A stretch of DNA of 64,000 nt from Lampris incognitus. Taxonomy: Eukaryota > Chordata > Actinopteri > Lampriformes > Lampridae. A model generated the notes under the pieces. The model saw nothing but the letters and a program-made list of their open reading frames with translations, was not told the origin of the DNA and searched no databases. The stretch spans positions 28,301,833 to 28,365,832 of the forward strand of contig NC_079214.1 of NCBI RefSeq assembly GCF_029633865.1, read 5' to 3'. The first letter of the stretch is position 1. Each line of letters starts with the position of its first letter. Shown here in pieces: positions 1 to 64,000 of the stretch. Position numbers and translations under genes: made by a program.

Positions 1-165
1 CAGGTCAATCAATCAATCAATCAATCAATAAAGTTGTATTTTATATAGTGCTTTTCTAGCTGCAACAGCCATTCAAAGCGCTTTACAATTAATTAATTCA
101 CTATTAACTAATATTAATTAATATTTATAGTAATATTCGTTCATTCATTCATTCATTCATTCAGA
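1..165 (-). repeat. LINE/SINE-type 3' tail with (TCAA)n end
   Basis: Read on the minus strand, this is a short stretch containing AAAGCGCTTT and a TATATAAAATAC-like block that ends in TTGA tetranucleotides. That is the common 3' tail of fish non-LTR repeats. Related tails occur at about 36.7 kb and 41.7 kb. No coding part is attached. The family is not identified. Confidence 0.45.
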
Positions 166-3100
166 TGATCCAATGTGCCTGTAGATTTAGTGTGGGTTCT
201 GTTTGCATCTAGCATATATAAGCGGCCATTTACATGTTACCTGTATGCTTTTAGCCAGGCGCTTAGCTCAGCAAGGTCTGCTCATCCTTCCCTACACTGC
301 ACCCCCGTCAGGGTTCTGAGGGCGGATACCACCCCTGTTTCCTCACTCACTTTATTCCATTTCCATTCGTTCTATTTCCCAAGGGGATCCACAATATTTC
401 ACCTCTATTGAAAAAAAACCTAATCAACCAAAGCCCCTGGGTTTTTCTAGCACTTATGCATCCATGCAGTTAGGGTATAGTACTGTAAACTAAACATGTG
501 AATGAAAAGTGCTGACTGAACTGATCCTCCGAGCACCCCAACGCTCAGTCCTGCAAGCTGCTGCTTTTTTCTTTTTTCCCTTATTGTTAAAAAAAAAAAA
601 GATTATGATCAAACTTAGAATATTTCCCCGTACAGGCGACAGTTTCCTGTCCGACTCATAGCTCTAGCAAAGACTCAAACCTAAATATTTATTTAGCTTT
701 TTGTACAGTAAAGGCCAACGAGAGTAAAGAGCAGAAGTGGAAAAATCTCTCTGTATCTACACCACCACAGCGAAAGACGGGGTCAGTATTAAGCCCTTCA
801 TTACAGTGGTTGGTCGGGGGGGGGGGGGGCAGAAAGGATGGTATGGATGAAAGGGAAACGCGAACGCGAGAGTGAGTGAGAAGACCAATGGAACAGCAAG
901 ACATGAAAGGAGCATGTCAGTTCACGTGTGTATTGCATGCTTGTGTGTCTGTTAGTGTGTGTTTGTATGCAGGGGCGTAGCCAGGACTTTTTTTACTGGG
1001 GGGGCCAGATGGGGCCAACCATTTAATTAGAGTGGCACTTGTCAAAACTAGTATTTTAAAACTACTTTCGAAGATTATGGTAGCCCTTTTAACAATGCGA
1101 TGGGTTGTGTATAGCCAAAGGGTTTGGAATGGTATCGTTCATCTAATCTACATGTCCCATGCACGGGTGTCAATCCAAGGGGTATGGTTTAAGTGTTGTA
1201 AAGTGTAAAGACCGAAGACAGAAATGTCATTTAGTATTTCAATTGCAATTTCAATTGCATGAAGGGGAAATGTACACAATGAAGCCAACATTTCCATATC
1301 CTGAACACACAACTAAATAAACTGCATCACTTGGACTTGCCATGCTGCACTTACACACTCTTGCTTGTACACTTGGATTTACACACACTGCACTTTTTAC
1401 TCCTCGTTAAATTCTTTCTTGATCTTAAAAATAGCCCATTGGGCTCACAACTTTAGTGGCAAAGGACAAGACTTAATAATAATAGGCTAATAATAATAAT
1501 GCATGTATTTCAGCTTCCATTTGACTGTTTCTGTCCAGGCGTTTTTTTTGTTTTGTTTTTTGTTTTTTTAACCCACTCGGGACAGGAGAAGGGGGGCGGG
1601 GGGTCAGCGGAGGGGGGCCGTGATCTGACCAATGGGGAACGTGGCCCCCCTGGCCACGGCCGTTCGTATGCATCCACATGTTTACAAAGTTTGTTGAGTG
1701 TGTCAATTGTTGTGCGTCCATGTGCTACTGTGTGTGTGTGTGTCACTCCTGACCCTGAGTGGTAGTCCAACCTTCTAGACAAATAGAGAGACTTCCCCTG
1801 TGGGCCAGATAACGCTACTACTGATAGAGGGGAGACGCACGCGCGTTAGGGGGTGGTCTGGTGAAGTTAAGCCTGCAGGAAACCATGCCTGTTTCCTGTC
1901 AAGAGAGCTGCGTTTCTTTCTCTTTTGTCTCCCCTTCTTTCTGTCCGTCTCTTTTTTTTGTCAAGTGCTGTCTGCATCTCTTGCGGCTCTCACCCTCGCC
2001 ATCACCGTTGTTCACTTTCACTTCTACCGGCTTTTGTCCCCGTCCTAACTCCCCTTCTCTGGTTGTCAGTTTTTTGTTTTGTTTTGTTTTTTGCCCTCTC
2101 TTCTTCTTTCCCTCAACCTGTCCACCCTTTTCCCTGTTTCATATTGCCCTTCGTCTCTGTCGCCTCCATCCAGACCATGGTCTGAAGACTGACTGACTCA
2201 CTCGTGCTAATTGTCGACATTAACAGCAGCAACAGACACTCAGTCAAGCCGCATTTGAACACACCATTGCATATATACACAGGCACAGCTGTGAGGACAC
2301 TCGCTGCAGCGTCTTCATTTGCTGACACGCACCAACTCTGTCATAGTTTACTCACCGACAGTCTACACCAGTGGGGCCTGAGAAAGACGGATATCGTGCA
2401 TCTGTGTTCACAACCCAGGCTTGACTTGTCATCAGAGTGTCATAAAAGTATGCTGCCATCTTAACAGTGCTCGGGCACTACCGACCGATGAGCAACGCTT
2501 AGCCCTTGACAATACGTTTAAGAAAGAGATATTTCTGTAACTGTTTTGCAGTCTGTTGACTGTAAAGACAGACGGACGTGTCCACACAGCTCAAGTCAGG
2601 ACAGTTTGAAACATTCTATTTTCAAAATTACATTTGCAATTAATTTGGGCCCACCTATGATCTAACAAATGTGTGCTCAGAATGGTCATCAGCGAATATA
2701 TAACAGAGGGGCATCCCAGTTTGTATCTTTACCTGCCTTGCTGTTAGGCCTATGAGCTCTCTCGCTTGCGGTGCATGTGCAGCATGCATCATTCAGGGAC
2801 CTGTATTTACCTTTCGTTACAGTCTGAAATGGAAACTCATTTGGAGAGGCTGGATTCATAAAAAGACTTCTAAACCATCTGACTACATTTTCAATATGAC
2901 ACTTTCAATTTCATGTAAATCTACTGTTATTTATGCAAAACCGGTGTGGCGTAACATGTAGGAAATGACACCAGTTGGTGCTCTCAAAACAAGGTTTCGC
3001 CAGAATATTCTACATAAGACCGTGCAAAACCATGTTGGAATTGGAAGATTTCATTTTGGGGGGGGGGGGTTCTTTAGAGTTGGTCCCCATAAATGTTTAA

Positions 3101-3580
3101 AAATCTTGCACCTAAAAGTCTTGCTAGAACTTCAGTGTATTGAAGGTGGGCACATTGACAAGCAACTAAAACCAACAGTATTTTTTTTTCCACAACACCT
3201 TCCTTCCTTCCTTATATCAGTATGATGTGCAAATTGATTTTGTCGTTGCTGGTTATCCACACCCATGCTGAGGACAATATTGCTCCATTAGTACCAAATG
3301 GCACCACAATTTGTGGTTTTGATAGGGAAACACTGCATAACATTCTCTCTCTCTCGCTCTATCTCGCTCTTGCTCTCTCTCTCTCTCTCTCTTTCTGTAC
3401 ACTTCTATGCACCCTGGTCTCAAAGCCTGCTGCTGTCTGTTCTTGACTATCTGCTCACATAGCTCTCTTCATCTCTCTCGCTCTCTCTTTGTTTCTCTGG
3501 TGTGTTATGGTGACCTGGCCCACTTCTCTGTGCAGCATCATGCTGGGAGCAGCATGCTTCAAGTGAGGTGGAATGATGTG

Positions 3581-3584
<4 letters not shown>
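166..3584. other. Non-coding DNA, no gene seen
   Basis: All reading frames here are short and low in complexity. The stretch holds pyrimidine-rich DNA (about 1900-2160), poly-G runs (about 818-830 and 3058-3069), a (CT)n run near 3343-3391 and short tetranucleotide runs. No conserved domain, paired splice sites or RNA gene is recognisable. It could be intron or intergenic DNA of a neighbouring gene. Confidence 0.6.
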
Positions 3585-3612
<28 letters not shown>

Positions 3613-3616
3613 TTGT
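3585..3616. repeat. (GT)n microsatellite
   Basis: About 13 uninterrupted GT units are followed by imperfect GT and GC repeats. Translated frames across it consist only of Val-Cys or Thr-His repeats and are not genes. Confidence 0.9.
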
Positions 3617-4084
3617 GTGTGTGTATGCGCGCGCACATGCACACGTTGTGGGGGTCCCCATTAATGATTTAGTCCACTCTTTTAATTAATTTCATTGAAA
3701 ACATCTCAATCCTTAACCACATGTTGCTAATACAAACACGTGTGCGTAGTGCAAAAAGTCTGCATTTAACACTGTTCCAGAGCCGTTTCCATAAAGTTAC
3801 TTTGGGGGTGAATGGAATGGGAAAGGGAAGAAGAAAAGACAGTGAGAGAAAAGAAACAACTGAGAAAGGGGGGGGGGTTGCTGACAAGGAGACTATTCAC
3901 CAAGCTTTAATGACCCCAATGGACAGAGTCAAAAGAAAGCAAACAGACAGAGCTGCATCTCATGTGCACTCACACATACGCACAAGCGTGCATACATATG
4001 CACGTATAGCCGGGTTTGTGCTGCAGGCTTGTGGCGCAGACTCTGGTTTGAATGAACTTGCAGCTCGCTGTGTGTGCATGACAG

Positions 4085-4085
<1 letters not shown>

Positions 4086-4135
<50 letters not shown>

Positions 4136-4152
4136 CGCGCGCGCGTGCGTGC
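4086..4152. repeat. (GT)n(GC)n compound microsatellite
   Basis: Some 20 GT units pass directly into about 10 GC units and then GTGC repeats. This is an uninterrupted alternating purine-pyrimidine tract of over 60 bp. Such tracts can adopt left-handed Z-DNA. No gene is attached. Confidence 0.9.
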
Positions 4153-5082
4153 GTGCTCCAGAGAGGAATGCTCTAAGTGCTTTAGGAGCTACGGACAGGA
4201 AGTGGATTCCCAGAGACAGGAAGTAACTTCATGGAGAGAGGAAGTGTTTGCCTGCATCCGCCCTCTGTCTACCACAGGAAGGAGAAGGAAGGAGAAAGGA
4301 GTGATGAATGAGAGAGACAGGAGAGATGGAGAGAGAGAGAGACCAAGTGGGAAGACAAACAGACGGAGAGCAACCACGTAGGGCCAAAGCAACAGATCAT
4401 ATAGGGCCACACATTCAGAGCAAGTTAAGGGAGAAGCAGATGTTTTGACACCCACTTTTGACATAGCAAAAAAAGAAAAAAGTACTATAACAACTACAGC
4501 AGTTCCTCAACTTCTTACTGTCAGAGGAATTGGAGTTTATTTCTTTATGTCCTAGATGTTGACATTCTCCTGCACTTGAGATTAAATTATTATCCGAATG
4601 TAAAAGTATCAGCTGCTTGCCAGAAATATCAATTACTCTAGAAATGCAAAACCAAATAGCTTGTATCTCCCACCATCACATTTTTATCACCGGTCATTTT
4701 TTCCATCAATGGCCAGACATTTCAACAACTTACGAACCCTTAAATGACTTTTCATGTGCCATGAATTGCACTTGCACATCGGATACTTAGACAACATGAA
4801 ATTATATGCTTTTTATGCAAGAAACACTGTCAGCCACCACTTTCAGAAAAGTAGTAAATTGGATGAGTATGTACCCCAATCGTGGTTTTCCAGTGTAGCC
4901 CGTCTCTCTGTTTGTAACCACAGTCATAAGTATGCAATTTCTTTAGCCGAAAACCATGTTGAGAAATCTCATCTCGCATACTGAAACTGAGGCTTACTAA
5001 ATCATGCTGGCAATCGTTTTATTACAGTCGACCCCTTTTTGCTTCTATAAACCATTTAGAAATCATCGCACACGCACCCACG

Positions 5083-5180
5083 TGTGTGTGTGTGTGAGAG
5101 AGAGATTTCAGTGGTACTCAAACTCTCAAGAACTCCCAAGGGACAACTCATTTGAGGTGAAAGGTCACAGGTCACTGTTT

Positions 5181-5211
<31 letters not shown>

Positions 5212-5235
5212 CAGAGCGAGAGAGAGAGAGAGAGG
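5083..5235. repeat. GT and GA microsatellites
   Basis: Two (GT)n runs (about 5083-5095 and 5179-5205) and a (GA)n run (about 5217-5235) are separated by unique sequence. Confidence 0.85.
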
Positions 5236-5819
5236 TAGGTACCAGAGGAACTTCTCTCCTCTCCGATAGTATGAGTATTGTAAAGCTTCATGCAGCATGC
5301 AGCACTGACATGCCAGTCTGAATGTGCATGTCTAATACACGCATGCATGCACACACACACACTTTTGCCACTTTCTGTTTCAAATTGCTTCTCTCTTGCC
5401 TATTTTACAACGGTTTCGCAAGATTCATTTTTATTCTTATTGTTAGTATTTCAGTCCTACTCACCAAGAGGGCTGAAGAGCTGTTGCCTGCGATGTCATA
5501 AGAGAGGGTGGAGTCCAAATTTACATTTTAGATGGATGAGAAATGATGGATAACTAGGTCATTCTCCATATCAGCCATCCATATCAGTACTCCTGTAAAG
5601 CTTTCAAATTCTCCATCACATTTAACACCTTTTTGGTCAAATATTGTATTGTAGCCAAACAATGAGCCACTTATTCAATCAGCACCTGGCAAGTAAATTG
5701 GTCAATTAATCCATCAGACAATGGATTAACTGACCAATTTACTTAATTTTTAAACCAATCAGTCAGTGAGCGTAACAAGCGAGACAGAGAAGAAACATGA
5801 CCACAGTGTAAAATCACTT

Positions 5820-6269
5820 TGCTACAAGTAAAAGTCCTGCATTCAAAATCTTACTTAATTAAAACTACAAAAGCATTAACATCAAAATATTGTTAAAGTA
5901 GCAAAAGTAAAAGTACTCATTATGCAGAATGGCCCATTTCAGAATCATATAAATCATATTATTGACTTATAATGATGCATTAATGTCTTCACTTTAATAT
6001 TACAGCTGGTAAAGGTGGAGCTAATTTTAATTAAACGATATACTACTGGGTAGCTTAGCCTATAAAAATGTATCTGAAAAGTAACGAGTAACTAAAGCTG
6101 TCAAATAAAAGTAGTGGAGTAAAGAGTACAATATTTCCCTCTGAAATGTAATGGAGTAGAAGTATAACGTAGCATAAAATGGAAATACTCAAGTAAAGTA
6201 CAAGTACCTCACAATTGTACTTAAGTACAGTACTTGAGTAAGTGCACTTAGTTACATTCCACCAGTGCG
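5820..6269 (-). mobile_element. Non-autonomous DNA transposon (MITE, hAT-like)
   Basis: The block is AT-rich and filled with repeats of the AAGTACTTGAGTAA / TTACTCAAGTACTT type. It ends in GTTACATTCCACCAGTG. This composition is typical of a widespread percomorph non-autonomous DNA element. No transposase frame is present. The left border is not clear, so the boundaries are approximate. The hAT assignment is from memory of the repeat style, not from a search. Confidence 0.5.
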
Positions 6270-6495
6270 AGAGAGGGGGAGCGAGGGAGGAGTCCATCAT
6301 TGGAGATAGAGAGGGAGGACGACCAGCAGGTGGAAGAATGTTTCTGTTTACAATTTGGCTTCAGATATTTTAGTTATTTGAGGTGTGCTTGATTTTTCTC
6401 ACCACTCACTACTACAGTCTTTCATACTGGACACATCATTTGTAAGGTAGCTCAAATAACGAGTCATGTGTTGTGTTTGTGTCTTTCAAACGCCC

Positions 6496-6897
6496 AAACA
6501 TACATCCATCCATCCATCCATCTATCCATCCATCCATCAATTATCCGAACCTCTTGTCCTGCTCTCAGGGTCACGAGGATTCTGGAGCCTATCCCAGCAG
6601 TCATTGGGTGGCAGGCAAGGAGACACCCTGGACAGGCCGCCAGGCCATCACACAGGGCCCACCCACACACACACACACACGCACACGCACGCACACACAC
6701 ACCTAGGGACAATTTAGTACGGCCGATTCACCTGACCTGCACGTCTTTGGATTGTGGGAGGAAACCGGAGCACCCAGAGGAAACCCACGCAGACACGAGG
6801 AGAACATGCAAACTCTACACAGAGGACGACCCCAGGGCTCGAACCCAGGACCTTCTTGCTGTGAGGCAACCGCGCTAACCACTGTGCCACTATATAC
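6496..6897 (-). mobile_element. tRNA-like SINE with (ATCC)n tail, minus
   Basis: In minus orientation the element starts with a head containing AGTGGTTAGC and GGTTCGAGCCC (A- and B-box like) near 6890. It continues through CATGTTCTCC and GTCTTTGGA-type blocks and ends in CCGAACC plus ATCC tetranucleotides near 6500. An internal (CA)n run is at about 6664-6702. Partial relatives lie at 14304-14365, 15198-15326, 31122-31520, 31596-31690, 34565-34900, 35865-35942 and 43088-43385. Confidence 0.6.
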
Positions 6898-6905
6898 TAT
6901 ATATA

Positions 6906-7490
6906 GGTGTAAGTGAGGAAGTGTGAGAGAAGAGGCTAACTGATGCAGAGTGAGACACAAACACAGAGAGGTGAAAAGATGAGAGCAAACGGAGGTTAGA
7001 TAGAAGGAAAGAGGTGAGTAAAAGGAAGGACAGATTCCTCTCTTTTCTGAGAGGAAACTGGGTTTTTTTTTTTTTTACGAAAGTATCTAAACCTGATCTT
7101 TGTTTAGTGCAGGGTTCAGGTTAGGGTTCGGGTTTTTGATTGCAGATTATCATTATGTTATTCTAATGAATGTAATACTGGCGCTTTCAGACTTTTGTTT
7201 TAAACCCTAATCCTGCATGGGGTCACATGCAATGGGAAATCCAAACCCTTACCAAATAATCTGCGAGCCGTGGCCGGTGGGATCCAGCTGTTCTAGGGTA
7301 AATCTAGCACGAGTATACATTTGCCTGATAACGAGACGAATCGTTAATTGGTTTGAGAGTGTGCAAAAAAATCCTTAAACAAACAAACAAAAAAGACTGA
7401 CATTTTTACAGAGACACTTGCAATTTTAATATGCAACCTGCGTTATCTCATTCAGTTTCATTCTTCACCCATTGTTCCCAGACAAAGAAA

Positions 7491-7542
<52 letters not shown>

Positions 7543-7551
7543 AAACAGTAA

Positions 7552-7587
<36 letters not shown>

Positions 7588-8850
7588 CTCCGGTTTGTCC
7601 AGGCATGTTGCTCTGTGAGGTGGAAAGTTTAATGAAGTAGTGTGTGTGCGCGTGAGTAGAGATGGCCCTCGGTGGACAGATGGTCCTTTGTGACTCCTGA
7701 CACCTGCCAGCTGCTGTTCTGCTCCTCTTCCCCTCTCTGCTCTTCTTTTCTTTCCTCTTCTTTTTTCTTTTTTTAGTCTTTTCTTCTCCCTATCTACTTT
7801 AGTCTCCACACCTCTCTTCTAATTTCGTCCCGTTATCTCCTCTTAGCCCCCTACCTACTTTTGGCTAACAGAGGGTGGGCTCGGGAGAAGGGGTGTGTGT
7901 GTGTGTGTGGATTCGGTTGGGTCTATTCAGAGGCCACTGGTTGCTGCATCACTGGACAGTAGAAAAAAGGAGGTGTGACAAAAGTGGGTACTGGCGGCGG
8001 CGCTCTGTGTGTGTGTGTGTGTGTTTGTGTGGTGGGGGGGCAGATTGTAGTTAAAGCACTGCAGCCCCTGTCAGAGCACCGGTTTTACGAAGCCTTTTAC
8101 TGGATTGAAAATGTTTTCCCCTCTGAGCACTGTGATGTGAGTGTGAACAGTTGGTTTTGCCTGTATTTTGAGGCTAAATGTAGAGTTTAAAATGCCCAAG
8201 TGACCCTCATGTCAAAGTCCTGGCGTATTGACACACGAATAATTTAGATGGTCAAATGCCTTCTGAAATCATCACAGGTGAATGAGGCAGCGGTCCCCTA
8301 ACGTGATTGTAAAGATTACTCTGTGCAATATTCTCTGTGTGAGTGCTGCACAGCTGCCAGCTACGATTTCATTGTAAATGTGCCATGTTGTCTCTTGTAA
8401 TTCACTTAAACCTGTCTTACTAGCTCCTACACACACATAGGTAGAGAATTTGCTGTTATGCTGCAAACCTCATTTTATATCCTCTCACATAAATAGACAT
8501 GTGACATAGTTCTCCCTCTAATTTTACTTACATTTACCAATGCACTGGATACGATTTTACTCCCTTTGCCATTCACCAGAGTGAGCATTCACAATGAAGA
8601 CCAGTTCAGCTAATGTATTAACACGTCCTGACCCAGCGCACTCAGCTGTTGATGGTCATCATAGAAAACATGCTGGAGGAAATGAGTTACTCGTTTCACA
8701 GGCAGCATCCGTAACTAGACAACCACAACCAGCTATCAGAGGCTTGAGCTTGTGTCTGTGGGCATGGCATTGGATGAGGATGTTTTATCGATTTAGGCCC
8801 ACATCGTCTCATGAAGCAAACCAAAACTCTAATATACAGAGTGCACCAAA
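6906..8850. other. Non-coding DNA with GT/GA microsatellites
   Basis: The stretch contains GT and GA runs at about 7494-7537, a GA run at about 7555-7586, and GT runs near 7893 and 8008. Nothing with coding character was found; the longest frames cross the repeats. Confidence 0.6.
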
Positions 8851-8880
8851 CATACACATATATATATATACACATAAAAT

Positions 8881-9000
8881 CCAGTAAGTCAAGTAAATTT
8901 TTTACGAGACAGTACAAGCCTGTTTCATGCCATAAGCAATCATCAGCATGGCAAGAAACAGGCTCGTACTGTCTCATAAAAAATTTACTTGACCCACTGG
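8881..9000 (-). repeat. Long inverted repeat with hammerhead-like core
   Basis: Two arms of about 53 bp (8881-8933 and 8947-9000) are nearly perfect reverse complements separated by about 13 bp. On the minus strand, 8946 down to 8908 reads CUGAUGA, a short hairpin, GAAA, a 4-bp ACAG/CUGU stem, then a GUC-type site. This is the arrangement of a hammerhead ribozyme core with a very short stem III. Such minimal hammerheads are known from Penelope-like retroelements (established knowledge), which makes a Penelope terminal region the best guess. No reverse transcriptase or GIY-YIG frame is adjacent. Stem I is not formed by the immediately flanking bases, so activity would need a dimer or another fold. 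Confidence 0.5.
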
Positions 9001-9069
9001 ATTATTTTTGCTCTTTATTTGTTGAGCACTTTCCCTACCATTGAGTGTGTCTTTAAACAAAATTGTATA

Positions 9070-9078
<9 letters not shown>

Positions 9079-9116
<38 letters not shown>
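9079..9116. repeat. (TA)n microsatellite
   Basis: About 19 AT units. They are followed by a SINE/LINE-tail-like block ending near 9222 in AAATAAAACTGG..., similar to 38262-38400. Confidence 0.85.
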
Positions 9117-9118
<2 letters not shown>

Positions 9119-9229
9119 TTTTTTACATTTGTATCACGTCTAATTGTCCCACCAAGCGGCACATCAAGCTAAAATCCCGATCAGTGAAACTTCAGGCAAA
9201 TAAAACTGGTTTTATTTTGATTCTGATGA

Positions 9230-10088
9230 TGGGCTTGTGCTCTCGTATTGCTACTGCATGGTCATTGCCTCACATCCTTAGACTGATTCCCATAATACGG
9301 AGGGGTAAATTAAATGAACTTTTTCCAACACCCACCATCAAGGTGCAGCTGAATTTGGGATTCGGGCCTCATCTGCTTGGGTGAAGCGGCTCGGAGTGGT
9401 GAAGTGGAAGTTGATATACAGCGCACACTGTATATTAAGACAGATTACAGACAATAAGGGACGTCCGCGGCTGATAAGAGGAAATTAAAAACTTTTCAGC
9501 AAATACGTTTTTTGATTCATTAAAACTACGAGACGAGAGCTGGCACAACTTCAATGTCTGCATGCCCGGTATTTATCTAGCTTGCAGACAGCACCTTGAT
9601 GGGATTTGAATAACCGAGCAGCTGTCTTCCATGTGAGGGTTTCGCTTGCCCTTCGATCTGTGACATAACAATGGTGCAGCTAGAAAAGTTTGTCGGTGTA
9701 GGAAAGGAGGAATAGTTGTTGTGTGTTCCTTTCCCTGCTGGGTGACAAGTTGCTAAAAAACAAAAATCACAGGGCATTCCAGACGTACCCCCGCGCAGCC
9801 TGAGAAAACAACCTCTGTCTGTCGTTCTCACCTTCTCTCTCTTTTCTGTCTCTCTATGGGCTTGTTGCTGAGAACAGCTGGTTGGCTGTGTGTGTGTGTG
9901 TGGGCAGGCATGGGCACGCATCTTTTTATAGGTGCTTGTCTCTATATGTAAGTGTATGAGTGCATCTCTTTGTATATGTGCGATCCTAAGAGGTCAAAGG
10001 TCAAGCTGTGGTTCCCAGAGTTCCATGTCGCTCCCCTCCCAACAGGAAAGGAGGGCATTGTCCATATGCTGTCTTAACTCTCTTTCTG

Positions 10089-10149
<61 letters not shown>

Positions 10150-10561
10150 TAGCCATGCTATTTCTCAGACACACAACTCTCATATTCGGTCTTTCTCTCA
10201 CACATGCGTACCTAAACAGGTAAGAAAAAATTCACACATCCATACGGATATACAAACGCATGCACACACCTACACTTATAGAGACACAGGCACACACACA
10301 CATAAACAAACGCAAAAGGAATGCATCCACTCACACACACAGATATTGACATACCTAAAATTTGCACACATATACCCAAGCACACGGATACATTCGATTG
10401 CACAGACAAACACAAACTTACGCATCTAGACATGCTCCCTCTCTATACTTCCGTATATGTGCTGATGGACAAAAAGACTACATATAAACCATATAAGCAT
10501 GCACTGACACGACAGCCCACTACTAAGGCTGACTGGGATAGTCATATGAATGGTTGGGCAA

Positions 10562-10598
<37 letters not shown>

Positions 10599-10893
10599 CA
10601 GCACCCCCCCCCCCAGTAACTGACTTTCTTACATCTCACTTAATAATGGTTCTCTCCTTTTCCCTCATTCAAGTTTGTCTCTCCTCAGTTCTGGGTCTCG
10701 CTCCTACTCTGCCATCGGTCTCCAGCTGTGGGCAAGCTCATGACTCCAGTGGCTGCAGCTGGTGTGTGTGTGCGTGCAGCCGCCGGACAGCTGCACGCAC
10801 AGCTGCTCTGTCCTTATTGTGATTTGACAAGGTCTTTTATCGGCTTCAGAAAGCTGCACACATACACAAACACACACACGCACACACACACAC
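9230..10893. other. Non-coding DNA with AC and TC microsatellites
   Basis: The main repeats are (TC)n(AC)n at about 10088-10142 and (TC)n at about 10564-10595. The stretch is otherwise unique sequence without recognisable exons. Confidence 0.6.
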
Positions 10894-10990
10894 AAATTAG
10901 AAGGGTATTATTCTGAGAATATTGTGCCTGCAGGGTTTAAGAGAAGCTAAAGATGACAGGTGTGTTAAGAAACATACGTGCACACACACG

Positions 10991-11052
<62 letters not shown>

Positions 11053-11248
11053 ATGTCACCCTATACTTGTGGGGACCCCTCATTGACTACATTTGTTCCC
11101 TAGCCCTTAACCCTAACCAACATGCCCAACCTTAAAATTTACCCTATCCTAACCCTAAATCCTAACCCTAAAATAAACCCTTTTCCTCATGAGTACCCAT
11201 AAAATGTCCCCACAAGGTAGGTGGTTCGGAACACACACACACACACAG

Positions 11249-11279
<31 letters not shown>

Positions 11280-11385
11280 AACACAATTTAGAAGGGTATT
11301 ATTCAGAGAATATTGTGCCCGTAATACTCTCCAGGGTGTGAGAAGTTAAAGATGACAGGTGTGTTAAGAAACACACAAACACACA
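10894..11385. repeat. Local direct duplication, unit about 390 bp
   Basis: The sequence from about 10894 to 10985 (AATTAGAAGGGTATTATTCT onward to GTGTTAAGAAACA) is repeated at about 11285-11375. The copies are separated by (CA)n tracts (10993-11052, 11231-11281) and the short element at 11064-11222. The CA tracts probably mediated the duplication by unequal exchange (inference). Confidence 0.75.
11064..11222. repeat. Short fold-back element with telomere-like core
   Basis: The block opens with TTGTGGGGACC and closes with GTCCCCACAA, which are inverted ends. Between them are degenerate CCCTAA / CCTAACCCTAA units. This is a recurrent type of fish non-autonomous repeat, not a telomere: the units are few and impure. 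Confidence 0.5.
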
Positions 11386-11389
11386 CACA

Positions 11390-13204
<1,815 letters not shown>

Positions 13205-13830
13205 ACTACTCATACCTTCAGAGAGGCAACAAAGTACAAATACTTCATTACTGTACTTAAGTAGATTTTTCAGTACTTGAGTATTTACTTTTCTGACAAC
13301 TTCTTACTTTTACTCCCTAAATTTTGGCACAACTATCTGTACTTTCTATTCCTTACATTTTCAAAATAGGCTTGTTACTTTAGTGCGTTCGATGGGAATT
13401 ATCGATTATTTTTCATTTTGGATTGCACGCCCTCCCAACAGCAAGGCCGAGTTCAACCTAAACAGATGGGACAATGGCAGATAGAAAAGACGATCCCTTT
13501 GTGTACCCATCCGCGCATGTCACGCGCAACAGACGTAACAAGACGAAACACAGAAGAGAGGGGAACTCGACCACGGAGAAAAGGCGTCTAGTGAATGTGA
13601 TGTCCGTGACAAACCGGTTGTCAAAAAAAAAAAGGCTGTATAGAAATGTCCTTCAGAGGGCTACTTTTTTTACTTTTATACTTTGAGTACATTTCAGAGC
13701 CTGTACTTTTTACTTTTACTTGAGTAAAGGAGTTGAAGCAGTACCTCTACTTTTAGAAGGTCTTTTTTATACATGTATTTATACTTCTACTTGAGTGAAG
13801 AATGTGTGTACTTTTGCCATCTCCGCATGC
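13205..13830. mobile_element. Non-autonomous DNA transposon (MITE-like)
   Basis: The ends are imperfectly inverted: GAGGCAACAAAGTACAAATA at the left and TGTGTACTTTTGCCATCTC at the right. Subterminal TACTTGAGTA-type repeats are present, and the interior has no transposase. A short basic frame (13474-13686) is not recognisable. It is a different family from the block at 5.8 kb, although both use ACTTGAGTA motifs. Confidence 0.5.
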
Positions 13831-14937
13831 CTTCATCCTATCTGTAAATTAAAGACTTGCTCAACATACTTTGGTCGTTGCACCAGGAGGTAAGCTGGGG
13901 GGGGGGGGTTGTGTTTTTAGGTCAGCCTAAGGAAAGGATAGGTTTTGCTTGACTTGGGCACTACAGATTGAAAATGTACAGTAGTTAAATTTGCAAGGAT
14001 ACGTGTTGACAACGTGCGTCCTAGAAAAGGGGTTAAAACCAGTCTGTTAGAATCCATAACCATGCAGATGCTGCTCCCTGTTGGTAGGGAATGGAAAATG
14101 CCATTGCACCCAGACAATCATTGCATGGTTTTAAAAGGGATATCCAGTAATGGTAATAAGCCGTTACTAAGAAACTTTGTAACAAAGGAAGAAACATTTT
14201 TCCCCAGTGTCATAAGTGACGTGAAGAATAATCAAGTACATCAAAGATACAAAGTACAGCCAAAGTCTGCACTGACTGTTTTTTATACATGTATCTTGTT
14301 CTTGCACTCATCCCCGCGACCCTGAGAGCAGGCTAAGCGGTTTGGATAATGGATGGATGGATGGTATATGTCACTAGTCATGCAAATGGGCTTACATCCT
14401 ATTGATTATATTAGCAAAAATATAATAAGATAAAACCATCAATTATATTATGTAAATTATAATAGGGTGGAGGTCTGGTCAAGAGGTCTTTGCCGAAGGC
14501 TAACATCATTTATCATTAAGAGATAAAATTTTAATTGAAAAAATAAAGATCACATTTTCTTATCCTTGCAAGCCAGAGCTAATCATATTCTCCACCAAGT
14601 TTTAGTAAATACTACGAAAAGAATCATTGCTTCACAATGTGAGCATGGCCTACTGTTGCATAATTAAAGGGGCGCTTCAGTCATATTAAATTCAACCCCC
14701 TCACTACTCACTGAACTTTCAGTTTCATCAGAGTATCTTCCAGTATGTATGGTACATGAAAATGCTTTATATCTTTTCAAGTGGACTATAGATATGGGAC
14801 CGGGTGGGTCATCGGTTTATTTTGGGGTGTGTCCCAACACGGCAAGGCTCTCAGAAAGCAGAAGAGCAACATTTATTTTTCCTTTATCAGTACCTGCATC
14901 TCCAAACAGAGAAGCTGAATTCATTTAAAGTGTGTGT
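13831..14937. other. Non-coding DNA
   Basis: No gene was recognised. The end of a SINE-like repeat with ATGG tetranucleotides lies at 14304-14365 in plus orientation. The rest is unique AT-rich DNA. Confidence 0.55.
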
Positions 14938-15058
14938 GGGGCATCCGGGTAGCATAGCAGTCTATTCCGTTGGCTACCAACACGGCGATCGCCAGTTCGA
15001 ATCTCCGTGTTACCTCCAGCTTGGTCAGGCGTCCCTACAGACACAATTGGCCGTGTCT

Positions 15059-15060
<2 letters not shown>
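14938..15060 (+). mobile_element. tRNA-derived SINE head, 5' part only
   Basis: The block GGGTAGCATAGCAGTCTATT (A-box region) followed by AGTTCGAATCTCC (B box) and ending in GGCCGTGTCTGG matches the head of the longer copy at 35081-35513. It runs directly into a (TG)n microsatellite (15058-15119), so the 3' body is missing or replaced. Confidence 0.7.
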
Positions 15061-15120
<60 letters not shown>

Positions 15121-15197
15121 CAAAACAAATATCTGAGTCAGATAGTTGGCTCTGTGCATAAAATAGAGAGGGGCAAGAGAAGAGAGAGAATGATGCA

Positions 15198-15326
15198 GAC
15201 ATCCATCCATCCATCCATTATCCAAACCACTTATCCTGCTCTCAGGGTCGCGGGGATGCTGGAATCTATCCCAGCAGTCACTGGGCGGCAGGCAGGGAGA
15301 CACCCTGGACAGGCCACCAAGCATTG
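15198..15326 (-). mobile_element. Truncated SINE-like repeat, minus
   Basis: This is the tail half of the same family as 6496-6897: ATCC tetranucleotides, CTTATCCTGCTCTCAGGGTC and GGAGACACCCTGGACAGGCC blocks. It is cut off at about 15326. Confidence 0.65.
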
Positions 15327-15435
15327 GTGAGTCAAATGTATTGTATATGTAACAGAGTCATTTATACTGTCGTATTATGTGGTATTATAGTTACACAAAA
15401 TCTGTGTATAGTTACTAAACTGTTGTTAACCTACC

Positions 15436-17236
15436 ATGCTACGCCTCCAGAGTCAATATCAGGCCGACTGCCTTGCTGCCCTTGCTGGAAACGTCTTTTT
15501 CAGCACAATGGACCTCACATCAGGGTTCTACAACATCCCCTTCCATGAGTCTGACAGGCGGTACACAGCTTTTATGACACCCTTGAGCCTGTATGAGTAC
15601 AACAGACTTCCCCAGGGCCTGTCCTGCATCCTTTATGCGGATGATGATCACTGTCTTTGGTGACTTGAACTTCTACAGTCTCCTCTGATATCTAGATGAT
15701 CTGCTCGTCTTTGCTCCATCTGAGGAATAAGCCCTGGAATGTCTTGAGATGGTCTTCTCACGTCTCAGAACCAACAACTTGAAGCTGGCGCAGAAAAAGT
15801 GCTACTTTCTTTAAAGGTCAGTGAGGTTTCTTGGCCAGGTGGTGGACAGCAGTGGTGTCTCGGTTGACCAGGAGAAAATGAAGGTCATCTCAGGTTTCAG
15901 GGAGGAGAACCTCATGAATGATGAGAGCTGCACTCCATCTCAGCAGAAGGTCAAATCTTTCCTTGGGATGGTGCTGTATTACCAGCATTTCATTCCTGGC
16001 TGCTATTCCATCACAAAACCACTCTACACACTGACTGCAGGGCAGAAGAGGACAGCTAAAGGCCCCTTTAACAGGCGGAGAGCAGGTATATTCCGAGAGC
16101 TGACTCCTCAGGATTGGAGTCCTGTGTGTGAGAAAGCATTTGAAGATCGGAAAAGTGCACTCCTCAACAGTGTAGTGCTGGCACATCCAGACTTTGATAG
16201 GCCTTTCATCCTCTCCACCGATGCTTCCCTTGATGGTCTGGGTGCTGTCCTGTCCCAGGTGCCAGCTGGCGAGTACAAAGCAAGACCCATTGCTTTTGCA
16301 AGCAAAACACTCAGTCGCAGTCAAGCCAACTATCCTGCTCACAGGCTGGAGTTCTTGGCTCTTAAGTGACGGTTTGTGATAAGTTCAGCCAATTGCTCAA
16401 GGGCCACAGATTCACTGTCTGGTCAGACAACAATCCGCTCACATACATCTTAACCAAGCCAAAGCTTGATGCCTGTGAGCAGCGTTGGGTCTCTAAACTG
16501 GCTCCATATTCCTTTGAGATCAAACACATCCCAGGCAGGTTGAATGTGGTAGCGGACATCCTCAGTAGGGACCCATTTGTGAAGCCTTTGAGAGAGCGAC
16601 TGCTGTGCAAACCTTATTCTGAGCTGCTGGGTGGGCCAGGTCTGTGATGTCGATGATGGATGTGTGTAGGACACCTTCCACCTCACCTGCCAGCCACAGT
16701 CGCTGGGAGGTTCCTCTACTGCTGCTGCCATTGAGGTTTCACTGTCTAAAGATGACGTCTCCTCTCTTCTCTCCTCTTTGGACGAGTGGGAATCTGCTCC
16801 TGTGCAGCGTGCAGCTTCTCTTGCTGACCACCCCACCACCTTGGAACCTCCTGGTCAGGACATGTTGCCTTCCTTATCTCTCGCTGACCTTCAGTCACAC
16901 AAGCAACAGGACCCATTCATCTCAAGGGTTGCTCACTATGTTGACAGAAACGCAGGCCCTCCAGACGTGAACGCAGCAGTGAGAGTCAGCCAACTCTGAG
17001 AGTCCTTAAACAGTGGGGTAAACTCACACTCCTGAACGACATCCTCTATAGGGTCACAAAGGACCCCTTGACCAAACAGAAGAGGTTTCAGTTTGCTGTG
17101 CCCGAGTCCCTGAAGGCAGACGCATTGTCCGGTGTTCATGACCACATTGGTTATCAAGGTCAACCCTGCACACTTTCTCCGGCGTGGAGAAAGATTTCTG
17201 CAATCATGTCAAGTGCTGCCATAGATGTGTTCTCAG
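15436..17236 (+). pseudogene. Gypsy A: RT, RNase H and start of integrase
   Basis: This is a broken pol of a Ty3/Gypsy retrotransposon. Frame 15436-15663 carries the RT block STMDLTSGFYNIP and YNRLPQGL. A YLDD catalytic box lies at about 15688-15699 in another frame. Frame 15821-16369 carries FLGQVVDSSGVS, the RT connection SFLGMVLYYQHFI and the RNase H start STDASLDGLGAVL; 16366-16647 carries SDNNPLTYIL and the RNase H end ADILSR. The integrase zinc-binding part follows in shifted frames (HDHIGYQGQ at about 17140, CHRCVLS at about 17220-17236). There are several frameshifts and stops. Gag, protease, the integrase core and both LTRs are absent. It ends abruptly where the gag of another element begins. 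Confidence 0.85.
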
Positions 17237-18016
17237 CAATGCCGGGTTTCCACCGCCTGAAAGTTTGGATTTTACTCGCCCTAACAATTGGCTAGAATGG
17301 CGTCAACGTTTTCAACGCTTCAGGATGGCTACAAAGCTAAACAAAGAAGAGGGGGAGGTGCAAGTCTGCACGCTGCTCTACTCGCTGGGGAGAGAATCCG
17401 AACAGGTATTCAAGTCCCTTACCTTTGCACAAAGGGAAAGTCAGAATGATTATGAAACTGCATTGGCCAAATTTGATAACTACTTTGTATCAAGAGTTAA
17501 TGTCATCCATGAGAGGGCTCGATTCCACCAGTGTGTTCAAAAGTCGGGAGAGACTGCTGAGGAATACATACATGGCCTGCATGAGCTAGCAGAAACGTGC
17601 GTTTTTGGCGCTGCTAAAACAGAAAATATTAGTGACAGACTGGTAATAGGCATACTGGATAAGGAACTGTCAGAGAAGTTGCAGTTACATCTGACTTGAC
17701 TCTTGACAAAGCAGTGGAGCTCATAAGGCAGTCAGAACAAATAAAAGGGCACGTCACAGAGAAAGCAGGGGACAAAGCAGCAGTGCAGTTAAATGAGATC
17801 ACCTCAAAGCGCGCACAGCATGCAGACACATGGAAACACGGCACCGGACAGAGAAAGGGGGGCAACGGAAAAGGGGTCAGCGGAAAACAAGCGGCACAGC
17901 CACAGCACTGGAGTGGGAAAGCCACCAAATCCTACAGGTGCGAGAAAGCACATGCTAAAGGAGACAGATGCCCTGCAAAGAATGCTGCATGTCGTAATTG
18001 CAGTAAAATTTGACAT
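17237..18016 (+). pseudogene. Gypsy B: gag, first part
   Basis: The frame from about 17240 reads PPPESLDFTRPNNWLEWRQR and continues as a retrotransposon gag core to 17699 (ending LQLHLT). It then resumes after a 1-base shift from 17696 to a zinc-knuckle start CEKAHAKGDRCPA...CRNCSKI at about 17940-18011. The gag start codon, leader and 5' LTR are missing: the sequence is joined directly to the integrase finger of Gypsy A. The frame open at 17184-17699 therefore mixes two elements. The zinc knuckle is cut by the solo LTR that follows. Confidence 0.85.
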
Positions 18017-18252
18017 TGTGGTGATACACAAATGAGGGTAGATTCACCAGGGGCTGCTGCTCCTTTAAGGCAGACATTCAGAGTGCTGACGTAGGCACTG
18101 CTTAGGGTTTCCGGGGAGAGACATGTTTGCAGCAGCCTAGCGGTTAGCTGGTTGCCACGAGAGATTGTGCTGTATCGGTGTCGTTTTGTGTATCGAGTAA
18201 ACGGAATTGACTCGACTTGATCTCTCCGTCTCCTCATTCCTGCATTCCCACA
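18017..18252. mobile_element. Solo LTR, 236 bp, inside Gypsy B gag
   Basis: The block starts TGTGG and ends CCACA (5-bp inverted ends). It is flanked by ACAT on both sides (18013-18016 and 18253-18256), a 4-bp target duplication. Removing it brings the zinc-knuckle half CRNCSKI next to HFALVCRSR, so it interrupts an otherwise continuous gag. It has no internal coding region. A solo LTR left after recombination is the simplest reading. The parent family is not present in the window. Confidence 0.8.
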
Positions 18253-18256
18253 ACAT

Positions 18257-20241
18257 TTTGCTTTAGTTTGCCGTTCCCGTGTAGTGGACAAGGTCACTGA
18301 GCCTCATGAGGGAGGAGATGAGAGCCGGTCCTACTTCCTGTGTGTGTATGACTCAAACAGTGCATGGACAGTGAAGCTGCCACTACAAGATATCACAGTT
18401 AATTTCAAAATAGACACAGGGGCAGATACAAGTGTCATATCAGAGAAAACCTACAACCTGATAGCAAATAGACCAAAACTGAGAAAGTCTGTGATAAAGT
18501 TAAGACAGCCCAGGTGGTGAACTGAAATGCATAGGCCACTTTACAGCCACTACTGAGTGGAAGGGGCGACAATTTAAGTTCAAACTGAATGTGATTAAAA
18601 GGCAGGACAATCACCTACTAGGCCGCAATGTAACTGTTGCAGTGGGCCTTGTAAAACGCATAGAAGAAATCAAAAGCTCAGCACAGCCAAATCGCTCCTG
18701 TTCAACAGAAATAGGCACACTGAAGCTAAAACCAGTCAAAATAACCTTGAAAGAAGATGCAGAACCATACAGCATAACCACAGCCAGGCATGTGTCTTTG
18801 CCAATGCTTACAAAAGTAAAAAGGGAGTTAGACAGCATGCTCGCTCGTGGTGTGATAACAGAAATCAAGGAACCTACTGAGGGGTGTGCCCCAATAGTAC
18901 CAGTGCCTAAGAAAAACAAGGAGCATATAAGAATCCGCGTGGACTTTAAAAAGTTGGAACAAAGCAGTCAAACGAGAAAAATACACACTGCCCACCGTAG
19001 ACGATATTCTGCCCAAACTTACTGGAGCTAAGGTATTTTCTCTGTTAGATGCAGCCAGCGGTTTCTGGCAGATACCACTAGACTCGGAGACTGCCAAGCT
19101 CACAACTTTCATGACCCCCTTTGGGAGATTTTATTTCAACAGGCTCCCATTTGGCATTATGAGTGCCCCAGAAATATTCCAACGAGAAATGTCGGAGCTT
19201 CTGCGAGGTCAGGAGGGTGTGGCCACGTATATGGGCGACATCCTCATGTACTCGGATACCATAGAAGAGCATGAGGACAGACTCCAGCACACTCTGCTCA
19301 CGCTAAAAAAAAGCAGGGTTAAAGCTCAACCACGACAAGTGTCTCCTACGCCAGCGAAAGCTGATGTACCTGGGACACTGTATCGATGAGAATGGCCTCC
19401 GCCCTGACGACAGCAAGGTCCAGGCTATCACTCAGCTAGAACCGCCATGCAATGTGGCTCAACTGAGGAGATTCTTGGGCATGACTCACTACCTAGGCAG
19501 GTATCTCCCACACCTGTCAGAGGTCACCAGACCCCTCAACGACCTCCTGAAAAGTGATGTGATGTGGACTTGGGGGGCAGCACAGGAGGGGGGCCTTTAC
19601 AAAGGTAAAACAACTAATCACTGAGTCACCTGTGCTAACCTTTTATGACTTGACAAAGCCCACCATAGTCAGTGCTGATGCCAGTAGGTATGGCTTAGGT
19701 GGGGTCCTTTTGCAGAAACATGATGGACTGTTAAAACCCATAGCCTACTGTTCTAGAGCACTCATGTAGGCAGAAAAGCGCTACGCACAAATAGAAAAAG
19801 AGTGCCTCGCGTCAGTTTGGGCATGTGAAAAATTTACAAGATATCTGTACGGCCTTGATTCATTCACTTTACAAACTGACCACAAACCACTCGTTTCCTT
19901 GATAAACAGAAAAGACTTAGATTCAATACCGATGAGGTGTCGGAGACTGTTAATGCGCATGATGCGTTATAATCTTACTGCTGAATATGTCCCTGGAAAG
20001 CAGCTCGTCACTGCAGACACACTGTCACGGCACCCTCACCCACATGCAGCGATGGAAGTCTCAGAGCTGACCAGCGAACTGGAAGCCTATGAGGAGGCTG
20101 TCCGGGAGGCATGGCCCATCACACCAACCAAGCTGGACATTGTCAAGCTGCAGACACTGCAGGATGGTGAGTTGCAGTTGGTCAAGCAGTTCATGAAAAA
20201 GGGATGGCCAGGTATTCAGCAGATGTACCGCTCCAGGTAAA
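18257..20241 (+). pseudogene. Gypsy B: protease, RT and RNase H
   Basis: After the zinc knuckle the frame 18284-18520 carries the aspartic protease signature KIDTGADTSVIS (about 18410-18445). RT follows at 18591-19031 (ITEIKEPTEGCAPIVPVPKK) and 19024-19389 (SLLDAASGFWQIPLD, FNRLPFGIMSAPEIFQRE). The catalytic box reads YMGD (about 19230-19241) instead of YxDD, so one metal-binding Asp is lost. The connection RFLGMTHYLGRYLP and RNase H ([33 protein letters not shown]) run to 20241. At least three frameshifts and an in-frame TAG near 19768 break the gene. Adjacent sequence on the right is a SINE insertion. Confidence 0.85.
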
Positions 20242-20254
20242 AAGCCTATTATGT

Positions 20255-20644
20255 GGGGTCCGCGGTGGTGTAGCAGTCTAAGCATCGACTTTGTGTCGAT
20301 GCAGTTGCCCACTGGGGACCAGGGTTCGCGCCCCGGTCTCGTCAGATCCGACTATGGCCGGACTCGATGAAGCAGCAATAATTGGCAATGCTGTCTACGG
20401 GAGGGGGGCGGGGTCGGCTTGTGTTCGTCACATGAACACATCTCTGTGTGTCGGAAAAAGCAGTGGTTCGGCCTGGATTCGCCTTGTCACGAAAGTGGTG
20501 AGGTTCGAGACTGCCGGCCGGAGAGATGCAGCTGGCGAACGCGTACAGTATCAGGGTGGGAGTTTGAACTAAAATAGGGATCAATCGGCCACTAAATTGG
20601 GAGAAAAAGAGAAAAATCCGAAATAAATGTATTAAAAAAAAAAG
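20255..20644 (+). mobile_element. tRNA-derived SINE with target duplication
   Basis: The head has a tRNA-like start (GTGGTGTAGCAGTCTAAGCA, A-box region) and GGTTCGCGCCCC (B-box like). The tail ends in poly-A. It is flanked by AAGCCTATTATGT at 20242-20254 and AAGCCCATTATGT at 20645-20657, a 13-bp target duplication with one mismatch. It splits the RNase H/integrase linker of Gypsy B. Copies of the same family lie at 37246-37627 and 60384-60723, both on the minus strand and both with target duplications. Confidence 0.85.
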
Positions 20645-20657
20645 AAGCCCATTATGT

Positions 20658-21831
20658 ATCTAGACACCATCTTACAACTTCAAAAGGCTGGTACTGTATG
20701 ACAACAGAATAGTGGTGCCTCAGAGCTTGAGAAAGGAAATGCCGCAGCACATTCATGATGGTCACCAAGGGGTAGTGAAATGCCGTGAGAGCACTAAGTG
20801 CAGTGTATGGTGGCCTGGAATCAGCAAACATATTCAGAAAATAGTCAGCACATGCAGAGAATGTCAGACGACTCAGCCTACACAGAGAAGAGAACCACTG
20901 ATCACTACCCCCCTCCCAAGCACCCCATGGTAGAGGGTGGCAGCTGATATTTGTGAACTAAACAAAGAAAACTTCCTAGTTGTTGTGGCCTACTTTTCGA
21001 GGTATTGTCCACCTCAAAGACATGTCCAGTGACAGTACCATAGCCAAGTTAATGAACATCTTTGCTAGATGGGGTTGCCCTAACGAACTAATTACTGACA
21101 ATAGGCCTCAGTTTTCTGGGAGAGGATTGCTCAGTTTGCCAAAAACTATGATTTTAAGCACATCATGACAAGCCCTCACTACCCCCAAGCTAACGGCGAG
21201 ACAGAGAGAGCTGTAAGGACTGCTAAGCAGATCCTGAAACAAGCAGACCCGTTCTTGGCACTAATGACTTACAGATCAATTCCCATACAAGCCACAGGCG
21301 CGAGCCCAGCACAACGCATGCCAGGACAACAGATCCGGACTACAGTCCCCACTCTGGAGGCCAATCTGCAGCCTGCATGGCCAGACCTTCGGCGAGTGAG
21401 GAGGATGGATGAGAGAGCCAAGGAGAAATACAGACGAGACTACAACAACAAATACAACACAAAGGCCCTCCCAGAACTACAACCGGGGGCCAGTGTTGCT
21501 GTGAAGCTGGATAACAAGCGCGGGTGGTCAAAGCCAGCTGTAGTCCTGTGAGAGTGTGAAACACCCCGCTCATACATCATCCAGACAGACGCTGAGCTGT
21601 GGAGGAATCGCCATCACCTTAAACCCATCCACCTTGCTCTTGGGACTCCTTCTAAGGAGGGGGAGGTGGTTACTGAGAGGGATGCTGGAGCATCCTCATC
21701 TCCACCAGTTGAGATTGAGAATCAACCTCCTGTCACACCCACCATTGCTGCACCAAAAACTCCAGTGCGAGTGACACACTGTGGCAGAACTGTGAAACCG
21801 CCGGACAAGTATGGAGAGTACATTCTGAAAT
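20658..21831 (+). pseudogene. Gypsy B: integrase and C-terminal end
   Basis: The integrase zinc finger is at 20712-20933 (HDGHQGVVKCRE and CRECQTTQP). The catalytic core is split over shifted frames: AADICELNKENFLVVV around 20940, ITDNRPQFSGRG around 21085, and SPHYPQANGETERAV from 21165. The last frame continues to 21551 and, past a stop, to LKPIHLALG and a final stop at about 21831. The order matches a K02A2.6-like Gypsy pol. There is no envelope frame. Confidence 0.85.
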
Positions 21832-22180
21832 AGGATATAGCCTGCAGTTATGATAGTGACTGGTAGTTCACCCGGATCACTTGGGTTATTGTAAGACTTG
21901 GTTATTGTATGTTTTGTTCTATGGCAGAAGTTGAGAGACTGTTCCTGTGAGAGAACGAAAAAAAACTGATGTCAAACAAATGTTGAAGTATGTTTCATTG
22001 ATGTTTAACTCTGTTTACAGGTTGTTTAAACATGTTAATATCACAAGTCTTCCAGGGTTTCAGTAAGAAGCAACAGTAAATGTGGAATTGCAAGAGTAAC
22101 TTTTTTAAGATGTATGATGATTTGTACATTAATTTTATTGGATAATGAGTTACTGTCATTTGCATGTCTTATCACACTCA

Positions 22181-22400
22181 AAGGAAGGGAGATTCGTTGA
22201 TATGGAACTTTGTGTGTGTGTGTGTGTGCTAAGCGCAGGGATATTTCGTGATGTCATGTTAGTGATACGCCAGATAGGAAGTTCAGTCCAGTGAGCCTAC
22301 AAGTAAAAGTTATCGGTGTAACGTTGTTATGTTGTAACGTGGATAAAGTAAGTGAACGTTAGTCGAGACTTCGTCTGATTAATACCGACACATAACGTCG
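22181..22400 (+). mobile_element. Gypsy B polypurine tract and probable 3' LTR
   Basis: A purine tract (AAAGGAAGGGAGA, 22181-22193) is followed by sequence starting CGTTGATATGGAAC and ending ACATAACG near 22399. The ends are inverted (CGTT/AACG). It sits where a 3' LTR is expected. Canonical TG/CA ends are absent, perhaps through mutation, and the 5' LTR is lost, so the limits cannot be proved. Confidence 0.45.
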
Positions 22401-22449
22401 GGTTACTTAACGTATACCCTGATTCTCTGATAACAGAGTGAGGTGTTTC

Positions 22450-22640
22450 ACTATGGGAAACGCTCTCCGCTACAGGCGCAAGTCCATGAATACTGGGATG
22501 GCATCCAGCACTTTACCTGTGCCCCGTCCATAGGATTAGTGGTTGTGTCAGGAAGGGCATCCTATGTAAATTTTTGCCAAATCATTACGCGGATTGATAA
22601 GACCATATCAGGTCGGTCGAGGGCCGCCACAGACCCCCTT
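22450..22640. repeat. Fish interspersed repeat tail
   Basis: The block AGGAAGGGCATCCTATGTAA ... GCCAAATCATTACGCGGATT resembles the 3' region of a common fish repeat ending in CGACCCC...GGGAGCAGCCGAAAG. A short piece of the end of that repeat, in the opposite orientation, is at about 41195-41230. Confidence 0.4.
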
Positions 22641-22769
22641 ATCGCGTGACGTAAAAGCTTCGTTGGAAACCAGATGCGCGCGCAGAACGTGTGGCAAAAC
22701 ATGGCCGAGAAACAACATGCGTACTACCGATGAGACTCAGATGAAAGCGTATAAAAGTTAAAATTAAAC

Positions 22770-23121
22770 GGAGAAAATTTATAAATTTAAGAAAACGGAA
22801 ATCTCAGAATATTTTGAAGGTCTAAACAAGGAAGACAGAAAGCATTACGAGTCGAAACTTACGCTAAGCACTGGAGAAAAACTTCCCGCTCCGTTTATGC
22901 TTTCTGGAGCTCTGTTGACAAGTAATATCACGAAGTTGCTAAACATCGGCTGAAGGGGTGTGATCAAATACCTCACAAACATACCAATTATATTTACGGA
23001 AGAATCAATGAAGGCATGCAAGTGTTTAGAAGCATACGATTACTTTGTTGGTGGACATGTCTAAGACTGCTTTTACCATCTGTTACCGAGGGAAAACAAG
23101 TTTTGTGTCATCAAATCAAAG
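22770..23121 (+). pseudogene. Exon remnant of fish YqaJ/SWIM-type family
   Basis: The reading frame from about 22783 gives KKTEISEYFEGLNKEDRKHY, ...KLTLSTGEKLPAPF..., EESMKACKCLEAYDYFVGGH and ends FCVIKSK just before a GTAAGC splice-donor-like site at 23122. I recognise this as the first coding exon of a multicopy fish family whose later exons carry SWIM and YqaJ exonuclease-like domains (from memory). Two stop codons and a deletion in the middle mark it as a pseudogene. No downstream exons were found. Function of the family is unknown to me. Confidence 0.45.
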
Positions 23122-23359
23122 GTAAGCCCTTGTAGTTTGTACGGTTGAATTGTTTGTATTCAACAAAAGTTGAAATTGTTTGTACGGTTATGAGATTGAG
23201 GCTGGGGTCAAATTATGACCTCAAACATCATGACACAAGAAAGCTGATGGAATCGTTGTCAAATTTGAGGAAGGGTGGGTATTAACTACTCAAACCTTAG
23301 TTTGGCAGTTGCTCTACTGGGACAGTATCCCATTTAGAGCTGTTACTTACGTATTTTCA

Positions 23360-23650
23360 ATCACAATAGTACTTATTTGTGTAAGAAACGGATACATTTT
23401 CCAGATATGAAGTGTTCTCCGCAAACCTTCACGTTTGATATTTGCTCTTCTGACCACGTCTTCCAGTCCTCCCGACGGATCGCATGAATCCACGCCTGTC
23501 TTCTTTGTTTTTCGATTGGAGTTTTCCCTTTCGGCATGCGATAAAAATGCAGATGCTTGTTTTACCATCTTTATGATTTGTACTACCGACAGCGCAACAA
23601 CTGGGGCACTCCGTTTTGTTTTAATTCAATTTCTGCGTGATGATCTCTTC
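23360..23650 (-). pseudogene. THAP zinc-finger exon remnant, minus
   Basis: On the minus strand, CPSCCAVGSTNHKDGKTSIC is followed, after one frameshift near 23545, by MPKGKTPIEKQRRQAWIHAI, REDWKTWSEE and KVCGEHFISGK. The spacing Cys-x2-Cys ... Trp ... Cys-x2-His is that of a THAP DNA-binding domain. The frameshift and lack of a start codon make it a broken exon, either of a host THAP gene or of a THAP-bearing DNA transposon. Gypsy C inserted about 90 bp upstream of it in this orientation. Confidence 0.55.
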
Positions 23651-23738
23651 GAAATGAACGTAGTAACGTTTACAAGTACAAGACTCGTGGCCCCTTTTTG
23701 CTTCAAAATCTGCGCACGCACATTTGGTGGCTGCAAAC

Positions 23739-23929
23739 TGTAGTGATATAACGCCATGTATATCCACTGGAACTACACTAGGTGTTATGTACTACCCGGA
23801 CTGTTATTATGGTTACACCACTACCATGTATGGTTATTACGTCTGCCTACTGAGCCACGATTAAACCTGAGTTCTATAACCCGGTGTGGTCATTGATCCT
23901 CGACCAATACTACCCCAAGTATTACTTCA
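23739..23929 (+). repeat. Gypsy C 5' LTR
   Basis: The LTR starts TGTAGTGATATAACG and ends TATTACTTCA, with TG...CA ends. It differs from the 3' LTR only at G23902 (C in the other copy). It should contain the element promoter and poly-A signal, but no obvious AATAAA is present. Confidence 0.92.
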
Positions 23930-24076
23930 TGGTGGCAGCGGTAAAGTACTCTCTATGAAGAATGAAGATAGACTGATAAAATTGTCCGTGGATAATTTCT
24001 GTCCTCATTCAAGCAAGAGTGCGCCGGAGCTGAGCTAGCCGCAAAGCTAACTAGCTAGCTAGTAACAGGAGACGTC

Positions 24077-26914
24077 ATGGCATCGCATCTACCGACGATG
24101 AATTGGTCCGACCCGGACCTGGGTGAGGCAATTTCACTGTATAAACAGAAAATGACTCTGTATTTAGAAGATGAAGAAATAAATGGCGCAGCTAAACAAG
24201 CTAGGAAAATATGTCGTGGAATCGGAGATGAAGGATTAAAAAGACTGAACGCCAGTGGTCTCACTGATGATGAAAAGAACAAGCCTGCCAAACTATGGGA
24301 CTTCTTTGAAAAACAGCTAAAGTTGAACGTAAATTTCAGAATCCATAGACTGCAACTGATGCAACACAGACAGAAACCAGATGAGAATATTGATGATTTT
24401 GTGACCAGAGCCAGAACACTAGCACAGAAATGTCAGTTTTCAGACGAAGAGCTTAACGAGCATATGATTGAGCTTATTATTGCGAGCACTCCCCATGATG
24501 CCCTGAGGAATGATCTATACAGCAAACCAAAAGGATATTCCTTAGCAGAGGTTCTGGCCGAGGGACCAAAATATGAAGCCCTGACAGCAGGCAATGAACA
24601 GTTAGACAAACTTAGCCTGTCACACAATGAGAGAATCCACGCTGTGGACAGGGACCGCATATGTCGTAACTGTGGGAGAAGCCACAAACCACGTCGATGT
24701 CCTGTATATGATGATGAATGCAATGCATGTGGTGCAAAAGGTCACTGGGAGCGGTGCTGCAGGAAGGCCAAACGAGAGTGCCAGGAACACTCCAGCCAGA
24801 GCAGGAGCGGGGGAAGTAAGTGCCACACACCACAAGACAACAGTGACAAGTGCACAATCAAACAGACAAGCATCTCATTCTTTGGCAACCTGTACACAGA
24901 CAAAGGTATCAAACCTGACCCAGCCAAAATCAGGGACATCCAGAAAATGCCGACACCCCAGAACAAAGATGAACTGAGCAGATTCTTGGGGATGCTGACC
25001 TACCTGTCACCCTACATCCCAAAGTTCGCAGACAAGGCACACACACTGAGGGTGCTGCTGAAAAGTGACGTGCCTTGGACATGGGACACTGACCACCAAA
25101 AGAGCTTTGAGGACCTGAAATCAGTTATCAACGAACATGACTGCCTGAAGTACTATGATGCAAGCACACCTCTGACACTTGAGGTCGATGCATCACAGAA
25201 AGGACTGGGCGTGGCATTAGTGCAGAACAAAAGACCCATAGTTTTTGGCTCAAAGACACTGGACGACTGCCAATCCAGGTACAGCAACATAGAGCAAGGA
25301 ATGCTGGCCATAGTCTATGGAATGCAGCGATACCATACCTACCTGTATGGGAAGTCATTCATTGTAGTTACAGACCACAAACCCCTCGTTACCATATGCA
25401 CAAAGCCACTGCATGCCGCCCCGCCACAGCTTCAGCGAATACTGATAAAAACACAAGGATACAACTACGAGGTCACGTATCGACCAGGAAACCAGATGGT
25501 CCTGGCAGACACACTCAGCCGACTACCCAACCCTGAGAACAACAGCAACATCGAGCTGGACGAGCGCATTGACGGAATAGAGGCAGAAGTCGAGGATCCA
25601 GAGATGCTCACTGTTGCAATGATAAACTTCTCTTCCGAGAAACAGGACGCACTCCGCACGGAAACCACCAGCGACCCCAGACTCAATGCACTGAAAGAGC
25701 TGATCCACCAGGGATGGCCAGACAACATCAAAGCTCTACCAAGACAACTACGTGAGTACTGGTCATTCAGAGACGAGCTCGCAGTTGAAGCAGGAGTCAT
25801 ATTCAAAGGCAGACAGGGGCTCATCCCAGACTCCATGACTGATTCTATACTCGAACAGCTGCATGTAGGACACCAGGGCATCGAAAAGACACGGCGACTG
25901 GCGAGAGAAAGTGTCTACTGGATCAGAATGAACGATGACATCGAAAGAGTCTGCAGGTCATGTAGCGTATGCGTGGAACATCAGGATGCAAATCCAAAGC
26001 AACCTCTCAACCCACACAACACACCGTCAAAACCATGGCAATCCCTAGCTCCTGATCTATTCGAGATCGATGGACATCAGTATTTACTGATTGTGGACAG
26101 ATATTCCAAGTTCCCTCTAGTGGATGAAATGCCCATGCCTGTGTCCAGCCGGGCAGTTGCACAAAAAATGGAAATGTACATGTCTCTTTTTGGAAGGCCT
26201 GACGAGATACTTACAGATAATGGACCCCAGTACACGGGGCACGCGTTCCAGAAATTCACGGCTGACTGGGGAATCAGGCACGTGACAAGCTCACCCCACT
26301 ATCCAAAAAGCAATGGATTCATTGAGAGGCATGTGCGACACATCAAATCCATTGTGAAGAAAACCATGAGACAAGGAGGTAACATACAAGTGGCCTTACT
26401 ACAGGTCAGAGCAACACCCATCGACAGTAAACTAACATCACCAGCAGAACTGATCTTCGGAAGGCCGGTCACCACCCTGCTGCCGAGTCGAGGGGACCCA
26501 GGCAAGGAGGAAAACCGACTCCACCTGGAGCAGAGAACAGCAAACATGAAGGAACATCATGACCGCAGCAGCGGCAGAGCACTACCTCCACTCGGTCCCG
26601 GACAGCACGTATCTGTCCTAAACAAGGAAAAAGGGACTTGGTATCCAGCCACCGTCGTACAAAAGTGCGATGAGCCAAGGAGCTACATTGTGCAAACATC
26701 AAATGGGAACAAACTCAGACGTGGCAGGAGCCACCTGCGGGAAATTCACCACCCCCATACACTGAGGAGCGCAAGAACCCGCTTCACAGAACCTCAACGG
26801 GACACTCATGCAGCTGGAACTTCTTCCAGCCAAACCTGTGAAACACACAAGACAGTACGCACAAGATTTGGAAGAGCTGTTTCCAAACCAGCTCACTACA
26901 AGGACTATGAGTAG
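24077..26914 (+). CDS. Gag-RNase H-integrase polyprotein (PR and RT palm deleted)
   Basis: The 945-residue protein begins with a Gypsy gag (about 1-190) and two zinc knuckles (Cys196/199-His203-Cys208 and Cys215/218-His223-Cys227/228). At about residue 255-262 it jumps straight to the RT connection region (SISFFGNLYTDKGIKPDP, FLGMLTYLSPYIP). RNase H follows with Asp371, Glu406, Asp433 and Asp478. The integrase has its zinc finger (His596, His599, Cys626, Cys629) and a complete catalytic triad Asp660, Asp714, Glu750 (35 residues between the last two). The protease (DTGA) and the RT fingers and palm with the YxDD box are missing, in frame, at about 24825-24855. It can be packaged in principle but cannot reverse-transcribe itself. 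The first ATG after the leader was taken as the start. Confidence 0.9.
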   Translation: MASHLPTMNWSDPDLGEAISLYKQKMTLYLEDEEINGAAKQARKICRGIGDEGLKRLNASGLTDDEKNKPAKLWDFFEKQLKLNVNFRIHRLQLMQHRQKPDENIDDFVTRARTLAQKCQFSDEELNEHMIELIIASTPHDALRNDLYSKPKGYSLAEVLAEGPKYEALTAGNEQLDKLSLSHNERIHAVDRDRICRNCGRSHKPRRCPVYDDECNACGAKGHWERCCRKAKRECQEHSSQSRSGGSKCHTPQDNSDKCTIKQTSISFFGNLYTDKGIKPDPAKIRDIQKMPTPQNKDELSRFLGMLTYLSPYIPKFADKAHTLRVLLKSDVPWTWDTDHQKSFEDLKSVINEHDCLKYYDASTPLTLEVDASQKGLGVALVQNKRPIVFGSKTLDDCQSRYSNIEQGMLAIVYGMQRYHTYLYGKSFIVVTDHKPLVTICTKPLHAAPPQLQRILIKTQGYNYEVTYRPGNQMVLADTLSRLPNPENNSNIELDERIDGIEAEVEDPEMLTVAMINFSSEKQDALRTETTSDPRLNALKELIHQGWPDNIKALPRQLREYWSFRDELAVEAGVIFKGRQGLIPDSMTDSILEQLHVGHQGIEKTRRLARESVYWIRMNDDIERVCRSCSVCVEHQDANPKQPLNPHNTPSKPWQSLAPDLFEIDGHQYLLIVDRYSKFPLVDEMPMPVSSRAVAQKMEMYMSLFGRPDEILTDNGPQYTGHAFQKFTADWGIRHVTSSPHYPKSNGFIERHVRHIKSIVKKTMRQGGNIQVALLQVRATPIDSKLTSPAELIFGRPVTTLLPSRGDPGKEENRLHLEQRTANMKEHHDRSSGRALPPLGPGQHVSVLNKEKGTWYPATVVQKCDEPRSYIVQTSNGNKLRRGRSHLREIHHPHTLRSARTRFTEPQRDTHAAGTSSSQTCETHKTVRTRFGRAVSKPAHYKDYE

Positions 26915-27052
26915 AGACAATCACACACAAAAGGAGGGCTCTGAATATGTTTATTGTTTTTTGAGATGGACAATTCTGAGTGTGTTGTCTAAAAAAAAAA
27001 AAAAGAGAAGGCAACCTCTGTGTAATGAAAAAATTGAAAACTAAACGGGGGA

Positions 27053-27243
27053 TGTAGTGATATAACGCCATGTATATCCACTGGAACTACACTAGGTGTT
27101 ATGTACTACCCGGACTGTTATTATGGTTACACCACTACCATGTATGGTTATTACGTCTGCCTACTGAGCCACGATTAAACCTGAGTTCTATAACCCGGTG
27201 TGGTCATTGATCCTCCACCAATACTACCCCAAGTATTACTTCA
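27053..27243 (+). repeat. Gypsy C 3' LTR
   Basis: 191 bp, the same as the 5' LTR except for one base (C where the 5' copy has G at 23902). It is followed by the CAAAC target duplication. Confidence 0.92.
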
Positions 27244-27518
27244 CAAACAAGGGAACACGTCTATTGGTGCTGTGCCCTCAGAGGGTACCGATGGAAAGGC
27301 CATCAGAGAGACATGGTCGAATTTGAATAACAAAATTGAAAAAGTAAAAATATTACCTGAAAAACCAAACGGACAACACACATATTGCTAATCTAACAAA
27401 CGTAACATGGCCTATAAAATGTGGAATGTAAAGAAAAAGAACTGAAAATAACCATTTAAACAGTCCCAAACAATGACCGGAACTTTAAAAAACTACTAGA
27501 ACGACCATGGCGGTCATT

Positions 27519-27815
27519 TTAACAGTTTTCTCCTCCCAAAATAAATAAACATGGGGAAATGTTGCATCCTTGTTTAACCCCTCTATTGATGGTGAAGTGA
27601 GGGGAGGTACTTCGAGGGAGTGCTACTGAACTAGTTGTGTCGTTATAAAAGGATTCTGTTACGTTACAGAATTTAGGACCAAATCCATACACATATAAGT
27701 CTGAACAGAAACTGACGTCTAACATATCAAAGGCCTTGTAGAAGTCAATGAATATAATGAATCCTTTATCCTTTATTAGATGACTATATTCTAAAAGATC
27801 TTGCACTAGTCTTAT
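27519..27815 (-). pseudogene. L1-type LINE reverse transcriptase fragment
   Basis: The minus-strand frame reads IKDKGFIIFIDFYKAFDMLD (RT motif A) and NRGVKQGCNISPCLF (motif B). It is typical of L1-like ORF2. It is a short internal piece; the catalytic FADD box lies beyond the break. The left part (27816 onward) is interrupted by the LTR of chromovirus D, so D inserted into or next to this LINE. Confidence 0.75.
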
Positions 27816-28140
27816 TGTCACGTATCAGGAAAGAACCCAAAAGCAGACGGGACAACCAGGTAAGGGAGGAAATCAAGTCTTTATTGAAGTGACCGATCTC
27901 AGGGGTAGAGCAGGAGTTGGCTCGGGGGCAGGTAGACAGGCAGGCAGAAGTCCATGAATGGCGACATTCCAGTGAAGACTGGTCCACAGTGGAGGCTTTT
28001 TAAGGGTGATGGCGATCGCTTTGATGTCAAGGGAGAGCGGCGATTGCTTTGATGGCCAGCTGGTGTACCGGGGTGAAGGAGGGGGGGTCAGCAGGTGTCA
28101 AGGGCGATCGCTTTGATGTCAAGGGCGAGAGGCTGTGACA
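27816..28140 (-). repeat. Chromovirus D 3' LTR (minus)
   Basis: On the minus strand the block begins TGTCACAG directly after a G-rich tract (GGAGGGGGGG, polypurine) and ends GATACGTGACA, so TG...CA ends are present. The length is 325 bp. The 5' LTR was lost when the other end was truncated at 30.6 kb, so a target duplication cannot be tested. Confidence 0.7.
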
Positions 28141-29423
28141 GTACCCCCCCTCCGAGGGGCGCCACCGGGCGACCTACCAGACCCATCAGGGTGCGTCCTG
28201 TGGACGTCCCGGATGAGGTTCGCATCCAGGACAAGGCAACGAGGGACCCAACACCTCTCCTCCGGGCCATATCCCTCCCAGTCCACGAGATACTGCAGGC
28301 CGCGACCGCGGCAACAAGAGTCCAGGAGACGACGAACGGTGTAAGCCGGATGATCGTTGATCAGACGAGGAGGTGGGGGCGGGGGGGCCGGAGGAACTAG
28401 AGGGCTGGTAGAGACAAGTTTGAGGCAGGACACATGGAAGGAAGGGTGAACCCGGAGAGTGCGAGGCAGCTTCAGACAGACCACAGAGGGGTTAATGACT
28501 TTGACAATGGGAAAGGGACCAATATACCTGGGGGACAGTTTTTTAGCGTCCGATTTCAAGGGCAGATCCTTGGTAGAGAGCCATACCTGGTCACCGAGGG
28601 AGTAGTCCGGAACAGGAGTGCGATGACGATCCGCCAAGCGCTGGTAACGGCCGGAGGTCCTGAGCAGTGCAGCACGGGCTCGCCGCCAGGTCCGACGGCA
28701 CCGACGGACATGGGCCTGGACAGACGGAACCGGAATGTCTACCTCTTGAGAAGGAAAAAGGGGAGGCTGATAGCCATAAAGGCATTGAAAAGGGGACAAC
28801 CCAGTAGCAGAAGATGGCAAGGTGTTATGGGCATATTCTACCCAGGGAAGTTGTGAGGACCAAGAGGATGGGTTGGCAGACACCAGACAGCGGAGAACAG
28901 TCTCCAATGCCTGGTTGGCCCTCTCGGCCTGGCCATTGGTCTGAGGATGGAACCCCGATAACAGGCTGACGGTGGCACCGATGGCAGAGCAGAAAGCCTT
29001 CCAGACAGCAGAAGTGAACTGGGGGCCACGGTCAGACACTATATCACGGGGAAGACCGTGGACCCGGAAAACCTCCCTGACCAGCAGATCCGCAGTCTCT
29101 CGGGCTGAAGGCAGTTTAGACAAGGGCAAAAAGTGAGCAAATTTACTGAAGCGATCAACGACAGTCAGTACAACGGTGTTACCGTCGGAGGCGAGCAGAC
29201 CAGAGACGAAATCCAAGGACAGATGCGACCAGGGACAGTGTGGAACAGGCAGGGGGCGCAGCAGACCGGCACTGGCCCGAGTGGAGGGCTTATTCTGGGC
29301 ACAAACAGGACAGGCAGAAACAAAAGACCCAGTGTCATGGAAGGCCACCAGAACCACCTGCGGAGGAAGGCTAGGGTATGGGTTACTCCAGGATGGCAGG
29401 TAAGTTTGGAAGAGTGAGCCCAC
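28119..29423 (-). CDS. Chromovirus D integrase with chromodomain
   Basis: The 434-codon minus-strand frame includes the end of the zinc finger (CPVCAQNK, 38-45), the integrase core with Asp71, Asp131 and Glu167 (35 residues between the last two), an SH3-like C-terminal part with [13 protein letters not shown] (about 296-309), and a chromodomain at 361-410 ([22 protein letters not shown]). Chromodomains of chromoviruses guide integration to modified histones (family knowledge). The zinc finger HHCC is completed by the upstream frame (HPGV...WWPSM near 29350-29400), so one frameshift separates this from the gag-pol frame. It is not an independent gene. Its end overlaps the LTR slightly. Confidence 0.85.
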
Positions 29424-30598
29424 TGCAACACGCTAGATTTAACAGCATCTGGAACAAACAAGCGCCCCGGGGGACCGTTACCTGGGTCAGGCTGAGTCTG
29501 TTGTACTGCCATGACCTCCCTTTCAATGTTCCAGGTGACAGCCGCAGCCGCAACCACACAGGTAGAGGGAACGATGGTGTCAGGTTGGAGCTTGGGCTCA
29601 GACTCCTCCCCCTGCACACGAGACAGAGCATCGGGCTTGGCATTCCTGGAGCCAGGGCTTGACACCTGACAGGGGACAGACTGAGGCAGAGCAGACCGGA
29701 GGCATATGGCATGACAGACGGGACTCCAACTTGAAATTCTGGCCGATGACCAATCAATATGGGGACTATGCTTAACCAGCCAGGGATGACCAAGTATAAT
29801 GGGAACAAATGGAGAATTGATAACAAAAAAACTTAACTCCTCTTGATGGTTTCCCGACAACAGGAGGCGCACAGTCTCAGTCTTAGAGGTTATCCGGGCC
29901 AGGAGACGTCCATCCAGGGCATTAGCTTCAAGAGGCTGGTCCAGACTCACAGTGGCAAGACCTAGCTGCTTCACAACACTTGCATCCAAAAAGCTTTCAT
30001 CAGCTCCAGAGTCAATTAAAGCCAAAAGTTTAGTGGACTTACCTTTACAACTGATGGTAGCTTGCAACTGGGTACGTGGACGAGGAGACAGGGGGCAGAC
30101 AGTTGGGCTCACGAGGATCCTCCCCCTCCCTCGTGAGCCTGCTAGTTTTGACAGACGGTGAGGGAAGGAGGCGAGAAAGTGACAAGGCTGACCACAATAC
30201 AAGCAGCTGTTCTCGGTGATGCGGCGTTGACGCTCCTCCGGGTTGAGCCGGAAGCGGCCGAGTTGCATCGGCTCCGAAGCTGGGGAAGAGTCACGCCTCG
30301 GGCTTTCTCGGAGGACGGCAGCCTCAGTCGAGCGAGCTCGGCCCCCATAGTTTGGAGGTGTGGCCCGTGGAAAGTTGTTGTGACCAGGAAAGCGGCGCGT
30401 CCTCTCTCTCCTCCGCTCCCGGAGACGTTTGTCCACACGAATGGCCAGGGTAACCAATTCCTCCAACCCTCCAGGCTCGGGGTAGGAAACCAATTCGTCC
30501 TTTATGGATTCGCTTAGACAGTTGGAAAACCCGGCCTGGAGGGACTCGTTGTTCCATCCGTTCTCCGCTGATAGCGTACGGAACTCAACTGAGTAGTC
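29165..30598 (-). pseudogene. Chromovirus D gag-protease fused to integrase start
   Basis: The minus-strand frame 30493-29165 (442 codons) is open upstream to about 30598, with gag residues such as [10 protein letters not shown] and [14 protein letters not shown]. It contains a degenerate zinc knuckle (Cys97, Cys100, His105, the last Cys replaced by Phe110), the protease site DSGAD (161-165) and GHPWLVKH. At about residues 268-280 it joins directly to [12 protein letters not shown], the very end of RNase H. RT and RNase H (roughly 1.9 kb in relatives, by estimate) are deleted in frame. The integrase zinc-finger start ([16 protein letters not shown]) follows. The gag start is cut off at 30598 by the Tc1 remnant. 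Confidence 0.85.
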
Positions 30599-30599
30599 A

Positions 30600-31117
30600 A
30601 TGGTTCAGGCTGGTGGTGGTGGTGTAATGGTGTGGGGGATATTTTCTTGGCACACTTTGGGCCCCTTAGTACCAATTGAGCATCGTTTCAATGCCACAGC
30701 CTACCTGAGTATTGTTGCTGACCATGTCCATCCCTTTATGACCACAGTGTTCCCATCTTCTGATGGCTACTTCCAGCAGGATAACGCGCCATGTCATAAA
30801 GCTCGAATCATCTCAGACTGGTTTCTTGAACATGACAATGAGTTCACTGTACTCAAATGGCCTCCACAGTCACCAGATCTCAATCCAATAGAGCACCTTT
30901 GGGATGTGGTGGACTGGGAGATTCGCATCATGGATGTGCAGCCGACAAATCTGCTGCAACTGCGTGATGCTATCATGTCAATATGGACCAAAATCTCTGA
31001 GGAATGTTTCCAGTACCTTGTTGAATCTATGCCACGAAGGATTAAGGCAGTTCTGAAGGCAAAAGGGGGTCCAACCCGGTACTAGCAAGATGTACCTAAT
31101 AAAGCGGCCAGTGAGTG
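30600..31117 (+). pseudogene. Tc1/mariner transposase, C-terminal half (DD36E)
   Basis: Frame 30600-31085 begins in mid-protein ([20 protein letters not shown]). It contains the second catalytic Asp in YFQQDNAPCHK and the Glu in SPDLNPIEHLWD. I count 36 residues between them, the spacing of the DD36E group rather than DD34E. The protein ends GGPTRY. Then TGTACCTAATAAAGCGGCCA...GTGAGTGTA follows (31091-31117), the 3' terminal inverted repeat. The DNA-binding half, the first Asp and the left inverted repeat are missing. The left break coincides with the end of chromovirus D gag. Confidence 0.85.
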
Positions 31118-31121
31118 TATA

Positions 31122-31244
31122 TATATCCATTATCTGAACCGCTTATCCTGCTCCCAGGGACGCGGGGATGCTGGAGCCTATCCCAGCAGTCATTGGGCGG
31201 CAGGCGGGGAAACACCCTGGACAGGTCGCCAGGCCATCACATGG

Positions 31245-31311
<67 letters not shown>

Positions 31312-31514
31312 TAATACCTAGGGACAATTTAGTACGGACAATCCACCTGACTTGTATGTCTTTGGATTATGGGAGGAAACTGGAACACCCAGAGGAAATC
31401 CACGCAGACATGGGGAGAACATGCAAACTCTACACAGAGGATGACCGACTGGGGACGACCCCCAAGGTTGAATTACCCCGGGGCTCAAACTCAGATAGTA
31501 CGCCACCGTGCCAC

Positions 31515-31520
<6 letters not shown>
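31122..31520 (-). mobile_element. SINE-like repeat, minus, with (CA)n core
   Basis: Same family and order of blocks as 6496-6897, with an internal (CA)n at about 31246-31310. Its head near 31515 runs into a (TA)n microsatellite (31517-31593). Confidence 0.6.
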
Positions 31521-31596
<76 letters not shown>

Positions 31597-31704
31597 CCAA
31601 ACCGCTTATCCTGCTCTTAGGGTTGTGGGGATGCTGGAGCCTATCCCAGTGGTCATTGGGTGGCAGGCAGGGAGACACCCTGGACAGACAGACAGATAGA
31701 CAGG

Positions 31705-31766
<62 letters not shown>
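31517..31766. repeat. (TA)n, SINE tail piece and (GATA)n
   Basis: About 38 TA units come first. Then a second truncated copy of the SINE-like tail (31596-31690) follows, and then about 15 GATA units (31696-31766). Confidence 0.85.
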
Positions 31767-31904
31767 TCTTTTTGCCATATATTTTTTGGTATATATAATT
31801 TTTTTTCTTTTCCTTTTTGTAATGTAAAGTAGCTGAATTAGCTTAAGAGTAGGTGAGAAGGGGTAGGAAAAAATAAGTGTATACTTCCTCCTACTCCATT
31901 TCCA

Positions 31905-32483
31905 ACATCTCATCTAATCTCATCTCATCTCATCTTCAGCCGCTTTTCCGGGGTCGGGTCGCGGTGGCAGCAAGCTAAATAGGGCACTCCAGGCATCCCT
32001 CTCCCCAGCAACACCCTCCAGCTCCTCCTGGGGGATCCCAAGGTGTTCCCATGCCAGATTGGACATGTAGTCCCTCCAGCGAGTTCTGGGTCTACCCCGG
32101 GGTTTCCTCCCAGTTGGCCGTGCCCGGTAAACCTCCAAAGGAAGGTACCCAGGAGGCATCCTAATCAGATGCCCGAACCATCTCAACTGGCTCCTTTCGA
32201 TGCGAAGGAGCAGCGGCTCTACTCCAAGCTCCCTCCGGATGTCCAAGCTCCTCACCCTATCTCTAAGGCTGAGCCCAGACACCCTACGGAGGAAACTCAT
32301 TTCAGCCGCTTGTATCTGCGATCTCACTCTTTTGGCCACTACCCAAAGTTCATGACCAAAGGTGAGGATTGGAATGAAGATTGACTGGTAAATTGAGAGC
32401 TTTACCTCCCAACTCAGCTCCTTCTTCACCACAACGGTCCGGTACAACATCCGCATTACTGCTGACTGTTTCCAACATGTAAC
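31905..32483 (-). pseudogene. Rex/RTE-like LINE, C-terminal end of RT protein
   Basis: The minus-strand frame reads RVSGLSLRDRVRSLDIRREL, RSQLRWFGHLIRMPPGYLPL and RPRTRWRDYMSNLAWEHLG and ends PPRPDPGKAAEDEMR. It is followed by GAGAT pentanucleotides. This C-terminal module is one of the most abundant in fish genomes and belongs to an RTE/Rex-type non-LTR retrotransposon; the exact family is not certain. It is 5'-truncated as usual for LINEs, so there is no RT catalytic core here. Confidence 0.75.
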
Positions 32484-33138
32484 AAATAACTGATGTATAT
32501 GGAGATTTGTTCTTTGAGTTTGATGTGTGGATTTGTTTATCACTTTAGATTAATGGCAATGGATTATCTGTATCCTGCTTGTTTACATGTTCGAAATAAA
32601 TCATCAATCATTCAAGTAAGCAAGTCTGCAGCCCCATTAAAAGACGGGAGTTTATCTCACCATTTTCAGGCCAGGTGAGAGAAGAACCTGGGCCAAATAT
32701 TCGGCCCTTTCAAAGAGGCCACAGATAGTAGCCTTCCAGAGGTAGAATGAAAAGGGTGGGCAGAAGTCTTAACAGTCATATGGATTTGCAGTAAAGTTCC
32801 TTGAAACTGCCATGAAAGCCAGCAGCAAGGTTTTAAACATTATGTAGGCAACAAACAGTAGTCCCTGTAAGTATACAAAGAGGGGTGAGATGTGTGCGCC
32901 TTAGCTGGTTGAAAATCAAGCAGGCAGTACTATTCTGAATTTTTTGTAGTGGTGGTATTGCACAGTCTCGCAAACCAGCAATAAATGTATTGCAAAAGTC
33001 TAAGCAACAGATTGAGTCCATACTTTGCCCGTTGGGTTGGTTTGATTTTCTTCACTGAAGACAGTCTTCTGGGCTATTACAGTAATGTAATGGTTTTCTT
33101 GCACAAGTGCATGTACAATTACTCACTCACAAACACTC

Positions 33139-33166
33139 ACACACACACACACACACGCACGCACAT

Positions 33167-33224
<58 letters not shown>
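33139..33224. repeat. (CA)n microsatellite
   Basis: About 40 CA units with a few CG or TG interruptions near the start. In the paralogous block the same place (about 40155) holds only a short CACACACA. Confidence 0.9.
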
Positions 33225-33230
<6 letters not shown>

Positions 33231-33685
33231 TTGGACAACTGGGTAACTCTTTGATGCTCTAAAATGATCGGATGTCCCAATATCTTGCACAATCTGGCCA
33301 CAGAGTTCCTGGGGAAAATGTTGGTGAAACATTTGTCAGTCATGCACAAGACAAGACCCAAACCCCAGCAAAGAGACTATCCCAAATAGATCACTGAAAA
33401 CCACATTGTTTAGAGGGTCATTTTGGTAAAACGTCAGTAGGAAAGCTAATAGACACTAAATTTGATAGACACCACTGCCTGACAATGATTGGAGTCGTTT
33501 GCCTCTCCCCTTGCAAAATCTAGCAACTTCTGCTTGGCTGGCTTTCAGTGTGCTTGTGCTCATTCAAATCTGACCCCCCCCCCCCCCCCTTGTGTCACAA
33601 ATGTCATAACCGTGGCCATCCCCAAAACAAGAATTACTTGAATGCATTATTTCCTGACATACAGGTTCTCCTCCACCAGGAGCAC

Positions 33686-33773
33686 TATATAACCAGTGTG
33701 TCCATAAAGCAAGGCTTTGGTTAGCAGAAGTCACCTCTGCAAATCACACAGCACACAGCAACCTGAATGAAAA
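33686..33773 (+). promoter_or_regulatory. Lectin A TATA box and non-coding exon 1
   Basis: TATATAA lies at 33686-33692. Exon 1 probably starts about 25-30 bp downstream and ends at 33773, before GTGAGT. The promoter and exon are almost identical to 40825-40912 in lectin B. A four-codon upstream frame opens at ATG 33767 only in copy A (ACTG in copy B), spliced into exon 2, where it ends at once. Confidence 0.7.
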
Positions 33774-34276
33774 GTGAGTTATCTCCTCTGGTTTTCAAAT
33801 GTTCTCATTTCATCATACAGTTTTTCATCATACTGGCTTTTCTCACTGTACACTTAAGAGCGACAGAAATCTTATATCGGATTGTAAATTATTATCTAGA
33901 AACTACAATTATTGCAAAGAATGGGAAATTCTAATCTGTTAAGCAATATATATGACAGTACAACTGTCTCTTTTTTTCACAATCTGTATCAATTTAACTT
34001 GTAACCTAGGGCTGTTTTTTCCTGTGTGGAAGGCTACTGTGTACACTGAATTAGCTATTTTATCCTGTTGGGTACAGCTAAACAAACTGAGCTTTTTTGT
34101 TTTTTCTTTAAACTTTATGGACTTTACTGCAGGTATTGATGGATAGTACTCTTCCCCAAATCATTTATCTGTTTCCATCTGTTATTGTATTAAACACAAT
34201 ATTTAATGTCAGTGAGCTCTGACCAATTTCACTGTCTTTCTAGCAGAGTGAAAACCCCCTCTGTGTCCACTGAACG

Positions 34277-36427
34277 ATGAACAAGAACCATCTCAATACG
34301 AATGAGGAGCTTCGTCATGATGAATATCTCACCAGTCTCAATGGGAAAAACCAAGCCATCTTCCAGGTAGGCTGGAAAAAAAGGAGGATGTAAAAGCTAG
34401 ATCACTGATGTTGAGAATGATCTCAACAAGAGGGGATTATTTCATAAAATTACAAATATCAAATACTTGATATAAAAGGCAAGAGAAGGACTGCTCTAGA
34501 TTAGCATGCATGATTCACATTTTCAGTGAAATTACCATAGCCTCACAATGAGTACTAACTAGTTGCACCACGGTGGCATTGCACCATGATGGTTAGCACT
34601 GTTGCCTCACAGCAAGAAGGTCCTGGGTTCAAACCCCAGGCCATCCCAGGTCCTTTCTGTGTGGAGTTTGCATGTTCTCCCCATGTCTGCATGGGTTTCC
34701 TCCAGGTGATCCAGTTTTCTTCCACCATCAAACAGACATGCATGTTAGGGTTAATACTCCTGCCTGTGCCCCTGACCAAGGCAATGGAAAGAAGAACCAG
34801 AGTTGGTAACCTGGCGGCTGCCCACTTCTCCTAACTACACAGCTAGGATGGGTTAATTGCAGAGGATGAATTTGCCCACGGAGATTAATAAAGCATATCT
34901 TACTCTTAGAATAATTATGAATGCCATATGAATGAATTAAAGCTCATCCATCAAAAGGTTCACTACAAAATATAATATCATATAAGACACAAGCGCAGGC
35001 CCCAAATGCTTGTTTGGGAGTGTTTACTGTACCTGGATCTATATATCTTCTGCCAGCTCTTGTTAGATTGCACGTAAGTGGGTGTCCGGGTAGCGTAGCA
35101 GTCTATTCCATTGATGACCAAAACAGGGATCGCCGGTTCGAATCCCCGTGTAACCTCCGGCTTGGTCGGGTATCCCTACAAACACATTTGGCCGTGTCTG
35201 GGGGGGGGGGGGGGGGGGGGTATGTGTCCTGGTCGCTGCACTAGTGCCTCCTCTGGTCGGCCGGGGCGCCTGTTCGGGGGGGGGGGACTGGGGGGAATAG
35301 CGTGATCCTCCCATGCGCTACATCCTCCTGGCGAAACTCCTCACTGTTAGGTGAAAAGAAGTGGCTGGTGACTCCACATGTATTGGAGGAGACATGTGGT
35401 AGTCTGCAGCCCTCCATGGATCAGCAGAGGGGGTGGCTTGGGAGAGTGGGGTAATTGGCTGGATACAACTGGGGAGGAAAAGGGGGGGGGGTCCAAAAAA
35501 AAAAAACAAGCTCGCACATAAGTGATTTCTTCATCATATTGGTTACAACTGAGCCCTCTGTGAATCGTTGACACCAAAGAAGGATGAAATGTGCTCTTTT
35601 TTCTAAAATGTTATGTTAAGTATTTGGTTGGTATTTTTATTCATTATAGTGCAGCCTTTATCTGAAGTGACTGATGACTGCATCAGCAGAGCAGGCTTTA
35701 AGTCACCAATCACAAACGTTAGTGAAGACTGGAAGGGTCAAAGTAATGTTGCTCTGACAGTAAATGTTACCAAGAGTAAGATTTTATCAGGAACAAAGGG
35801 TAAGTATGTGGTAAGAAAAGAAAAAATAAACGATCAATGAAGCAATTTTTTAAAATTTGTACATGACTGCTGGGATAGGCTCCAGCATCCCCACGACCCT
35901 GACAGCAGAATAAGCGGTTTGGATAATGGATGGATGGATGGACATATTAGCATAGCGGGTTACAAGTAGGAAATGAGGATATGTATGGGAATGTGTAGTG
36001 TGTCTTCAATTTTTAAGCCCATGACGGCGAATAGGGGGTTAAAATGTTCCTCAGCTAGCAGTGAGTTAATGGCTTTTGCCTCTACCATGGGATAAAATTG
36101 CAAGCACCATTTTAATTTGTGTTTTATTTTTATTTGCATTTTATTTTCCATCCTTAGGGGGACAGCAACTTTGTCATCTATATTGATTCTACCCCCAAAT
36201 GGCAAACAAACACGTCTGGCCACATGGGAATGCGACTCCTTCTGCAGTCAGATGGAAACCTGGTGATATACACGCAGGATAAGAGGGTAGTTTGGTCCAC
36301 TGACTCCTACGGCCCCACAGAGTCACAGTGTGTTCGACTGACTCTGACTGACAAAGGCCACCTGGTACTGGACAGAGATGGGATGCAAATCTGGACCTCT
36401 GCCAATTCTACTGGGCTATTATCTTAA
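34277..36427 (+). CDS. Lily-type (B-lectin) mannose-binding lectin A
   Basis: The CDS is join(34277-34366, 36158-36427), 119 residues, no signal peptide. Exon 2 (34247-34366, acceptor TTCTAGCAG, donor GTAGG) encodes MNKNHLNTNEELRHDEYLTS and ends ...IFQ. Exon 3 starts after TCCTTAG and continues in phase 0. The family's sugar-binding motif QxDxNxVxY is complete twice: QGDSNFVIY, created across the splice junction, and QSDGNLVIY (about 62-70). The third repeat (LTDKGHLVLDRDG) is degenerate. Family members in fish (pufflectin-like) bind mannose on microbes or parasites in skin and gill mucus. Intron 2 (1.8 kb) carries two SINE insertions. No AATAAA lies close to the stop; the homologous place reads ATAATA. 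The next AATAAA is near 37060. The gene looks intact. Confidence 0.82.
34565..34905 (+). mobile_element. SINE-like repeat in lectin A intron 2
   Basis: The head ACCATGATGGTTAGCACTGT...GGGTTCAAACCCC has tRNA-like A and B boxes. The end GAATTTGCCCACGGAGATTA...ATAAAGCATAT is shared with 43088-43385. It is absent at the corresponding place of the lectin B intron, so it came after the duplication or was lost from B. Confidence 0.65.
35081..35513 (+). mobile_element. Full-length tRNA-derived SINE with target duplication
   Basis: The tRNA-like head (TAGCGTAGCAGTCTATTCC, GGTTCGAATCCCC) and a body with long G runs lead to a poly-A end. Flanks GCACGTAAGTG (35070-35080) and GCACATAAGTG (35514-35524) form an 11-bp target duplication with one mismatch. 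The empty site is visible in lectin B (CACATAAGTG at about 41945). The copy at 14938-15060 is the head of the same family. Confidence 0.85.
35865..35942 (+). repeat. SINE-like tail with (ATGG)n
   Basis: The tail part GGGATAGGCTCCAGCATCCC ... AATGGATGGATGGATGG is in plus orientation, also inside lectin A intron 2. Confidence 0.6.
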
Positions 36428-37245
36428 GGGCCATGAAACTCAGGCAACACCCTGTGCATAATAGCAGGTTTTACTGAGAAATATGACCATTTACTGCCTT
36501 GTTGCACTATAGCAACCCCTATAAGCGGCTTCTAAAAACCCATCTTTTCAGGCAAGCCTTTTTATAGATTCCCACCTGTGACTTCTGTTTTGTTTCATTT
36601 TTAGCTTGGTCTGTTACTCCCGATGCCATGTTTTTATATTCATTCAATTTATTTTATGTATTTGTTTGTATTTTGTGTGTGGAATGTAAGGCACTTTGTA
36701 ACTGTGCTTTTAAAAGTGCTATAAATGCTATAGAAATACAACTTTGCTTGCTTGCTTCCTATAGGCCCCTTTCCTATGGTAGCGATAAAGACAGATAAAG
36801 ATAGATATCTTTATCTCTGTCCAGTTTCTAAGCCCCATCATTGCTGGAGATATTACTGTCCTGCTGAACTGCTTCAGTAAATTCACCATACATAATCTCT
36901 ATGAAAAGTATGTCTATCTATTGAACTTAATAGCAGCACTATAACAGGCCTCAGTAATACTTCATGTAAGGATGTTCCAGCATGTTCACTTTGTCAGCTG
37001 CTCTGTATGTCAATCACCATGGAAAAACCAACGCCTTGCTTTATGGCATATTTTGAAAATAAAGAGGCTACATTATGTGTCACTGTCCTGCTTTTGATTG
37101 CCGCATTAGTGTGTCTGTAACACACAGTGGCGTTGTAAAAGGAGGTCCCTTCCTCACACACACTACCCCGTTAAACGTTTGAATTGCTTTTGAACACAAA
37201 TATCCTCTAATTTGAGAAGATAACACTGATTATCTCCTATATTTT
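36428..37245. other. Lectin A 3' flank with LINE-tail repeat
   Basis: A repeat of about 230 bp (36523-36755) ending in GCTATAGAAATACAACTTTG plus TTGC units is absent from copy B. CCTATA on both sides may be its target duplication. The rest aligns with the 3' flank of lectin B. Confidence 0.5.
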
Positions 37246-37627
37246 TTTTAAATTTATTTCTGATTTTTCTCTTTCTCACCCAATCGCTCCCTATTCTAAT
37301 TCAAACACCCACCCTCGTACTGCACGCGTTCGCCAACTGCGTCTCTCTGGCCGGCAGTCTCGAAGGAGACGCCTCGCCACTTCCGTGACAAGGCGAATCC
37401 AGGCCAAACTACTGCTTTTTACACACACACACACACACACACACGCGTTCGTGTGACGAACACAAGCTGACCCCCCCCCCCCCCAAAGACAGCGCTGCCC
37501 ATTATTGCTGCTTCAACGAATCCGGCCATAGTCTGGTCTGACGAGACCGGGACGCGAACCCCGGTCCTCATTGGGCAACTGCATCGACACAAAGCCGATG
37601 CTTAGACCGCTACACCACCGCGGACCC
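37246..37627 (-). mobile_element. tRNA-derived SINE, minus, with target duplication
   Basis: Same family as 20255-20644, in reverse. It is flanked by TATCTCCTATATTTT (37231-37245) and TATCTCCTGAATTTT (37628-37642). It contains a (CA)n and a C run. Confidence 0.8.
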
Positions 37628-37642
37628 TATCTCCTGAATTTT

Positions 37643-38439
37643 TGACCATGTGCTCTACAGACATGTGTCCCACTCATTCTTTAAGCAACACCAACATTAC
37701 ACTTAATGCCATGAAAACAGGAAAACGTTTTGTTTAAAAGATGATGCTACCCCCCCCCGATTAAAAAAACAGTGCAGGTACAAGGTTTAGAATAAATATT
37801 GTGAAATAAATAACTGAAGGATAATTGTGAAGGCTATAAAATCTCATTCTAATGGCTGCACGAAATTATGCTTGACTTCAGTATTTCACATCAAAGCACA
37901 TTACAAAAAGTATTGATACTTTAGCAAAGACACACCAAATTACACCTGACAGGAGATATTGTGAAAGTGTTTGGAGTGGGTTAAAAAAGAAAAACTAGCA
38001 TATAAAGAGGGCCCTCTGCTGGTGTTTATCCATCCCATGACACTATAGAGGACAGGAGAGTCGTGTATTAAATAAAGGGTTCAGGTCCATTCACCTCACA
38101 TCACTGTAAGGTACTCAGCCAACAGGTATTCAGCGTATCATACAGGATAACCACTTTATATTGTCATTTTACCTCTCATGTACATAGGCCTTGACATCAC
38201 TTAACACTTGCACAAAGTAACACACATAGAAATCGACATTTTTAATACACAGAGAACACAAAATTTATATAGATATGTATAAAATTTTAACTTTTTAAAA
38301 ATATGGTCTTTTGTCTGTGTATGTCAATTAGCACCACATCAAGTCGAATCCCTGACTTTTGTGAACTTAACTGGCAAGTAAAACTGATTCTGGATTTTTA
38401 GTTCGGTCCACCAGTTTGGGGCCAGATCAAGTCAAGTCA
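37643..38439. other. Unique spacer between duplication copies
   Basis: The stretch is AT-rich DNA. A SINE/LINE-tail-like block at about 38262-38400 ends GGCAAGTAAAACTGATTCTG. There are no exons. Confidence 0.5.
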
Positions 38440-38940
38440 AGTCAATTTTATTTGTGTGACTAAATATTCAGCCCTTTTGAGGTGGCCGTAGAAAGTAGCC
38501 CTCCAGAGTCAGAATAAAGAGGGTGGGCAGGATTATTCACATTAATGTGGTTTTACAGGCAAGTCGGTGCAGTTCTTTGAACTGCCCGGAGGGCCAGCAG
38601 GGTCGCTCATAAGGGGGGGGGGCTTTTTGGGGCCCAGCCAGCGGGGGGGGGGGGGCATGGAGGCCAGCAATAATAATGTTCATCCTAAATGTAAGCAATG
38701 ATAATGGCAATACTTGCCATTGAGTGTGAACTGGCTAAAAAGACTAACTTTAAAGACATTATAAAGGACTTCGCATCCAGAAAGACAAGGAACATATAGC
38801 TATATAACAGGCAAAGATGAAGCCGTAAGGTAGTAAATTGCATTTCCTACAAACAAATGTGTTGTGTAAGTGTAGCAGATCATTATTGACCTTGGTGTGT
38901 TGAAGTGTGTCAACGAGTTCTACTGTAGTGTGTCTGTGTA

Positions 38941-38999
<59 letters not shown>

Positions 39000-40824
39000 C
39001 CCCCGTTACTGAGTAAGTCTCTCTGTTTTCATTGTATGTGTTTAGTAGGAGAGAGAGAGCATGCACATGCATTGAAAGGTCCATTCACTGGACCTTTTCA
39101 GGGGCCCAGCCATTTCTCTGGGCAGGTCTGAAGGCCAGCAGCAAGGTTTCAAGCTTTATATACGCACTAACCAGGGGTCGGCTCCCAATGCAAGTTGGTC
39201 AAAGTGGGCCCCAGCCTGCCCATCAGCAGTAACATAATGTCATGTCAGTAGCAAATGAAAGACATAAAATCACTCAGCTTTACAACAACCAGCAAGAATG
39301 AAATGCACTGCACAGTTGACACCTAAATGAAATGATTACTAGGAGAACACACCACCGTGCTCTAGAAGAGGAGTCATAATAGCAAGGCCAAGATAGTGAT
39401 AGACCAGCCTACTTAACAAAATCTGGTGTCAGAGCACCATACCAGATGCACACGTTATCAGTAACAGTGCACCTTGACACAGATGAAAACATATGTGAAA
39501 CATCATGAAAACATAATCGGTGACGGCACACCCACATATAGACAACATTATTCATGTGTGTGCATAGGCCTTATAAACACAAAACACAAGTATGTAGGCT
39601 GATTATTAGTCAAATAAATGATAAATAGGTTCTACTTACATCATAGGCACACTCTACGGGCTTTTCGCTGTGTGAAGTCTTGACACTTTGCCAGCTAGCT
39701 AACTCTTCTGTGTGGATTTTGCCACACAATAGTTATTACACATGTCCATAATTACATATGGGCACACTTTGCACATTTTTGTACATACCGTAAAACGTAG
39801 ACTCAATGCCTTTGATATGATAGTTGCGAGATAAAGAGGGGTCCGTGCATGCAGGCCCTAAACTGATGCGGGGCCCCAGTGCAGCTGCATTACCTGCATA
39901 TATGGTAGTTTCACCTCTGTGCACGTCTTGGCTGGTTGAAAGTCAAATACATAGTATCCCTCTGGGTTTTTCTTTCTTTTTTTTTTTTTTTTGAGCATTT
40001 GGATTGCATAGCATTTGGAGACCAGTGAGAAGTGCATTGAAACAGTCTAGCCAACAGATTCCTTGTTTAACCATACCTGTTGGTTTGATTTTCTTTACTG
40101 GTGGTGTGTTTCCTTGCCTACTTTCATAGTAGTGCATGTACAATTTCTCATAGACACACACAAACAGAGTTTATGGACTCTTTGAAGATCTAAAATCATC
40201 AGACATCATAATAGCTATCAAAAATCTGGCCCCAAGTTGTTCATAGGGAAATCCTGGTAGAGCATTTGTCAGTCACTCGTAAGACCCAAACCTCAGCAAA
40301 AAAATAAATAATAATTATGATGATAATAATAATATCCCTTGGAAAATAATGAAAATGGCACATTATTTAGAGGAGATGCTTCGTAAGCATTCATTCATTT
40401 AATATGAATGAATGTGTGTGTGTGTGTGTGTGAATTTTTTAATAAATTCCCAATCCACATTGTGATTGTACTCCACCAGAATAGTCTTAAACCATTGCTG
40501 ATGTTTGACCAGCTTTCTTGCCATGTGTGTTCTTAGAGCAGAGAACCTTAATTAAACAACAAGCAGGAGATGGCCACCACTGCCTGACAATTTCACTGAA
40601 ATTGGAAGCTTATTGCGAAATCTGGCAACTTCTGCAAGTGTGTCTTTCAACACACTTGTTTTAATTCAAATCTTGTGTTGCCCTCTTTGTGTCACTTAAC
40701 TTTCGTAATTGTGGGAATTGCAAACCAACAGTCCACCCTATAAATTACAAAATCTTGTAAACGAATTTCTTGTAACTCTTGAATGCGTTATTTCCTTACA
40801 TGCAAGGTTCTCCTCCACCAGCTC

Positions 40825-40912
40825 TATATAACCAGTGTGTCCATAAAGCAAGGCTTTGGTTAGCAGGAGTCACCTCTGCAAATCACACAGCACACGGAAA
40901 CCTGACTGAAAA
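40825..40912 (+). promoter_or_regulatory. Lectin B TATA box and non-coding exon 1
   Basis: TATATAA is at 40825-40831, with the donor GTGAGT at 40913. The region CAGTGTGTCCATAAAGCAAG and the following 60 bp are nearly identical to copy A, so both genes probably share regulation. Confidence 0.7.
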
Positions 40913-41394
40913 GTGAGTTATCACCTCTGGTTTTCAAATGTTCGCGTTTCATCATACAGTCTACCGCTTTGCCAACTGTAGACTTAAGAGCGACAGAAAT
41001 CTTATATCAAATTGCCAATTATCATATAGAAAATACAGTTATTGTGAAGAACGTGAAAAATCATCAATTTGTCGTGTAACCTAAAGCTGTTTTTGCAGGC
41101 GATTGTGCATACTGAAATACCTATTTCATCCTGTTTGTAAAAACGAGAAACATAAAATTTTTAAGGGGCTTGGCTATATTGCATTCTGCTACTACTTTCG
41201 GCTGCTCCCATTTGGGGTCGCCACATCTGTTTCATCCGTTTCCTTTGCTACATTGCAGTAGTAGGATAAAATGGATTTATCTGCTCTCGTCTGTTACCAT
41301 CAATCTTTTCTGTTAGAAAGCTCTGACTGATTGATTCCACCCTCTTTTTTGCAGACTGGGGGGTGGGGGAAAACCCCTTTGGGTCCATTTAACA

Positions 41395-42785
41395 ATGAAC
41401 GAAAACCATCTCAATATGGGCGGGGAGCTTCGTCAGGGCGAATACCTCACCAGTGTCGACGGGAAACACAGAGCCGTCTTCCAGGTGGAAAACAATGAGA
41501 ATGTAGAAAGCTAGACCGATGACGATGGGACTGACCTCATCTTAAAACCAAGTCATCATCATTTGAAATGAAACAAAATGGTCTCAAACAACATCAACAT
41601 TTATTTTTTTTTAAGATTACAAAAATCAAATACTTTATACAGAATATAGATATATGGTGGTTGAAGTCAGCTACCCCCTTCAATGTGAAGCGCTTTGGGT
41701 GTCTAGAAAAGCGCTATATAAATTGAATTATTATTATAGAATGCGAGAGGAGGGCTGCTGTAGATTAGTATGCAAAACAGCTAATTATTCACATTTTCAG
41801 TGAAAAACATGATAGTCTGAATGAAAGCTCATCAATCAAATGGTTCACTGCCAAGTACAATAGCATCATTTACGATACGAGGGCAGGCCCCACATGGTTT
41901 GGGAGTGTTATCCACTGCCAGCTCATGTTATGTTATGTTGCCTCACATAAGTGATTTCTGCATCATATTGATTTCAAATGAGGCTTCTGTAACAATGTAT
42001 GAGACTGAAAGAGAATGAATTGCACCTTTTATTTCCATTTTTACGTTAGGCATTTGGGTGATAATCTTTTTACATTGTGGTGTAACATCTCTAGAGCGAC
42101 TGATGAGACTGCCTCGGCAGAATGGCCTTACATTCATAGTTCACAAATATTACACAAAGACCGAAATGGTCAAAGTAATTTTGCCCAAAAAAGTAAACGT
42201 TACAAAGAGTCAAGAACAAATGCTTGCCAAGCAGTAGGAAATGAAAAAAAATATTTTAAATTTGTGCATAACATAGTGGGTTACATTACAAGTATAAGGG
42301 AAGACTTGGGGGAGGGAAACATGACTTAGGGCAGATGGGAACAAAGTGCATCTCAAAGACAAGTTTTAACCTGATGATGGCAGACAGGGAGTTGAAATGG
42401 GCCTCCACTATTAGGGAGCCAACTATTTATGCTCATTTTGTTGGTTGAAATGAAAAAAAGTGTTTGTGTTTCATTGTGTGGGTGTTTTATTTCCCAATCC
42501 CAGGATAACGGCAACTTTGCCATCATCTCTGAGTCTTCTGTCACCTGGCAAACAAAGACCTCCGGCAGCCATGGCATGCGAATTGTTCTCCAGGCAGATG
42601 GAAACCTGGTGATGTACACACAATATAGGAAGGTGGTTTGGTCTAGCTACAGCTACAGCTTACTACGAGAGTCAGCACATGTTCGACTGACTCTGACCAA
42701 CGAAGGCCTCCTGGAGCTGGACAGAGATGGGGTGCACATCTGGTCCTCTGCCACATCTGAGAATTGGAGGCCCAAAAACTTGTGA
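41395..42785 (+). CDS. Lily-type (B-lectin) mannose-binding lectin B
   Basis: The CDS is join(41395-41484, 42504-42785), 123 residues, no signal peptide. Exon 2 (41355-41484) follows TTTTTTGCAG, and exon 3 follows CAATCCCAG; the phase is 0, as in copy A. The central motif QADGNLVMY is complete. The first site has decayed (QDNGNFAII), and the third (LTNEGLLELDRDG) is degenerate, so one canonical mannose site remains against two in lectin A. The C-terminal tail (ENWRPKNL) differs from copy A. An AATAAA lies 21 bp after the stop (42806-42811). Intact and probably expressed in the same tissues as copy A (inference from the shared promoter). Confidence 0.82.
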
Positions 42786-44260
42786 AATAGGCTACATTCT
42801 GAACCAATAAACAAGTTTTACTAAGAAGAATTAACAATTCTATCTCATGATATTATATCTATCCCTATAGCGCCCTATGGTGTCCACCTTTATTTCAGTC
42901 TAGCTTCTAATCCCCATCATCTCTGAAGACACTACGGCCTTACTGAATTGCTTCAGAATATTGCCCATATATCAATGCCGGGGCATGGAAGCACAGGCTC
43001 AAAATTCTGCTTTTGCTGCAATCCAGCAACAGAAATTTTCCCCTTGCTACAGGCTCTGTCACCACCCTAATTGTGAGTTAATGATGTATGGGGCAGCACA
43101 GTGGCCCAGTGGTTAGCACTGTTGCCTCAAAGCAAGAAGATCCTGGGTTCGAACCACAGGCCATCCCGGGTCCTTTCTGTGTGGAGTTTGCATGTTCTCC
43201 CTGTGTCTGCATGGTTTCCTCCGAGTGCTCCAGTTTCCTCCCACCAAAAGACATGCATAGGTTAACACTCCTGTCAATGTCTGCACTGTACAGCAGCTGC
43301 CCACTGCTTCCAGTGTGTGTGTTGGGCTGGGTTAAATGCAGAGGATGAATTTCCCCACAGGGGATTAATAAAGTACATCTATCTACTAGTGTATGATATT
43401 GGTGCATTGTTACATTGCTATTTGGGTGGGGACAGAGCCTGTAGCAAGGTGAAAACTTCAGCTTCTGGACTGCAGCTAAAGCAGGATTCTTTTAGCCTAT
43501 GTTTCATACCCCTTAATAATGAAGTATGTCCATTTAGAGTCAATGACAGGTACATGCATGACAGACCTTAGTAATACTTTGTAAATTAAGAGCCCATCAT
43601 ATGGTTTATTTTCATTCAAGGATGTTTACTGTCAAGTGCTCAGTATTGCAACGGAAGCACAACCAAATGAAATGGCATGTTCTAAAAATAAAGAGATGCT
43701 TACATCAAGCGTCACTGACCGATGATTGCACAACAGTGTAATGCACAGCAACGGTGTGAAGGGGGTCTCATCGTCTACTATTAAAGGGGCAGTAAACATT
43801 TTTTTCATGCTGAAATCATGTTGGTGTGGGCCTAGGAAGGTAAATAATTGCTCCCATGATAATCTCAAAAAAACAAAAACAAGATGTATCACATGGCCAC
43901 TTTGAGGGTGCAAATCTGTGCTTTTTTTCTTGCATCCTAGGAAATACACACATTACAATGAAGCCCCTCCAAATCACCTATTCAGTATGGGGGCAACAAA
44001 GACACTGAGACCTATGTGATATAGGTGCCACATGTAAGGGTCCTGCACATCAAACCAAAAGAATATAAGGCGAATAGAGGGGTGACATGCCAGCGTTAAC
44101 CACCTAACATGTGAGAAGCTGGGGCAAGGTGTTCTACAACACTGACACAGCCAGCACCCCCCCACACACACACACACCCCAGACACTGTCTTCTATTCTA
44201 TACTCGCTCTTTTTTGTTTAATACTTTTTCTAATTTTGAGCAGATGCAGACAGGATGAAA
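42786..44260. other. Lectin B 3' flank and spacer
   Basis: It holds the lectin B poly-A signal, a SINE-like repeat (43088-43385) with the head AGTGGTTAGCACTGTTGCC and the end AATAAAGTACATC, and unique sequence up to the L1 insertion. No further lectin copy was found. Confidence 0.55.
43088..43385 (+). mobile_element. SINE-like repeat
   Basis: The head is GGCAGCACAGTGGCCCAGTG with B-box-like GGTTCGAACC, and the end is GATTAATAAAGTACATCTAT. It is absent from the 3' flank of lectin A. Confidence 0.65.
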
Positions 44261-44555
44261 ACAAGCAGTTACTTTTTTTTAAGCAATATATTTATTGAAT
44301 TTTGTTTGCAAATTACATCAAAACAAGTAATAGCACAGTACAGCAAACATTTTCACCCTACCCCCCCCATAACCCCGTCCCTATAACAAGTAATACAATT
44401 CAAAGCAGGGGTTAAAGAAGATAATAGATAAAAATTAAATTAATAAAAATAATAAAATAAAATAAAATAATAATAATTTCTTTCACAGACTGATTAGAGG
44501 GTGTGGGTTTTTTTCCAGTTGCTTTTATGCATATAAACAGTCAGATAGAGTTGTT

Positions 44556-47500
44556 CTACTCCCCCAGAGCTTGTTCTTGATGAAGCAAGTTACCAACATT
44601 AGTATTACGTCTTAAGAAGTACAGAAACAATCCCCAGATTTTATCAAAAACACTTTGTTTACGTCTAACAATATACATTATCTTTTCCATTGACATGTTT
44701 GAAGCCATTTCTTTAACCCACATACCAATTCTTGGTCCATCAACACTTTTCCAATTAAGAGCAATTACACATTTTGCTTGTAATATACACATATCTGTAA
44801 ATCTGAACTCATTGCTATGTAAATGTGAGGTGGTAGGATATAAACCACGAATAAAAAGCTTTGGACTCAATGGTAATTTCTTTGACAAAATTTGATCAAT
44901 CATATCAACAACATCTTGCCAGAAGGTTTTCACTTCCACACATTCCCATATACAGTGAAACAGCGTCCCCCTTGCCTCACTACACTTAATACAGGTATCA
45001 GGAATATTGTCATTAAACTTGTGCAATTTAACAGGAGTTATATATGTACGCATCAGCCATTTATACTGTAGAAGCTTTAGGTTGCTGCTAACTGTCGGTC
45101 TCCGGGCCTCTTTACATGCCTCACTCCATTCTTCTAAAGATATTTCCTCCTCTATATCTCCCTCCCATAATCTCAGTTTTGTCTCTGATGATTCATCAGA
45201 TCCAGATACAAATAAGTCATACATAGTTGAAATTAAACCTTTATCATAACAGTGTTTTGTGACTGCAACTTCTAATATAGAAATGGTAGGAATGTCTAAT
45301 GAATGGCTTTGACAGGATATAAAACTCCTTAGCTGAAGATATTTGAAAAAATGATTCCTTGGAATGTCATATTTGGTAGACATTTCCTCAAAGGACATGA
45401 ATACTTCAACCTCCTCCCTGTACGTGTCTTGCACTTTCCTTAACCCCTTTTCAGCCCATAATTTAACTCCCCTATCATTTTGCCCTGGTTTGAAATTGGC
45501 ATTACCCCAAACAGGACTGAAGCGTGACCGGGACATATTTATATTCACATACTTACAAGCATCGAACCAAACATCAATCATATTCAATATTATAGGGTTG
45601 TCTGTATTTTTCTTCAGATATTTACGGTCTGCTGAATACAAATACAGGTGCAATGGTAAGCCCGGTTTAACAGAGCAGGCTTCCAGATCAATCCAGGCTG
45701 GGGGACTTCCAGATGAGAAGTAAAACATAATTAATTGTGCTGCCCAGTAATACCATTGGATATTTGGACATTTCAGGCCTCCTCAATCATATGGTAGATA
45801 AAATAAAGATAGACGTAATCTAGGACGTTTATTTTGCCAAATAAAGTTGGTAAACAGTTTCTTGATTTTCGTGAACAAAGATGAAGGAGGGGGTAGGGGG
45901 ATATTCTGGAACAAATAAAGAAATTTGGGAAGTATATTCATCTTTAGGATATTAATCCTGCCAATCATTGAAATAGGTAAGGATGTCCAACGCTCTATCG
46001 AAGCAATACTAGCGTCCAGGATGGGCTCATAATTTGACTGAGCAATCTTATTCACCTCAGGGACAATTTTTATTCCCAGATATGTAAATGTGTCTGTTGG
46101 GTTGAAGGTAGAAGCATAAACAAGACCATTCTTCCTCTCCGTTTCATTCAGTAACATTATAGATGATTTGGAGTAATTAACTTTATAACTGGATATTTTC
46201 CCAAATGATTCAATAAGGCTTAGGAGCGCTGGGATAGATTTATGCAGATTTTTAAGCATTAATATCACATCATCGGCGAAAAGTGCTACCCTTTGCTCCA
46301 GATGTCCCTCTCAAATTCCATAAATATCGCTGTGTGTCCTCACCGCTATAGCAAATGGTTCTATCGCTAGGATAAAAAGTAAAGGCGATAAAGGGCTCCC
46401 TTGAGGGCAACTTCTACAAATGTTAAAAGGTTTAGAAACCTTACTATTCGTCAAAACTTCTGCAGTAAGCCCTGTACAAAGCAATCTTACCCATTTGATA
46501 AATGTATCCCCAAGGCCAAATCGTGTTAACACCTCAAACAGATAAGGCCATTCAACACGGTCGAAGGCCTTCTCTGCCTCAAGTGAAAGTAAGGCCGTGT
46601 CAGGCGCCTCCCTCTGACTGTATAAAATATTGAGCACTCGTCTAACGTTATGAAAACCTTGTCTCCCTTGAATGAATCCGTTCTGGTCTTCCCCCACTAC
46701 TCTAGGTAGAAGATCCTCCAATTTTCTTGCAAGAATTTTACAGAGTATTTTTGTATCAGAATTTAGGAGACTAATTGGACGCATATTTTCACATTTTGTA
46801 TTTGGTTTCCCCGGTTTTGGGAGTAAAGTGATTAGGGCGCCCCTCATAGATGTAGGGAGAAGACCATTCTCAAAGGATTCCTGAAACATCTCCAAGAGGG
46901 GTGGTATTAATTTGGTTTGAAATTTTTTATAAATATCTATAGGGATGCCATCTGGACCCGCTGATCTTCCAGCCTGCATACACCCAATTGCTTCTGCAAT
47001 TTCCAATGCAGTTACATCTTGATCTAATACTCTACGTTCCTCTTCCGAAATTTTAGGAATATTAAGATTGTCTAGGAATTGTGTTTGCGTGTCCAGATTA
47101 GGAGAGCACTCAGAGCTGTATAATTTCCCGTAGAAGTCTCTAAAGGCTTCATTAATCTCTGTCGGGTCCACTATAGTTCTACCACTTGGGACTTCAATAC
47201 AATTAATAGACCTTTCTGTTTGTTGTTGTTTAATGCGCCATGCTAGAAGTTTTCCGGGCTTTCCCCCCGATCATAGTAGGACTGTTTGAGTCTCATTAAA
47301 TCAGCAGCCGCTTTATTAGCTGCCAGTTCATTGTACTGTGCTCTAAGCAGTAGCAGTCTTGTATGAACATCTGTAGGTATATTTCTATTATTATATATTT
47401 CTGTTTCCAGTTTTTTAATTTCCTCATCTAATGTCTTCATTTCAAGTCGTGTAGCCTTTTTCTTGGAACTAGTGAAGGAAATTATTTGGCCCCTGATAAA

Positions 47501-48378
47501 GGCTTTGAAAGCCTCCCACCTTGTGCTAGCAGAAGTCTGGGACTTGTTACATTCAAAATACAGGTCAATCTGCTTATCTAAGAAATCTATGAATGTAGGA
47601 TCCGCAAGCCACCCGGGTTGAAAACGCCATCTCGGGGGGGTCGCACACTAAGTTATTATCTTCATAGGTCAAGGATACTGCAGCGTGGTCAGACAGAACT
47701 ATACTACTATAATGACATTCATCTATTTTGGAGACAAGTAGCGCTGAAACCAAAAAGTAGTCTATGCGTGAGTGAGTTCTATGAGTACCGGAATAGCAGG
47801 AATATTCTACTGCGTTCAGTTTACCATGCCTCCAAACATCAAACAGATTCAATTCCCTCATAAAATGGTGTATCGTCTTTCTGGACTTACTGTGGGTATC
47901 ATCTAAACCAGTTGACCTGTCTTTTGAAGGATCTAACATACAGTTAAAGTCACCAGCTATTATGTATTTCCCAGGATGATTTGAAGCAGTCAAAAACAGA
48001 CTATTATAGAATTTAGAGTCATCTTCATTGGGGCCGTAAACATTTATCAAAGTTAAGGTTTCAGATAATAACCTACCCTGGACTATAATATACCTCCCTG
48101 CAGGGTCCTTAACTACGTGCTGTACCCGTAATGGAACCGATTTATGAATTAGTATCATAACCCCTCTAGCATGAGTGGTGTAAGGAGCAGACAACACTTG
48201 ACCCTGCCATCGTCTTGCTATTTTGGGAACGTCCTCATCCACCATGTGTGTTTCTTGTAAAAAAAACGATTTTTGATTTCAAGGATTTTATCCTGCTCAT
48301 TACCTGCTTCACCTTTGTGAGTTTGATCAAACCCCTACAATTCCACGAAGTAAATTTTACCTTGCAACTCTCTGACAT
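44556..48378 (-). pseudogene. L1 ORF2: endonuclease-reverse transcriptase, decayed
   Basis: The start is probably ATG at 48376-48378, followed by the AP endonuclease (FTSWNCRGL, then after a T-run frameshift LQETH-like; GDFNCML, THSRIDYFLV and LSDHAAV at 47574-48245). RT follows at 46311-47171: [34 protein letters not shown]. Motif A reads SLEAEKAFD, with Glu for the usual catalytic Asp. A CGA-to-TGA type stop near 46315 precedes the intact FADD box (about 46270). The C-terminal frame 44556-45728 ends with a Cys-rich motif (CIKCSEARGTLFHCIWEC). At least three frame breaks make it inactive. Confidence 0.85.
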
Positions 48379-49084
48379 TGATTCCGGTATATTATATTAG
48401 GAACCGTAGTGAAGAAGTACTTTGACAAACCACACCCACTGATGAAAGAATAAATAATAAAATGAAACCACAAAAACCCACCCTCAACCCCATACAAACC
48501 TAAAGTCCAGGAACTCTGGACATCCCCTCCCATCCCACGTTTAACTACCGCTAAAACGAGTTTCTCTACCTTTTCTTTTCTTCTCGCTCCAGCTCGCTAT
48601 CTTACTTTTTTTAAATACTAATCACACATAACATCAGTAATGAACTGTGCAACGCTTACAACATGTAGGCATATGTAACATTAACCACCCGAACACATAC
48701 ACAAACCTGGAACCCGTGCATGTAGACTGGAAGACGAGGAGAGGGAAAAGTCTGTAGCCTGGTCACAAGAATCCGCGATGCACTGGGCCTTCCTTCCTCC
48801 AACAGGCGCATAAACCGATGATGACTCTGTCCCTTAGGCCTAGGCCTACTTGCATGTGCCCATGTCATTTCGGCTGGTGCTTGGACATTGTCTCTCATTC
48901 AGGGTTAAGGGCATTCCACAAAAGCTGAATAGTCTAGCTATAAACGAGACTCCGTCCTGTCCAGGTAGAAAAATAAAGCCTAAACAAAAACAAAATGGCA
49001 ACAGCCCGAACACGTAGCTACATCTTTCGTGTAAATGGAAATAAAATAAAATAAAGTGGGCTTAATAGCCTACTGCGTCAGTCC

Positions 49085-49981
49085 TTATCTGAGGGATTGA
49101 ATAAACCTCTCCACTTCTGCTGGGGTTTGAAAGGTGTGGGGTCTCTCGTCGTGTGTTACCAGGAGCCGGGCTGGAAAGATGATTCTGTGCTTGTGGATCC
49201 CCCGGTCTCTCAGCTTCTTCCGGACCTGATCGTAGTCGCGCTGCATCTTGTGCACCCCAGCAGAGAGGTCGATGTGAAAACCGACCGGCGTGTTCTTGTA
49301 AAGGACCTGTCCCTTGGTTTTGGCTGCCTTTAGTACTCGCTCCCTATCCTTAAAGTTTATGAACCTCATGATCAATGTCCTTGGACGACCCGTGCGAGAG
49401 TCTACCGGAACGCCGATTCTATGAGCCCGCTCCACCACCAAGCCCTCCCGCGGATCCATGTTCAGAGCCTCCGGCAACCACTTCTCCAAAAATGCAGGTG
49501 CATCCTGGCCCTCTTCTTTCTCCGGTAGGCCCCCCAACCTTACGTTATTTCGCCGACTCCTGCATTCCAAGTCCTCCACTTTGTCAGTAAGGCTTTTGAC
49601 GGTGCTTTCCAGCGTGCTAACTCGGGGTGTTAGCTTCTTAACGTCGTCCTCCACGTCAGAAATCCGTTGTTCGGCCTGTTCCATGCGACCCATGCATTCC
49701 TGTATTTGTTTCTTTACATCCGCAATTGTCGCTTGCACTCCATCAATTTTCTTGTAAAGTCCACTTTTCAAAGACTGTATGGCTTTCATGATATCTTGGT
49801 TGCTATTCTTATCTGTGTCTAACATTTCGTCATCTTCTTCCTCGTGGTTGTCTTCTTCGTTAGCCATATTTTCAACCTGCATGGCGTCGCTAACCTTGTC
49901 AGCCTCTTCCTCGTGTCGCGATTTCCTTTTCTCCTTCTCTTTTTCTCTCTTTGGCTTTTCTTTCGGGTTTTTCCCTGACAT
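49085..49981 (-). CDS. L1 ORF1 protein, intact frame
   Basis: The 298-residue product has the L1 ORF1p layout: a highly charged Lys/Glu-rich N-terminus (1-60), a heptad coiled coil (about 62-140), then the RNA-binding domain starting CRSRRNNVRLGGLPEKEEG and continuing through VERAHRI, RTLIMRFINFKDRERVL, and a C-terminal domain to FIQSLR. ORF1p trimers bind L1 RNA and act as chaperones in the ribonucleoprotein (family knowledge). The frame is uninterrupted although ORF2 is broken. The start is the first ATG after the short leader. Confidence 0.85.
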   Translation of the reverse strand: MSGKNPKEKPKREKEKEKRKSRHEEEADKVSDAMQVENMANEEDNHEEEDDEMLDTDKNSNQDIMKAIQSLKSGLYKKIDGVQATIADVKKQIQECMGRMEQAEQRISDVEDDVKKLTPRVSTLESTVKSLTDKVEDLECRSRRNNVRLGGLPEKEEGQDAPAFLEKWLPEALNMDPREGLVVERAHRIGVPVDSRTGRPRTLIMRFINFKDRERVLKAAKTKGQVLYKNTPVGFHIDLSAGVHKMQRDYDQVRKKLRDRGIHKHRIIFPARLLVTHDERPHTFQTPAEVERFIQSLR

Positions 49982-50142
49982 TTTAGTTCTGGGTACTCTT
50001 ATACATGTATTGCGTGACTTTAGACAAGATTCGGATTAGTATTGTAGGATTAATTTACACGGTAGCTGCAGAGCTTGAGATGTGCGACCTCCTAGTCCCT
50101 CGCCATAACCGGAAGTCCTAACATTGTTCCACAAGCAGCTAC

Positions 50143-50590
50143 TCTTTAAATGTTTGTTTTTGAACACCAAGAACTTCTAGTTTGTGAAGTTAAAACAGGT
50201 GACCTTCTTAAGTCTATATCTAACCATGTATCCTGGGTGTGTCCTAAATTCTTCACTACCACTCGTCTCATCCATTACCACACTACCACCTTCAGTATAT
50301 ATTGGCAACTTTATTTTCATTTGGGATGTCATTTTTTATCTAATCTTAAAGATAAATTTTGAAATTGCATACGGTTTTACCTTTCAGTTATTGCCTGCCC
50401 GGGTGACTTAAGTCGCAGCCTAATAGGGCTCCCTTTATAAGATCGTGACCGATTCTAAACATATCCTTTCTGCTGAATTAAGGAACTTTATTGCTAAAAC
50501 TTTTTTTTTTTTCTGGTGCCATGTTTTCCGTTTTTGGGTAGAAAGGCTGAATCCAGATGTCCACCCTCCGGACTTGCAGGCTGAGCCCTC
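50143..50590. other. Unassigned sequence right of L1
   Basis: Frames at 50150-50411 have no recognisable domain. A T run is at 50501-50511. Nothing can be supported here. Confidence 0.5.
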
Positions 50591-50593
50591 ACA

Positions 50594-50721
50594 GACGTCA
50601 GTGGTATGTACTGTGATGTGTTCACCGTCATCACGTCAAGTCTGTGAGGGTGCGAGACTGCAAGGCTATAAAACCCGCTGGTAGACAGGCCATATGTCTG
50701 TTCACTCGTTGCTATGGAAAC
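50594..50721 (+). promoter_or_regulatory. Candidate compact promoter: CRE-like, TATA, X-box-like
   Basis: AGACGTCA (50593-50600) and TCACGTCA (50631-50638) each match the CRE palindrome at seven of eight bases. TATAAAA is at 50667-50673. GTTGCTATGGAAAC (50708-50721) resembles an RFX X-box. They lie in order upstream of a short ORF. Chance occurrence cannot be excluded for any one of them; the spacing is what makes the group notable. Confidence 0.35.
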
Positions 50722-50742
50722 GTTCGAGCGACAGCTACAATC

Positions 50743-50862
50743 ATGTACACAGTGATCGCTGCAGCACTTGTGATCCTGGTACTCCTTACACGCTACCAGG
50801 GGCATTTCACGCTTTATCTCCCATTTCTATTCGGCTTGTTCACCCGACACAAGACCATTTAG
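50743..50862 (+). CDS. Candidate 39-residue membrane microprotein
   Basis: The frame from ATG 50743 (A at -3) encodes a hydrophobic peptide with a segment AALVILVLL (about 7-15), then YQGHF and a second hydrophobic stretch LYLPFLFGLF (about 24-33), ending RHKTI. It lies about 70 bp after a TATA box and 47 bp before an AATAAA (50910-50915), so it would be a single-exon transcript of about 250 bases. I do not recognise the peptide and it is not an evident member of the sarcolipin/phospholamban group. It could equally be a chance frame in unique DNA. An in-frame ATG further up (50644) lies before the TATA box and is less likely to be used. Confidence 0.3.
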   Translation: MYTVIAAALVILVLLTRYQGHFTLYLPFLFGLFTRHKTI

Positions 50863-51550
50863 CATCATTTCATTGAGAATTTTTCTAGGAAGAATCCACA
50901 ATATTCCACAATAAAACAGTAAATGATTCTACAGAAATTGCTCTTTAATGTTCTTGTAAAATGCATAATGAAACATGTGCCACTAAGTCGTGCATAGCTT
51001 TTGATAGGCTGCAATAAAAAATGGATTTTGATTACCTCTATATGCTACATTTCTACATATTTCTGCATCATGATGTGGTTTAATATTATTTCTGGCCCAC
51101 ATGATTCAATTAACTGTCTAATACGGTAATTGATATACACATTCATAATACAGTGCATCCGGAAAGTATTCACACCGCTTCACTTTCCCCACATTTTGAT
51201 ATGTTACAGCCTTATTCCAAAATGGATTGAATTCCTTTTTTTCTCTCATCAATCTACACACAATACCCCATAATGACAAAGTGAAAAAGGTTTTGTAGAA
51301 ATTTTTGCAAATTTATTAAAAATAAAAAACTGAAATTTGCATGTACATAAGTATTCACAACCTTTGCTATGACACTCAAAATTGAGCTCAGGTTCATCCT
51401 GTTTCCACTGATCATCCTTGAGATGTTTCTACATCTTGATTGAAGTCCACCTGTAGTAAATTCAATTGATTGAACATGATTTGGAAAGGCACACACCTGT
51501 CTATATAAGGTCCCACTGTTGACAGTGCATGTCAGAGCAGAAACCAAGCC

Positions 51551-53036
51551 ATGGAGTCAAAGGAATTGTCTGTGGACCTCCGAGACAGGATTGTATCGAG
51601 GTACAGATCTGGGGAAGGGTACAAAAATATGTCTACAGCTTTGAAGGTCCCGAAGAGCACAGTGGTCTCCATCATTCGTAAATGGAAGAAGTTTGGATCC
51701 ACCAGGACTCTTCCTAGAGCTGGCCACCCAGCCAAACTGAGCAATCGGGGGAGAAGGGTGTGGAGTACAAAATGTACTCCATATGCACTCCGTATGTACT
51801 CTGTAGTTTTCCACTTCTCTATGTGTATGAAACTTCTCACTCACTGCAGACACACATACCAACTGTTATCATGCTTGCCTCCCCATTGCCACATCCCAGG
51901 AACTGCCTGGTACAGCAAAGACAGGTGCAACAGACCCACAGACACACACCGGACACAGGACATGATTAACGTAGATGTTTTCCTGCATTCCTTTGTAAGA
52001 TAACACCTTGGTTAATGCAAGGAACATAGGGTATGATGCGACGGACTGCTCTATAAAAAAACCACTACCTCCAGCTCAAGTTAGAGCATATCCTCACAGA
52101 CTGACTTCTGTGACTATATGACTCTCCATCTGCAGATGCATTAAATATTTTCTGTTTGCTCCAGTATTTGTCCGAGGATTATTCTCCCCAGAGGTTGCTG
52201 GGGCAAGAGCCCATTAAAAGGGTAAGAAAAATCCACAACAAGGGCCTTGGTCAGGGAGGTGACCAAGAACCCGATGATAACTCTGACAGAGCTCCAGCAT
52301 TCCTCTATGGAGATGGGAGACCCTTCCAGAAGGACAACCATCTCTGCAGCACTCCACCAATCAGGCCTTTATGGTAGAGTGGCCAGACGGAAGCCTCTGC
52401 TCAGTAAAAGGCACATGACAGCCCGCTTGGAGTTTGCCAGAAAGCACCTAAAGGACTCTCAGACCATGAGAAACAAGATTCTCTGGTCTGATGAAACCAA
52501 GATTGAACTCTTTGGCCTGAATGCCAAACGTCATGCCTGGAGGAAACCAGGCACCTCTCATCACCTTGCTAATACCATCCCTACAGTGAAGCATGGTGGT
52601 GGCAGCATCATGCTGTGGGGATGTTTTTCAGCGGCAGGAACTGGGAGACTAGTCAGGATCGAGGGAAAGATGAATGGAGCAAAGTACAGAGAGATCCTTG
52701 ATGAAAACCTGCTCCAGAGTGCTCAGGACCTCAGACTGGGGCGAAGGTTTACCTTTCAACACGACAACGACCCTAAGCACACAGCCAAGACAACGAAGGA
52801 GTGGCTTCGGGACAAGTCTGTGAATGTCCTTGAGTGGCCCAGCTAGAGCCGACTTGAACCCCATTGAACATCTCTGGAAAGACCTGAAAATAGCTGTGCA
52901 GCGACGCTCCCCATCTAACCTTACAGAGCTCAAGAGGATCTGCAGAGAAGAATGGGAGAAATACCCCAAATATAGGTGTGCCAAGCTTGTAGCTTCATAC
53001 CCAAGAAGACTTGAGGCTGTAATCGCTGCCAAGTAA
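51551..53036 (+). pseudogene. Tc1 transposase (DD34E), split by LTR-like insert
   Basis: The N-terminal part (51551-51758) starts MESKELSVDLRDRIVSRYRS and has two helix-turn-helix units (GYKNMSTALKVPKSTVVSII; GHPAKLSNRGRR). After the insert, 52247-52846 continues [19 protein letters not shown] with Asp in [12 protein letters not shown] and Asp in [12 protein letters not shown] two-base deletion and a TAG stop at about 52842-52852 hit the SPDLNP region. The catalytic Glu (NPIEHLWKDL) resumes in another frame (52855-53036), and the protein ends RRLEAVIAAK. No active protein can be made. Confidence 0.9.
51759..52239 (+). mobile_element. 481-bp solo-LTR-like insertion in Tc1
   Basis: It is flanked by AAGGG on both sides (51754-51758, 52240-52244). 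It starts TGTGGAGTAC and ends near TCCACAAC, so TGTGGA/TCCACA are inverted. It contains a TATA-like CTATAAAAAAAC (about 52051-52062) and ATTAAA (about 52141), as in a U3-R structure. No coding frame. The family is unknown; no related internal region is in the window. Confidence 0.65.
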
Positions 53037-53282
53037 AGGGTGTGAATACTTATGTACATGCAATATTTCAGTTTTTTATTTTTAATAAATTTGCAAAAAT
53101 TTCTACAAAACCTTTATCGCTTTGTCATTATGGGGTATTGTATGTAGATTGAGGAGAAAAAAATGAATTTAATCCATTTTGGAATAAGGCTGTAACATAA
53201 CAAAATGTGGGGAAAGAGAAGGGGTGTGAATACTTTCCGGATGCACTGTAGGTTCAGGTTTTTTTTTAGTCTGCAATTGGAA

Positions 53283-53480
53283 AACTACCTAAAGACGCCT
53301 TGGAAAGATTTAAGCTAAATATGGAATATTTTTGTGATTCATCTAGAGAAACTATATTTCATTTGTTTTTTCACTGTGCCCATTCAAAATTATTTTGGAT
53401 TGATATGCAATACTTTATAAATGGCATTCAATTATTTAATAAAAATTGAAATATTTTTTGTATATTGTAACATGTTCTCA
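53283..53480 (+). pseudogene. L1 ORF2 C-terminal fragment
   Basis: The plus-strand frame reads LNMEYFCDSSRETIFHLFFH, CAHSKLFWIDMQYFING, the Cys/His module near the end of L1-type ORF2 proteins. It is a short remnant between the Tc1 element and AT-rich DNA. Confidence 0.55.
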
Positions 53481-53890
53481 TTTTCAAGTATTTACAGACA
53501 CATATGTTGTAATATAAAAAAATGTTACAATGTAAAACACAATTATAAATTAAACCCATTTCTATTCAGATTCCCATTTTATTTAATAATTAAATTGAAT
53601 CAGCTTATATAGGTACACATCATATACATAGGCCCAATGAAGAAAAAGTAGCCTATTTAAGTGAAAAATGATCTGGGGAATGTTGGCCTTTGTAACTAGA
53701 GGTTTAGCGGCATTATTACCTGAAGCACCTTGGTGGCTAATGTCAAAATCACAATTGCACAATGTGCAAAATGCATGGTCTGGCAGTTTTGAGGGGCGGC
53801 GGCACGGCCATTGCTCCTGATATTTTGCGAGGAACTTTTGGGGAGCATGGACTCACTTCTTTCTAGTGGGTCTGCTGCTCTCTCCTTGTC

Positions 53891-53908
53891 TTGTATTGCT
53901 TCGGCAAT

Positions 53909-53940
<32 letters not shown>

Positions 53941-53975
53941 AGCATGGCCCCTGCGCAAGGATGACACGCAAAATT
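53891..53975 (+). pseudogene. Retrocopied U6 snRNA, 3'-truncated
   Basis: The segment matches U6 snRNA from its 5' stem (GCTTCGGCA) through TACTAAAATTGGAACGATAC and GCATGGCCCCTGCGCAAGGA to GACACGCAAAATT. It has one base lost after AGAAGAT. The U6 3' domain and terminator are missing. Flanks CTCTCTCCTTGTC (53878-53890) and CTCTCTCCTTATC (53976-53988) form a 13-bp target duplication, so it was inserted by LINE machinery. It is not a functional gene: the 5' bases are altered and no upstream U6 promoter elements are seen. Confidence 0.88.
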
Positions 53976-53988
53976 CTCTCTCCTTATC

Positions 53989-54707
53989 AGTATCTTCGTC
54001 GTCTGTTGTCATAACTTCGTAACTGCAAAACTGGTTAGGACACACACCCATAAACCGTCCTCACTTGAGGAAGCAGTCAGCCGGAGTGGAGGGGGAACGA
54101 GAGGAGAGATAAATTCGATGGCGTGTTGCTGTCGATTTGCAGTCTCTTGAAAGGACATTAGGCATTTGCCAATCATGCGTGCTTGATATTTAGGTGAAGG
54201 TGAGGGGGGGGGTGAATCTGGCGCTTCGATTGGTCGAATTCTTCCTCTTTTGCTTTTCGGCAGGCTAGACACTGCTGCCTTATTCTGGTAGACTTGAGTA
54301 CTGCACGTGCAATTGAAATCGTTGGCGTCAGCAGCTTTTTTTGCGTAGTTTGAGTGACAAATCGTACCCGCGTACTTTGATGTCAAAATGCGTACCTGCT
54401 ACGCAAAATGCGTGACGCGCGCATGCGCGACATGGCAATAACAAGAACCAGGTCGATGCGGGGAAGGAGAACCAAAAAGTCCCACTTCACCTGAACATAA
54501 CACAAGCAAAGAAAGATGAAACAGAACAACATAAAGTGAAATTAAAAAGGACACTGTGCTTGTCTAATCTTCTGCGTCCTCTGATGTGACTTGGTCCGAT
54601 ACCACCGGTTACCACAGTCCATGCGTGTTGCCACGTACACAAATGAAAAAGATGGCACCTTCAAATCATAATCCATCTAAAAGGTGAGTATTCTGCCCTA
54701 GCAATTG
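53989..54707. other. Unassigned sequence with CpG-rich patch
   Basis: A minus-strand frame (54009-54386, 125 codons) shows no recognisable domain, and its upstream part is repeat-like. A CpG-rich patch is at about 54400-54440. Nothing further can be supported. Confidence 0.45.
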
Positions 54708-54841
54708 TGTCCTAACAAGGCGTAGGCAGATGGCGAACGAGAATGAATGTAGCTCGAGCTTGACATCTTCTTCAAATGGAAGTTTATTGGAGACTTTACT
54801 CCATACATTCGTTTTTCCCTTTTTTGCCCCCATAAAACTAA

Positions 54842-54976
54842 TGTAAACTACTAATAAAACACATTAGTCCCTAGCTAACGGGTCTGACCCTTAGGCCGAG
54901 CGGTTAGTGATGTCGCCTTGTGGTGCAGTACACCCCGTATCGAATCCCGCACCGGGCAAGAAAATAACCGGTTACA
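54842..54976 (+). repeat. Left terminal repeat with tRNA-like Pol III boxes
   Basis: The 135-bp left copy. Its A box is damaged (TTAGGCCGAGCGG), while the B box GTATCGAATCC is kept. Distance between the boxes is about 45 bp, within the range for tRNA genes. It differs from the right copy at six positions. Confidence 0.75.
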
Positions 54977-55069
54977 TTGGTGGGATCCGGAAGTGTGCAG
55001 ATCCTCTGAAGTCTCTTCGGAGCGCGGGAAGAACAAGCGCGAGGGCACGCTTCCGGGGAGGGTGACGAC

Positions 55070-55204
55070 TGTAAACTACTAATAAGACACATTAGTCCCT
55101 AGCTAACGGGTCTGACCCTTTAGCCGAGCGGTTAGTAATGTCGCCTTGTGGTGCAGTACACCCCGTATCGAATCCCGCACCGGTCAAGAAAATAACCGGC
55201 TACA
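55070..55204 (+). repeat. Right terminal repeat with tRNA-like Pol III boxes
   Basis: The 135-bp right copy with an intact A box (TAGCCGAGCGG) and B-box-like GTATCGAATCC. The tRNA-like part resembles tRNA-derived SINE heads. It does not show a full cloverleaf that I can support. Confidence 0.75.
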
Positions 55205-55749
55205 CTAAAGAAACACAAATAAGGAATACAATTACTAAGTACCCAAATAGTCTTTTCACATTACCTATTTCATATGCACACAAACTAGCCCACACACATT
55301 CACACGCAGATAGCTAACTAGCATAGGCTACACGAGGTCAAATAATGAGCTACGCTAACATGAAATAACATGCTTATAGCTATATACTCACGTAAGTGTT
55401 AATTGTGATATTTCCATATAACAACAAAAAAACCAACAATACTTACGGACGTATCGCTCCAAGGATCCGACGCTTATAGAACAACTGTCTTTCTCTGCTT
55501 GAAACACGTGGGAACTGAACTCGTTCACTCCAAACAACAGCTACCGACACCGTCATTTACACTAACACACAGACACAAAATGCAATACCCAGTCCCACCA
55601 CTAGGTGTTACATAGGCACCGCAAAGAATGCGGAGTAGCTGACTAACATAGGCCTAGAACAGACTGAATACAACAAACCTTTAAATTTCTCAGTCAGAAC
55701 ACTCCCCGTCTGGCGTAATTACTATTATGCCACTATACCATTATTATTT

Positions 55750-57725
55750 CTCTGTCAATTATTATAATTAGCTAGAAGCACAACTAAGTCATTAATAGGT
55801 CTTCGGTACTCTTTCACATTTCCTTGCTTGGCAGTCTTCACCATGACATTACGGACTCGGTTGTCACTGCTTGGCATGGTCGGTTGGGTTCAGCTCAGTT
55901 TGGACGTAATGCCACTGGCTCTGTGTGGTGGAATTCCTTATGCGTGTAACCCTGTTGGCCACATACATGTGAAATCTCCTTGTGGTGTTGTGAATGTAGC
56001 CGAGTACTACACGGCTGTCTGTGTAGAACTTGACATGCAGCTCTGTGTCTAACTCTTCTTTTATGAGCTCAACAGCGAGCACTGAGGCGCACAGCTCCAG
56101 GCGTGGGATAGTGTGAGCAGGAACTGGAGCCAGCTTCGACTTGCTCATCACAAACCCCACTTGACATTGTCCATCTGAGTCTATGACTCGCACATATGCC
56201 ACAGCAGCTATGGCCAGAACAGACCCGTCTGAAAAGATGAACAGCTCCCTAGAATGAGCCTGTGAGAGAGAGATTGGAACATATGGCCTTGGGATGTGTA
56301 GGTGTTCAAGGTCAGCAAGAGATGTAGTCCATGCTCCCCATTGGGCCCTTTTATCTGCTGGGAGAGGCATGTCCCACTTTTGTTGCATTGATGAGAGTTC
56401 TCTCACAAGAGCCTTTCCATGCATAGTGACAGGAGAGACAAATCCCAAGGGGCTGTACAAGCTATTGACAGTGGAAAGCGTTTCTCTTCATGTGAATGGT
56501 TTGACATCTCTTGAAACTTTGAATGTGAAACAGTCATTTTTAAGGTTCCAGCTTATGCCGAGACTGCGCTGAAGAGGCAGCGGATCAGCACTCAAATCCA
56601 AGTCTTTGAGCTCCTTTGCTCTGTCCTCTGGTGCAAAGGCCTCCATGACTGTGGCGCTGTTGGAGGCCATCTTGTGGAGTTTCAAGTTCGCCTCCGCCAA
56701 CATTTCCTGTGTGCGTTTCAGGAGGTCAACAGCTTCTTCCTCGCTGGGAACAGATGCAATGCCATCATCAACATAAAAGTTGCGCAGCACAAATTCTTTA
56801 GTGTCTGTGCCATGTTCTGCCTCACCATGCTCTGCTGTGCATTGCAATCCATATATGGCAACAGATGGTGACTGACTGTTTCCAAAGACATGTACAGTCA
56901 TCCTGTAATCAATAATCTCCTCTTCAGGGCAGTTGTATTTGTGCCACAGAAAGAATTGTTGAGGTTGGGCCCTCTCAGCAGAACATCATTGAGTGAGATG
57001 TCATTATACTGGGCACTCGAGTCGAACACCACTCTGATTTTATCGGGCTTTTGGGGATGGTAAACGCCAAATATCAACATTCCTCACCTGGCTGCACAGG
57101 CGGAGTGGGTTCTGCTTGATGGTTTTCGATTACCTTTTGCATGAAGTCAAAGAAATGTTCTTTCATTCCTGGTTTCTTTTGGAAGGTGCGTTGCAACGAG
57201 AACAGCCTCTGCTTCGCTTGCTCTTTGTTGTTCGGAAGTCGGCTCTGTGGCAAGTGAAAAGGCAATGGCGTCACCCAGTGGTTGTCTTCAGCAAGATACA
57301 CCTCTTTGTTCATCCAAGAAGATGTTATCTTCAATTGACAGGGCTGTCTTCTCGTCGTCTGCAGTCCTCAAGGAAACATCATCTTGGAGACAGCTTGTAT
57401 CAGCAATGAGACCTTTGGAGGGTCTGGAGTAACACAGCGAGGCAGGTAAGTACTGAAGAGGATGAGAACTCACTCGCTCTTTCACATGGACACTCTTAGA
57501 GCATGGTGTGAAGAACGAGGCTCTGCCATTTGGGAGTATGTTTGTTTTGCAGACATTGACATCAGTAGGCTGGTGAGGTCTATCTAGGCAGATCTCTCCT
57601 ATGATGACCCAGCCCAAATCCAAGCTCTGTGCATGGTGTGTTGTGGGGGCCATTATGCTGCTCAGGTACCTTGTGCAGAAGGATCTGAGCGCTGGGATCT
57701 GGAGGTGGGATCTTGTCCCAGAGTT
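55750..57725 (-). pseudogene. BEL/Pao pol: protease, RT, RNase H; integrase deleted
   Basis: On the minus strand the order is a protease C-terminal part (THHAQSLDLGWVIIGEICL, 57653-57288), RT N-terminal part (PDKIRVVFDSSAQYNDISLN, 57080-56898), RT catalytic box FYVDDGIAS (about 56780), a linker (SLGISWNLKNDCFTF), and the RT/RNase H part YSPLGFVSPVTMHGK ... FIFSDGS ... KFYTDSRVVLGYIHN ... LNPTDHA (56460-55864). The next codons, after a shift, are SDNRVRNVMVKTAKQG...RPINDLVVLL (about 55850-55760), the extreme C-terminus of a BEL polyprotein. The integrase is therefore missing between them, at about 55860. Several frameshifts and stops are present. Gag was not found. Confidence 0.82.
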
Positions 57726-58118
57726 ATAAGTAAAGCTTCATAAACCCACGTATCTGCATGATCATTTCAACATGGTGTCAGAACTGGACTCAGCGGCAGC
57801 CAACAGTGTAATGTTCCTTCTTATAAATGAAGAAACGTGGGTTCAACAATTACAACTATTTATTAAAGTACTGTGACAACTCAGCCAATACGTATGTCCA
57901 TCAAGTATCGTGTGGTGTCTTCTTCTGCCGGAATCCTACAGACTACTAAATTTGTGGCTACTGCCCCTCAGGTGGTAAGTATTGGTATAAATATTAATAT
58001 CAACTCCTATCATCACATCCCCTTTCCTTTAGATTTAGCTATACACAAACTATTCATCTAGCCTCAGTAGCAACTTCAAACTGTAATAAAAACATTCTAG
58101 TCACCCACAAGCGTGAAC
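57726..58118. other. LTR-like end and unassigned sequence
   Basis: The block ending ATCATTTCAACA followed by TGGTGTCAGAACTGG (about 57758-57785) looks like an LTR 3' end plus a primer-binding site in plus orientation. No internal region of a plus-strand element follows. The rest is unassigned. Confidence 0.35.
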
Positions 58119-58230
58119 ATTTTTTTTTCAACAGCATAAACAAACATATTTTTTCAACAGCATAAACAAACATATATATCTATTTTTTTCAACAGCATAA
58201 ACAAGCATATATATCCATTTTTAACAGCAT
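58119..58230. repeat. Minisatellite, about 4 units of 28-34 bp
   Basis: The unit TTTTTTCAACAGCATAAACA plus CATATATATC occurs four times with small length changes, the last copy degenerate. Confidence 0.8.
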
Positions 58231-58474
58231 AACCAGGTTCCTTTTACTAAGTGTTCATGTTTGATTTCAGTCTTTCTTTCAAGACACCTCACAAGGATAC
58301 AGCTGGGGTTTTTTTTGTGGTTTTTTTTTCCATTACAGATTCAACCGGTCAGGTGCTTTGACCTTGCATGTACTTTGTGTACTTTAATTGTAAATAGTAA
58401 AAAGAATAGATAACACGTATAACAAAGTAACAATATTTTAATTTATAAAACATCTAACATTTTGCACTACAAAC

Positions 58475-59350
58475 TTATTCATAACAATAAACACACAAAA
58501 AATAAAAATAAATCAATGCCTCTCTATCATCTTCTCGAGCAGGGAGAAGAGCCTCTCCATCCTCTCCCTGCTCTCCTGTGCTCTCCTCTCCCTCCCTCTG
58601 CAGCCTCATGTCCTCCTTTATCATATCTATCAATTCCTCAACTCTCTCTCCTCCTCTTTCTGTTTCTTCCTGTCTCTGCCCCTGCCTCTTCCTGCTCATC
58701 CTCCTCCTCCTGGTCACCCACCACAGCACTTGGTCCTGGTGTGTCCTCAGGGATGGAGGCAATTAGGACAGGGGGGGCAATGGAAGGCCTCTGTCCTAAT
58801 ACCTCATCCATAAGGCCAAACCAGGGCCAAGTAGCAGCGGTGGGCTTCCCGCTGACCTCCTCTCCTGTCCCTGGATCTTTGCAATCCTAAGACAGAGGAA
58901 ATCAATCACAACAATAGCAATTTTCAGCAGAGTATTTATTAACTTACATGGGTGAAACAAATCCAAACCTGTACATACTTTGTTCTTGTTTTTTTTAAGT
59001 TGTCCCATTTTTTTTGGCCTGTTGGGGACTTACTTTGCCCTGTAGGCTAATTTTTTCCAGGATTGTTCTAAACAGAGAGATGTAAGAGAAAAGATAATCA
59101 TAAGATCATATTAACACAGGGATGCCACGATTCTCCTAATAGAACATTTACATGATGCCTTTTGTTGTATTGATTATCTTTTTATTTGGGGCTTTCTACT
59201 TTGTACTTGATTTAGGTTAATTTAAGTAACTTTTACATACAAAGTGTATATTTTATAAATGAGCAACTTATTATTGCCTTACCTCCATCCAACATTGGCC
59301 GAATTTCTGGCTCCAGTAAAAAGTTGCTCGTTTTCTCCATGGAGTTGGAT
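58475..59350 (-). pseudogene. Myb/SANT-like gene exon remnants, minus
   Basis: Minus-strand pieces read ILEKISLQGKVSPQQAKK and, one frame on, KWDNLKK (59069-58980); then, after a splice-acceptor-like CTCTGTCTTAG at 58889, DCKDPGTGEEVSGKPTAATW, PWFGLMDEVLGQRPSIAPPV and an acidic-basic tail to about 58500. This is the Myb/SANT-like domain and tail of a large fish family that includes the DNA-binding partner proteins of PIF/Harbinger transposons. A possible first exon (EKTSNFLLEPEIRPMLDG, 59350-59290, donor GTAAGG) lies upstream. Frameshifts in A-runs and in the tail make it a probable pseudogene. No Harbinger transposase is nearby. Confidence 0.5.
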
Positions 59351-59359
59351 GAACTTTTC

Positions 59360-60149
59360 AGTTTGTTCCTTGCTCCCTTAAACAAAATGAAATGTAAAGC
59401 ATGTTTTGTGTTTTGTCAACAGGCAAAAGGGTTCTTATATACTAAATTAATAATAATTCAAATGTTTAACCAGACTGTAAAACTAGGTTTTACAGTCTGG
59501 AAATAAGGCAAGACTAACAACTTAATCTAAAATTTGTTCATCTTGGTGCATTTATGTACATAATATGAAGTATAAATAGTCTATAAAATGTAATGATCAT
59601 CTTAGATATGAGTCAAACTCTTAAAGTCTAACATTTGAAAGTGAAGCTTTATAAGGCTTTAGTTCAAAGTCTGAAACTGAGCTCCTCGCATCGAGTCAAC
59701 GTCCAACGGGGAACAGAGCTCGTTGGCCGTTGGCTAGCATGCTAGGTGGCTACATGTAAGCAATACCAACGACACGTATTTTAACAGAAATATTGAGGCT
59801 TTAAGGTCCCCTGAAGTTTAACACATCTGGCGTTAGATGTTCAAATAAGTAAAAACCCAATACTTACATTTATAAGTGAAATCTTGCTTGGTGCTTTGAA
59901 TAGACATTCTTCCACCATCCGTTATTTTTTTTGGGGGGGGGGGGGATAACGGACGGAGCAGCGGCGTGCAAAGAATCTAGGGATATGGGGGTCCGCGAAG
60001 GATAGTAGCGGTGGATCCTTCGAAAAGAGGGAAAAGAAGGCCACATTTGTGGGCTGCATCTGAAGGAGCCTGCGAATTGGAACAGCCTTCGCGCAGCGCT
60101 GCGACGTAATCAGCCTTCGAATGCACCCTCTGAAGGATACAGACCCTGA
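59360..60149. other. Unassigned sequence
   Basis: Unique AT-rich DNA, then a G run (59933-59944) and a GC-richer segment with direct GAAGGAT-type words up to the Gypsy E start. No gene seen. Confidence 0.5.
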
Positions 60150-61265
60150 ATTGAGACACAGTCTGTGAAGGATCTGGTCATGCATCACCCAGTGCTCAAG
60201 TACTACAACATGAAGGAGGAGGTGACACTTCAAAGTGATGCCAGTGAAACAGGCCTTGGTGCGGCTCTCATGCAAAATGGACAACCTGTTGCAAATGCCT
60301 CCAGGACTCTAACTCCCACTGAACAGAGGCATGCTCAAATCGAGAAGGAATACCTCGCTATTGTCTTTGCATTTGACAAGTTTTTAAATTTATTTCTGAT
60401 TTTTCCCTTTTTCTCCCAATTTAGTGGCCAATCACTCCCTATTCTAATTCAAACACCCACCTTCGTACTGCATGCGTTTGCCAACTGCATCTCTCCAGCC
60501 GGCAGTCTCGAAGGAGATGCCTCGCCACTTTCATGACAAGGCGAATCCAGGCCGAACCACTGCTTTTTTCGACACACACAGAGACGCATTCATGTGACGA
60601 ACACAAGCCGACTCCTCCCCCTTCCCGAAGACAACGTTGCCAATTATTGCTGCTTCATTGAATCCAGCCATAGTCGGATCGACACAAAGCCGGTGCTTAG
60701 ACCGCTACACCACCACAGACCCACATTTAACAAGTTTGATCAATACATCCATGGCAGGGAGAGCATTACAGTGCACAGCTACCACAAGCCACTGGAGGTG
60801 ATCTTCAAAAAGTCCCTCCTCACAGCCCCCAAGAGGCTACAGAGAATGCTACTACGGCTCCAATGCCATCAGCTGCAGGTACAATACAAACCGGGCAAAC
60901 TGCTGCATGTAGCGGATTTACTCTCCAGAATGGCTCAACCAAATACGACAAACACGCAAATGCAAACACCAGCCACAGTCTACACCATGGGCCTGACCAC
61001 AGATGCCCTCGAAGGTGTGGATCACAGCAGCTGTACCAACATCTCCACAAAAACACTGGAGTCCATCAGAGCCGCCATGCTCAAAGATCCCTTATGTCAA
61101 GCTCTGTGTGCCCAAATCTCTGAAGGCTGCAACATCTCTAAACGAGCAGTAGATCAAACACTGAGACCGTTTTGGACAATCGAGGAGGAGCTAGCCACTG
61201 ACAATGGACTGATACTCAAAGGTGACAGAGTGTTCATCCCAGAGGAGAAGATATCCCAAAGTTCA
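60150..61265 (+). pseudogene. Gypsy E: RNase H and integrase start, plus strand
   Basis: The frame from about 60158 reads VKDLVMHHPVLKYYNMKEEV, QSDASETGLGAALMQNGQPV, EKEYLAIVFAFDKF. It is cut by a SINE (60384-60723) and resumes GRESITVHSYHKPLEVIFKK ... VADLLSRM ... FWTIEEELATDNGLILKGDR...IPEEK up to 61265. It is the RNase H to integrase N-terminal border of a Gypsy pol. RT and the integrase core are missing. It meets the oppositely oriented Gypsy F at about 61257-61266. Confidence 0.82.
60384..60723 (-). mobile_element. tRNA-derived SINE in Gypsy E, minus
   Basis: Same family as 20255-20644. It is flanked by CATTTGACAAGTTT (60370-60383) and CATTTAACAAGTTT (60724-60737), a 14-bp target duplication with one mismatch. 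The RNase H frame is continuous on either side once the insertion is discounted. Confidence 0.88.
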
Positions 61266-62985
61266 GGCGCACGTAGCGTCTCAAGCCTAGGTGTGTTGTA
61301 ATGTACCTGCTGTCTGGGTGGAGTTCAAGCTGATGGTATCCAGCTGTCAGGTCAAGCTTGGAGAAGACTGTCGCTCCGTTCAGCTCGTGGATCACATTGT
61401 CCATAGTGGGGGTGATGCGATGTCCGCGCTGGATGGCAGTGTTGGCTTGTCTCGTGTCGACATACTCTCACCTTGTCTGGATCTTGTGGCTTGAGTGGTG
61501 TGACGATGGGTGAGACCCACGGCGTAGGGCCTGTGACTGTTTCAATGATGTCATCATCTTCTAGCTTTTTAAATTCCTCTTCGACTTTCTGTCGCATGTG
61601 AAACAGCACTCGCCTGTGTGGCTGACAGGTTGGCTGAATTGTCGGTGTTGATGCGCAGCTTAACTTGAAAGTCTTTTAACTTGCCAATGCCTTGAAACAG
61701 CTCTGGGTAGCTGTCTACCAATTCATCTGCTACTGTTCAGCTGCTTGGGGAGGTCACACTGTTCACGATTTTGACGAGGCCTAGCTCCTCAGCTGTTTTG
61801 TAGCCTAACAGAGAGCAGCTGTCACCAGTCATCACATGGAATTTGGCTTTAGTCTTTTATCTCCTGCTTCTGTGTTGCATGTGAATGCATTGGCTATGGG
61901 CAGAGGTTTAGTGCAGCCATAAGGGAATATCCTCATGTCAGCTGGGGTGAGTTGTGGGCGTGGTCTCAGTGTATTGGGGACCTTTTCACTAATAATGTTC
62001 ACTGCAGCCCCTGAGTCTATCAGTGCTGAAATCTTATCATTTTGTCTAATGTATATCTGTGGCTGCATAGTATTGTTGCTGCCACTGGCTGCAAACACAT
62101 ATGCCTCGTCACTGCTAGATGAATCTTGTGTGTTAACACTATGTGTTGTTGTGCTGTTAATGTTACACACTTTCTTGTGCGTTTTGGTTGCTTACTGTGT
62201 CTGGGTTTCATGTCAAAGTCTTTTCCATGTTGCTTTTGCTTTGACCTGCACTGCTTCGCGAAGTGATTCAACTTGCCGCATGCTTTAGTCTCTCTCTTTT
62301 GCTGGGCATTCTCCGTCGTGAGGGTATTTTCTACCGCAATTCCGGCACTGGTAGTTGGGCTTGGCTCTCCCGGCGCGTCGGCTGGTAGGTGGTCACCCCC
62401 ACTGATGCACTGCGTTCACTGACACAGCTACACTCTGTTCTATGCCTGCTGCTTGCTGCTCGGACAATTCCAGTGATCTCCCATGCTCTAGGAGTTCATC
62501 CAGGCTGCTATCGGGCTGCCTGAGCGCTCGTCTGCGTAGCCTCGTTGAAGAGCAGCTTTGAATCAGTTGCGCTTTAATCTTATCGACGTCGTTCAACTCA
62601 CAATTATTCGATAGCATACGTAGTCTTGTACAGTATGTGTCTAAATTTTCACCTGGCTGTTGCACTGCCATTCTAAACATGTACACTTGGTATTAATAGC
62701 ACATTCTTTTTGGGCACGAAGTACTTTCCTAGTTTCTGCTTTACCTCGGCAAACTTGTCTGCCTCTGCTGCTAGCGTGTCATAAATGTCATGCACGCACT
62801 CTCCTGCCAAGTGTAGCAGCAATGCTTTTTGCCTTGCATCGCCTGAAAGGTTCATGGCAGTAGTATAATTTTCAAACCTCTGCACCCCTTCGGTCCAGTG
62901 TGGTCCTACTGAGCTTGGATAAATTTCTGTGTCAAGAGCTGGCAAAGTGACGGTGTTTGCGAGTGACATTTTGAATTTAGTCTTT
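61257..62985 (-). pseudogene. Gypsy F: gag, protease and RT start, minus strand
   Basis: On the minus strand the gag starts at ATG 62969 (MSLANTVTLPALDTEIYPSS) and, after a frameshift, continues MAVQQPGENLDTYCTRLRML to 62393. Zinc knuckles follow (CRNCGRKYPHDGECPAKE-like and CGKLNHFAKQC near 62350-62270). The protease has ALIDSGAAVNIISE (about 62035). The pol linker (PELFQGIGKLKDFQVKLRIN) and RT start (KKLEDDDIIETVTGPTPWVS, PDKVRVC) lead to LGLRRYVRLNFGI at 61265. There are several frame breaks. It carries exactly the parts that Gypsy E lacks, in the opposite direction. Confidence 0.82.
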
Positions 62986-63019
62986 CGCTAGCCACTCATT
63001 CAGTCTCTTGTGTGGGGCC

Positions 63020-63290
63020 GTGCCTATAGTCCCCGGGTCCTATATTCCCCGGGTCATAGGACCCTTTCGAAAAAAAAGGGTCCCATATTCCCCGTTTTCC
63101 CCTAAAAAGGTCCTATAATCCCCGTTGCAATAGACACCGGGGAACATAGAACCCTCTTTTGGAAAAAGGGTCCTATATTCCCCGCTGTTTCCAGGGGAAC
63201 ATAGGACCTTTTTCCAAATAAAGGGTCCTATATTCCCCGCTATTGCCAATCGAGGAACAAACCGGGGAACTTAGAACCCTTTTTGCAAAT
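63020..63290. repeat. Fold-back array of alternating inverted 17-bp units
   Basis: About five copies of GGGTCCTATATTCCCCG (63033, 63080, 63108, 63167 and 63223, some with one or two changes) alternate with about four copies of its reverse complement CGGGGAACATAGGACCC type (63050, 63137, 63192, 63262). Spacers are short runs of A or T. Every neighbour pair can form a hairpin. No coding sequence. The family was not identified. Confidence 0.8.
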
Positions 63291-64000
63291 TATTTCCTTA
63301 ACGGATCCAAAATAATCAAAACTGGAGTCATGGCTGAGATGTAGGCTACGACAATCTATTCCTCCGCTGATTAAATTAGGCCGTATTACCATTGTCGGCT
63401 GTTGTATATCGCAGGCCACCTTGAGTGCGTATCCAAATTCGGCCTAGAGGAGGCTGTAATTTGCTTTATTGTTATTTCTTACCAATATTTACCGCAGTAG
63501 GCCTAGTTAGTTGGCTCTCCAGCTCAGCATGGACAGTCGGCAATCAACGCAAGTTTGTCTTGCAGTAGGCCCGCCTACCAGTATAACCTAGCCATTTCCA
63601 CCTTCGCTAAAAGTTCAATTTGCACAGCACTGGACACTTCAGCCACTTTCTTGTTACTTTGCAGTTCGTTTTCCATATTAAATCACTTGGCAGACTTTCT
63701 TTCAAAAAGACTTTAATGATGAACTTTTTAGGCAGAGAACTTGGACCAGGACTTGGGAATTTAGGACCAGCACAAAGTGTCCATCAACGGGGGCCGCCTA
63801 CCTTACACAACAGGCTAATTGCCTAATAATAATAATATGTGCTTCTCAAAAAACTAAAGGCTTGTGGAGGTGCTAAACCAAAAACATGAATCAAAGACGA
63901 ACATCAAAGGATGTAAGGTAACACTCACCAAATGGTAAAAAAATAACAGAGGCAGTCCTCTATTTCACCATTTTATTGTTTGGCATCAGTCATTAAGGTT
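63291..64000. other. Unassigned sequence to window end
   Basis: Unique sequence without recognisable genes. ATAATAATAAT occurs near 63825, and the frame 63620-63826 has no domain. Confidence 0.5.

Follow-up and report, generated by a model that had tools for sequence, protein, structure and literature searches.

Helenus elements are TRIMs whose LTRs hold tRNA-derived sequence (Kojima 2024, PMC10886601). The paper reports lengths of 311–1263 bp, 4-bp target duplications in the animal families, and conservation across the group of the sequence around the A and B boxes; among fishes it places Helenus in coelacanth, sturgeon and paddlefish, and in zebrafish as LTR-11_DR with relatives in other Ostariophysi, and a figure legend aligns fish Helenus to a tRNA-Val. 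A Gypsy element is proposed as the helper of the animal families, and Pol III transcription of Helenus is left unproved in that account (PMC10886601). Sequences derived from other Pol III genes are reported from two further groups: the Cassandra TRIMs of plants contain 5S rRNA sequence with a terminator, the transcript ending inside the 3′ LTR (PMC10886601, PMC7215508), and the Ajax TRIMs of ribbon worms contain part of 5S rRNA and make 5-bp duplications (PMC10886601). Among the titles and abstract openings covered by our literature search, PMC10886601 is the sole description of tRNA-bearing TRIMs, and a search of the literature with the sequence letters of the element described below returned no paper. 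An earlier note on this DNA, made from the letters alone, knew of no described fish family with such a layout; that statement is superseded by Kojima 2024 (PMC10886601), which named Helenus and included in it zebrafish LTR-11_DR and elements of other fishes, so that the novelty of kind falls.

We have examined a candidate for such an element in a 64-kb window, by which we mean the whole stretch of DNA analysed here. Judged by the published description, it is very probably a single ageing copy of a Helenus-type TRIM, the one copy known here. Self-comparison and inspection of the flanks reproduce the coordinates and counts of two 135-bp direct repeats with six differences, as well as the 93-bp interior and the outer CTAA duplication (Table 1). 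The mismatches between the two LTRs comprise four transitions and two transversions (K2P 0.046), and the BLAST E value of the pair, about 2e-59, excludes a chance origin. CTAA lies outside both LTRs and brackets the entire unit, which spans 363 bp (54838–55208 with its target duplications), but it does not flank either repeat singly: the 4-mers on the two sides of the 5′ LTR alone are CTAA and TTGG, and those of the 3′ LTR alone are CGAC and CTAA. A 4-bp match at fixed ends is expected by chance at about 1/256, assuming equal base frequencies. The longest stop-free run in the six frames of the element is 66 codons, and at its total length it falls within the definition of a TRIM as a non-coding LTR pair of less than 1000 bp. 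The TRIM anatomy that the earlier note had proposed is upheld: the repeats are paired, they begin with TG and end with CA, and a 4-bp duplication lies outside the pair. Queries with the LTR and with the interior revealed no further copy and no solo LTR within the 64-kb window, which contains one pair only.

Table 1. Features of the TRIM and its immediate flanks (positions in the window).
Feature	Position	Strand	Basis
Left target site duplication, CTAA	54838..54841	.	Self-comparison, flank check
5′ LTR, 135 bp, TG...CA	54842..54976	+	Self-comparison
Box A-like region of 5′ LTR, TAGGCCGAGCGGT, one position below that of 3′ LTR	54892..54904	+	Box scan
Box B-like site of 5′ LTR, GTATCGAATCC, 8/10	54937..54947	+	Box scan
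Interior, 93 bp, without long reading frame	54977..55069	+	Self-comparison, frame scan
Weak PBS-like start, TGGTGGGATCC, 1 bp past LTR	54978..54988	+	tRNA 3′-end comparison
Interior stem, 13 pairs, enclosing smaller predicted hairpins	54986..55057	+	Folding, stem search
Polypurine-like run, GGGGAGGG, 7 bp before 3′ LTR, not abutting	55055..55062	+	Sequence inspection
3′ LTR, 135 bp, TG...CA, six mismatches to 5′ LTR	55070..55204	+	Self-comparison
Box A-like site of 3′ LTR, TAGCCGAGCGGT	55121..55132	+	Box scan
Box B-like site of 3′ LTR, GTATCGAATCC	55165..55175	+	Box scan
Right target site duplication, CTAA	55205..55208	.	Self-comparison, flank check
First downstream TTTT, outside element, nearest candidate Pol III terminator of a predicted read-through transcript	55253..55256	+	T-run scan

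SINEs are single units with a LINE-derived or simple tail and a duplication of their own. The earlier note had set against its own reading the alternative that the pair is simply two nearby tRNA-derived SINE copies. These would lie in the same orientation and 93 bp apart by chance, and although each repeat does contain tRNA-like boxes and tRNA-SINE-like units are found elsewhere in the window, we consider this very improbable: the CTAA duplication encloses the pair and not the single units, with no 4-mer duplication around either repeat, both units have identical TG...CA ends with no tail by sequence inspection, and LTRs would be expected to show just these ends and to be repeats of equal, full length. 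Less credible still is a local 135-bp duplication arising by chance or made in assembly, without any LTR biology; the occurrence of a single pair in the window would suit such an origin, but it would leave to coincidence the TG...CA ends, the exact outer 4-bp duplication and the tRNA content.

The yardstick for tRNA likeness was a hand-compiled set of 28 vertebrate tRNA genes, and the controls were 300 dinucleotide shuffles of each LTR. Among these tRNAs the best match to both LTRs is tRNA-His, with scores of 43 for the 5′ LTR and 46 for the 3′ LTR; not one of the 300 shuffles of either LTR reaches the observed score (the mean best shuffle score is about 26), and the reverse strands score at most 24 and 23. 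The resemblance stretches from box A to box B in both LTRs, and because the LTRs are mutual copies it counts as one observation. By the same measure the element has the feature by which Helenus is defined, namely LTRs with sequence derived from a tRNA. A functional tRNA within the LTR was considered and rejected, as ARAGORN calls no tRNA gene over the 64-kb window and a search of Rfam around the element at E values up to 10 gives no tRNA match, its single row being an unrelated microRNA model (E 5.5). Folding gives z scores of −0.01 for the 5′ LTR, −1.81 for the 3′ LTR and −0.04 for the tRNA-like part at 54880–54960, and a tRNA shape is without clear support. Since the similarity exceeds that of the shuffles but comes with neither an ARAGORN or Rfam tRNA nor support from folding, we take the stretch to be tRNA-derived and not a tRNA gene. 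The tRNA-like gene that had been claimed thus survives as a tRNA-derived stretch, but not as a gene; and although tRNA-His is the best match, we would not press the isotype.

Box A agrees with the consensus at all seven specified positions in the 3′ LTR and at six of the seven in the 5′ LTR, while box B is the same in both LTRs and agrees at eight of ten. Against the box A reported for most Helenus families, TRGCY followed by YGG, the 3′ LTR fits (TAGCC...CGG) and the 5′ LTR is one base off (AGGCC...CGG); the box B sequence GGTTC, reported as conserved in Helenus and standing outside its definition, is replaced by GTATC in both LTRs. The A and B boxes that had been described in each repeat are present, but comparable pairs occur elsewhere in the window: our scan returned 37 rows of box pairs scoring at least 14 (23 on the plus strand and 14 on the minus strand), four of these rows being the element's own and some of the others overlapping, and the LTRs themselves score 14 (5′) and 15 (3′). 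By themselves the boxes are unremarkable for this window, and they are weaker evidence than the tRNA alignment. Elsewhere in the window, two tRNA-SINE-like units (35085–35202 and 14944–15061) are 86% alike over 118 bp, and the unit at 35085 has a box B with all ten specified positions, better than that of the TRIM.

The interior opens with TTGGTGGGATCC. Counted from the TGG of the PBS-like start, the longest run of consecutive matches is six (Leu-AAG, Ile-AAT and Ala-AGC) among the ten tRNAs listed of the 28 in the set. The best local score, 17, is obtained with Leu-AAG (four of 300 letter shuffles are as good) and with Ser-GCT (seven of 300), these frequencies being uncorrected for the 28 tRNAs; the Leu-AAG match is ungapped and identical at 10 of 11 positions, with a shift of eight bases into the T-arm complement. 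Such short and shifted matches are too weak for naming a primer tRNA, and we note that the PBS of bivalve TRIMs is likewise reported as unclear (PMC6934838). Self-priming, with the PBS region pairing with the LTR's own tRNA-like stretch, was also considered and rejected, as its best score is 13, a value attained in 552 of 2000 shuffles of the LTR as well as in 401 of 1981 random 135-mers from the window. At the other end of the interior the polypurine-like run stops short of the 3′ LTR, in contrast to the Gypsy element found elsewhere in this DNA, whose purine run directly abuts its LTR. Of the PBS-like and PPT-like interior ends that the earlier note had seen, the first is a poor match and the second is displaced. 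Both findings argue against an element that is clean and intact; the departures may reflect damage in the present copy, or alternatively they may be a trait of a subfamily.

The longest unbroken stem in the interior, with G-U pairs allowed, has 13 pairs and joins 54986–54998 with 55045–55057, and a stem of this length is reached by seven of 1000 dinucleotide shuffles of the interior. The folding energy of the interior is modestly low (z −1.96, with 8 of 200 shuffles as good), and a repeat finder using exact seeds of nine detected no inverted repeat within it. In the main text of the Helenus paper (PMC10886601), where we looked for hairpin, stem and packaging, there is no passage on an interior stem. 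The inner domain of bivalve TRIMs is reported to contain inverted repeats with the potential to fold into a hairpin (PMC6934838), so the stem is not new in kind, and we regard it as a modest, testable addition to the finding of the TRIM.

There is no TTTT on the plus strand inside the element, and a Pol III transcript starting from the 5′ LTR would therefore be predicted to read through the 3′ LTR. In the explanation that we favor, the tRNA-derived boxes of the 5′ LTR would recruit TFIIIC and Pol III, a step that we hold to be reasonably probable. Transcription would begin slightly upstream of box A and proceed through the 3′ LTR to a T-run in the flank, the first being at 55253, giving an RNA that holds the R-U5 sequence twice and that could thus be copied and inserted by the reverse transcriptase and integrase of an autonomous Gypsy-type element. 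Copying would be primed by a tRNA, insertion would leave the 4-bp duplication, and the structured interior may aid packaging; the insertion site of the present copy was probably the 3′ portion of a Pao element, now decayed, and mutations have accumulated in the copy since. Within the same Helenus-type identity, and disputing the promoter step only, there is a less likely course of events in which the tRNA-like stretch never was, or no longer is, a working Pol III promoter, and transcription is by Pol II from signals in the LTR. The imperfect boxes (eight of ten positions for box B, and six of seven for box A of the 5′ LTR) and the lack of a four-T run in the element would agree with this, as would an AATAAA at 54853 in the 5′ LTR, though the 3′ LTR differs at the corresponding place. 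Set against it are the likeness to tRNA from box A to box B, far beyond that of shuffles in both LTRs, and the published conservation of Helenus around the boxes (PMC10886601). Should the family be active, then in its host, plausibly a fish, one could ask experimentally whether Pol III is able to make the template of a retrotransposon with tRNA-like LTRs.

The surroundings of the TRIM include other mobile elements. PF05380, the family of Pao peptidases, is matched on the minus strand at 55864–56487 (E 3.3e-39), and downstream of this match are a purine run and then, at about 55701, TGTTCTGACTG, a sequence resembling the beginning of a Pao 3′ LTR. We place a decayed Pao-type element at 55201–57740 of the window, minus strand, with a presumed 3′ LTR that contains the TRIM. 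The TRIM was probably inserted inside that LTR, a position that we infer, as self-comparison finds no second copy of the stretch in the window. Farther away, at 23739–27243, is a young Gypsy-type element with 191-bp LTRs that are 99.5% identical, TGGTGGCAGCGG directly after the 5′ LTR, a purine run against the 3′ LTR and a 5-bp duplication, CAAAC. Its 951-aa open frame has matches to RNase H and integrase and to no reverse transcriptase family at E values up to 0.001, so that this copy may have suffered an internal deletion and may have moved recently. We did not adopt it as the helper of the TRIM, as its duplication is of 5 bp and the one match that it makes to parts of the TRIM extends over 10 bases, a size to be expected by chance. 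A sequence resembling U6 snRNA, with 84.5 bits over the whole of the model, lies at 53895–53996, some 850 bp before the TRIM; it has no T-run after it and is thus probably a pseudogene. An open frame at 42396–42785 has a weak match to the mannose-binding B_lectin family (28.8 bits, under the curated cut-off of 32.4), and part of it is repeated at 36116–36404 with 74% identity.

Searches outside the window covered collections of viruses, prokaryotes and plasmids, in which the absence of matches is uninformative on fishes. Three exact patterns gave no match in viral contigs, one LTR pattern gave none in prokaryotic genome contigs, and the whole element as a query gave none among plasmids and phages. 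A 17-mer with one match in a viral contig showed no wider resemblance by eye and was taken as chance, as were 15 bacterial records returned from plasmids by the interior at E values up to 10, none of which covers 80% of the query.

We conclude that the element appears to be of a kind already known, published in 2024, with a small set of unexplained departures in its replication signals, and that it constitutes an independent sighting of the Helenus-type group from raw sequence alone. A bolder proposal would assign it to a lineage of Helenus in fishes beyond the hosts published so far, in which the replication signals are altered: the primer site would have ceased to fit the 3′ end of an ordinary tRNA, the purine tract would be displaced, a Pol III terminator would be lacking, and the interior with its 13-pair stem would act as a packaging or dimer signal for a helper retrotransposon; we think this improbable. 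As in the animal branch of Helenus, there is a miniature LTR pair, each LTR having a tRNA-derived stretch with boxes A and B, a 4-bp duplication (here CTAA), a length of 363 bp within the published range, and no evident functional tRNA. The differences from Helenus lie in box B, which is reported as GGTTC there and reads GTATC here, and in the PBS, which is not clearly assignable to His, Leu or Lys. Cassandra is likewise a TRIM with a stretch derived from a Pol III gene in each LTR, but that stretch is 5S rRNA with a terminator, whereas the present element is tRNA-like and has no four-T run inside. Ajax too is a TRIM in which the LTR resembles a Pol III promoter, and differs in its source, part of 5S rRNA, and in its duplications of 5 bp instead of 4 bp. 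The tRNA-derived SINEs (SINE2) share with the element boxes A and B that come from a tRNA, but their tail and their duplication around each unit are both features that it does not show.
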